Positions 1 to 39,917 of a stretch of DNA of 39,917 nt are shown one piece after another; positions within the stretch are counted from its first letter, which is position 1, and every line of letters starts with the position of its first letter. The DNA is taken from positions 1 to 39,917 of the forward strand of contig OMYR01000040.1 in assembly GCA_900315335.1 (NCBI GenBank), written 5' to 3'. The DNA is from an uncultured Bacteroidales bacterium. Lineage in GTDB: Bacteria; Bacteroidota; Bacteroidia; Bacteroidales; P3. Made by a program: the position numbers and the translations under genes. The notes beneath the pieces are model-generated. The model did not search any database. It saw only the letters and a program-made list of their open reading frames with translations, and had not been told where the DNA came from.

Positions 1-129
1 TATTCTTTTTTTTACACTATAAAATTACAACAATTTTCGCTAATCACCAATTTTTTAGACGATTATATTTCGTCGAACTCACGTTAACATAATTTTCTTA
101 ATCATTAACACCATTTAATGGATTTGATG

Positions 130-137
130 TAATTTTG
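130..137 (+). promoter_or_regulatory. Bacteroidota-type -7 box before the BASS transporter
   Basis: TAATTTTG matches the phylum's TAnnTTTG -7 element and lies 29 nt before the ATG at 167. No clear TTTG -33 box sits at the right distance, so this is a half-site match only. Confidence 0.45.
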
Positions 138-166
138 CAGCGGATAATAAAACAAATAAAAATATT

Positions 167-1039
167 ATGAATAGTGTCTTTATAGTATTACCAATTCTTA
201 CCCTTTTGATGTTTCAATTGGGATTAACTCTTAAACTCAATGATTTCAAACTAATATTCCAAAAGCCAAAACCTGTTATCGTCGCTTTGTCTGGTCAGAT
301 TATTTTGTTGCCTGCACTTGCTTTTTTGTTGTCAAGGGCATTTGGTTTATCGCCATTGCTGTTTATCGGTATAATGCTTATTGCTTGCTGTCCGGGAGGC
401 TCATCGAGTAATGCGTTCTCATATTTGGCAAAAGGCGATGTGGCTTTGAGTGTTTCACTGACAGCTCTTAGTAGCGTGATAACTCTTTTCACTTTACCTT
501 TTATTATGAATCTTACTGTCAATTGGGTCGGAGGTGTTTCCAATGCGTTCGGCGAAGAATTTGTTGTACGATTGCCAATAAAAAATCTTCTTATACAAAA
601 TTTGTTATTGGTATTTCTGCCTATTGTTGCAGGTATGATTTTGAAAAGTGCAAAAGAAAGTATTGCAACAAAAATCGAAAAAATTCTTTCAAAGGTTGCT
701 TTTCCATTGTTGATGTTACTTGCAGGGATATTCTTTATTCAGAATTTTTCGGTAATTGTCGATAATTTCTTTAAACTTGGCTCGGTGGTTACGTTGCTAT
801 TGATTTTATGCGTGGCGTGTGCTTTCGTTTTGTCGAAACTATTCCACCTGACGACACCGCAAGGTCGCACGATAATTATAGAGGTCGGTATGCAAAACGC
901 AGCACAAGCCATTGCGGTGGCATCATCGCCCTTTATCTTCAACAATGGTGCTATTGCCGTACCTGCCATAGTTTATGCACTTATGATGAATGTTGTGTTG
1001 TTGATTTATGTTGGTGTGATTAAAAAACGTAATGCTTAA
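167..1039 (+). CDS. Bile acid:sodium symporter (BASS) family transporter
   Basis: A 290-residue, highly hydrophobic inner-membrane protein with about nine to ten predicted membrane segments. The family signature is clear near residues 74-83 (ACCPGGSSSN followed by AFSYLAKGD), the conserved crossover region that binds sodium in the SBF/BASS fold. Length is normal for the family. BASS proteins couple sodium entry to uptake of organic anions such as bile acids, pantothenate or keto acids; the substrate cannot be read from sequence. The ATG at 167 follows a TAATTTTG promoter element and no other start is sensible. It is probably monocistronic, because the next gene has a 228-bp upstream gap with a repeat and its own -7 box. 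Confidence 0.9.
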   Translation: MNSVFIVLPILTLLMFQLGLTLKLNDFKLIFQKPKPVIVALSGQIILLPALAFLLSRAFGLSPLLFIGIMLIACCPGGSSSNAFSYLAKGDVALSVSLTALSSVITLFTLPFIMNLTVNWVGGVSNAFGEEFVVRLPIKNLLIQNLLLVFLPIVAGMILKSAKESIATKIEKILSKVAFPLLMLLAGIFFIQNFSVIVDNFFKLGSVVTLLLILCVACAFVLSKLFHLTTPQGRTIIIEVGMQNAAQAIAVASSPFIFNNGAIAVPAIVYALMMNVVLLIYVGVIKKRNA

Positions 1040-1102
1040 ACAATCCATCTATAAGAAAATTTCTCCATTTATCAAGAGCGAAAAATAATAAGTGATATTA
1101 TG

Positions 1103-1166
1103 AAATTAGTGTTTAACATTGGCGAAATAGTGTTTAACACTAATTTGCTAATCATTAACACTGATT
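1103..1166. repeat. Dispersed palindromic repeat, copy 1 (intergenic)
   Basis: AT-rich element beginning AAATTAGTGTTTAACA and containing AGTGTTTAACACTAATTT, so its ends at 1103 and 1145 are inverted copies. A further module, ATCATTAACACTGAT, extends to 1166. It belongs to the family described for the copies near 5322, 15728, 23531, 27948 and 34991. Confidence 0.8.
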
Positions 1167-1237
1167 TTACGGCAATATTATAGGCGGTTTTCGTTTATTG
1201 TTCTAATGAAATTTATCGTGCTTATGAATATTTTATA

Positions 1238-1245
1238 TATCTTTG
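1238..1245 (+). promoter_or_regulatory. -7 box before licD-like gene
   Basis: TATCTTTG fits TAnnTTTG and ends 22 nt before the ATG at 1268. No good -33 TTTG was found about 20 bp upstream. Confidence 0.5.
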
Positions 1246-1267
1246 CAAACCAAACGAAAGACATCTG

Positions 1268-2125
1268 ATGAACCAGAAAATATATACGGTAAAAGAGAAA
1301 CAACAAAGGCTGCTTGTGATATTCAAGTTCCTTGTTTCGTTTCTTGAAAAGCATAATTTGAGATATGTATCTTGCGGAGGGACAATACTTGGAGCGGTTC
1401 GCCATAAAGGTTTTATTCCTTGGGACGATGATATAGATATTTATATGCCGCGAAAAGATTACGACAAACTTCTATCCTTGAAAAGCGAACTCATTAAAGA
1501 GGGTTATGATGTAACGAGTATCAACGATGAGGGCTATTATCTGCCTTTTGCTAAGATTATCAATAAAAATACCACTATATGGGAAAAGAAGTGTTACCCT
1601 TATGTGTTAGGACTTTTCATTGATGTTTTTCCTGTTGATTATTTCGATTTGGACGATAAAACCATAAAGAAAATTCAAATCAAGAGTCGAAGACTTTTCA
1701 GAAGGTATCAAATGACGTTACGCCCATTTGATTTCGTGGAAGATATGACTCATTTCAATCCTTTGAGATTGAAAATTGTTTTGCAGAGATGTCTATGCAA
1801 GAATATTCAACAAAAGTATTTGGACAAGTACAAAAAATTTGAAAAATCATATACCTGTTACAACGGAAATAAGTGTATGAGTATGTCAATCTCCAAAGGC
1901 AAAATTTTGAAGAGTGAATGGTTTGACGATACAATAGACCACGCTTTTGAGGATACTACAATAAAAATTCCCAAAGACTATGACGGTTATCTTTCGTTGA
2001 TTTACGGGAACTATATGCAATTGCCACCACTTGAAAAAAGAAACTCGGGACACGAAACGTTTTATATAGATTTGGAAAAGGGCAAATCGCTTAGTGAAGT
2101 GAGAAAAGAAATGAATTTGAAGTAA
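1268..2125 (+). CDS. LicD family phosphotransferase
   Basis: A 285-residue cytoplasmic protein with the LicD signature near residues 38-60: GGTILGAVRHKGFIPWDDDI followed by DIY. The paired aspartates are the metal-binding, nucleotidyltransferase-fold catalytic site of this family. LicD proteins move phosphocholine, or a similar phospho-alcohol, from a CDP-linked donor onto a surface glycan. The neighbours (a BASS transporter and rsmA) say nothing about the target. A candidate donor-making enzyme, the LicC-like fusion at 9894-11702, lies 8 kb away on the other strand. The family call is firm; the transferred group and acceptor are unknown. Confidence 0.88.
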   Translation: MNQKIYTVKEKQQRLLVIFKFLVSFLEKHNLRYVSCGGTILGAVRHKGFIPWDDDIDIYMPRKDYDKLLSLKSELIKEGYDVTSINDEGYYLPFAKIINKNTTIWEKKCYPYVLGLFIDVFPVDYFDLDDKTIKKIQIKSRRLFRRYQMTLRPFDFVEDMTHFNPLRLKIVLQRCLCKNIQQKYLDKYKKFEKSYTCYNGNKCMSMSISKGKILKSEWFDDTIDHAFEDTTIKIPKDYDGYLSLIYGNYMQLPPLEKRNSGHETFYIDLEKGKSLSEVRKEMNLK

Positions 2126-2174
2126 TACAAACAAAAGCAAACCACACTTAGAAAAAATAACAATAATTGCGACT

Positions 2175-2939
2175 ATGCGGGAAGTACGTGCGAAGAAATT
2201 TTTGGGACAACATTTTTTGACAGATGAAAATATTGCCAAAACAATTGTTGATAGTTTGGAAATCAGAAGTAATGTGTTGGAGATAGGTGCAGGTATGGGT
2301 GTTTTGACAAAGTATTTGATACCGACGACAAGTAATTTCAAGATTGTGGAGATAGATTCCGAAAGTGTGGAATATCTTCACGCAAATTTTCCACAACTTA
2401 AAGGCAAAATAATTGAAGGAGATTTTTTGAAGACATCACTGACAAAGATTTTCAATAATGAACATTTTGCTTTGATTGGTAATTTCCCTTACAACATTTC
2501 CAATTTAATTCTTTTCAAAGTATTTGAGAACAAAAATTTGATTGACCAAGTTGTGGGAATGTTTCAAAAGGAAGTCGCCGATAGGGTTGTCGCAAAATCG
2601 GGAAGTAAAACCTACGGAATTTTGTCTGTATTGCTTTCGGCTTTTTATGATATGGAGTATCTTATCACTGTCCCCAATACGGTTTTTAATCCAATGCCGA
2701 AAGTACAAAGTGCGGTTATTAGATTGAAACGTAATAATGTAAAGGATTTAGGAGTTAAGGAAGAAGATTTTGTAAGAGTTGTCAAAACGGCGTTTAATCA
2801 ACGGCGAAAGATGTTACGTCAGAGTTTGAAACCATTACAAATGAATTTGGACAATATAGATGAAAAATTCAAGACCCTGCGTCCCGAACAATTATCCAAA
2901 GACGATTTTATATTGCTTACACAACAGATTTACAATTAG
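2175..2939 (+). CDS. rsmA: 16S rRNA (adenine-N6)-dimethyltransferase RsmA/KsgA
   Basis: A 254-residue SAM-dependent methyltransferase that dimethylates two adjacent adenines in the 3' terminal hairpin of 16S rRNA during late 30S maturation. Recognisable parts are the N-terminal KKFLGQHFLTD box (about residues 7-17), the SAM-binding VLEIGAGMGVLT motif (about 34-45) and the catalytic NFPYNIS motif (about 100-106). The C-terminal helical domain includes FNQRRKMLRQSL. Length is typical. The gene starts 49 nt after licD-like and is followed after 36 nt by mntP, so rsmA-mntP is probably one transcript. Confidence 0.97.
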   Translation: MREVRAKKFLGQHFLTDENIAKTIVDSLEIRSNVLEIGAGMGVLTKYLIPTTSNFKIVEIDSESVEYLHANFPQLKGKIIEGDFLKTSLTKIFNNEHFALIGNFPYNISNLILFKVFENKNLIDQVVGMFQKEVADRVVAKSGSKTYGILSVLLSAFYDMEYLITVPNTVFNPMPKVQSAVIRLKRNNVKDLGVKEEDFVRVVKTAFNQRRKMLRQSLKPLQMNLDNIDEKFKTLRPEQLSKDDFILLTQQIYN

Positions 2940-2975
2940 AGACACAACATAACAACAAATAAATACAACACAATT

Positions 2976-3548
2976 ATGACAATAGGTTTTTTCTTGGAGG
3001 CATTACTTATAGGTTTGGCATTGGCTATGGATTGTTTTACGGTTGGTATAACCTGCGGATTGCAGCGTACAATCAAATTGCCGAGGGCAATACTTATGGC
3101 ACTTTGTTTTGGTGTCTTTCAAGGGGGTATGCCATTAATAGGCAGTTTGATAGGATATGTTTTCAAAGGTAGTGTTATTTCTTTTGCACATTGGATAGCC
3201 TTTACGCTGTTGTTTATTATCGGTTTGAAGATGTTTATGGAGGGCAGAAGTTATTCACTCAAAAATCATACGTTTGATGTAAGCAGTTTTAAGGTTATAT
3301 TGCTTTTGAGCTTGGCAACAAGTATCGATGCTTTTGTTACAGGTATCGGTTTTGGAATGCAATATAACGATGTACAGGTGGCTGTTCTTACGTTGGTAAT
3401 CATTGCAGTAACTTTTGTTATGACACTTATCGGTTGGAAGAGCGGCGAAAAACTAAAATTCGTAAAGCCTCCTTTTGCGTTGATTATAGGAGGTTTGATA
3501 TTGATAGGTATAGGTGTTAAAAATTTGTTGGCTTTTTATTTTTCTTAA
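2976..3548 (+). CDS. mntP: Manganese efflux pump MntP
   Basis: A 190-residue inner-membrane protein with six predicted helices in two repeated halves. Each half carries the family's conserved acidic motif: GLALAMDCFTVG near residue 13 and LATSIDAFVTGIGFGM near residue 111. The membrane-embedded aspartates are needed for Mn2+ export in characterised MntP. Only 36 nt separate it from rsmA, leaving no room for the Mn-sensing yybP-ykoY riboswitch that precedes mntP in some bacteria, so expression probably follows rsmA. A second possible Mn exporter, the TerC-family protein, is at 11767-12846. Confidence 0.93.
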   Translation: MTIGFFLEALLIGLALAMDCFTVGITCGLQRTIKLPRAILMALCFGVFQGGMPLIGSLIGYVFKGSVISFAHWIAFTLLFIIGLKMFMEGRSYSLKNHTFDVSSFKVILLLSLATSIDAFVTGIGFGMQYNDVQVAVLTLVIIAVTFVMTLIGWKSGEKLKFVKPPFALIIGGLILIGIGVKNLLAFYFS

Positions 3549-3574
3549 AAAGGAGAGAATTTATTTTAAGTGCT

Positions 3575-3646
3575 TATCATTTAATTAATGTTTAATATTG
3601 GCAAAATAATCTCCAGCATCAGTAAATTAATGTCCGTAATTATTTT
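3575..3646. repeat. Dispersed palindromic repeat, copy 2 (degenerate, intergenic)
   Basis: Contains TTAATTAATGTTTAATATTGGC and CAGCATCAGTAAATTAATGT, recognisable but decayed modules of the dispersed family. The whole mntP to 3842 gap (293 bp) is AT-rich; apart from this repeat and the promoter at 3779-3810 nothing else is seen in it. Confidence 0.55.
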
Positions 3647-3778
3647 TATGTTTGGAGATAGTGTTAAATATTTTTCGTAAATTTTTGATTTTTCTATCGT
3701 TACATTTTTTTGAAACTCGACATATAGACACGTTTTTTTTGAAAAAATTCATTTTATTGTTATTTTTTTAAGAAAAAA

Positions 3779-3810
3779 TTTGGCTGGTAAAAAAAATATA
3801 CATAACTTTG
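3779..3810 (+). promoter_or_regulatory. Full Bacteroidota promoter for the T9SS cargo gene
   Basis: -33 box TTTG at 3779-3782 and -7 box TAACTTTG at 3803-3810, separated by 20 bp. This is one of the best matches to the phylum consensus in the window. The predicted transcript starts about 25 nt before the ATG at 3842. Confidence 0.8.
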
Positions 3811-3841
3811 CCGACGTATAAGTTATATAAACGCAAAAAAA

Positions 3842-5317
3842 ATGAAAAGGATATTATTGTTCGTTTCGGTTCTTATGTTGTTTGTGGCAAATTCTTTTTC
3901 ACAAGTTACTACATATTCCGTATCTAATAAAACGGTTCAGCAGATAGTTCAGCAGTATTTGATAGGTCCTAATATCACTTTGGCAAATGATGCCCTACAC
4001 CCATCTTTATTTCAAGGGCAATCAACGGTTAGTAGCAATCAAATTGGGGCATTTAAGAACAACATAACCAATCTTTGCGATATGCCAATGGATAGTGGTT
4101 TGGTTATGACCACTTGTGGCTATCAACAGGCACAGCCTGGTGGTTACGGATCAGGAGCTTCTCCAAATATTGGTATGTATAATATGTCGGATAGTACATT
4201 CTATTGGACATATACCAAGTATTGTATAGAAGAAGGTAAAACTGCTACCTCGATGAATACCATTGCCTTGCTTACGTTTTGGATTAAACCAAATATTGAT
4301 AACTTCCAATTCTCATATTGTTTTGCTTCTGATGAATATCCGGGTTTCGTTAATAGTTCGTTTAATGACTTTTTTGGATTTTATTTCTCAGGTCCTTATG
4401 ATTCTCTTGGTAATGTTGTTCAGGGGGGTACTGCGTATGAGATGCAGAACTTAGCTCTTGTACCCGGAACCCAAACAGCTGTGATGATTAACACTGTCAA
4501 TCACGGTAGTTACGGACACTCGCAACCTCATAGCAACCCAGAGTATCATATAGTGCCTACCGGTTCTTGTACCTCGTCTTGCGGATTTAACGAATATACT
4601 ACAAAACTTCCTACGGCAAGTACATTTGTCGTAGCCGATGCTTATTACAAAATTACTATCGGCATCTGTAATATTGGTGATGAAAGCTATCAATCCGGAT
4701 TGTTTCTTGCGAAAGATATGCGTAGGTTTGACACCATTAACATTGATACAACGATATGCGAGAACCAAGAATATTATATGGAGATAGCCGATGAGTATCT
4801 TACTCAAACTGGAAAATATAGTTACACTTATACAAATTTAACCGGTGGCGACTCTTTGATAAATATTGACTTGAAAGTAAATCCTGTTGCAATGGATAAC
4901 TATTGTTGGACATTGAAAGCAGACGATAGTTTCGAGGTTGATGATAAGGTTATCAATGCTCCGGGAACATATATATTCAAATATCAGACTTGGTTGGGCT
5001 GCGATTCGACTGTTGTGTATAATGTAGAATGGGGAGAAGAGACAATGGAAACCGATTGTGTGAGCGGAATTGACAAAGTCAATTTGAACGACAAAGTGAA
5101 AGTATATCCAAATCCTGCAAAAAATATTCTATACATTCAAGGTGTGGAACACGATGCTTTAATAACGATATTAGATGTCAGCGGTAAGCAATTGAAACAA
5201 ATAAAAGCGTCAAACGAAAACACATCGATAGATATATCCGATTTGCAAGACGGAATATATTTGGTAAATGTAATAATGGGAGACAACAATATTACAAGAA
5301 AAATTTCTAAACAGTAA
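3842..5317 (+). CDS. Secreted choice-of-anchor-L protein with T9SS sorting domain
   Basis: A 491-residue exported protein. Residues 1-21 form a signal peptide ending at FSQ. About residues 40-290 match the choice-of-anchor L domain, with the diagnostic FASDEYPGFVNSSFNDFFG segment. The Cys-containing middle (300-400) holds short repeats around DTTICENQEYY and YCWTLKADDSF. The last about 75 residues (VKVYPNPAKNILYI through ISKQ) are a type A Por-secretion C-terminal sorting domain, which sends proteins through the type IX system for surface attachment or release. It has its own consensus promoter and ends at the terminator at 5386. The molecular target is unknown; adhesion or matrix roles are plausible for this class. 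Confidence 0.9.
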   Translation: MKRILLFVSVLMLFVANSFSQVTTYSVSNKTVQQIVQQYLIGPNITLANDALHPSLFQGQSTVSSNQIGAFKNNITNLCDMPMDSGLVMTTCGYQQAQPGGYGSGASPNIGMYNMSDSTFYWTYTKYCIEEGKTATSMNTIALLTFWIKPNIDNFQFSYCFASDEYPGFVNSSFNDFFGFYFSGPYDSLGNVVQGGTAYEMQNLALVPGTQTAVMINTVNHGSYGHSQPHSNPEYHIVPTGSCTSSCGFNEYTTKLPTASTFVVADAYYKITIGICNIGDESYQSGLFLAKDMRRFDTINIDTTICENQEYYMEIADEYLTQTGKYSYTYTNLTGGDSLINIDLKVNPVAMDNYCWTLKADDSFEVDDKVINAPGTYIFKYQTWLGCDSTVVYNVEWGEETMETDCVSGIDKVNLNDKVKVYPNPAKNILYIQGVEHDALITILDVSGKQLKQIKASNENTSIDISDLQDGIYLVNVIMGDNNITRKISKQ

Positions 5318-5321
5318 TCAC

Positions 5322-5390
5322 AAAATTAATGTTTAACATTAGCAAATTAATGTGAGTGATTAATAAATTAGTGTTAAACATCAGTAAAAT
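5322..5390. repeat. Dispersed palindromic repeat, copy 3 (intergenic)
   Basis: Modules AATTAATGTTTAACATTAGC, AATTAATGTGAGTGATTAAT and AATTAGTGTTAAACATCAGT follow one another. The 3' edge runs directly into the terminator hairpin, with AAAAT shared by both. Confidence 0.8.
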
Positions 5391-5436
5391 AATTAGGGAA
5401 ACTAATTTGATAGTTTCCCTAATTATTTTTTCGTAA
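5386..5436. terminator. Bidirectional intrinsic terminator
   Basis: Perfect 19-bp inverted repeat: left arm 5386-5404 (AAAATAATTAGGGAAACTA) and right arm 5411-5429, with a 6-nt loop ATTTGA. It is flanked by T-rich sequence on the right and A-rich sequence on the left. It sits between the converging genes ending at 5317 (+) and 5464 (-) and can serve both. Confidence 0.88.
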
Positions 5437-5463
5437 TCATTATTGAGTTTAACAACAAAGCCT

Positions 5464-6612
5464 TTAACTTAAATTTTTGTACAAATTGATAAGATTTTTC
5501 TTTTCGTTCTCCCAATTATATAATGTGCAGGCGGCATTTTTACCGTCATCGCCCATTTGTTTTGCCTTATCGGGATTTTGTTTTAAGTAATTAAGAGCCT
5601 TGACGCACTCATCGATATTTTCGGGAGTAACCAACACTCCGCAATGGCAGACACTATCCACTTGTTTGCAAAAATTGATGTGCTTGGTCATTATTACCGG
5701 CAAACCGACAGACATATATTCCAATTGTTTGATAGGTATCGAATCGGTGTGGTTAGGTGCCGACAAAAGCATATTCAATCCTACCGAACTGCAATTATAT
5801 ACTTTTCCGTTCAATTCCTTATGCGGAACAAAACCAAGATACTCCACGTTTTTCCAACCACTCAAAGACTTCATTTTTTCAAAGAAAACCTCATCGTCAA
5901 AACTACCTGCTAAAATCAATCGAAATCCCGCTTTCTCGCAAACACGTATCATTTGCTCCACTCCACGAATTTGCGTCAAACCTCCCACATAACAAGCCGT
6001 ATTTAATGTAAAACGATTGACAGCATTGCTATTGTAGAAATTTTCGTTTGTATTATTTTCAATTATTGGGAAATTTCTAACAGTTACAATAGGTTTGGAG
6101 CGAGTGTTTGGAGTATTTGTTTTCTTGGTATCATATCCGTAAAATTTTTTATTAATATTATCGGTTGCGGTAACAATAGCCGATAGTTTTTTGAATGTTT
6201 TTCTTTCGATATGTTTGGCAATGAAATAAAAACTTTTACGCAAAATTTTCGGGATATATGGCCTCTGCAACATCAAAAGTGGAAAATCTTCGTGGGAATC
6301 AAATATAACTTTGCCATATTTACTCAACTTTCTGCAAGCAATAAGCAAGTCGGCATCGTGAAAATGATACACATCGGCATTTAGTTCCATTGCCTTTTTG
6401 ATTGCCTTATCTGAGGAAAAAAGTATGCGTTTCAATCTATTGGATTCAATACCTATATCAATAATTTTAACACCACCGACAATTTCATCACCTTTGCCGT
6501 CGGCAACAATAAGACTTACATCGCCAAATTCCTTTTGCAGCGAACAGCATTCCTTATAAAAAATTCTGGAATCAAATCTTTGATGAACCGTTGTTATATG
6601 TACTATTTTCAT
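5464..6612 (-). CDS. GT4-family glycosyltransferase
   Basis: A 382-residue GT-B fold glycosyltransferase. The N-terminus (IVHITTVHQRFDSRIFYKEC) is typical of GT4 enzymes acting on surface polysaccharides. The C-terminal donor-binding half has the family's EX-type motif near residue 315 (IKQLEYMSVGLPVIMT). There are no membrane segments, so it is cytoplasmic or peripherally bound. Its start overlaps the upstream glycosyltransferase gene by 4 nt, showing translational coupling, and it is the last gene before the terminator at 5386. Sugar donor and acceptor are not predictable. Confidence 0.87.
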   Translation of the reverse strand: MKIVHITTVHQRFDSRIFYKECCSLQKEFGDVSLIVADGKGDEIVGGVKIIDIGIESNRLKRILFSSDKAIKKAMELNADVYHFHDADLLIACRKLSKYGKVIFDSHEDFPLLMLQRPYIPKILRKSFYFIAKHIERKTFKKLSAIVTATDNINKKFYGYDTKKTNTPNTRSKPIVTVRNFPIIENNTNENFYNSNAVNRFTLNTACYVGGLTQIRGVEQMIRVCEKAGFRLILAGSFDDEVFFEKMKSLSGWKNVEYLGFVPHKELNGKVYNCSSVGLNMLLSAPNHTDSIPIKQLEYMSVGLPVIMTKHINFCKQVDSVCHCGVLVTPENIDECVKALNYLKQNPDKAKQMGDDGKNAACTLYNWENEKKNLINLYKNLS

Positions 6613-7616
6613 TTCACAAATTCTTTATCGAAGATTGAGTAAAAACGTTTACGATTAGTGTCTTTGTCTGCAAATTGTCTTGCTTGTTTGCGATTATTTG
6701 TTATCAAATCATCGTTTAATAAGTTCAAAGCACGCTCAAAGAAGTTTTCGTCAAAATCTTTAACGATAACCGCATTTTTATTATCGACAAGAAAACCATT
6801 TAAGGCTTCAACATCATAGCAAACAGGCAGACAACCGGCGGACATAGCCTCCAAAAGAGAAATACTTATGGAATCACTGCTTGGCAAAGACACCCAAATT
6901 TTGGCAATAGAGTAATAATAGGCATTTTTCGATGCATCAAGCCAGCCAATAAACTCTATATTTTTTTCTATTCCCAAACTTTTGGCAAGAGAAGAGTATT
7001 CATTTTCTTTGCCGCTTGCGGCGATAATAAGTTTATACGTTTGATTTTTCTCGTTTTGCAAAAACTTATGAAAAGCAATGATAATCTTATCTATATTATA
7101 CAAGTCCTTATGCAGACGATTGGAAAAAATTATGTTTTCTTTCTTTTGGGGTAAAATATCATTGCAACCCAAATTTGCAAGAATAATATCTATCGGTTTT
7201 TTGCTCAATTGCCGCATTTTTTTCTCGATAGCAGGACTTCCTGCATTGAAATATTTTCCTTTGTTAATAACAAAACTTGCAAGAAAACGGTTTAGTTTGC
7301 TTTTGTTTGCCACAATCAAAATATCGCTACCGATACCCACAACAAGAGTAGGGATTTTCTTATTCAAAATACTCAAACAAAAAGCCGCAACATCTATTTG
7401 GTATAAAATAATAAAGTCAGGGCGAAAAGTTTTCAGTAATTTTTTGGTGTTGAATATGGATTTTAGAAGTTTGGTCGGACTATGAAATGAAAATGTTTTA
7501 TTATCCAATATCTCGGTCTCTGAGAAATAACCCTCAACAAGTGATTTCAAATTATTGGTATGAATGGAAGAAGAATTTCCAACTATAAGCAGTTTTTTTT
7601 TGTCTGTGGTTTGCAT
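6609..7616 (-). CDS. Glycosyltransferase (GT4-like)
   Basis: A 335-residue protein with a GT-B C-terminal half: IEFIGWLDASKNAYYYSIAK, then SSDSISISLLEAMSAGCLPV, the nucleotide-sugar binding EAMSAG motif (about residues 253-258). The N-terminal half (LLIVGNSSSIHTNNL) fits the acceptor domain but is divergent. It overlaps the next glycosyltransferase by 4 nt and starts 25 nt after rsgA, so all three are likely co-transcribed. Two adjacent transferases without other polysaccharide genes suggest a short glycan or accessory modification rather than a full capsule locus. Confidence 0.82.
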   Translation of the reverse strand: MQTTDKKKLLIVGNSSSIHTNNLKSLVEGYFSETEILDNKTFSFHSPTKLLKSIFNTKKLLKTFRPDFIILYQIDVAAFCLSILNKKIPTLVVGIGSDILIVANKSKLNRFLASFVINKGKYFNAGSPAIEKKMRQLSKKPIDIILANLGCNDILPQKKENIIFSNRLHKDLYNIDKIIIAFHKFLQNEKNQTYKLIIAASGKENEYSSLAKSLGIEKNIEFIGWLDASKNAYYYSIAKIWVSLPSSDSISISLLEAMSAGCLPVCYDVEALNGFLVDNKNAVIVKDFDENFFERALNLLNDDLITNNRKQARQFADKDTNRKRFYSIFDKEFVK

Positions 7617-7641
7617 AATTTTTAGGTTTTTGAGTGATGAC

Positions 7642-8646
7642 TTATTGGTTCATATCATCGGCATTTAGCAATTTGATATAGTTGTTGTAGCGTTCAGGGG
7701 ATATTTCTTGCGATTCGACAGCCTCTTTAATGGCACAATGCGGCTCGTGTGTATGAGTGCAGTTATAGTATTTGCAATCATGCAACCGTTCTTTCATTTC
7801 AGGAAAATAAAGAGCCAATTCCTCTTTTTTGAAATCCACGATACCAAAAGATTTAACGCCGGGAGTATCTATTATATTGATATCCTCATATTGAATCATA
7901 GAAGCAAAAGTCGTTGTATGCTTGCCGCTATGATGAGAAGAGGATATTTCGGCTGTTTTTTGGTTGGCATTTGGACAAAGTAAGTTAATCAAAGTGCTTT
8001 TTCCCACACCGCTGTTGCCACTGAACAAAGCAATCTTGCCTTTTAAGTTTTGCTTCAAATTATCAATACCTGCACCCGTTACGCAACTTGTGTAAAGAAC
8101 TTTATATCCTATATTCTCATAAATATCGGTTAAATAGGCTGCGTACAATTGTGCCGACTCGTCGTAGGAATCTATTTTGTTTATAACGATTGTACAAGGT
8201 ACATTGTAGGCGTTGGCTGTTACCAAAAATCTATCAATAAACATAGTATCGGTTTGTGGATTTTTGCAACTGATTATTAAAAACGCCATATCAATGTTGG
8301 ACGCTACGATACTGTATAGTTTAGAAAGATTGACGGATTTACGAATGATATAATTTTTGCGAGGAAAGATTTTATCTATCTGCGCAAACTCACTATTGGG
8401 TGTAAATACGAAATGCACCATATCTCCAACTGCAATAGGATTTGTGGTCTTTATGCCTGCTATACGGAACTTACCTTTGACAACGCAATTGATTGTCTGA
8501 TTGTTTTGTGTTTTGACAACATAGAATGCTCCTGTTGAGCATACGACTAAACCGATGTTTTCGGATAATTGTATATCTGAGTTGTTAGAACTTTTACTTG
8601 GAGTGTTTTTTTGAGTAATATTTTTATCAGGATTATTTACGTGCAT
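7642..8646 (-). CDS. rsgA: Ribosome small subunit GTPase RsgA
   Basis: A 334-residue circularly permuted GTPase that assists late 30S assembly. An OB-fold occupies about residues 30-95. The G motifs come in permuted order: G4 NKID at 156-159, then G1 GNSGVGKST at 210-218 and G3 DTPG at 260-263. The C-terminal zinc site is C291-x4-C296-x-H298-x5-C304. The first about 28 residues are a Ser/Asn/Lys-rich extension that may be disordered. It lies downstream of the tRNA-fMet gene, whose promoter at 8819-8849 probably also drives rsgA. rsmA in the same window serves the same maturation step. Confidence 0.96.
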   Translation of the reverse strand: MHVNNPDKNITQKNTPSKSSNNSDIQLSENIGLVVCSTGAFYVVKTQNNQTINCVVKGKFRIAGIKTTNPIAVGDMVHFVFTPNSEFAQIDKIFPRKNYIIRKSVNLSKLYSIVASNIDMAFLIISCKNPQTDTMFIDRFLVTANAYNVPCTIVINKIDSYDESAQLYAAYLTDIYENIGYKVLYTSCVTGAGIDNLKQNLKGKIALFSGNSGVGKSTLINLLCPNANQKTAEISSSHHSGKHTTTFASMIQYEDINIIDTPGVKSFGIVDFKKEELALYFPEMKERLHDCKYYNCTHTHEPHCAIKEAVESQEISPERYNNYIKLLNADDMNQ

Positions 8647-8730
8647 CGGGGATTTACTTGCAAGTGATTACCAAAGGGGACATATATGTTTTTTTGTTAC
8701 ACATTTGCTTATCCCTATAAAAAAAGAAAG

Positions 8731-8802
<72 letters not shown>

Positions 8803-8818
8803 TCCTATTTTCAGTTTG

Positions 8819-8849
8819 CAAAATTACTGCGAAAAGTTTAATTGACAAA
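8819..8849 (-). promoter_or_regulatory. Consensus promoter for tRNA-fMet (and rsgA)
   Basis: On the minus strand, TTTG (8849-8846), a 19-bp spacer and TAATTTTG (8826-8819). The -7 box ends 16 nt before the tRNA 5' end. It gives the tRNA expression independent of the upstream opine-dehydrogenase-like operon. Confidence 0.8.
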
Positions 8850-8872
8850 ATATTTTTTCAAAAAAATATATT

Positions 8873-9889
8873 TTACGCCTTATTTTTATTCTTTGCAATC
8901 ATCTTAACACCCCATAAATAAACTTTATCGATAGTCGGAACAGGTATATCATATTTGTGCGCAAGATCGTAAATATATTTTAATCCGAATGGAAAATCCT
9001 CCGTAAAATATCTACTATTCCAATCTATTTTATACTTACCCTGCGTTTCAATCATAGGTGAAAGAATACTCTTGAAAGCTTTTATCGAACGTAGTTTATT
9101 TGTCAAAGAATGCTTGTCATAACTTTCGTAATATTCCAATATCGGCACGATGCCCTGCTTTACATTGCATTTATCCAATATTAAGAAAAACTCCTTATCC
9201 ATTTGTATCAATACTTCGGAGGCTTCATCTGTCCAATCGGCATAAAACAATGGATTTTTATCGTAAAGAACTTTATCGTTATTGAACATTGTGTATAAAC
9301 GGGAAGTATGTAGCAATGGATTGCTGTTTGATAAACTTACGGCGAAATGATTTTCCAACAAAATCGTAGGCTTTTCAAATAGATATTCTATCGTTGAGCG
9401 TAAATCCTCCTTGTTATTGTCTCTTTCAATTGCAATTTTAAGTTCTTTTTTGTCGCCTAAAATTTTGGCACTCTTGCCATATTCTATTGTCCTTGCAATA
9501 AACGGCACTCGTTGAAATCCGAAAAGTGAAATATCTTTTGGTAAAATATCTAACGCCTCAAAGAAAAATCCCGTACTTGACACAACCGAACCGACCTTTG
9601 TGCTACTGCCGATAAAAGGTTTTATTTTCTCCAATGTCTCTTTTATTGCAAATCCAGGAAGACATAACAACACAATATCAGTGTCAGTAACTGCTCGATT
9701 AGTGTCATTAGTTATTAAATTAATGTGAGACACTAATTTTGTAGAATCACTTGTTACCAAAATCTCCTTTGACCATAATTCCGGTTTTCGTGTCAAGATG
9801 TTTATTTTAACATTATTTTTTGCTCCAAGAAAGCCTGCTATGGCATGCGTTAGATTACCTCCGCCGACTAAACAAATATTTATGTTCAT
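8873..9889 (-). CDS. NAD/NADP octopine/nopaline dehydrogenase family protein
   Basis: A 338-residue protein with an N-terminal Rossmann domain (VGGGNLTHAIAGFLG, residues 8-22; LLCLPGFAI, 74-82). The all-helical opine dehydrogenase domain includes SLSNSNPLLHTSRLY, where H194 aligns with the family's catalytic histidine. Family members reductively condense an amino acid with a 2-keto acid, but bacterial homologues outside Agrobacterium are mostly untested. It starts 4 nt after the cytidylyltransferase/PLP fusion, so the two products probably act in one pathway. Residues about 50-64 are encoded by a copy of the dispersed repeat (9697-9740), yet the frame stays open. Confidence 0.83.
   Translation of the reverse strand: MNINICLVGGGNLTHAIAGFLGAKNNVKINILTRKPELWSKEILVTSDSTKLVSHINLITNDTNRAVTDTDIVLLCLPGFAIKETLEKIKPFIGSSTKVGSVVSSTGFFFEALDILPKDISLFGFQRVPFIARTIEYGKSAKILGDKKELKIAIERDNNKEDLRSTIEYLFEKPTILLENHFAVSLSNSNPLLHTSRLYTMFNNDKVLYDKNPLFYADWTDEASEVLIQMDKEFFLILDKCNVKQGIVPILEYYESYDKHSLTNKLRSIKAFKSILSPMIETQGKYKIDWNSRYFTEDFPFGLKYIYDLAHKYDIPVPTIDKVYLWGVKMIAKNKNKA
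9697..9740. repeat. Dispersed palindromic repeat, copy inside the opine-dehydrogenase-like gene
   Basis: GATTAGTGTCATTAGTTATT followed by AAATTAATGTGAGACACTAA match modules of the intergenic copies. Read on the minus strand it encodes about residues 50-64 (TKLVSHINLITNDTN). The repeat in murE is read in the corresponding frame and gives the similar KLITHI. Confidence 0.65.
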
Positions 9890-9893
9890 CTTT

Positions 9894-11702
9894 TTAGAGT
9901 TTTTTCAAAATATCAATCAACTTAGCGTTGTCTTTTCGGTCTCTGACTGCCAAACGTATTAGATTTTTGCCCTCCATATTGTGTTTCAAACCGCAGTTGG
10001 ATATGATAACGTCGTTTTCAATCAATTTCTGCGTCAGTTCTGAGGAAGTATATTTTTTTGTTACCTCACAAAGAAAATAATTTGCATCGGACGGCATCAC
10101 GTGTAAGTAATCAATGCTCTGCAATTCATTAAAAAATATTTCCCTTTCCTCAATAAATTTCTTGCAAGCCTTGTTGTAATCCTCTTCGTACTTGCCGAAT
10201 ATCTGCATATAATATTCCGCAAACGAATTAATGTTCCAAATCGATACTTCTTTCTTCAATTTTTTGATAATGTCGGTATTTCCCGAAGCGAGAACACCCA
10301 ACCTTAATCCCGGAACACCATAGGATTTACTGATACTTTTCATTACCATTAACATTGGGTATTTGCTCAAAATATCGTTATCAAGTATGGAATTGTCTTT
10401 ACCTTGCAAAGTGAAATCCACAAAACTTTCATCAACCAAAATACTAATACCTTTCTTACTGCACCAATCCACAAGTTTTAATAAATCATCTTTTTCGATG
10501 TAATTGCCCGAAGGATTATCGGGATTTATCAACAAAAGCATTGATATAGGATTAATAGAAAAGAAATCAATCAAATCTTGGGCAGAGTATCTAAAATCTT
10601 TTTTGGTTGAAACAAAGGCAACGATTTGGTTTGACTTTAATCTATTGGGATATTCATCGAATGTAGGGTATATAACTCCGACTTTTTCAGATGTATGTTC
10701 TTCCATTACGATTTTAATCAATTCGGCAGCACCGTTACCAACCACAATATAATCTTGATTAACTCCGAAATATTTTCCTGCAAGCAGTGAATTGACGTAC
10801 ATTCCCGACGGATATTGAGTAAGTAAGGTGCCGAAATTATATCGCAACTCGTCTTTCATTCGTTTAGTCGGGAAAAAAGGATTTACCAAGTAACAATAGT
10901 CCATAAGGAACGGAAATCTCCAAAAGCCTCCGTATCTTTTGTGGTATTCATAGTATTTCGTGGTTTGGTTGGAAAACAATGTCGATGCTATATCCAAATC
11001 CTGTACATCATCAATCTCATACCAATGTCTATCTCCTATCGGCAGGGCTTTAAGTGTGGAATTATCCAAACTTACCAACACTTTTAGCACTTGTTCATAG
11101 TATTCATTGTTACCCATCATCTTGCTGTATGCTTCCAAAAACGGCACATACTCATTACAAGAAAATTCTTTACTGAACTTATATGCGTTAAGCGTCTTAT
11201 AATAAAAATCAATATCTTCGTACAAAAAAGCTTTCTTTGGTACAATGCTTATTATGTTGTCATCATCGTCTATTCTGACCATAGTTCCGTCCATCCAATT
11301 CTCATATTTGGCAACCAAAGCAAGATTAGGATAAGAATTGTTTGCAAGAAGAGGCAAAATGTCATCATCAAAAATCAAATCGGATTCCAATAACAATGTA
11401 TCGTCTGCTTGCAAAATGTCTTTGGCTAAGGTCAAAGAATAAATGTTATTGGTTGTACTGTAAATAGGGTTCTCAATGTACTCTATTTTCATACCTCTGT
11501 TTTCTTGGCCGACATATTCTCTAAGTTTCTGACCTTGATAACCGATAACTATTGCAACTCTTTTCAAACTGAGTTTGGATAATTGTTCCAACAATCTGTC
11601 GATAAGCATAACGCCATTGACTTTTACCATACATTTGGTGTTGTTTTTGGTAAATTCTCCAAGTCGTTTGCCCATTCCTGCCGCCAAAATTATTGCTTGC
11701 AT
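9894..11702 (-). CDS. Bifunctional nucleotidyltransferase / PLP-dependent aminotransferase-fold enzyme
   Basis: A 602-residue two-domain fusion. Residues 1 to about 245 are a LicC-like NTP transferase: AIILAAGMGKRLGEFT at 3-18, and a metal-site LLLESDLIFDDD near 103-114. Residues about 255-602 are a HisC/CobD-like fold-type I PLP enzyme with NPDNPSGN at 393-400, LVDESF at 422-427, Schiff-base K459 in SISKSYG, phosphate-gripping GLRLG at 465-469 and R583 near the end. By analogy with LicC, and with HisC-like phosphoserine or phosphothreonine decarboxylases and aminoethylphosphonate enzymes, it may make an amino-alcohol phosphate (or phosphonate) and activate it as a CDP derivative. That substrate is inferred. 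The gene is followed after 4 nt by the opine-dehydrogenase-like gene. Confidence 0.85.
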   Translation of the reverse strand: MQAIILAAGMGKRLGEFTKNNTKCMVKVNGVMLIDRLLEQLSKLSLKRVAIVIGYQGQKLREYVGQENRGMKIEYIENPIYSTTNNIYSLTLAKDILQADDTLLLESDLIFDDDILPLLANNSYPNLALVAKYENWMDGTMVRIDDDDNIISIVPKKAFLYEDIDFYYKTLNAYKFSKEFSCNEYVPFLEAYSKMMGNNEYYEQVLKVLVSLDNSTLKALPIGDRHWYEIDDVQDLDIASTLFSNQTTKYYEYHKRYGGFWRFPFLMDYCYLVNPFFPTKRMKDELRYNFGTLLTQYPSGMYVNSLLAGKYFGVNQDYIVVGNGAAELIKIVMEEHTSEKVGVIYPTFDEYPNRLKSNQIVAFVSTKKDFRYSAQDLIDFFSINPISMLLLINPDNPSGNYIEKDDLLKLVDWCSKKGISILVDESFVDFTLQGKDNSILDNDILSKYPMLMVMKSISKSYGVPGLRLGVLASGNTDIIKKLKKEVSIWNINSFAEYYMQIFGKYEEDYNKACKKFIEEREIFFNELQSIDYLHVMPSDANYFLCEVTKKYTSSELTQKLIENDVIISNCGLKHNMEGKNLIRLAVRDRKDNAKLIDILKKL

Positions 11703-11766
11703 ATTATTTGTGTTGATTGATGTTATTGTTTAGAATTTGTGATATAGATGTTAAAATACTTATTCT

Positions 11767-12846
11767 TTAAGCGATTTTTTCCTTATCACTTTTCGGCGGA
11801 ATAATCACTGACATCAGTATGCTAATCATTAATATCGCTACAATGATTATTAAAGACAGTGAAATAGGAATATCTATATCTATCGGCTTGCATTCCAAAA
11901 TCATTTTGATACCTATAAAGAGCAACAAAACACTTAAACCGATTTTCAAAAATCTAAACATTCGTATTATACTGCTTATTAAGAAAAATAGGCTTCGTAG
12001 TCCCAAAATGGCGAATATATTAGAGAAGAAAACTATGTAAGGGTCTTTTGTTACCGAAAATATAGCAGGAATACTATCCACAGCAAACAAAACATCACTA
12101 AATTCTATTACAACCAAACAAAGTAACAACGGAGTTATAACTCTTCGTCCGTTAATCTTGCGAACAAAACTGTGGTCTGTGATTTCGTTGGTTACGGGGA
12201 AGAATTTAGAAAACAATTTCACTATTGGGTTGTTTTCGGGATGGACTTCTTCTTTCTTGTTTCGTTCTATAAACATTTTTATTGCAGAATACAGCAAGAA
12301 CACGCCGAACACCATCAAGACCCATTCGTATTTGGCAACCAACGCTCCGGCAGCAAAGATGAATATAAATCTCATTGCCATTGCTCCCAAGATACCCCAC
12401 ATCAAAACTCGTTTGTAGTATTGTGGCGGAACGGCAAATGAAGAAAATATAAGAATCATAACAAAGATGTTATCTATACTTAAAGAGTATTCAATCAAAT
12501 ACCCAGTGAAATATTCCAAAGTACTCTGCTTTCTGTAAGCATTTAACCCTTCGGTAAAATCCATTGCTTCCACTTTGTGAGCCAATGTATGACCGTGGTA
12601 TTTATTGACAATCTCAACCAAGGCTTCTTTATCTTCGATGCCGTGCATTTGTTCCCCCGTAAAACGAAGAAACAAACCGTATGCGCAAGCCAACAATATC
12701 CAAATGAATGTTGTACATAAGGCTCTTTTGAATGAAACAATTTTGTCTTTTTTCTCAAAGACGCCCAAGTCCATTATCAAAAGAAACAAGATGACGATAA
12801 TAAAACCGCCGAGAAATAGTGCTTGAATGATAGGTGAATTATGCAT
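11767..12846 (-). CDS. TerC/Alx family integral membrane metal transporter
   Basis: A 359-residue inner-membrane protein with about nine helices. TerC family motifs are YSLSIDNIFVMILIF (about residues 120-134) and VVIEFSDVLFAVDSIPAIF (about 235-253), with intramembrane acidic residues thought to bind metal. Alx and related TerC proteins export manganese; older work linked the family to tellurium resistance. It is the first gene of the minus-strand unit leading into the fusion enzyme 64 nt downstream. The last membrane helix (ILMISILMSVII) is encoded by sequence resembling the dispersed repeat. Confidence 0.9.
   Translation of the reverse strand: MHNSPIIQALFLGGFIIVILFLLIMDLGVFEKKDKIVSFKRALCTTFIWILLACAYGLFLRFTGEQMHGIEDKEALVEIVNKYHGHTLAHKVEAMDFTEGLNAYRKQSTLEYFTGYLIEYSLSIDNIFVMILIFSSFAVPPQYYKRVLMWGILGAMAMRFIFIFAAGALVAKYEWVLMVFGVFLLYSAIKMFIERNKKEEVHPENNPIVKLFSKFFPVTNEITDHSFVRKINGRRVITPLLLCLVVIEFSDVLFAVDSIPAIFSVTKDPYIVFFSNIFAILGLRSLFFLISSIIRMFRFLKIGLSVLLLFIGIKMILECKPIDIDIPISLSLIIIVAILMISILMSVIIPPKSDKEKIA
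11801..11834. repeat. Possible dispersed repeat fragment inside the terC gene
   Basis: ACATCAGTATGCTAATC differs at one base from ACATCAGTATGATAATC in the intergenic copy at 23531-23597, and is followed by ATTAAT and preceded by AATCACTG as in other copies. It is short, so chance similarity in AT-rich DNA is not excluded. Confidence 0.4.
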
Positions 12847-12865
12847 AATTTGTTGTTTTAAGGTG

Positions 12866-12873
12866 CAAAATTA
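12866..12873 (-). promoter_or_regulatory. -7 box for the terC operon
   Basis: Minus-strand TAATTTTG, 19 nt before the terC-family ATG. No convincing -33 box. It is divergent from the plus-strand -7 box at 12896-12903, so the two promoters share one short region. Confidence 0.5.
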
Positions 12874-12895
12874 CGCAAATAATTAAAATTTATAC

Positions 12896-12903
12896 TAACT
12901 TTG
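12896..12903 (+). promoter_or_regulatory. -7 box for the CCG-domain / radical SAM / rlmN operon
   Basis: TAACTTTG fits TAnnTTTG. It overlaps the TTG at 12901, which argues against translation starting there and for the ATG at 12943. Confidence 0.6.
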
Positions 12904-12942
12904 CGAAACTTTATTGGAAATAATATAATCCGAAATATTAAA

Positions 12943-13689
12943 ATGAAAAAAGAAGTCGATATATTTATCCCTTGCAGTGTTGATCAGTTTTGTCCTAATG
13001 TTGGCAGAGATTTGATTGATTTGGTTAAGAGTTTAGGCTTCAAGGTCAATTACAACGAAAATCAAACCTGTTGCGGAAGAACTTTGTACGACAATGGCAA
13101 TTGGGATATGGCGAAAGAAGTCGGGGAGAAGTTTATTGACGATTTCAAGGGGACTAATCTCATTGTCGGTTGTTCGACTTCTTGTATCGGATACATAAAA
13201 ACAAAATTTGCAAATCTGTTTCACAATACCTCAAATCACAATTCCCAAAAATCTTTGGCTCAAAGAATAATGGATATTACGGAGTTTATTCATTCCATTC
13301 GTCCCGATTGTGATTTGGGTGTAGAATTTCCCTTTAAGGTTTATCTACATAACAATTGCCATGCTGCAAACGAATACAATTTAACCGAAGAGACGCAATT
13401 GATTTTATCAAAGGTTAAAGGCTTGACATTGGTCAATAAAGACGATTTTAATTCGAGTTGTTGCTGCGGTTGGGCATCGGGATTGGAGATATACAACAAA
13501 CCGCTTAGTGATGAATTGTCAAGACGCAAGGTGGAATCCGCTTTATCAATGGGAGCAGAATATATAACCTCGACAGATGCGGCTTGTTTGTTGAAAATAC
13601 AAAATTATATAGATAAACACTCCATTGATTTGAAAACCATTCATATTGTTTCGCTTTTACGTTATAGCGCAGTAAATCATAATGAGTAA
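12943..13689 (+). CDS. (Fe-S)-binding CCG-domain protein, LutA/YkgE-like
   Basis: A 248-residue protein with two cysteine-rich CCG domains: NQTCCGR near residue 46 and SSCCCGWASG near residue 186. This is the LutA arrangement, which binds an iron-sulfur cofactor in heterodisulfide-reductase-type and lactate-oxidising complexes. lutB and lutC partners are not adjacent, so an L-lactate role is only a family-level guess. The ATG at 12943 is chosen because the -7 box occupies the in-frame TTG at 12901. Its end overlaps the next gene by 8 nt, implying coupled translation. Confidence 0.82.
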   Translation: MKKEVDIFIPCSVDQFCPNVGRDLIDLVKSLGFKVNYNENQTCCGRTLYDNGNWDMAKEVGEKFIDDFKGTNLIVGCSTSCIGYIKTKFANLFHNTSNHNSQKSLAQRIMDITEFIHSIRPDCDLGVEFPFKVYLHNNCHAANEYNLTEETQLILSKVKGLTLVNKDDFNSSCCCGWASGLEIYNKPLSDELSRRKVESALSMGAEYITSTDAACLLKIQNYIDKHSIDLKTIHIVSLLRYSAVNHNE

Positions 13690-14656
13690 TTATCCTTGGC
13701 AGACCGAGCGACCTTTTAACGCATATTCAAATTATATGCGTAAGAAGTTTTCATCTCGTGTGCAGAAACTTTCGATAGATGCCGGCTTTTCGTGTCCCAA
13801 CAGGGACGGAAAAATTTCGACAGGTGGGTGTAGTTTTTGCTCCAATGAGGCTTTCAACCCTTCGTATTGCAGAAAATTCGACAGCATAACGACACAAATA
13901 GACGAAGGTATTAAGTTCCATTCTTGGCGATATAAAAAAGCAGGTAAATACTTGGCATATTTTCAGCCTTATTCAAATACATACGCACCATTGGACGTTT
14001 TGAAAGAACGATACGGCGAGGCCCTTTCCCACCCCGAGATAATAGGCTTGGTGATAGGCACACGACCCGATTGTGTGGATAACGAAAAATTGGATTATCT
14101 GCAAGAACTAAATCAACATCACCATATAGTAATAGAATACGGCATCGAATCTTGTTACGATAAGACATTGCAAGCCGTTAATCGCGGACACGATTTTGCT
14201 TGTACGATAAACGCAATACAACAAGCCCATAAAAGAGGCTTGGAAGTGGGCGGACATCTTATTTTCGGCTTTCCGACAGAGACAAGAGAGCAAATGCTTA
14301 AAGAAGCGGAAATTTTATCGTCTTTACCAATAGACAACCTGAAATTTCATCAACTGCAAATCCTTTCCAATACTACAATGCAAAAAGATTATCAATCAAA
14401 CCCCGACAAGTATCATTTCTTCGAGTTCGAGCAATACACCGACTTTATCATAGAGTTCTTGGAACGGCTCAATCCTCATATAATAATAGAACGATTTGCG
14501 AGCGAAGTGCCGCCACGATACAATGTAGGAAAGAGTTGGAAGACTTTGCAAGGCGACACACTCAAACCCATACGCAACGAACAGATAGTACAAACCATAG
14601 AAAACAAAATGATTGCCTTGAATACGTATCAAGGACGATTGTTTAATAAATCTTGA
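13682..14656 (+). CDS. TIGR01212/YhcC family radical SAM protein
   Basis: A 324-residue radical SAM enzyme. The cluster cysteines lie in CPNRDGKISTGGCSFCSNEA (about residues 38-57), the spacing peculiar to the YhcC family rather than the common CX3CX2C. Further family segments are YFQPYSNTYAPLDVL and GTRPDCV, then IEYGIESCYDKTLQAVNRGH. The substrate is not established with confidence; RNA modification has been suggested for the family. It overlaps the CCG-protein gene and ends 2 nt before the rlmN ATG, so all three are one operon. Confidence 0.9.
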   Translation: MSNYPWQTERPFNAYSNYMRKKFSSRVQKLSIDAGFSCPNRDGKISTGGCSFCSNEAFNPSYCRKFDSITTQIDEGIKFHSWRYKKAGKYLAYFQPYSNTYAPLDVLKERYGEALSHPEIIGLVIGTRPDCVDNEKLDYLQELNQHHHIVIEYGIESCYDKTLQAVNRGHDFACTINAIQQAHKRGLEVGGHLIFGFPTETREQMLKEAEILSSLPIDNLKFHQLQILSNTTMQKDYQSNPDKYHFFEFEQYTDFIIEFLERLNPHIIIERFASEVPPRYNVGKSWKTLQGDTLKPIRNEQIVQTIENKMIALNTYQGRLFNKS

Positions 14657-14658
14657 TT

Positions 14659-15699
14659 ATGGAGGCTTTAATCGGAAAAACATTCAGTGAAATCACAAAA
14701 ATAGTACAAGACATCGCTGCACCGAAATTTGTATCTAAACAACTCTGCGATTGGATTTACAAAAAAAGAGTTTCAGATATAAACTCTATGACTAATATTT
14801 CTTTGAAAGTACGGGAAATCCTTTCGCAACAATACACTATCGGACACATTCCTCACACCAAAGAAGTTATTTCTAAGGACGGAACGCGAAAGTATCTCTT
14901 TGAATATTTCGGCGGAGTGTTGGTTGAAGCCGTGCTTATCTTTGATAACGACCGCACCACATTGTGTATTTCCACGCAAGCGGGCTGTAAAATGAATTGT
15001 GCCTTTTGTGCAACGGGTAAAATGGGATTTGTCCGTAATCTTACCTCACACGAAATTATCAATATCTATTCGGATTTGGACGCTCACATTAATAGTGTTG
15101 ATAAAAGGCTTTCCATAAACAATATTGTCTTTATGGGTATGGGTGAGCCGTTGGATAATTTTGATGAAGTAAGAAATGTTCTTGATATTCTTACTTCGGA
15201 TTGGGGTTACGCCTTATCCCCTCGTAGGATTACCGTTTCAACGTGCGGCTTTATGCCTAACTTAAAAGAGTTTTTGGATAAAACGAACACCGATGTGGCA
15301 ATATCGCTTCATAACGCCATAAAAGAAGAGCGAAAAAACATTATGCCCGTCGATAAAGCCTATCCGATAGAAGAGGTCGTCAAACTTCTGCGTTCGTACG
15401 ATTGGACAAAACAGCGACATTTGACTTTTGAGTATATTGTCTTCAAAAACCTTAACTCTTCTGCTTCGCACGTCAATGCCATAGCAAGACTTTTGAACGG
15501 TCTTTCGTGCAGAATCAATCTTATACCCTTCAATACCGTTCCCGATACGCCTTTTGTGGGAGCGGATAAGAGCGAAATGCAAGCCTTTGCCACTAAACTG
15601 AAAAACAAAGGTTTTAATGTAACGATACGTCAAAGCAAAGGCTCGGATATTTCCGCCGCCTGCGGATTGCTTTCCACCAAAGAAAACCATAATAAATGA
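14659..15699 (+). CDS. rlmN: Dual-specificity 23S rRNA/tRNA adenine-C2 methyltransferase RlmN
   Basis: A 346-residue radical SAM methyltransferase that makes m2A in 23S rRNA and in some tRNAs. The CX3CX2C cluster site is in CKMNCAFCATGKMG, the GMGEPLDN motif follows SINNIVFM, and the C-terminal catalytic cysteine lies in SDISAACGLL. The ATG at 14659 (MEALIGKTF) is preferred over the in-frame TTG at 14653, which overlaps the upstream stop codon. It is the last gene of a three-gene operon and no hairpin terminator is seen after it, only the repeat copy at 15728. Confidence 0.96.
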   Translation: MEALIGKTFSEITKIVQDIAAPKFVSKQLCDWIYKKRVSDINSMTNISLKVREILSQQYTIGHIPHTKEVISKDGTRKYLFEYFGGVLVEAVLIFDNDRTTLCISTQAGCKMNCAFCATGKMGFVRNLTSHEIINIYSDLDAHINSVDKRLSINNIVFMGMGEPLDNFDEVRNVLDILTSDWGYALSPRRITVSTCGFMPNLKEFLDKTNTDVAISLHNAIKEERKNIMPVDKAYPIEEVVKLLRSYDWTKQRHLTFEYIVFKNLNSSASHVNAIARLLNGLSCRINLIPFNTVPDTPFVGADKSEMQAFATKLKNKGFNVTIRQSKGSDISAACGLLSTKENHNK

Positions 15700-15727
15700 T
15701 ACTGATATACAGGAGCCTCAAAGACTC

Positions 15728-15792
15728 AAATTAGTGTTAAACATTATTTGATTAGTGTTAAACATCAGTGAAATAGTATTAAATACTAATTT
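15728..15792. repeat. Dispersed palindromic repeat, copy 4 (intergenic)
   Basis: AAATTAGTGTTAAACATTAT, then GATTAGTGTTAAACATCAGT, then AATAGTATTAAATACTAATT. The outer ends are inverted copies. It lies 28 nt after rlmN, in a position where it could act as a weak transcript-end hairpin. Confidence 0.85.
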
Positions 15793-15842
15793 CGTGGCTT
15801 CGCACCAAAATTTTGCCGTACAAGAAAAAGCAAATCAACGTT

Positions 15843-15873
15843 GTTGAAAGTATGGAAAAAAATCGTAAATTTG
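15843..15873 (+). promoter_or_regulatory. Promoter for the small membrane protein / dnaG unit
   Basis: GTTG at 15843-15846, 19-bp spacer, TAAATTTG at 15866-15873. The -7 match is exact and the -33 box has the core TTG. Confidence 0.7.
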
Positions 15874-15944
15874 CAACGCTGTTAAGACTAAGGCTTTTTT
15901 TATTAAGGCTTATAGTTATAAGGATAATATAGAAAAGAGAGAAA

Positions 15945-16148
15945 ATGAAAGAATTTGGTTTGATATTGGTTATTACCATTGCTGTCGTTGCTATTTGCGG
16001 AATTTTGTTGGGTGTAAAAGTATTCTTCAAAAAGAACGGCAAATTTTCGCACACTTGTGCCTTTGATTGGGATAAAGAAAAATGCAAGGATTGTACGGGT
16101 AATTGCAAAGATTGTACGGTCAATATAGGAAAAATCAGCGTTGATTAG
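15945..16148 (+). CDS. Small Cys-rich single-pass membrane protein
   Basis: A 67-residue protein. Residues 5-26 form one membrane helix, followed by the basic stretch VKVFFKKNGKF and a tail with five cysteines, including two CKDCT motifs (C-x-x-C in each) five residues apart. That spacing could bind a metal or iron-sulfur centre. I do not recognise a named family with confidence; short Bacteroidota proteins with a similar helix plus VKVFF...KNGKF segment exist, but their function is unknown. It has its own promoter and precedes dnaG by 36 nt, so it is probably co-transcribed with it. Confidence 0.7.
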   Translation: MKEFGLILVITIAVVAICGILLGVKVFFKKNGKFSHTCAFDWDKEKCKDCTGNCKDCTVNIGKISVD

Positions 16149-16184
16149 TACGATAAATTCCACAAAGAAAAAAGTTTTTCGAGT

Positions 16185-18197
16185 ATGATAAGCAGGGAGG
16201 ACATAGAAAAAATCACCGATGCGGCGAAAATCGAAGAAGTCGTCGGAGACTTCTTGGAATTAAAAAGACGCGGTGTGAATTATATCGCATGTTGTCCTTT
16301 TCATAACGAAAAAACACCTTCTTTTGTCGTCAATCCATCGAGGGGAATCTTCAAATGTTTCGGTTGCGGGGAGGGCGGAGGCAGTGTCGCCTTTGTGATG
16401 AAGTACCAACACTACACCTATCCTGAGGCGTTGAGGTACTTGGCAAAGAAATACGGTATAGAAATCAAGGAAAAGGAACTCTCGCAAGAGGAATTGCAAG
16501 CAAGGGACGAAAAAGACGTGATGTTTCACATCAATGAGTTGGCTTGCAAATATTATTACGACAACCTTTTGAATAGCGACGAGGGAAAAGAGATTGGTTT
16601 GACATACTTCCAAGAAAGACAAATATCCCGACAAACCATAGACACATGGCAGTTGGGTTATAGCAAGCAAAAAGGTAATGACTTTACGCAATACGCTTTG
16701 CAATCGGGATACAAGGAAGAGGATTTGATAAAAAGCGGCCTTGTTCTCAAAAGCGAGAAAGACGGTTCGTTATATGACAGGTTTCGTGGCAGAGTTACGT
16801 TTCCCGTATATAATGTCGGAGGCAGGGTTTTGGGATTTTCAGCTCGTATTCTGAGTAGCGACAAGACCAAAGCCAAGTACGTAAACAGTCCCGAGAGTCC
16901 CATATACATCAAAGGCAAGACCTTATTCGGTCTTAACTTCGCCCGAACCGAGATTGCCAAACAAGACCTTTGTTATTTGGTCGAAGGCAATGTCGATGCC
17001 ATAATGATGAGCCAGAATGAAGTCAAAAACGTTGTCGCTTCCTCAGGTACGGCTCTGACGACCGACCAAATCCTTATGATAAAGCGTTGTACGAACAACG
17101 TTGCCGTATTGTATGACGGCGATGCGGCAGGTATTCACGCTGCAATCCGTGCAACGGATATGTTCCTCAAAGAGGGAATGCACATATCCATCGTATTGTT
17201 TCCCGACGGAGACGACCCCGACAGTTTTGCACGCAAACACACACAGGACGAGTTCCAACAGTTTTTGAAAGATAACGCTCAAAATTTCATTATCTACCGA
17301 ACCAATCTTGCATTGCAACAAGCACAAGGCGACCCGATAAAGAAAGCCGAACTTGTCAAAGACATAATCCATTCCATTTCTTTGATTCCCGATTTGATAG
17401 AGAGGACGACCTACATTGAGCAGTGTTCATCTATTTTGAAGATACGCGAAGCCGTTCTGACCGACCAACTCAATAAAGAGATAATCCACAACGCTTATCT
17501 GAAAACCAAAGAAGACAAACGCAAAAAACAACAAGCTGAAAACTCTCAACCCCCTACCGAAACTCCCGATGCTCAACCAATAGAAGAGCAGCCGATAGAA
17601 ACTTTGGAAGAACAACAAAAACGTATCGCAATAGAAAGTAAAACCGAAGTGGTCGAGCGTAATCTTTTACGAATACTGTTGTTGTATTCCGAAAATATAA
17701 CGAACCAGCCGTCAGTTGTCGAGGGCAAAGTTGTAAATCAAACTGTCAATGCAGGCGAATTTATCTTGAACGAGATAGTTTCAATGAACATCGCCTTTAT
17801 TCATCCGTTGTACAAAAAGATTATTGACCAATATATCGTTGAATTTAGAGAAAATCAAAGGGTGCTTTCCTACAAAACGATTTTGTCGCAAGGCGATGAT
17901 GAGGTGAATAATTTGATAACAACGTTGTTAATGGACTTGGATTCTAAGAGTATATCTCAAAAATGGGTTGAAAGGTACGAGGCTTATATCCCGTCTATTC
18001 ATTCTCAACAGATAATGGACAGGGATATTCAATACACGACATTGACCGCCCGTTTGTATCAACTCTCGCTTATGCAGGACGCTTTGAAACAAAAGATGCT
18101 TCAAGACCCGAACAATATGGAATATATAGAGCAATACGCCACATTGAACCGAATACGCAACGCCATTGCAAAAGAACTGTCTCATACAACGCTATAA
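16185..18197 (+). CDS. dnaG: DNA primase DnaG
   Basis: A 670-residue primase that lays RNA primers at the replication fork. The N-terminal CHC2 zinc finger is C37-x2-H40-x17-C58-x2-C61. The TOPRIM core has LVEGNVDAIMM (about residue 265), VLYDGDAAGIHAA (about 309) and PDGDDPDSFA (about 343), supplying the acidic metal ligands. A charged Gln/Glu/Pro-rich linker (about 445-485) joins to a C-terminal domain that should contact DnaB helicase. Length is usual for the phylum. The next promoter starts 23 nt after the stop. Confidence 0.97.
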   Translation: MISREDIEKITDAAKIEEVVGDFLELKRRGVNYIACCPFHNEKTPSFVVNPSRGIFKCFGCGEGGGSVAFVMKYQHYTYPEALRYLAKKYGIEIKEKELSQEELQARDEKDVMFHINELACKYYYDNLLNSDEGKEIGLTYFQERQISRQTIDTWQLGYSKQKGNDFTQYALQSGYKEEDLIKSGLVLKSEKDGSLYDRFRGRVTFPVYNVGGRVLGFSARILSSDKTKAKYVNSPESPIYIKGKTLFGLNFARTEIAKQDLCYLVEGNVDAIMMSQNEVKNVVASSGTALTTDQILMIKRCTNNVAVLYDGDAAGIHAAIRATDMFLKEGMHISIVLFPDGDDPDSFARKHTQDEFQQFLKDNAQNFIIYRTNLALQQAQGDPIKKAELVKDIIHSISLIPDLIERTTYIEQCSSILKIREAVLTDQLNKEIIHNAYLKTKEDKRKKQQAENSQPPTETPDAQPIEEQPIETLEEQQKRIAIESKTEVVERNLLRILLLYSENITNQPSVVEGKVVNQTVNAGEFILNEIVSMNIAFIHPLYKKIIDQYIVEFRENQRVLSYKTILSQGDDEVNNLITTLLMDLDSKSISQKWVERYEAYIPSIHSQQIMDRDIQYTTLTARLYQLSLMQDALKQKMLQDPNNMEYIEQYATLNRIRNAIAKELSHTTL

Positions 18198-18219
18198 CAA
18201 ACTTTTTCCGCTTGAAATA

Positions 18220-18250
18220 CTTGTCAGTTTATTAAAACTTTGTACCTTTG
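18220..18250 (+). promoter_or_regulatory. Promoter after dnaG driving leader ORF and small membrane protein
   Basis: CTTG at 18220-18223, 19-bp spacer, TACCTTTG at 18243-18250. The predicted transcript starts about 20 nt before the ATG at 18274. Confidence 0.65.
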
Positions 18251-18273
18251 CAGCCGTTAAACGAATTGAAACA

Positions 18274-18378
18274 ATGACAAAAACAATCGCAAATATCATA
18301 AATCGAAACGTAACTATCTCTACCGCAATCGTTAGGGGGGGGGGAATTTCAAGTAATGTTTTTGCTAATATATATTAA
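18274..18378 (+). CDS. Putative 34-residue leader peptide rich in Ile/Thr codons
   Basis: A 34-codon ORF placed right after a good promoter. Its middle (IANIINRNVTISTAIVR) is dense in Ile, Thr and Val codons, like thr/ilv attenuator leader peptides, and is followed by a G10 tract encoding GGG and then SSNVFANIY. No thr or ilv gene follows in this window, and I see no obvious terminator/antiterminator pair, so it may be an orphan leader or simply a small ORF. Translation is not demonstrated. Confidence 0.4.
   Translation: MTKTIANIINRNVTISTAIVRGGGISSNVFANIY
18335..18344 (+). repeat. G10 homopolymer tract
   Basis: Ten consecutive G in an AT-rich genome, inside the putative leader ORF. It is the longest G or C run in the window and a candidate for slipped-strand length variation. 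Confidence 0.9.
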
Positions 18379-18390
18379 ACTGTTTTTACA

Positions 18391-18537
18391 ATGTTGGATA
18401 TTATTGAAAACATATTGGCTTTTATCGGCGCTATATTTCTTATATTGTGCTGTATCGGTTTTATTATTGCGATTTTCAATCTTATTTATTGGAACGTGTT
18501 TAGACACGACAAAAAGAATGACTATTGGAGTCTTTAA
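18391..18537 (+). CDS. 48-residue hypothetical membrane protein
   Basis: ATG at 18391, stop at 18535-18537. The product starts MLDIIENILAF and has one strongly hydrophobic helix (about residues 8-35, with a CC pair at 20-21) followed by a short polar tail ending NDYWSL. It lies 12 nt after the leader ORF, in the same frame but past its stop, and before the terminator at 18627. No family is recognised. The coding call rests on context, amino-acid make-up and clear topology. Confidence 0.5.
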   Translation: MLDIIENILAFIGAIFLILCCIGFIIAIFNLIYWNVFRHDKKNDYWSL

Positions 18538-18626
18538 CCCTTAAACATCATAGCAAAATTTCTTAGTCTCCATTCTTCAATAAACATATAGAGAACAGAT
18601 TTAGAAATAACATATATATAATAAGG

Positions 18627-18668
18627 TATGCAGATAAACTCGTATGGAGTTTATCTGCATATTTTTTT
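18627..18668 (+). terminator. Intrinsic terminator, repeated element copy A
   Basis: Perfect 15-bp stem TATGCAGATAAACTC / GAGTTTATCTGCATA (18627-18641 and 18647-18661), loop GTATG, then a run of seven T. A near-identical hairpin lies after ftsZ at 39552-39585. Confidence 0.88.
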
Positions 18669-18748
18669 ATTTGTGTTGCAACGATAACAAATAAAACCAC
18701 AAAAGTTTTGGGTATTATGTATAACACTTTGATTTACAAATATAATAA

Positions 18749-19027
18749 TTTGAAGTTTTTGTTTAACCGTTTCAAGTTTTTGTTTGACGGTCTCTGTTTT
18801 TTGTCCAAAATGCACAGACTTTTGTTCAAAACGTACAAGTGGTTGTCCAAAACGCACAGAAACGCTGTTCTGAGTTGTACAACTCGCAACGACGTTTCAG
18901 GGCGTTTTGGACGAAAAACAGTGCGTTTTGGACGAATACTTCAATGATTTGGACGAAAAACAGAGGCTAACAAACATAAATTAGGGACGGATAAACATAA
19001 ATTTGAGATAAATCAACAGAAACTTGG
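18749..19027. repeat. Inverted array of 21-nt units around a palindrome
   Basis: The left half has six 21-nt units (starting 18749, 18770, 18791, 18812, 18833, 18854), e.g. GCACAGACTTTTGTTCAAAA plus C. Centre: the perfect 14-bp palindrome GAGTTGTACAACTC (18872-18885). The right half has six units in the reverse sense (starting 18902, 18923, 18944, 18965, 18986, 19007), e.g. GCGTTTTGGACGAAAAACAG plus T. Outer units also match across the centre (CGGTTAAACA on the minus strand, CGGATAAACA on the plus). In one frame outward from the centre the units read as heptapeptides (VLDNHLY, VLNKSLC; VLDEKQC, VLDEYFN), but stops and missing start codons argue against a gene. This array and the terminator are all I see in the 519-bp gap 18538-19056. 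Confidence 0.8.
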
Positions 19028-19056
19028 GACTATACATTTGTTTCGGTGGCAATAAA

Positions 19057-20085
19057 TTATTGGTGGTCGTATTTCACAACTTCTTCGCTAACAAAGTCCA
19101 ATTGAATGCCGGCTTGGTTAAACATTTCTTCGCTTTCCTGTCCGCTGTGGTACTTATTGAGACAGACAACACGCTTTATTCCGCAATTGATAATCATCAT
19201 TGCACAAACACGGCATGGCGTCATAGTGCAATATAGAGTCGCTCCTTCAAGAGCAATACCGCGTTTGGCTGCCTGACATATCGCGTTTTGCTCGGCATGT
19301 ACGGTGCGAACACAATGAGTGCTGATTTCACCCTCTTCGTTTATGGTCTTTTTGAATAAATGTCCCACATCATCGCAGTGCGGTAAGCCTGTCGGAGAAC
19401 CCACATAGCCCGTAACAAGTATTTGCTTGTCTTTGACAATAACGCAGCCCGAACGACCACGGTCGCATGTGGCACGCTTGGCAACGGTCTTGACAACTTC
19501 CAAGAAATATTCGTCCCAAGTCAAACGGTGTCTTAATGGCAGGCACGAATAAATCTTGTCAACCTGTTGTTTCAAGTTATCCAAGTCTTTGCTGTTGTCT
19601 ATCGTGTAGTCAGCCATACGAATAACCAATCCAAGATTTTGTTTGTTCTCATCTGTCGGGGACATCTCACGTTGTTCGTCAGCCACAAAGGTATCGAAAT
19701 CCACGTTATCGGTCTCGCTGTCCCGCTTGATTATACGGCTGTATCTTATCTTTATATCGGCATCGACGCACAAAAGAACGAAATTGCAGTGTTTTTTAAG
19801 GTATTCCACCTCTTTGACATTGCGGATACTCTCTATGATACAGTTTTTGCCGTCTTTGTTTGCTTGTTCCAACAGACCTTTTGCAATAAAGTCGCCACCC
19901 TCTTTTTCTCTTGCGGCATTGGCAACCATGGTAAAGGTATCTCTGTCGGGTTTCAAGCCCATTGCTTGAACTCTTTTGCGAATATAATCGCGTGCGGAGT
20001 AATGCACAAAGCCTTTTTCTTTGAGCATCTCGACAACGGTTCCTTTGCCTGCTCCCAATGTTCCGGTTATTCCTACGACTAACAT
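19057..20085 (-). CDS. P-loop kinase-like / deoxycytidylate deaminase fusion
   Basis: A 342-residue two-domain protein. Residues 1 to about 175 are a dephospho-CoA-kinase/adenylate-kinase-like P-loop domain with GTLGAGKGT at 8-16. Residues about 185-342 are a zinc dCMP deaminase with H263-A-E265 and P290-C-x2-C294, and R210 in DRGRSGCVIV nearby. dCMP deaminases turn dCMP into dUMP for thymidylate synthesis. The same kinase-deaminase layout occurs in eukaryotic DCD-like proteins and, in longer form, in the phage-defence deaminase AvcD. The neighbour purE suggests ordinary nucleotide metabolism. Whether the kinase-like domain is catalytic or allosteric is unknown. Confidence 0.88.
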   Translation of the reverse strand: MLVVGITGTLGAGKGTVVEMLKEKGFVHYSARDYIRKRVQAMGLKPDRDTFTMVANAAREKEGGDFIAKGLLEQANKDGKNCIIESIRNVKEVEYLKKHCNFVLLCVDADIKIRYSRIIKRDSETDNVDFDTFVADEQREMSPTDENKQNLGLVIRMADYTIDNSKDLDNLKQQVDKIYSCLPLRHRLTWDEYFLEVVKTVAKRATCDRGRSGCVIVKDKQILVTGYVGSPTGLPHCDDVGHLFKKTINEEGEISTHCVRTVHAEQNAICQAAKRGIALEGATLYCTMTPCRVCAMMIINCGIKRVVCLNKYHSGQESEEMFNQAGIQLDFVSEEVVKYDHQ

Positions 20086-20162
20086 AGTTATTATTTTGTT
20101 TATTTACGGGTTAAAAAAGAAACAACATCTTACCGTGCTGTATGTTTTGGGCTGCAAGGGAA

Positions 20163-20669
20163 TTAAAACACGCGATTCTTAAATTCCTTGCTCTTCAAAT
20201 CCTCGTTGGCTTTGATTATTTTGTCTTTTAGTGAGGCTTTGTAGCAGTGCATCTTGTGTTTGATGTCTTCGTCTGTCAAAGCCAGTATCTCCATTGCCAA
20301 AACGGCAGCATTCATACTGCCATTGACAGCCACCGTTGCCACAGGTATTCCGGGAGGCATCTGAATCATTGAAAGCATTGAGTCCAATCCGTCAAAACAA
20401 CCTTTGATTGGCACGCCGATAACAGGCAGCGTTGTTTCGGCAGCAATGGCTCCCGGTAAAGCGGCAGCCATTCCCGCACCGGCAATAATGACCTTGACGC
20501 CTCTTTGTTCGGCATTTTTGGCAAAAGTCATAACCTGTTCGGCTGTTCTGTGGGCTGATAGAGCGTTAATCTCAAAAGGAATGTTTTGTTCGTCCAAGAA
20601 TTTGGCGGCCTTTTCCATAATATCGTAATCGGAAGTGCTGCCCATAATGATACTTACAAGTGGTTTCAT
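20163..20669 (-). CDS. purE: N5-carboxyaminoimidazole ribonucleotide mutase PurE
   Basis: A 168-residue class I PurE, converting N5-CAIR to CAIR in de novo purine synthesis. Conserved parts are IIMGSTSDYDIM at 6-17 (phosphate loop), SAHRTAEQV near 38-46 (catalytic His) and GAGMAAALPGAIA near 63-75. Length is typical. A full promoter lies just upstream (20704-20733), and the deaminase fusion follows 77 nt after the stop without a visible promoter, so the two may be co-transcribed. Confidence 0.96.
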   Translation of the reverse strand: MKPLVSIIMGSTSDYDIMEKAAKFLDEQNIPFEINALSAHRTAEQVMTFAKNAEQRGVKVIIAGAGMAAALPGAIAAETTLPVIGVPIKGCFDGLDSMLSMIQMPPGIPVATVAVNGSMNAAVLAMEILALTDEDIKHKMHCYKASLKDKIIKANEDLKSKEFKNRVF

Positions 20670-20703
20670 ATTGTTTTTGTGTGTAAATCTTATAAACTGT
20701 TTG

Positions 20704-20733
20704 CAAAATTAAAAAGACTTTTTGAATTACAAA
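20704..20733 (-). promoter_or_regulatory. Promoter for purE
   Basis: Minus-strand TTTG (20733-20730), 18-bp spacer and TAATTTTG (20711-20704), 35 nt before the purE ATG. Confidence 0.7.
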
Positions 20734-20814
20734 CAGCCAAGCCGCTACTTTTTTGCAATATATGGGCAAATTGTGTGGGCAGAGGGAAAGAATGAGTTTG
20801 TTTAAGCCACCGAT

Positions 20815-22269
20815 TCAAATGTTTTTTTGTTGAAAAAATTCGTCTTGGAAATTGACGAGAAAGAGTTTGTCTTTGGCACGAGTGATTGCGGTATAGAGCC
20901 AACGGAAATAGTCTTTGTCGAGCATATCGTCCGTAAAGTAATTCTGAAACACAAAGACAGCTTTCCAGCCGCCGCCTTGCGCCTTATGACACGTAAGACA
21001 GTTGGCGAATTTTACCTGAACGGCGTTGAAGTATTTGTCGTTAAGGGTACGTTTTTTTGCTTCGACTTTGTTTTTCACTTGGGAATAATGGTCATCAAAA
21101 ACCTTTTGGTACAAAGAGTTTTCGCCCCACAAATCCAAAGATGCCTTATCAATGTTCAAAGAATCCAAAAGAATGGTTATTTCTATCTCCTGCTCGTCGT
21201 CGTAATCGTTGAAGGTGGCTATGATGTCGGCGAAATTGTGGTCGTATTTGGTTTCGTAGCCGAGAATACGTTTGATTTTCAAAATATCACCGTTGGCAAT
21301 AAATCCTTCTTTTGAGTAGTTTTCCAACCAAAAGTAATTGTTTTTAACCGCCATAATGTTATCGCCGGCGTCAATTTGGTTTTCCTTGTCGAGAATGGAG
21401 TAACGGATGCGGTTGTTAAGGATATTGGCGGCTTTGTTTGAACGACAAATACATATAACTTCATCAACACCGTATTCGTTATAGGCATCACGCAAATATT
21501 CTTCGAACTCTGTTGCACTTATGGCTTTGAAGTCGTCGCTATCTTCAAACTTAAATATCGGCAAAGCAAAGTTCTCCTTAAATATTCGGTAACGCAAATT
21601 AGACGCATTCTTCAAAATATTACTATCTAAGGCTTGACGGACAACTTCTGTCAATTGGTAATAATCGGGGCAAGAGCCATAATGCCGCTGTATATATTCT
21701 TCGTCCAAAGCGGGGGAGAGTATTTCGCCGACCGGTGGCAGTTGGGCTGTATCTCCGATAAAGATTAGTTTGCAGTTATCTCCGTCGGATACGTATTTAA
21801 TTAAATCATCCAAAAGGCTGCGTCCGAGAAACACACTCGAATCCTGAGTTCCTATCATTGAGGATTCATCTACGACGAATATGGTATAACGATATTTGTT
21901 TTCTTTCAAACGAAAGGTAAAAGAACTATCGTCACGATGAGTGAAGTAAATATGTTTGTGAATAGTGAATGCGTTTTTTTCGGAATAAAGACTAAGCACT
22001 TTGGCAGCTCTACCCGTTGGAGCAAGAAGCACGGTTTTTATTCCGAAATATGGTAAGGTCTTTATCAAAGCACTCATCATTGTGGTTTTGCCTGTGCCTG
22101 CATAACCTTTAAGAATAAAAGTCTTTTGCGATGCATCAAACACGAAATTTTCCAATAAACAAATCAACCGCATTTGGTCGTTTGTCGGTGTAAAACCTAT
22201 GTTTTTCAATATTTGGTCGCTAAATTTTACACGCATATTGATAAAAAATTTTGGAGTGCTTAACGGCAA
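20815..22269 (-). CDS. RecD/Dda-like SF1B DNA helicase
   Basis: A 484-residue superfamily 1 helicase. Motif I is GYAGTGKTT (about residues 54-62), motif II VDESSMI (about 133-139), motif III GDTAQLPPVG (about 172-181), a VVRQ motif IV segment follows, and near the C-terminus come LTCHKAQGGGW and YTAITRAKDKL (motifs V and VI). It lacks the long N-terminal region of RecD2, so it is closest to short Dda-like or Bacteroidota RecD-type helicases acting in replication or repair. Start: the ATG at 22269 is listed; MRVKFSDQ at 22236 is equally possible. It is followed by purE after 145 nt, with purE's own promoter between. Confidence 0.9.
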   Translation of the reverse strand: MPLSTPKFFINMRVKFSDQILKNIGFTPTNDQMRLICLLENFVFDASQKTFILKGYAGTGKTTMMSALIKTLPYFGIKTVLLAPTGRAAKVLSLYSEKNAFTIHKHIYFTHRDDSSFTFRLKENKYRYTIFVVDESSMIGTQDSSVFLGRSLLDDLIKYVSDGDNCKLIFIGDTAQLPPVGEILSPALDEEYIQRHYGSCPDYYQLTEVVRQALDSNILKNASNLRYRIFKENFALPIFKFEDSDDFKAISATEFEEYLRDAYNEYGVDEVICICRSNKAANILNNRIRYSILDKENQIDAGDNIMAVKNNYFWLENYSKEGFIANGDILKIKRILGYETKYDHNFADIIATFNDYDDEQEIEITILLDSLNIDKASLDLWGENSLYQKVFDDHYSQVKNKVEAKKRTLNDKYFNAVQVKFANCLTCHKAQGGGWKAVFVFQNYFTDDMLDKDYFRWLYTAITRAKDKLFLVNFQDEFFQQKNI

Positions 22270-22324
22270 GAATGTTTTAAGTGATTTCTTTTCTCGGATA
22301 ATTCAAACGAAAAAGATAATATCA

Positions 22325-23404
22325 TTAATCCTTTTGCGTGTATTTATTAAAATTATTGCTTTGCCACGTTTTGAGATTACCTTGCGCATCGGAATAAATC
22401 AGATATACGGCATACTCGCCGTGGGTTCTCAAAAACTCTTGCGTTTTCTCCAATCCCATAACCATACAAGCGGTGGCAAGAGCATCGGCGGTGGTGGCAT
22501 CGGGCGCGATAACGGAAGCAGAAAGCAAGGTATGGGTTACAGGACGACCGGTTGAGGGGTCAATGGTATGAGAATACTTTACACCGTTTTCAATATAGAA
22601 TTTCCTATAATTACCACTCGTTACAATGGCAGCATTCTTCAAATAAACCGTATCAATGGCCTGACGCTGCTTAATGCTTTTGATTTGGTCGTTTGCAGGT
22701 GTGTTGCTGATAGAATCCAATGGCGGATTATCGTTTTCGGGCTTCTCAATAGCAACCGTCCATTTCCTTCCATTAGGTTTTACCTCGCCACAGATAACCT
22801 CTCCCCCGACATCGACGATAAAAGAATTAATTCCACGTTTTTTGAAGTAGTTGGCAATGTAATCCGAAGTATATCCCTGTGCTATGGCATTGAAATCAAT
22901 TTGTGTTTGAGGGTATTTCTTGATAAGTTTATTGTTTTTAATCGCCACATTCTTGTATCCGACGTATTGCAATAACGAATCAATTTGCTCTTCACTCAAA
23001 GGTTCGCGGTTTTTGTTGGCGAAGCCTTGTTTTCTTACCAAATCGCCGACGGTTATATCGAATGCGCCGTTTGTTATTTCGGAGAATTTTTGTGAGAATA
23101 TAAAATTGTCAGTAAAGATTTTATTCAATTCCACGTCCTCGTTGCGATTGACTTTATTGACTATTGAAGAATTCACCCACAAGGAAAGAGTTTTGTCAAT
23201 ATCTGCGAATATCTGTTTCAAATCACTAGAAATGTTAGTCGTATCGGTAGCATAAAAAATAATATGGTAATAAGTCCCTTGCACAAGGCCGTCAATCTGC
23301 ATCCGCTTCTCGGTTTTGGAACAAGAAAAATTAATCATCGCCCAACCAAAAGCCACCAAACAGCCGAAAATCCAAATATTCGTTTTCTTAAAAACTCTTT
23401 TCAT
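22325..23404 (-). CDS. apbE: FAD:protein FMN transferase ApbE (lipoprotein)
   Basis: A 359-residue periplasm-facing flavin transferase that attaches FMN to Thr in NQR/RNF-type subunits. The start at 23404 gives MKRVFKK, a hydrophobic segment and a lipobox-like NFSC (Cys about residue 28). Motifs are GLVQGTYYHI, DFNAIAQGYTSDYIA, FIVDVGGEV and HTIDPSTGRPVTHT, ending with APDATTADALATACMVMG for Mg/FAD binding. The frame is open a further 62 codons upstream to 23590, but that stretch crosses the -7 box and a repeat and is not coding. No NQR or RNF genes are nearby. Confidence 0.93.
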   Translation of the reverse strand: MKRVFKKTNIWIFGCLVAFGWAMINFSCSKTEKRMQIDGLVQGTYYHIIFYATDTTNISSDLKQIFADIDKTLSLWVNSSIVNKVNRNEDVELNKIFTDNFIFSQKFSEITNGAFDITVGDLVRKQGFANKNREPLSEEQIDSLLQYVGYKNVAIKNNKLIKKYPQTQIDFNAIAQGYTSDYIANYFKKRGINSFIVDVGGEVICGEVKPNGRKWTVAIEKPENDNPPLDSISNTPANDQIKSIKQRQAIDTVYLKNAAIVTSGNYRKFYIENGVKYSHTIDPSTGRPVTHTLLSASVIAPDATTADALATACMVMGLEKTQEFLRTHGEYAVYLIYSDAQGNLKTWQSNNFNKYTQKD

Positions 23405-23421
23405 CACACTGATATTTTTTG

Positions 23422-23429
23422 CAAAAGTA
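23422..23429 (-). promoter_or_regulatory. -7 box for apbE
   Basis: Minus-strand TACTTTTG, 18 nt before the chosen apbE start. No clear -33 partner. Confidence 0.45.
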
Positions 23430-23530
23430 ATACAATTTACACAAAATAGGATAATACGGGCAAAAACCGAGAACAAAACATTACAGAAAATCAAGGTGTC
23501 GGGATTTGAAAAATCAAGTGGGTAAACTAC

Positions 23531-23597
23531 AAAATTAGTGTTAAACATCAGTATGATAATCTCACTGATTAGTGAAATAGTTTTAAACACTAATTTT
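23531..23597. repeat. Dispersed palindromic repeat, copy 5 (intergenic)
   Basis: AAAATTAGTGTTAAACATCA, GTATGATAATCTCACTGATT, then AGTGAAATAGTTTTAAACAC and TAATTTTT; the ends are inverted copies. In the 433-bp gap between apbE and mraZ (23405-23837) this copy, the promoters and the TGG-type boxes at 23741 are the only features I can support. Confidence 0.85.
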
Positions 23598-23740
23598 TCG
23601 TTTTCCGAACTCTATTTTTTCTTATTGTTGAAAACTTTTTTTTGAAGTACAATGTGCAGTTTTTTTACTGTAAATAGTTGATAATCTTCATTAATACATA
23701 TAATATTTTTTGTAACCTTTTTGATGTTTATGCGTAGAAT

Positions 23741-23785
23741 TGGGATAAATAGGTAAAAAAAGTAAATTTTTGGAACTATTTGGAC
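23741..23785 (+). promoter_or_regulatory. Candidate MraZ operator: boxes at 10-bp period
   Basis: TGGGATAAAT at 23741, AGGTAAAAAA at 23751, AGTAAATTTT at 23761, TGGAACTATT at 23771 and TGGACTTTTT at 23781 give five (T/A)GG-like pentamers, each followed by 5 nt. Known MraZ sites in E. coli are TGGGN pentamers with 5-nt spacers upstream of mraZ. The outer boxes fit best and the middle one is weak. Confidence 0.45.
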
Positions 23786-23802
23786 TTTTTTTAGTAAATT
23801 TG
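23769..23802 (+). promoter_or_regulatory. Promoter of the dcw cluster
   Basis: TTTG at 23769-23772 and TAAATTTG at 23795-23802 with a 22-bp spacer, slightly long. The -7 box ends 35 nt before the mraZ ATG. The -33 box overlaps the candidate MraZ boxes, as expected for autorepression. Confidence 0.6.
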
Positions 23803-23837
23803 CAACGTTTTTAAGAGAAGTTGAAAAGATAAAAACA

Positions 23838-24302
23838 ATGTCGTTGTTAGTAGGTGTAGAATATTGTAAGACAGATGCACAAGGCAGATTCAAGATGCCT
23901 TCTGCGATAAAGAAGCAATTGGATATTGCTTCCGACAATCGTTACTTTATTCGCAAGAGCATATACAACAACTGTTTGGAAGTATTTACTTACGATAATT
24001 TTCAAAGCGAAGTCGGCGTTTTGAGGCAGAATTTGAATTTATATGACCCTGACAGCAAGAAACTTTATCGTAGATTCATCGAAGGCAATATGCTGGAAAT
24101 GGATTCTTTTGATAGGCTTTTGATTCCCGATGCGATGCGAAATTGGGGACATATACAAAAAGATATTGTAATTATCGGTTCGGGAAGTTTTCTTGAAATA
24201 TGGGACTTGGAAACGTATAACAAAGCCAACGAAGATAACTTCGATTATCAGTTATTGGCCAAAGAATTACTATCAAAAGCCAATGAACCGGTCAGAGAAT
24301 AA
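23838..24302 (+). CDS. mraZ: Transcriptional regulator MraZ
   Basis: A 154-residue protein with two SpoVT/AbrB-like MraZ domains: N-terminal CKTDAQGRFKMPSAIKKQ (about residues 11-28) and C-terminal MDSFDRLLIPDAM (about 92-104). It binds DNA upstream of its own operon and represses the dcw cluster in studied bacteria. It is the first gene of a 13-gene cluster; its last 20 nt overlap the start of rsmH. The ATG at 23838 gives the phylum's normal length. Confidence 0.95.
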   Translation: MSLLVGVEYCKTDAQGRFKMPSAIKKQLDIASDNRYFIRKSIYNNCLEVFTYDNFQSEVGVLRQNLNLYDPDSKKLYRRFIEGNMLEMDSFDRLLIPDAMRNWGHIQKDIVIIGSGSFLEIWDLETYNKANEDNFDYQLLAKELLSKANEPVRE

Positions 24303-25212
24303 TACATATCATATTCCCGTGTTGCTTAATGAATGCCTTGAAGGATTGAATATCAATCCCGACGGTATTTACGTTGATTTAACCTTTGGTGGTGGCGGTC
24401 ATTCAAGGGCGATTTTGGAGCGTTTGAGTGATAAAGGACAGTTATTTGCATTTGACAAAGACAAAGACGCAATAAAAAACGCTATTGATGATGATAGGTT
24501 TTTTCTTATCAACGACGACTATTCAAATATGGCTAAACAACTCAGGTTATATCGTATAACACAAGTCGATGGTATATTGGCAGACCTTGGAATATCTTCT
24601 CACCAGATAGACGACATCGAAAGAGGTTTTTCGTTTCGTGGTGATGCTCCGTTGGACTTACGTATGGATACCGATAGGGTGTTTACCGCTGCCGATGTGG
24701 TCAATACTTATTCGGAAGAGGAGTTAAAGAAATTGTTTTTTGCTTATGCCGAACTTCCGAACGCAAAACAAGTGGCAAGTACTATATGCAAAAAACGTAA
24801 TGAACAATATATCGGCACAACCAATGAATTGTGTGAAGCAATCAAAGGTTTGACAAAACCGAATGTATCCAACAAGTTTTTCGCTCGTGTGTTCCAAGCA
24901 CTGAGAATAGAGGTCAATCACGAGATTGAGTCATTGGAACAAATGCTTAATTCTGTTGAAGGAATTTTGAAAGTCGGCGGCAGATTGGTTGTTATATCCT
25001 ACGAATCTTTGGAAGATAGAAGAGTTAAACATTTAATGCGACAAGGAAATATTGAAGGTAAGGTGGAAAAAGATTTTTACGGCAATATTCTTTCCCCATA
25101 CAAAGAAATAACTCGCAAGCCAATAACTCCAAGCGAAGAAGAACTTAAAGAAAACACACGTTCAAGGAGTGCAAAACTTAGAATAGCGGAAAAGAAAGAT
25201 AAACAAGATTAA
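24283..25212 (+). CDS. rsmH: 16S rRNA (cytosine1402-N4)-methyltransferase RsmH
   Basis: A 309-residue SAM methyltransferase. After the start at 24283 it reads MNRSENNTYHIPVLLNECLE, the usual N-terminus of the family. The SAM motif is VDLTFGGGGHSRAIL, with GILADLGISSHQID and the later RVFQALRIEVNHE. Starting further upstream (24193) would add 30 residues read from mraZ in another frame and is rejected. The 20-nt overlap with mraZ indicates translational coupling. Confidence 0.96.
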   Translation: MNRSENNTYHIPVLLNECLEGLNINPDGIYVDLTFGGGGHSRAILERLSDKGQLFAFDKDKDAIKNAIDDDRFFLINDDYSNMAKQLRLYRITQVDGILADLGISSHQIDDIERGFSFRGDAPLDLRMDTDRVFTAADVVNTYSEEELKKLFFAYAELPNAKQVASTICKKRNEQYIGTTNELCEAIKGLTKPNVSNKFFARVFQALRIEVNHEIESLEQMLNSVEGILKVGGRLVVISYESLEDRRVKHLMRQGNIEGKVEKDFYGNILSPYKEITRKPITPSEEELKENTRSRSAKLRIAEKKDKQD

Positions 25213-25292
25213 TAGCGAAACAAATTAATAAATAGACGAAAAGCAACAATTAAGAAATTTATTAGTGTAAAGACATTTAACCGAACAGCGAT

Positions 25293-25598
25293 ATGGGAGT
25301 TGTAAATAATATATTAACCGGTAAATACATTCAACACGTAACTGCACCAAGGATAAAATTAATTGTTTTGTGTGTGGCGTTGATTGTGGTGTATATAGCC
25401 TTCCGCTATGAGTGTGAAGGGCAGATACGAAACATATCCCGTTTGAGTAAAGAGTTAAGCGAAATTCATTCCAAGTTGGTAAAAACCAAGAGTGAGTATC
25501 AAAAAACCATTTCCATGCAATCTTTGAATACGAGATTGAGCGGTCGTGGTGTTGGTATCAGCGACGAAGCGGTAAAAGAAATAATTATTGTGAAGTGA
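25293..25598 (+). CDS. ftsL: FtsL-like divisome protein
   Basis: A 101-residue bitopic membrane protein: short cytoplasmic N-terminus, membrane helix about residues 23-39 (IKLIVLCVALIVVYIAF), then a periplasmic coiled-coil-prone segment (ISRLSKELSEIHSKLVKTKSEY). Sequence similarity to FtsL is weak, as usual, so the call rests on size, topology and position between rsmH and ftsI. It overlaps ftsI by 4 nt (GTGA). In other bacteria FtsL pairs with FtsB and FtsQ and activates FtsWI. Confidence 0.8.
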   Translation: MGVVNNILTGKYIQHVTAPRIKLIVLCVALIVVYIAFRYECEGQIRNISRLSKELSEIHSKLVKTKSEYQKTISMQSLNTRLSGRGVGISDEAVKEIIIVK

Positions 25599-27679
25599 AA
25601 CAAGGAATAGGAAAAAGATTGAATCTAAAAATTCAAATAATATTGGTAACAATTATTATTTGTTTTGGCGTAATTTTTTTTAAGGCTCTATCCCTTAAAA
25701 CATCAAGCAGAGCGTTGTTTGAGACGATAGAGAACAAAAGAATTATTGCCGAACATTCTTTTCGCGCACCAAGTGGCGATATATATTCCTTTGATAACAC
25801 AACGGGCGAACTTCTATTGCTTGCCACCAATCAACGTTGCTACGATATTTATATGGACTTGGGGCAAGGCGTTATCAGTGCCAAAGGCTCAAAAAGACAA
25901 ACAGGTTGGATTATAGATGAAAAAAAATGGAAAACTCAATTAGATAGTTTATCGATAAAACTTGCCAATCTTTTCCCTGAACGAAACAAAAACCAATGGA
26001 AACAATACCTTCAAACCAATAGAAACAAGAAAAACAGAGGAACACTTATCGCCAAAATGGCAAGTGAAGACAAATACAAAGAACTTAAATCCTATAAACT
26101 CGTACGACACGCTATTTTCGGAGAATTGAAATACAAGCGAATTTATCCTTATGGCGATATGGCTCGTAGAACAATAGGTATTGAGTATATAGACAACGGA
26201 GAATCGAAACGTAACGGTATTGACGGCTATTATGCAGAACGTTTGCAAGGTAGTGTAGGCAAAAGATTGGAAAGGAAAATCGCTCCGGGTTTGTGGATTC
26301 CTATCAACGACACAATGTCAATCCGCCCGAAGAATGGTGATGATATTATAACAACGATAGACGTTCCTTTGCAGGAGTTGGCACAAAACGCCCTTAGAAA
26401 ATGTTTGGATAGCAATGATGCAAGACAAGGCACGGTTATCCTTATGGAAACCAAAACGGGATACGTTAAAGCATTGGCTTCCTATACAAGAAAAGACGAA
26501 CATGAATATTACGAAGATTTGAATGTCGCTGTCGGCAGTACTTTTGAGCCCGGAAGCACATACAAGATAGTAACGGCAATGATGCTTTTGGACAAAGGGC
26601 TGTGCGATACTGCAATAATGGTTCCGACAGGAATGAAAGAGTTTCAAGGAGCAAGCAAGCCGATATACGATGTAAATAAAAAAGGACCAGATAAGCAAGT
26701 GTCGTTGGCTCGTTCGTTGGAAATATCGTCCAATGTAGCCATAAGTTCGTTGGTTTATGATTTATTCGGTCAAGATATTCATTCCCGACAACAGTTTGCA
26801 AGGGAATTGCAAGAATATTTCCCCTACAAAAAATTAGAGTGTGATATAAAAGTTCATGAACCTCAACCAAAGATAGGTTCAAGTAAGTATGTCGATGATA
26901 TGTTGCGTATGTCTTTTGGCTACGTTACTTCAATCACTCCTTTGCAACTACTCGCCTTTTATAACGGTATTGCAAACAACGGCGTGATGCTTAAACCCAA
27001 ATTTGTCAAGAGTGTTATGAGGGATAAGAAAATAATTCAAAATTTCGCTCCCGATACAATCAAAAGACAGATGTGCAAACCTGCTACTTTAAGTCAAATT
27101 CAAAATATTTTGAAAGGTGTTGTCAAACACGGCACAGGTAGAAGACTGTCTTCGGCATCTTATGGTATTGCAGGCAAAAGTGGTACGGCGGAAGTGAATT
27201 ATACCGGTACTGTCAAAAGTAGAGACCGTTTGCACAGAGCATCATTTGTGGGATATTTCCCGGCCGATAACCCTCAATATTCTTGTATAGTCATAATTTG
27301 CGAACCCAAAGGCGGCGTAACGCATGGTGGTGATTTGGCTGCCCCTGTATTTAGGGAAATAAGTGATAGAGTAATGGGTGTCAATGCACAGAAAACCGAA
27401 CTTACCAAAGCAAATAAACCAAAGCAAACAGAAGTTGTCGATGTCGCACTTGCAAAAGACCAAAGAAAGATGCAAATATCCAAAGCGTTGGATACGAAAA
27501 CGACGCCTAATGTTAAAGGTTGGAATATAAAAGATGCAGTATATGTTTTACAGAAATTAGGATACAAAGTTAAGTTTGAGGGTTACGGAAAAGTTACGTC
27601 TCAAAGTATTGCGCCAAAAACAGAAGTAAAGCAAGGCTCTGTAATCAAACTGACTTTGTCGCATGGAAAGGATAAATAA
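25595..27679 (+). CDS. ftsI: Septal peptidoglycan transpeptidase FtsI (PBP3) with PASTA domain
   Basis: A 694-residue class B penicillin-binding protein. Membrane helix about residues 12-30, then the pedestal domain. The transpeptidase domain has catalytic S321 in EPGSTYK, S378-S-N380, and K528-S-G. The C-terminal about 60 residues form one PASTA domain (PNVKGWNIKDAVYVLQKLGY). Translation begins at GTG 25595, which overlaps the ftsL stop (GTGA). It partners FtsW, encoded 3.4 kb downstream, in building septal wall. Confidence 0.95.
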   Translation: MKQGIGKRLNLKIQIILVTIIICFGVIFFKALSLKTSSRALFETIENKRIIAEHSFRAPSGDIYSFDNTTGELLLLATNQRCYDIYMDLGQGVISAKGSKRQTGWIIDEKKWKTQLDSLSIKLANLFPERNKNQWKQYLQTNRNKKNRGTLIAKMASEDKYKELKSYKLVRHAIFGELKYKRIYPYGDMARRTIGIEYIDNGESKRNGIDGYYAERLQGSVGKRLERKIAPGLWIPINDTMSIRPKNGDDIITTIDVPLQELAQNALRKCLDSNDARQGTVILMETKTGYVKALASYTRKDEHEYYEDLNVAVGSTFEPGSTYKIVTAMMLLDKGLCDTAIMVPTGMKEFQGASKPIYDVNKKGPDKQVSLARSLEISSNVAISSLVYDLFGQDIHSRQQFARELQEYFPYKKLECDIKVHEPQPKIGSSKYVDDMLRMSFGYVTSITPLQLLAFYNGIANNGVMLKPKFVKSVMRDKKIIQNFAPDTIKRQMCKPATLSQIQNILKGVVKHGTGRRLSSASYGIAGKSGTAEVNYTGTVKSRDRLHRASFVGYFPADNPQYSCIVIICEPKGGVTHGGDLAAPVFREISDRVMGVNAQKTELTKANKPKQTEVVDVALAKDQRKMQISKALDTKTTPNVKGWNIKDAVYVLQKLGYKVKFEGYGKVTSQSIAPKTEVKQGSVIKLTLSHGKDK

Positions 27680-27680
27680 A

Positions 27681-29255
27681 ATGAAGAAATTAAAAGATAT
27701 ATTACACGGATTTCAATTCAAAACTTATGCTTTGCAATCGCAGGGTTTGGTTGAAACGCACTACGATAGCGAAACAGAAAACAAGGATATTGAAGGCATT
27801 GCTTTTGATTCTCGCAAAGTGAAATCAAACTTTTTGTTCGTTGCCGAAAAAGGAGAAGTAACGGACGGACATCTTTATATCGAAAAAGCAATAATTAATG
27901 GTGCGACAGCAATTGTATTTGATAATCTGAAAAGTATTGATACTGCAAAATTAATCACTCACATCAGTAAAATAATATTAAACACTGATGAAATAGTGTT
28001 AAACACTAATTTGGTCTTTATTGAAGTTGATAGTTCGTCTTTTGCATTGGCTCAAATTTCGTGTAATTTCTATGATAATCCTTCACATAAACTAAACCTT
28101 ATAGGTATAACCGGCACTAATGGAAAGACTACAACGGTTACTCTTTTGTATGAGTTATTCACTCGTTTGGGATATAAATGCGGTAAAATCTCGACAATAG
28201 AAAATATAATCGTAGATAAAGTTCTTCCGACCGAAAGAACAACCCCTGACAGCATAACTCTGAATGAATTGATGAGCGAAATGGTCAATCAAGGTTGTAG
28301 GTATGTGTTTATGGAGGTAAGTTCTCATTCTGTTGTGCAAAATCGTATTGCCGGATTGAACTTCACGGGAGCGATATTCTCCAATATAACATTGGACCAC
28401 TTGGATTACCACAAGACTTTCGCAGCATATATCAAGGCGAAGAAGAAATTTTTTGACGATTTACCTAAAACCGCTTTTGCTTTGACCAATAAAGACGACA
28501 AAAACGGTATGGTAATGTTGCAAAACACCAAAGCGAAGAAATATTCTTATTGTTTGGAAAATGCCGACAGCGATTTCAAAGCCAAAGTGCTTGAAGACTC
28601 TTTTGCAGGTATGTTGTTGGATATTGCAGGCAAGGAAGTGTTTGTGCCAATGGTGGGACGATTCAATGCTTATAACATATTATGTGTTTATTCAACTGCC
28701 ATACTTCTTGGAGCGGACAAGATGGAAGTCTTGAAAAACATATCATTGTTAAAAGCAGCAAAGGGAAGATTTGAAATATATCCTTTGAAAAACGGAGCAT
28801 ACGGAATAATCGATTACGCACACACACCCGATGCGGTAGAAAACGTATTGGGTACGATAAACGATTGCAGGAATTTGTCTTCAAAGCAGGCAAAAATATT
28901 TACAGTGATAGGCTGCGGGGGAAATAGGGATAAATCCAAGCGACCTCTTATGGCTCAGATAGCATATAAGATGAGTGAAATGACAATACTTACAACGGAC
29001 AATCCACGTAATGAAAAACCAGAAGATATTATAGAAGATATGTCAAAAGGATTGGACGAAGATTTTACGAATAAATTTGTCGGTGAGCATAAAGTGTTAA
29101 AGATTACAGACAGAAGAGAAGCCATAAAAGTGGCTAAACTAATGGCTCAAAAAGGAGATATAATATTGGTAGCAGGAAAAGGACATGAGAATTATCAAGA
29201 GGTCGAAGGAGTAAAACATCACTTTGACGATAAAGAGGAATTGCTTAGCGAATAA
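27681..29255 (+). CDS. murE: UDP-MurNAc-tripeptide synthetase MurE, with an in-frame repeat insertion
   Basis: A 524-residue Mur ligase adding the third residue of the stem peptide. The P-loop is GTNGKTT at 145-151. DNPR at 440-443 marks a meso-diaminopimelate-specific enzyme. Also present are HLDYHKTF and DYAHTPDAVE. Start at 27681, 1 nt after the ftsI stop, preferred over the in-frame ATG at 27663. Residues about 90-111 are encoded by a full copy of the dispersed palindromic repeat (27948-28012). They lie in the N-terminal domain between IDTAK and LVFIEVDSSS, where homologues have a short loop. Removing them restores the expected length, and all motifs are intact, so the enzyme is probably functional. 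Confidence 0.95.
   Translation: MKKLKDILHGFQFKTYALQSQGLVETHYDSETENKDIEGIAFDSRKVKSNFLFVAEKGEVTDGHLYIEKAIINGATAIVFDNLKSIDTAKLITHISKIILNTDEIVLNTNLVFIEVDSSSFALAQISCNFYDNPSHKLNLIGITGTNGKTTTVTLLYELFTRLGYKCGKISTIENIIVDKVLPTERTTPDSITLNELMSEMVNQGCRYVFMEVSSHSVVQNRIAGLNFTGAIFSNITLDHLDYHKTFAAYIKAKKKFFDDLPKTAFALTNKDDKNGMVMLQNTKAKKYSYCLENADSDFKAKVLEDSFAGMLLDIAGKEVFVPMVGRFNAYNILCVYSTAILLGADKMEVLKNISLLKAAKGRFEIYPLKNGAYGIIDYAHTPDAVENVLGTINDCRNLSSKQAKIFTVIGCGGNRDKSKRPLMAQIAYKMSEMTILTTDNPRNEKPEDIIEDMSKGLDEDFTNKFVGEHKVLKITDRREAIKVAKLMAQKGDIILVAGKGHENYQEVEGVKHHFDDKEELLSE
27948..28012. repeat. Dispersed palindromic repeat, in-frame copy inside murE
   Basis: AAATTAATCACTCACATCAG, TAAAATAATATTAAACACTG, ATGAAATAGTGTTAAACACT, then AATTT. 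The last part equals the intergenic copies almost base for base. Encoded peptide: LITHISKIILNTDEIVLNTN. Confidence 0.88.
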
Positions 29256-29328
29256 TTTGGTTTACGTAATTGTTTTGAAAATAAATGATATTAAAGAAAT
29301 AATATATAAAAAGAAAAATTAGGAATCT

Positions 29329-30582
29329 ATGTTGTACTATTTGTTTAATTGGTTAGATGTAAATTTTGATTTTCCGGGAGCGGGAGTATTTCAATATATT
29401 TCTTTCCGTGCGGCATCGGCAGCAATATTGTCGTTGCTTATAACGATAATATTTGGCGGCAAACTTATAGGATTACTTAAAAGACAGCAGATAGGAGAAA
29501 CCGTCAGAGATTTAGGACTTGCAGGACAAAAGGAAAAGGAAGGTACTCCAACTATGGGAGGACTTATAATTTTGTTTGCCATACTTGTGCCGGTGCTTTT
29601 GTTTTGTAAATTGGACAACATATATATAATAATAATGTTGATAACTACCGTTTGGTTGGGATTATTGGGCTTTGCAGACGATTATATAAAAGTCTTTAAG
29701 AAACGCAAAGAAGGAATGAACGGTTGGTGCAAGATAGCAGGACAGGTGGCTTTGGGTATAATCGTAGGTGGTATGATGTTTTTTAGTAACGATATAGTCA
29801 TCAAAGAAAAACAAGATGTGGCAACATATACTCAGACGCACAATTTACAAGTGGAAAGTGCTTATAACAAAGCGAAGCAACAATTCACCAAAGAAAGTAC
29901 AAGAAGTACAAAAACGACAATACCTTTTGTAAAAGGTCATGAAATAGATTATAGCAAATTAATCAAATTTGTAGGAAAAGATTATAAGGATTGGGCGTGG
30001 ATAATTTTCATTCCGATAGTTATTTTTATAATTACCGCTGTAAGTAATGGTGCAAACTTAACCGACGGAATAGACGGCCTTGCGACAGGGACAAGTGCGA
30101 TAATAGGCTCAACGCTCGGCATCTTGGCATGGATTAGCGGAAATATAATATTCGCCAATTACTTAAATATAATGTATATACCTAATATTGGAGAATTGAC
30201 CATATTTATGTCCGCATTTGTGGGAGCGACCATAGGATTTCTTTGGTACAATACATATCCTGCACAGGTATTTATGGGCGATACGGGTTCTTTGGCAATA
30301 GGAGGAATAATTGCAGTATTCGCTATATTGATAAGAAAGGAATGGCTTTTACCTATACTTTGCGGAATATTCTTATTGGAAAGTGTGAGCGTTATGATGC
30401 AAGTATCGTATTTCAAATACACTAAAAAGAAATATGGGGAAGGTCGAAGAATATTTCTCATGACACCAATACATCATCATTTTCAAAAGAAAGGTTGGCA
30501 TGAAAGTAAAATCGTACAGCGATTCTTTTTAATCAGTATAATATTGGCAGTAATAACAGTGATAACCTTAAAACTAAGATAA
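29329..30582 (+). CDS. mraY: Phospho-MurNAc-pentapeptide translocase MraY
   Basis: A 417-residue inner-membrane enzyme that moves phospho-MurNAc-pentapeptide to undecaprenyl phosphate, making lipid I. Catalytic aspartates lie in GFADDYIK (about residues 117-124), [12 protein letters not shown] (about 243-254) and [12 protein letters not shown] (about 316-327); the [11 protein letters not shown] loop follows. About 60 polar residues between 165 and 222 (KEKQDVATY through DYSKLIKF) form an extra loop typical of Bacteroidota MraY. It starts 73 nt after murE and ends 6 nt before the murD relic. Confidence 0.96.
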
Positions 30583-30588
30583 ACAACT

Positions 30589-31074
30589 ATGACGATAGAA
30601 GATTTAGCATCGGCAAATCAAGCAAGTAAATATACATTGAAATCAGAGAGAACATACGCAAACATAAGACAGATGCGAAACAGCAATCTTATGCGTGGTT
30701 TCCTTGTAAAGCATAATGCTAATGTAACAAAGGTGGCTACCATAGGAGGAGTAGATTTCATTGACGCTACAAGTATTGCTAACATTAATGCTGCGTGGTT
30801 GTTTTTCGAGAAACTCAATAAGAATGTAGTTTGCGTAATTTGTGCAGACAAAGGTTGCGAAGCCAATATAAAAAGACAGATATATGAAGTCGGCATAAAA
30901 CTTAAAAACATAATCTTCACCGATACAGATAAACAAAACATCGAAGAGAATGTATGGATTGCTAAACATATATCGAGTAATGACGATTGCGTAGTATTTT
31001 TGTCATTTAATCAAGACGAGACAACAAGACGTGAAATGGCAAAATTATTTAGTGATACTGTTATCGCAATGTGA
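30589..31074 (+). CDS. Truncated MurD-like protein (C-terminal domain only) in the murD slot
   Basis: A 161-residue ORF placed exactly where murD sits in this cluster. Residues about 48-160 resemble the MurD C-terminal domain: ATIGGVDFIDATSIANINAAW against the family's GVxFINDSKATNVNxxWYA, and CADKG at 85-89 against GGxDKG. The N-terminal UDP-binding and central ATPase domains (about 290 residues) are absent, with no P-loop. The lysine of the DSKATN motif is replaced, and the SPxxASFDxFKxYxxRG substrate segment is missing. It cannot be a ligase by itself. The frame is open and spacing is tight (6 nt after mraY, 12 nt before ftsW), so it is either a retained pseudo-enzyme or a remnant kept for translational coupling. 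Confidence 0.72.
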   Translation: MTIEDLASANQASKYTLKSERTYANIRQMRNSNLMRGFLVKHNANVTKVATIGGVDFIDATSIANINAAWLFFEKLNKNVVCVICADKGCEANIKRQIYEVGIKLKNIIFTDTDKQNIEENVWIAKHISSNDDCVVFLSFNQDETTRREMAKLFSDTVIAM

Positions 31075-31086
31075 GAAACTATTTGA

Positions 31087-32361
31087 ATGATATTAAACAC
31101 CATGGCAAGGATTAAAGGTAAAATATTAAGGGGTGATGCCGGCATTTGGACTTTTTATATAGCATTGATTTTTATCAGTGCCGTAGAGGTTCTCTCTGCT
31201 ATGGGGAAATTGATAGGACAAGGTAGTTATTGGCCGTTGTTTATCCGTCATTATGCATGGTTGGCCATAGGTTTTGCGGCTTGTTGGATTTTTCACACGA
31301 TAGATTACCGAAAAATAACGCGATATTTGAAGCTTTTACTCATAGTATCCATTGTACTTGTGATATTACCATACTTTGTGGCGTTGATTAATCATCAAAG
31401 TATATCTGTTGCAAGGTGGATACGCATACCTATGGGCTTTTTAACATTTCAATTTCAGCCGTCGGAAATAACTAAATACATTACCATATTTTATATTGCC
31501 TGCGGTATGGCATCAAATCAAGACAAAATAAAAAGTAAAGAAGTTTTTTGGTCTTTAATGCTTCCGTTACTTTTGGTATGCGGTTTGATTTTCATATCTA
31601 ATTTTTCTACAACCATATTAATATTTGTAACATGTTTTATACTTATGTGGTTAGGGGGAGTTAATGGCAAATATTTGACACTAACAGCCGTTGTTTTGGT
31701 TGCAGGATTGGCTTTATTGTTATTGATTGCATATGTAAATTCCGATGTTGCAGGATTTGGGCGTTTAGGCACTGTCATAAGCAGATTAAGCGGTCGTATG
31801 GATAATGATTTTACGGAAATCAACCAAATAAATCAAGCATTAATCGCAGTATCTACCGGAGGTTTGGCCGGTAGTGGTATAGGTCAGAGTGTTCAATCGA
31901 GATTTTTGGAAGAAGGACATAATGATTTTATATTTTCAATAATTTTAGAAGAAGGTGGATTGTGGTTAGGCGGTTTTGTAATTTTATTTTACATAGTACT
32001 AATATATAGAATGTTTATGGTTGCAAGACGGACGCAAGGTTATTTCGGATTGTTCGCTTGTTTAGGTTTTGCGATAGTTATGGCGTTGCAAACATTGATT
32101 AATATGGGCGTTGCGGTCGGATTACTACCCGTAACAGGACAAACATTACCTTTTATATCTTATGGCGGTACTTCGTTTTTGTTTGCAAGCATTTGTTTAG
32201 GAATAGTACTCAATATAAGCAGAACGGCGGATACGTCGGAAGTAATATATTCTGGCGAAGAAAAATTACAAGCAGCACAGGAGCAGACATCAGACGATAG
32301 TAAGCAGGCAAGTGATGAAGAACAATCAACAGATGAAGACGATTTGTCGAAAGATAAATAA
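31087..32361 (+). CDS. ftsW: Septal glycosyltransferase FtsW
   Basis: A 424-residue SEDS polymerase with about ten membrane helices. Motifs are SVARWIRIPMGF and QFQPSEITKY, the loop GHNDFIFSIILEEGG (about residues 277-291) and TGQTLPFISYGGTSFLF (about 346-362). The C-terminal about 40 residues are acidic and Ser/Gln-rich (EEQSTDEDDLSKDK), a cytoplasmic tail. Start 31087 is listed; MARIKGKILRGD at 31102 also fits the family. It polymerises glycan with FtsI and follows the murD relic by 12 nt. Confidence 0.95.
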   Translation: MILNTMARIKGKILRGDAGIWTFYIALIFISAVEVLSAMGKLIGQGSYWPLFIRHYAWLAIGFAACWIFHTIDYRKITRYLKLLLIVSIVLVILPYFVALINHQSISVARWIRIPMGFLTFQFQPSEITKYITIFYIACGMASNQDKIKSKEVFWSLMLPLLLVCGLIFISNFSTTILIFVTCFILMWLGGVNGKYLTLTAVVLVAGLALLLLIAYVNSDVAGFGRLGTVISRLSGRMDNDFTEINQINQALIAVSTGGLAGSGIGQSVQSRFLEEGHNDFIFSIILEEGGLWLGGFVILFYIVLIYRMFMVARRTQGYFGLFACLGFAIVMALQTLINMGVAVGLLPVTGQTLPFISYGGTSFLFASICLGIVLNISRTADTSEVIYSGEEKLQAAQEQTSDDSKQASDEEQSTDEDDLSKDK

Positions 32362-32403
32362 TAGATAATAGAAATACGGTAACAAAACATACAATTAAGT
32401 AAT

Positions 32404-33528
32404 ATGAGAGCAATAATCAGTGGAGGTGGAACAGGAGGACATATATTTCCTGCAATAGCCATAGCCAATGTAATCAAAGCACACGACAACACAAGTGAAA
32501 TACTTTTTGTCGGAGCAGAAAGTAAAATGGAGATGCAAAAAGTTCCACAAGCAGGCTACAAAATTGTCGGCTTGAAAATAGCAGGTTTTCAGAGAAAAAA
32601 ACTCTGGAAGAATATTACATTGCCGTATAAAATGATTGCTTGCTCATTAAAAGCGAAAAGCATAATAAAAGACTTTAAGCCCGATGTTGTAATAGGTGTT
32701 GGCGGTTATGCTTCTTGGGCTATATTGAAACAAGCACAAAATTTGAACATTCCTACTTTGCTTCAAGAGCAAAACTCCCTTGCGGGCAAGAGCAATCAAA
32801 TACTTGCCAAGAAAGCCAAAAAGATTTGCGTGGCGTATGATGGCATGGATAAATTCTTTGAAAAGGACAAGATAGTATTTACCGGTAATCCGATAAGAAA
32901 GAATATAACGTTTTTGCAAGACCGTATGGCGGAACTTAAATCAATGGCTATAAAAGAATTTGGTCTGATTGCCGATAAGAAAACTATACTTGTTACTGGC
33001 GGCAGTCTTGGTGCGGGTACGATAAATAAAGCCATAGAAAACCATTTACAATACTTTATTGACAATGATATACAACTATTGTGGCAAACAGGTAAGTTTT
33101 ATTACAATGGAATAATCGAAAGAACGAAATCATTGTTGGAAACTTCGCCAAAAGCAAAAGAACTTATACATATTAATGAATTTATTTTCGATATGGATAA
33201 GGCTTACAGTGTTTGTGATGTTATAATTGCTCGTGCAGGTGCTTTAAGCATAAGTGAGTTATGTTTGGTCGGTAAACCTGTTATCCTTGTTCCTTCACCT
33301 AATGTTGCGGAAGACCATCAAACAAAAAATGCAATGGCGTTGGTAAATAAAAACGCAGCCCTTATGATTAAGGATTGCGAATTACAAGATAAAATGACGG
33401 CTGCTTTGACTGATTTATTAAAAGATGAAAACAAAATGACGACTTTGGGAAAGAATATCCTAAGTCTTGGTGTTAAAGATGCCGATGAAAGAATTTTTAA
33501 GGAGATTAAAGCAATTATTGACAAATAA
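32404..33528 (+). CDS. murG: UDP-GlcNAc:lipid I GlcNAc transferase MurG
   Basis: A 374-residue peripheral membrane GT28 enzyme making lipid II. Glycine-rich SGGGTGGHIFPA at 6-17; IGVGGYAS and QEQNSLAGKSN follow; the donor site has VTGGSLGAG (about 198-206), and RAGALSISEL and PSPNVAEDHQTKNA near the end. Length is typical. murC starts 31 nt after the stop. Confidence 0.96.
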   Translation: MRAIISGGGTGGHIFPAIAIANVIKAHDNTSEILFVGAESKMEMQKVPQAGYKIVGLKIAGFQRKKLWKNITLPYKMIACSLKAKSIIKDFKPDVVIGVGGYASWAILKQAQNLNIPTLLQEQNSLAGKSNQILAKKAKKICVAYDGMDKFFEKDKIVFTGNPIRKNITFLQDRMAELKSMAIKEFGLIADKKTILVTGGSLGAGTINKAIENHLQYFIDNDIQLLWQTGKFYYNGIIERTKSLLETSPKAKELIHINEFIFDMDKAYSVCDVIIARAGALSISELCLVGKPVILVPSPNVAEDHQTKNAMALVNKNAALMIKDCELQDKMTAALTDLLKDENKMTTLGKNILSLGVKDADERIFKEIKAIIDK

Positions 33529-33559
33529 ACCGAAAAACATAAAACGAAAGCAAAAAAAG

Positions 33560-34939
33560 ATGAAAATATATTTTCTTGGAATTGGCGGAATAGGTATGAG
33601 TGCAATAGCCCGCTATTGTAAAATGAGAGGCGATGAGGTATTCGGTTACGACCGCACTCGCACCGCTCTTACAATAGAATTGGAAAAAGAAGGTATGTTT
33701 ATCAACTATGACGACATTGAACAAAACGTTCCAAAGGATATGGAATTGTGCATTTACACTCCTGCAATACCAAAAGACAGCAAACAATTCAATTATATCC
33801 AAACACTTGGCATTCCTATGGAGAAACGTTCCGTTGCTTTGGGACATATAACCAAGGACAAAAAAGTATTGGCTGTTTCCGGTTCTCATGGCAAGACTAC
33901 AACGTGCGGTATGATTGCTCATATACTTTCCAATTCCAAGTACGGTTGCAGTGCTTTCTTGGGAGGAATACTAAAAAGCATAAACAACAATTTTATTTTC
34001 AGCAAAAATTCTGAATTTGTCGTTGTGGAGGCTGATGAATACGACAGAAGTTTTTTACAATTGTATCCTTTCGTATCTGTTATCACGGCAGTAGATGAAG
34101 ACCACATGGATATATATCATACTTATGAAAACCTTTACAATGCTTTCCTACAATTTGCTCATCAAACCAAGGACAATGGCTTATTAGTCGTAAAACAATC
34201 CTTGAAAATCAAAAACGATTTGCCACAACATAATTTTTCCGTTCAAACATACTCTTCCTGTGAAAGCGATGCAAATAATCATATAGATAATCTTAGAATA
34301 ATAGATGGTTGTTACCATTTTGATTATCATGGTACGGAAGAGGTTTTTCAAGATATGAAGATGATTTATCCGGGTTTGCATAATGTGGAGAATGCTGTGG
34401 CGGCGTTGAGTGTTTGTAATTTTGCATTGAAAAGTATAGGCGTTGAACGAGAGGAACGAGAGGAAATACTAAGAAGCGGTTTGAAAAGTTTTTCTGGTAT
34501 GGAGAGGCGATTGGATTTTAGAATAAGAGAAAAGGATAGAGTATTTATAGATGATTATGCACATCATCCGCAAGAGATTGCCAAAACCATAGAATCCTTG
34601 CGTGCTCTTTATCCTAACGAAAAACTTACGGGTATTTTCCAACCTCATCTTTATACACGTACAAGAGATTTGGCAGATGACTTTGCACGTTCGCTTGAAT
34701 TGTTGGACGAAGTTATTCTTTTGCCGATATATCCTGCAAGGGAAGAACCGATAGAGGGTGTTGATTCCAAACTTTTGCTTGACAAGATAAATAGTCCGAA
34801 AAAGCATTTGACAGACAAAAATGAATTATTTTCGCTGTTAAAGATGCTGAATCCGAAATTTTTGATTACTTTTGGTGCCGGAGATATTTCGTTCTTGGTT
34901 CCCGAAATAGAGAAACTATTAAAAAACGATATGATATAA
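33560..34939 (+). CDS. murC: UDP-MurNAc:L-alanine ligase MurC
   Basis: A 459-residue Mur ligase adding the first residue of the stem peptide. N-terminal UDP-binding loop FLGIGGIGMSAIARY at about 5-19, P-loop GSHGKTT at 108-114, VVEADEYDRSF, and C-terminal DDYAHHPQEI and FQPHLYTRT. The start at 33560 (MKIYFLGIGG) is chosen; the frame is open upstream into murG but those residues are not conserved. It is the last gene before a 256-bp gap with a repeat, after which ftsQ begins. Confidence 0.96.
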   Translation: MKIYFLGIGGIGMSAIARYCKMRGDEVFGYDRTRTALTIELEKEGMFINYDDIEQNVPKDMELCIYTPAIPKDSKQFNYIQTLGIPMEKRSVALGHITKDKKVLAVSGSHGKTTTCGMIAHILSNSKYGCSAFLGGILKSINNNFIFSKNSEFVVVEADEYDRSFLQLYPFVSVITAVDEDHMDIYHTYENLYNAFLQFAHQTKDNGLLVVKQSLKIKNDLPQHNFSVQTYSSCESDANNHIDNLRIIDGCYHFDYHGTEEVFQDMKMIYPGLHNVENAVAALSVCNFALKSIGVEREEREEILRSGLKSFSGMERRLDFRIREKDRVFIDDYAHHPQEIAKTIESLRALYPNEKLTGIFQPHLYTRTRDLADDFARSLELLDEVILLPIYPAREEPIEGVDSKLLLDKINSPKKHLTDKNELFSLLKMLNPKFLITFGAGDISFLVPEIEKLLKNDMI

Positions 34940-34990
34940 CGAAAGAAAACAACGATAATAAATAGGCGAAAACTAATAAGGCTAACTACT

Positions 34991-35056
34991 AAATTAGTGT
35001 GAGTGATTAATAAAATAGTATGAGTGATTATTTCACTGATGTTAAACACTAATTTT
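34991..35056. repeat. Dispersed palindromic repeat, copy in the murC-ftsQ gap
   Basis: AAATTAGTGTGAGTGATTAA, TAAAATAGTATGAGTGATTA, TTTCACTGATGTTAAACACT, then AATTTT. Its right end plus one base makes TAATTTTG (35050-35057), a perfect -7 promoter box, 139 nt before ftsQ. No TTTG -33 box is found at the right distance, so promoter activity is only possible. Confidence 0.82.
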
Positions 35057-35195
35057 GCGATAAGCCGTAAAAATTTTCGGATTGAACGACAACGATTAAT
35101 AAAACTATTGAAAAAAAGAAACAGAAGCGTAAAAACAAAACAAATAAATATTACCAAAGATTACAAAACAAACAGGTAATACAACGAATTGAAAG

Positions 35196-35966
35196 ATGAA
35201 AAAGCGAGTACTCACAAAGATAGGTATTATTGCAGCGGTGGTGTTGATAGCCGTAGGAGTTCCGTTAGCCATGGGATATAGCAAGGTTACGGGATTGGAA
35301 CTTGTGGTGCAGTATCCTAATGAGAGTGCCGAAGATATTATAATCAATAAACAGAATATCACCTATACTCTTGCCAAACAATATGGCGATTTTACGAAAT
35401 ATCAAAGGCGTCAAATCCCGGAAGACGACATAAAAACGTTTTTGGAGAAAATGGATTTTATTGACCACGCCGTTGTTTCGGTTTCTTTGTCGGGAGTGTT
35501 GAGAGTAACCGTTATGCAAAAAATGATTATCGTCAATGTTTATACTTCTAAGGGCGAGCATTTTTATATAGATAACAAAAGAAACATAATATACCCGAAA
35601 ACGGACACGATTACCGCGCAATGTCTGATTGCTAACGGCGATTTCGTCAATACTAAAAAAAGCGTTATCGATTCCACAAAAGACAAAGATTTGGAGGGAG
35701 TTTATTATCTTGCAAACATTATTTCGCAAGACGATGTGTTGAAACAATCAATTAGTGCGATATTTAAGAATAAAGACAATTATATTTTGGTTTTGTACAA
35801 CGAAGATTGCAGTGTTATTATCGGTAAAAAAGAACAATGGAATGAGAATTTGAATAAGTTGCATCACTTGATATCGTCTCCGAATGCCGATTTGAGTTTA
35901 TATACTTCGATAAACTTGACTTATCATAATCAGGCGGTATGTACAAAACCGATAAAAGAACAATAG
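35196..35966 (+). CDS. ftsQ: Cell division protein FtsQ
   Basis: A 256-residue bitopic protein: short basic N-terminus (MKKRVLTK), membrane helix about 9-26, then a periplasmic POTRA/FtsQ beta domain (DFIDHAVVSVSLSGVLRVTV about residues 87-106, GEHFYIDNKRNIIY about 124-137). Similarity to proteobacterial FtsQ is low, as usual in the phylum; position before ftsA supports the call. It is separated from murC by 256 bp with a repeat copy, so ftsQAZ may have its own transcription. ftsA follows after 26 nt. Confidence 0.9.
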   Translation: MKKRVLTKIGIIAAVVLIAVGVPLAMGYSKVTGLELVVQYPNESAEDIIINKQNITYTLAKQYGDFTKYQRRQIPEDDIKTFLEKMDFIDHAVVSVSLSGVLRVTVMQKMIIVNVYTSKGEHFYIDNKRNIIYPKTDTITAQCLIANGDFVNTKKSVIDSTKDKDLEGVYYLANIISQDDVLKQSISAIFKNKDNYILVLYNEDCSVIIGKKEQWNENLNKLHHLISSPNADLSLYTSINLTYHNQAVCTKPIKEQ

Positions 35967-35992
35967 GATAATAAAAGGAAATTATAGATATT

Positions 35993-37399
35993 ATGGAAAA
36001 TTCACAACAAAACACAACAGTTTCTTCGATGAATGACAAAGAGAAAATGGTAGTTGGTATTGATGTCGGCACAACTAAGATTGCCGTTTTCATTGGCAAG
36101 AAAGATGAAAACGGTAATGTGAAAATCATCGGTATGGGTAGGACCGATTCCGTTGGAGTTGAGCATGGCGAGGTTAAAAACATTGTTGAGACGGCGACAA
36201 GTATCAAGATTGCCGTGGAGATTGCGGAAAAGAAATGTAATGTCAAGGTTAGCGAAGCCTATGTAGGTATAGCGGGACACAATATAAAGAACACATTTCA
36301 AAGAGGTTCTAAAATTATCAACGAAGAGAACCATATCATAACGCAAGAAGATGTCGATGCTTTGCTTGAAGAACAAAAAGTGAAGATTTTACCTCCGGGC
36401 GAGAGCATCATAGACATCGTACCGCAAGATTATATTGTCGATGGCGATACCGGTATTGACAATCCTGTGGGACGTATCGGTAAGGTCATAGAATGTAATT
36501 ACAATCTTATAAGCGGCGACCAAAACAATGTACATAATATATATATGAGTGTTGAGCGTGCAGGGTATAAAGTGAAAGGGTTGATATTGGAGCCTATTGC
36601 AAGTGCGGAAGCCGTAGTTAATGATGAGGAGAAAAGTGCTGGTATTTGTTTGGTGGATATAGGTGGTGGTACGACGGATATGTCAATATTCAAGGACGGT
36701 ATTTTACGCCACACGGCGGTTATACAACTTGCAGGCAATAGCATTACGACCGATATAAAGGACGCTTTTAAGATAATGCCGCCACAATCGGAAGCCTTGA
36801 AGACCAAGTATGGCGATTGTTTGCAAATTGAAAGCCAGAAAAACGCCATTGTTCAAGTTCCGGGTTTGAAAGGACGTCCGAGCAGAGAGATAACTCTATT
36901 TGCTTTGTCGGGAGTTATCAAAGCTCGTGTGCAAATGATATTGCAACAAGTGGATTATGAATTAAAGAATAACTCATTAAAGGAACAAACTTTCGATAAG
37001 ATACTTATTGCAGGCATTGTTTTAACCGGGGGCGGAAGCAAACTAAAACATATAGCACAATATACGGAGTTTATTACGGGAATTTCAACTCGTGTGGGCG
37101 ATCCTGATGAAATTTTCCTTTCGGATAATAGTGATGAGTGCAGCGACCCTATGTATTCAACAGGTATTGGTTTGGTGATAAAGGGATTTGAGTTTGAGCA
37201 AAAGTATCATTCATCGGACGATGTTGAACCAAAAGAAGAAATAAAAGAAGAACAAACCGACAATCAGCCTATTGTTGAAGAAAAACAAAAGAAGAAAGAT
37301 AAGAAAAGCAAACAAAAGAAAGATAAAAACAACAGCAATCGTTTGGTTGATTCTATTGCTAAATTCTTTTCTAAGATATTGGACGAGAGAGTTGAATAG
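35993..37399 (+). CDS. ftsA: Cell division protein FtsA
   Basis: A 468-residue actin-like protein that tethers FtsZ to the membrane. The phosphate 1 loop is VGIDVGTTKIAVFIG (about 18-32), the 1C subdomain has VSEAYVGIAGHNI, phosphate 2 is LVDIGGGTTDMSIF (about 221-234) and the adenosine motif is GIVLTGGGSKL (about 342-352). A highly charged Lys/Glu linker (about 405-450) leads to the amphipathic C-terminal helix RLVDSIAKFFSKILDERVE, the membrane anchor. ftsZ follows after 163 nt. Confidence 0.95.
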   Translation: MENSQQNTTVSSMNDKEKMVVGIDVGTTKIAVFIGKKDENGNVKIIGMGRTDSVGVEHGEVKNIVETATSIKIAVEIAEKKCNVKVSEAYVGIAGHNIKNTFQRGSKIINEENHIITQEDVDALLEEQKVKILPPGESIIDIVPQDYIVDGDTGIDNPVGRIGKVIECNYNLISGDQNNVHNIYMSVERAGYKVKGLILEPIASAEAVVNDEEKSAGICLVDIGGGTTDMSIFKDGILRHTAVIQLAGNSITTDIKDAFKIMPPQSEALKTKYGDCLQIESQKNAIVQVPGLKGRPSREITLFALSGVIKARVQMILQQVDYELKNNSLKEQTFDKILIAGIVLTGGGSKLKHIAQYTEFITGISTRVGDPDEIFLSDNSDECSDPMYSTGIGLVIKGFEFEQKYHSSDDVEPKEEIKEEQTDNQPIVEEKQKKKDKKSKQKKDKNNSNRLVDSIAKFFSKILDERVE

Positions 37400-37562
37400 T
37401 GTGATAATAAAAACAAATAAAACCTTAAATGATTTATTAACAATTTGCTGTTTATAAAAATATAAAGTAATAACATTCCAATTGCTGAAATAATAGTAAT
37501 TTTACACCTTGAAATATAGCGTGGTTATTGCTTTTATAAACGCGAATGTAAAAAAACAAAAA

Positions 37563-39404
37563 ATGCCAATGGAAGATAATAGAGATTTTCAGATAACTCC
37601 TGATACGGATCAGCAGAGTTCATATATAAAAGTAATAGGTGTTGGTGGTGCCGGAACCAATGTCGTTAATTATATGTACAAGAAAGGTATCGTCGGCGTT
37701 GATTTCATAGTCTGCAACACGGATAAACAGAGTTTGGATATGTCGCCCGTAGCCACGAAAGTCAAACTTGGCGATAGAGAGTTGGGTGCAGGCAATGACC
37801 CAACGGTAGGACAACAAGCGGCTATCGCAGCAGCAGATAAAATCAAAGCCGTTTTAGATAACAATACCCACATGTTGTTTATCGCAGCCGGTATGGGAGG
37901 TGGTACAGGCACAGGAGCAGCTCCCGAGATAGCCAAGATTGCAAAAGAAATAGAGGTTGATGGCGGTACGGATGAGATACTTGTTGTTGCCGTTGTTACA
38001 ACTCCATTCGGTTTTGAGGGCAGAAAACGTAGAGAGCAGGCCAAAATCGGTGTTGAGAACTTAAAGAAAATTGTCGATTCCATTATCGTTATCAACACAG
38101 ATAAACTAAGAGGTAGAGGCAATATGTCCATGTTAAATGCATTCAATATGGCAAACGATGTATTATTCACAGCCGCAAAAGGCATAGCCGAGATAATTAC
38201 CGCCAACAACGCATATATCCACGTCGATTTCAAAGATGTTCAATCCGTTATGAGCCATTCAGGTGTTGCCCTTATGGGTAGCGGTATCGGTGAGGGCGAA
38301 GAGCGTGCATACAAGGCAATAGAAGCGGCTGCCACTTCGGACTTGTTGAACGATGACAACTTGGCTGACACTAAGAACATACTATTATATGTTACCTACG
38401 CCTCCGACGAGAAGTACCATTTGCAGATGGAGGAATTGGACACTATGACCAATTACATCAACGAGATTACCGGCAACAACGATGTGGATTTGATTTGGGG
38501 TTGGGGCTTTGACGATACTTTGGAAGACAAGATTGCAGTTACTTTGGTTGCAACCGGCTTTGAGGATAAAGAAATTTATCACGATTTGGAGAGATACCCT
38601 AATAAAAGTATGCTTTCATCCATTAGCACAAAGACGGAAAGCGCGAAAGTGGAGGTTTTGAACGTATCTCCCACTCCTGAAATAGTTTCTCAGAAACCAT
38701 CGGTAAATACTCAAACCAAATCTTTTGTTTCTGACGTGCAGCCAAAACCAACTACAAGCCCTGCAACACAGAATGCAACCGAAAAAACAGATGTTTTGGA
38801 TATCACTTTAACGCAGGTTAAGGAGCCTACACCACAACCAGCTCCTAAAACGCAGACGGTCAAGATAAACTTGGGAGAGGATTTTACTCCTCAACAAAAC
38901 AATTCTTATAACACAAATCCTATTTCACACACAGATGTAGAAGACAAACAAGCGATATTGGACAAATTCGCCGCAACGGAAAAAGAACCGGATTATACCA
39001 TTAAAGACGATGAATACACGGTAATGTCGAAAACGTCAATGTCAGATTTGTTTGCGGTCTCGAAAGATGATTTTGATTCTCCTACTCCTTACACCAAAAA
39101 GACGGAGAACACAGCGCAGACCACCCAACACATGACGCTTAGGGACACATTAAACACATCAAATGTTCAGCAAAACAGAGCGAACATAGTGGAAAACACC
39201 GAAAACAAACAAAAACGTATCGAGCGTATAAGGGAACTTTTGAAGAGCGGTAAGGTCGATGAAGTTCAGAAAATACATCCGACGGACGAGAATTTTGACG
39301 AACAACTTTCGGCAATGGCAAACAAAGATTCGCGTATGGAACTCAGCCGCGACGGAGTTATGGTTATTACCGAAAATCCCATAATCGGTTCCGGCGTTGA
39401 TTAA
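37563..39404 (+). CDS. ftsZ: Cell division GTPase FtsZ with long C-terminal tail
   Basis: A 613-residue tubulin-like GTPase that forms the division ring. The GTPase core spans about residues 15-330, with VGGAGTNVVNYM near 27, the tubulin signature GGGTGTG at 112-118 and TPFGFEGRKR near 150. The remaining about 280 residues, rich in Thr/Pro/Gln/Lys, are a linker much longer than in many FtsZ proteins, ending in a conserved-looking RIERIRELLKSGK helix and a tail MVITENPIIGSGVD. The ATG at 37563 is preferred over the in-frame TTG at 37509, whose extra residues do not fit the family. It is the last gene of the cluster and is followed by the hairpin at 39552. Confidence 0.96.
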   Translation: MPMEDNRDFQITPDTDQQSSYIKVIGVGGAGTNVVNYMYKKGIVGVDFIVCNTDKQSLDMSPVATKVKLGDRELGAGNDPTVGQQAAIAAADKIKAVLDNNTHMLFIAAGMGGGTGTGAAPEIAKIAKEIEVDGGTDEILVVAVVTTPFGFEGRKRREQAKIGVENLKKIVDSIIVINTDKLRGRGNMSMLNAFNMANDVLFTAAKGIAEIITANNAYIHVDFKDVQSVMSHSGVALMGSGIGEGEERAYKAIEAAATSDLLNDDNLADTKNILLYVTYASDEKYHLQMEELDTMTNYINEITGNNDVDLIWGWGFDDTLEDKIAVTLVATGFEDKEIYHDLERYPNKSMLSSISTKTESAKVEVLNVSPTPEIVSQKPSVNTQTKSFVSDVQPKPTTSPATQNATEKTDVLDITLTQVKEPTPQPAPKTQTVKINLGEDFTPQQNNSYNTNPISHTDVEDKQAILDKFAATEKEPDYTIKDDEYTVMSKTSMSDLFAVSKDDFDSPTPYTKKTENTAQTTQHMTLRDTLNTSNVQQNRANIVENTENKQKRIERIRELLKSGKVDEVQKIHPTDENFDEQLSAMANKDSRMELSRDGVMVITENPIIGSGVD

Positions 39405-39551
39405 TATATCAATAACGAAGTGCAAAGTTTCATAAAAAATATTGAACTTAATAATCTGATGTCCTTATTAACAAATAAGCGGGAGGGAGATTTTAAGAAT
39501 TAATTTTGAAAACACAACTTCGATAGCGAAATTTTGATATTATATATAATG

Positions 39552-39592
39552 TATGCAGATAATCTCCTTTGAGTTTATCTGCATATCTTTTT
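39552..39592 (+). terminator. Intrinsic terminator after ftsZ, repeated element copy B
   Basis: Stem TATGCAGATAATCTC (39552-39566) with GAGTTTATCTGCATA (39571-39585), one mismatch, loop CTTT, then a T run. The right arm is identical to that of the hairpin at 18627-18661, and both are followed by TTTATTTGT. Confidence 0.85.
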
Positions 39593-39757
39593 TATTTGTA
39601 GTTTGCCAATGAGAAAAACGAAGTTTTAATAAAGAGAATTAACAATTTGGATTTGGACAACAAAGATTGCAAAATGCTAAGAATAAATTTTTGCCTTGAT
39701 GACAATTTTCAAAAACGACATATTAATAATTAAAGGCTTGATTTATAGTATATACGA

Positions 39758-39917
39758 CTTGAAGTTTATAAGCCGTATCTTGAAGTTTTTGTCTAAAACG
39801 TTGAGGCTTTCGTCCAAATCGTTGAGACTTTCGTCTAAAACGCTTGAAAACGCAATTCAACTTATCGCAAAGTTGTGGTTCAACTTATCGCAAACTTCAC
39901 CCTCAACTTATCGCAAA
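39758..39917. repeat. Second periodic array (21-nt units, then 14-bp repeats at 23-nt spacing)
   Basis: 21-nt units start at 39758, 39779, 39800, 39821 and 39842 (e.g. GTTGAGGCTTTCGTCCAAAT plus C). They are followed by three exact copies of CAACTTATCGCAAA at 39858, 39881 and 39904, spaced 23 nt apart. A related single unit (GATTTGGACAACAAAGATTG plus C) lies at 39650-39670 in the opposite sense. The array runs off the window end. In the 513-bp stretch after ftsZ (39405-39917) nothing beyond this and the terminator is supported. Confidence 0.75.

Follow-up and report, generated by a model that had tools for sequence, protein, structure and literature searches.

The DNA analysed here, a stretch of 39,917 nucleotides (the window), belongs to the genome of a gut-type Bacteroidales bacterium (G000) that has a sister genome, G002, ~95% identical overall and 92–96% identical in the large syntenic blocks. 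Within the window, murE carries in frame a 65-bp copy of a dispersed repeat composed of 21-nt units, which we call bricks. The copy begins at a codon boundary and codes for KLITHISKIILNTDEIVLNTN, and its last two bases open a Leu codon. Apart from MurE, genes are named by reading of their sequences. The features of murE are as follows.

27681..29255, + strand: murE, the host gene (524 aa; three Mur ligase Pfam domains above cut-off)
27948..28012, + strand: repeat copy in frame within murE, residues 90–111 (model R1 and sibling MurE without it)
27948..27968, + strand: brick 1, 21 nt, AAATTAATCACTCACATCAGT (sequence reading; 21-nt period of the family)
27969..27989, + strand: brick 2, 21 nt (sequence reading)
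27990..28012, + strand: brick 3, 21 nt plus closing TT (sequence reading)

A repeat copy in frame within murE

An earlier note on this DNA had proposed that a full member of a repeat family lies inside murE, and this was borne out. The murE copy matched the sequence-only model R1 with 59.2 bits (E 1.7e-17) across all 65 positions, the copy itself being among the 13 training sequences of that model. When the murE copy alone was compared with its own genome by BLAST, 47 matches were obtained at E ≤ 1e-3 (the self-match and some places counted on both strands included), and the best other genome copy was 88% identical across 64 nt. The score matrix gave 78.0 bits to the murE copy, whereas the best 65-mers of three first-order Markov shuffles of the window, which served as the null, reached -9.8, -5.8, and -7.9 bits.

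The MurE query matched all 41 genomes scanned, some of them partially; the weak matches in G025 and G035 are probably other Mur ligases. From 110 loci (30 kept from the 41-genome scan plus the best 80 of 580 from a second scan), 105 MurE ORFs were extracted and aligned, some of which represent one genome under two names. Only three of them, L009 (G000), L010 (G002), and L039, bear the insert. L039 is NWBO01000059.1 from Bacteroidales bacterium Phil12, whose MurE is also 98% identical; G002 is present twice in the sample, and no MurE beyond the two carrier genomes has the residues. Since G002 MurE is 98% identical to that of G000 and carries the same copy, a single event is seen in two genomes.

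The note had put the addition at about 22 residues. The element does span residues 90–111, but the net gain was 19 residues relative to the four closest insert-free proteins, L011 (G008), L012 (G001), L013 (G004), and L034 (G011), and 16 residues relative to L014 (G013) in a codon-level alignment. The ends of the insertion are approximate because the nearest MurE without the copy (G001) is just 76% identical. Loop length at this site also varies in other Bacteroidota MurE, L114 and L014 being longer than most. In an AlphaFold2 model of MurE (mean pLDDT 87.4, input alignment of 30), residues 88–99 formed a helix and residues 100–111 a coil, between strands 75–80 and 112–116. The block means of pLDDT for these two parts, 66 and 51, respectively, were the weakest of the N-terminal part.

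Copy number, reading frame, and placement of the family

The note had counted nine copies in the window, and this number was reproduced by the score matrix, with ~10 loci found by the model at E ≤ 0.001. Besides the murE copy they are the following.

1103..1167, strand not assigned: intergenic copy forming a long hairpin (model R1, folding)
3582..3646, + strand: intergenic copy (model R1, score matrix)
5323..5428, + strand: intergenic array of ~five bricks directly past a stop codon (model R1, period 21)
9675..9739, - strand: degenerate copy in frame in an opine-dehydrogenase-like gene (8873–9889, - strand), KLVSHINLITNDTNRAVTDTD (model R1; gene name by reading)
11800..11853, + strand: weak match at the C-terminal end of a TerC-like gene, which may be chance (15.8 bits)
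15728..15792, + strand: intergenic copy (model R1)
23532..23596, + strand: copy upstream of mraZ, at the junction of a 2.98-kb gene-content difference to G002 (model R1, synteny)
31042..31106, - strand: degenerate copy overlapping the end of ORF 30589–31074 (model R1, score matrix)
34991..35055, + strand: intergenic copy in the murC–ftsQ gap (model R1)

The profile search proposed in the note found copies far in excess of chance. Neither this search nor the MurE alignment, the two checks by which the note could have been refuted, spoke against it. Model R1 gave at least 175 matches in G000. At E ≤ 1e-4 the profile search returned at least 129 matches in G000, at least 137 in G002, 14 weaker ones in G001, and none in the 38 other genomes; in these counts one place may match on both strands. 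The core TAGTGTTWAACACTA, with one mismatch allowed, occurred at 187 sites in G000, 182 in G002, and 0–1 in each of the 39 others, and its reversed control at 0–2 sites. Four complete contigs (240,945 bp) contained 53 copies. The genome thus probably has several hundred arrays of this lineage-specific, mostly non-coding modular repeat. Rfam at the gathering threshold found a single tRNA in the window and no known RNA family for the repeat, and four exact brick patterns had no match in viral_contigs, which gives no sign of phage carriage.

The copies vary widely in sequence. They align without gaps as approximately three 21-nt units, each of seven codons and imperfectly palindromic, and Tandem Repeats Finder reported period 21 in 7 of its 14 rows for the window. 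The consensus of 113 strong copies was self-complementary at 50 of the 65 positions with inverted ends, and the short flanks of the copies in alignment A1 looked unalike. Folding was strong for the copy at 1103 (-28.2 kcal/mol, z -7.5) and for 5317–5435 (z -8.4), and weak for the murE copy (z -1.8) and the copy at 34991 (z -1.6). Each strand has one phase that is commonly stop-free: phase 0 was open in 87 of the 113 copies forward and 95 of 113 in reverse, whereas the other phases were open in none of 113 forward and at most one of 113 in reverse.

Of the 53 copies (≥12 bits), 34 lay between tandem genes, five between convergent and five between divergent genes, one at an edge, and eight in called ORFs. 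The four contigs are 85.8% coding according to a rough codon-usage caller, so that random placement would put ~45 of the 53 in genes; with eight observed, coding copies are strongly under-represented. We accepted four of the eight as insertions, namely those in MurE, AroC, a metallo-β-lactamase (MBL)-fold hydrolase, and the opine-dehydrogenase-like protein. Two hits, in an OmpA-like gene (C16:56422, score 26) and a TPR-like gene (C41:33936, score 21), were set aside by judgement as probably native sequence resembling the matrix, although they are still counted within the 53 and within the 42 and 36 given below. The remaining two are the gene-end overlap at 31042 and a copy in a doubtful short ORF (C6:38805).

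Elsewhere in the examined DNA, in-frame copies were present in a MurL–MurD fusion, a sugar nucleotidyltransferase, and PolA. The classification covered 137 distinct copies and 22 open-frame rows, most of the other frames being short and not taken as genes. The PolA and opine-dehydrogenase-like copies were more degenerate than the others in genes. All accepted coding copies (six plus PolA) were in phase 0 and used the hydrophilic strand, K-L-V-L-N and not L-L-M-F-N. This orientation preference is suggestive only, because the murE copy belongs to the training set that fixed the orientation of the matrix. Apart from these, a copy at L322 (G000:C44) 1396–1460 coincides in both sisters with the start codon of a gene for an ABC-transporter ATPase, and an open frame runs through it.

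Sibling alignments were made for MurE, AroC, the nucleotidyltransferase, the MBL hydrolase, and MurL. The brick peptide was found in none of 12 siblings for AroC, none of 10 for MurL, and none of eight for the MBL hydrolase. AroC of the carriers is 19–20 residues longer than in seven siblings and ~33 longer than in the other five. The net gain in the MBL hydrolase was just 9 residues, indicating that native residues were replaced or the copy was trimmed. The gains in MurE (19) and the MBL hydrolase (9) are both smaller than a full copy would supply (21–22 residues). Either host residues disappeared or the copies were trimmed, so that a simple picture of clean insertion is incomplete. The carriers are a pair of close relatives; thus, each coding insertion counts as one event.

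Brick differences between sisters and across the genus

The note had regarded the repeat as a mobile element tolerated because of its open frame. The open frame holds, with one stop-free phase per strand; mobility does not follow from the comparison with the sister. Among the 53 copies, 42 had both flanks on one G002 contig, 10 did not, and one lacked a flank. In the sister, 36 of the 42 sites had the copy at the same spacing, exactly 65 bp, three corresponded to large segments, one measured 86 bp, and two had an unclear projection (42 and 36 were counted by hand from the flank-mapping rows). No clean empty site and no presence/absence of a whole copy was found between G000 and G002 at the sites compared. 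The shared copies (34 of the 36, the two set-aside hits omitted) had a mean divergence of 4.4%, similar to that of the genome, the most divergent differing at 13 of 65 positions.

Differences between the sisters were found in the number of bricks. The MurL match extends over 1284 bp in G000 and 1305 bp in G002, and its bricks differ by one in number and also in sequence, all in frame; some of the G002 bricks are, by reading, in the other orientation. The sisters likewise differ by exactly one 21-nt brick in the intergenic array at C16:60232. Other indels in multiples of 21 nt away from the copies were discarded as candidates: two of 84 nt each were not bricks, and that at C6:58154 was a repeat in another sequence.

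Copies also lie at places where gene content changes. With blocks of ≥300 bp at >80% identity, six of the seven junctions with a gap of ≥500 bp had a copy within 100 bp, or six of eight when one filtered-out difference is counted (window 19018–19050 versus 1.15 kb in G002, at an array of another type with no family copy). Bricks are thus found at the majority of the few large gene-content breakpoints that were compared in the sisters, a count that is partly expected because copies and breakpoints both tend to fall between genes. Chimeric copies are stronger evidence of recombination than this proximity. In three of the four aligned junctions (C6:32078, C16:24298, and C6:35649), the single copy of one sister reads as the left part of one flanking copy and the right part of the other flanking copy. 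At the fourth (G002 C53:32193), crossover between the two copies compared does not explain the junction. In up to five of the longest ORFs of each of six variable segments, including C16:29388, which no copy bounds, no transposase was seen by eye; the genes read there were restriction-modification, metabolic, regulator, lipoprotein, and helicase-like genes. Beside the copy upstream of mraZ, a 3-kb segment is present only in the sister (G002:C59 9226–12203 versus window 23446–23531), and by eye it contains genes for an AraC-type regulator, a cupin/carboxymuconolactone decarboxylase-like protein, and a flavodoxin-like protein.

Bricks with other cores were detected in sibling genomes. A sequence-free search for 21-nt self-similarity in the DNA examined gave at least one hit in 11 of 12 siblings, with 21 at lag 21 versus 6 at lag 22, the next best lag, some of the lag-21 hits being repetitive coding stretches and not bricks. 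Under stricter thresholds a lag-21 signal was retained in 5 of 24 non-carrier genomes (G001, G013, G006, G022, and G024), that of G022 being such a coding stretch. The core AAAACGCCGTTTT was counted 104 times in G001, 86 in G005, 39 in G006, 19 in G010, 14 in G024, which is another genus of the same family, and 11 in G013, and at most five times in every other of the 41 genomes, with controls of 0–5 (forward plus reverse). The core CTTTTCWGAAAAG occurred 87 times in G013 and 42 in G008, and at most four times elsewhere. Among the places listed, 13 of 14 neighbouring core pairs within 100 bp were spaced by a multiple of 21 (hand count). A brick core is thus common to some species and absent from others, with the 21-bp length constant. 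A 21-nt tandem array with a core not of the G000 type was also observed in L345 (G024) at 12059–12200.

Different cores were found at the same places. At the in-frame site of the nucleotidyltransferase, G000 and G002 have bricks of their own type, whereas G008, G001, G011, and G013 have 33–54 residues whose best self-match is at lag 21, in frame and with other cores, the bricks of G008 and G013 being of one type. At this site G004 has 75 residues with a weak lag-21 signal, and G007, G010, and G003 have 12–14 residues and no bricks; one further sibling row was unreadable. In the dcw cluster, the murE–mraY gap holds CTTTTCAGAAAAG-type bricks in G013 and G008 and AAACGCCGTTTT-type bricks in G001, and 21-nt arrays lie upstream of mraZ in G000, G008, G001, and G010. 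The window itself contains further intergenic period-21 arrays at 18753–19030 and 39780–39848 (e.g., TTTTGTCCAAAACGCACAGAC and TTGAAGCTTTCGTCTAAAACG), which differ in sequence, indicating more than one brick type in G000. A 23-nt tandem repeat, TTCAACTTATCGCAAACTTCACC, is present in 2.7 copies at the window end (39856–39917).

Possible origin and relation to known repeats

Taken together with the frame property, we consider it highly probable that the 65 bp in murE are a copy of a modular repeat of 21-bp bricks that is tolerated in genes by virtue of its frame and changes through recombination and brick turnover. Because a brick equals exactly seven codons and has one stop-free frame per strand, a copy in the right phase could survive within a gene, where it would add a heptapeptide such as K-L-V-L-N-T/I-S/D, repeated a few times. 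The loop that would be lengthened in this way in MurE belongs to the N-terminal domain and is naturally variable in length. A copy in another phase or place would disrupt the gene and be purged; those retained in genes would be the ones with a suitable phase, length, and fold. Recombination between copies would reshape the arrays, which would also grow or shrink by whole bricks without a frame shift, and the core would differ between species groups of the genus while the 21-bp length stays. We infer that the insertion costs the cell little or nothing, that most coding copies are lost to selection, and that recombination drives the turnover.

The repeat could alternatively be a miniature inverted-repeat transposable element (MITE) moved in trans by a transposase, its outer inverted halves being terminal repeats and the coding copies resulting from in-frame transposition. 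The inverted ends and the self-complementarity of the consensus at 50 of 65 positions, the very many dispersed copies, and the species groups with different cores agree with such an element, and we regard it as possible, though doubtful, since array length varies by whole bricks, no presence/absence of the whole unit was found between the sisters, and no Y1 transposase, the only type searched, was found in G000, G001, and G002. The search with PF01797 (Y1 transposase, RAYT-type) gave no match in G000–G009, whereas it was positive in 5 of 14 control genomes and in four order-level relatives; a RAYT-driven REP element finds no support in this result. The bricks might instead be sites of a sequence-specific DNA-binding protein with a nucleoid, segregation, or regulatory role, whose specificity shifts between species, the intergenic copies being selected and the coding ones being by-catch. 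Twenty-one bp correspond to two helical turns, the bricks are dyads, and the same intergenic spots (upstream of mraZ, murE–mraY) hold different cores in different species; however, the wide sequence variation among copies and the gain and loss of arrays through recombination make this explanation unlikely.

A role in RNA, with hairpins at the 3' side of genes ending or stabilising transcripts as in REP/BIME, is less probable still. Of the 34 copies between tandem genes, 20 were closer to the stop of the upstream gene, the median distance from a stop being 73 nt, and some copies fold strongly (1103, 5317–5435), but 20 to 14 is no clear bias and the copies in murE and at 34991 fold weakly. Lastly, the variation in MurE length at this loop (L114, L014) would suit a native variable loop that resembles the repeat by chance or through AT-richness. 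The E value over 65 positions, the 88% identical copy over 64 nt, and null maxima below zero bits leave this practically no likelihood, and chance was ruled out for the murE stretch by the model score and the shuffled nulls.

The modular repeat tolerated by its frame behaves like the Rickettsia palindromic elements (RPE), as the note had suggested, at least by analogy: both, together with the Wolbachia WPE, are dispersed palindromic repeats of which some lie in frame inside ORFs. The likeness is one of behaviour and does not imply descent; the 21-bp module, the core replacement, and the Bacteroidales host differ. In the parts of the RPE literature consulted here, in-frame insertions are described in solvent-exposed parts of proteins (PMC3767692); the MurE insert is modelled as a low-confidence helix and coil between two strands. 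The same source, which leaves hotspot versus common origin open, reports that orthologues in different species carry different RPE groups at one site or close to it, and this parallels the nucleotidyltransferase site. RPE are given there as 100–150 bp, whereas the present repeat is ~65 bp of 21-nt bricks whose number changes in 7-codon steps. The coding share also differs, eight of 53 here versus nearly half of the first-reported R. conorii RPEs according to the portion of PMC10969869 consulted.

Other known repeats share single features. BrickBuilt, a MITE of Porphyromonas gingivalis, is likewise found in Bacteroidales as dispersed tandem short bricks in variable number; as far as the consulted part of PMC4596501 describes it, its brick is 23 nt (period 21 here), its 19 copies are always intergenic (far more copies here, some in genes), and it has leader and tail segments up to ~300 nt, whereas none were seen here and the bricks are dyads. 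REP/BIME are also short dispersed palindromes in many copies, and CGTC repeats of the REP superfamily are reported from Bacteroidetes in the part of PMC3733652 consulted; neither the GTAG nor the CGTC tag of the REP/RAYT superfamilies was seen by eye in the G000 consensus, and Y1_Tnp was absent from G000, G001, and G002. PARCEL resembles the present repeat as palindromic DNA coding for tandem peptide repeats, but its units measure 75 nt (25 residues), and the proteins that contain them, many of which are membrane-targeted, have no known function (PMC2996958, in part), in contrast to the 7-residue (21-nt) units here, which sit in conserved enzymes and are mostly non-coding. In-frame palindromic coding insertions are also described for Methanocaldococcus jannaschii (Suyama 2005, as cited in the same excerpt of PMC2996958), in an archaeal and not a Bacteroidales host.

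Such insertions in housekeeping genes are thus reported for Rickettsia, Wolbachia, and one archaeon in the portions consulted of PMC2996958, PMC3767692, and PMC10969869. The present repeat adds a Bacteroidales lineage to these hosts, with a modular unit of exactly seven codons. Among open-licence PMC papers on palindromic repeats in Bacteroidetes/Bacteroidota/Bacteroidales and on the concerted evolution of such repeats, most of them judged by listing, none was found to describe a family of this kind. Within one genus, the occupied site, insert-free siblings, changes in brick number, and replacement of sequence are available together, so that the entry and persistence of selfish palindromes in proteins and the concerted evolution of short repeats become directly testable. 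More tentatively, the bricks could form a genus-wide class of dispersed 21-bp palindromes of fixed length whose sequence is rewritten in each lineage, even in frame in a conserved gene. If true, some machinery for copying or conversion would have to recognise the length and position of a brick and not its sequence, and the bricks would represent a previously undescribed kind of short selfish repeat, able to write heptapeptides into essential enzymes.

Two observations concern murD. The 161-aa ORF at 30589–31074 occupies the expected murD position of the dcw cluster and has a match at the same place in nine of the 10 siblings examined. Elsewhere (L153, C56), murL is fused to a part that resembles murD. 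The ORF could be a leftover of MurD that has stayed a gene of its own. The MurL match lies within one open frame of 884–1148 aa in 11 of the 12 matching genomes (L308, L309, L310–L319), a frame that by reading of the sequence is a putative MurL–MurD fusion.
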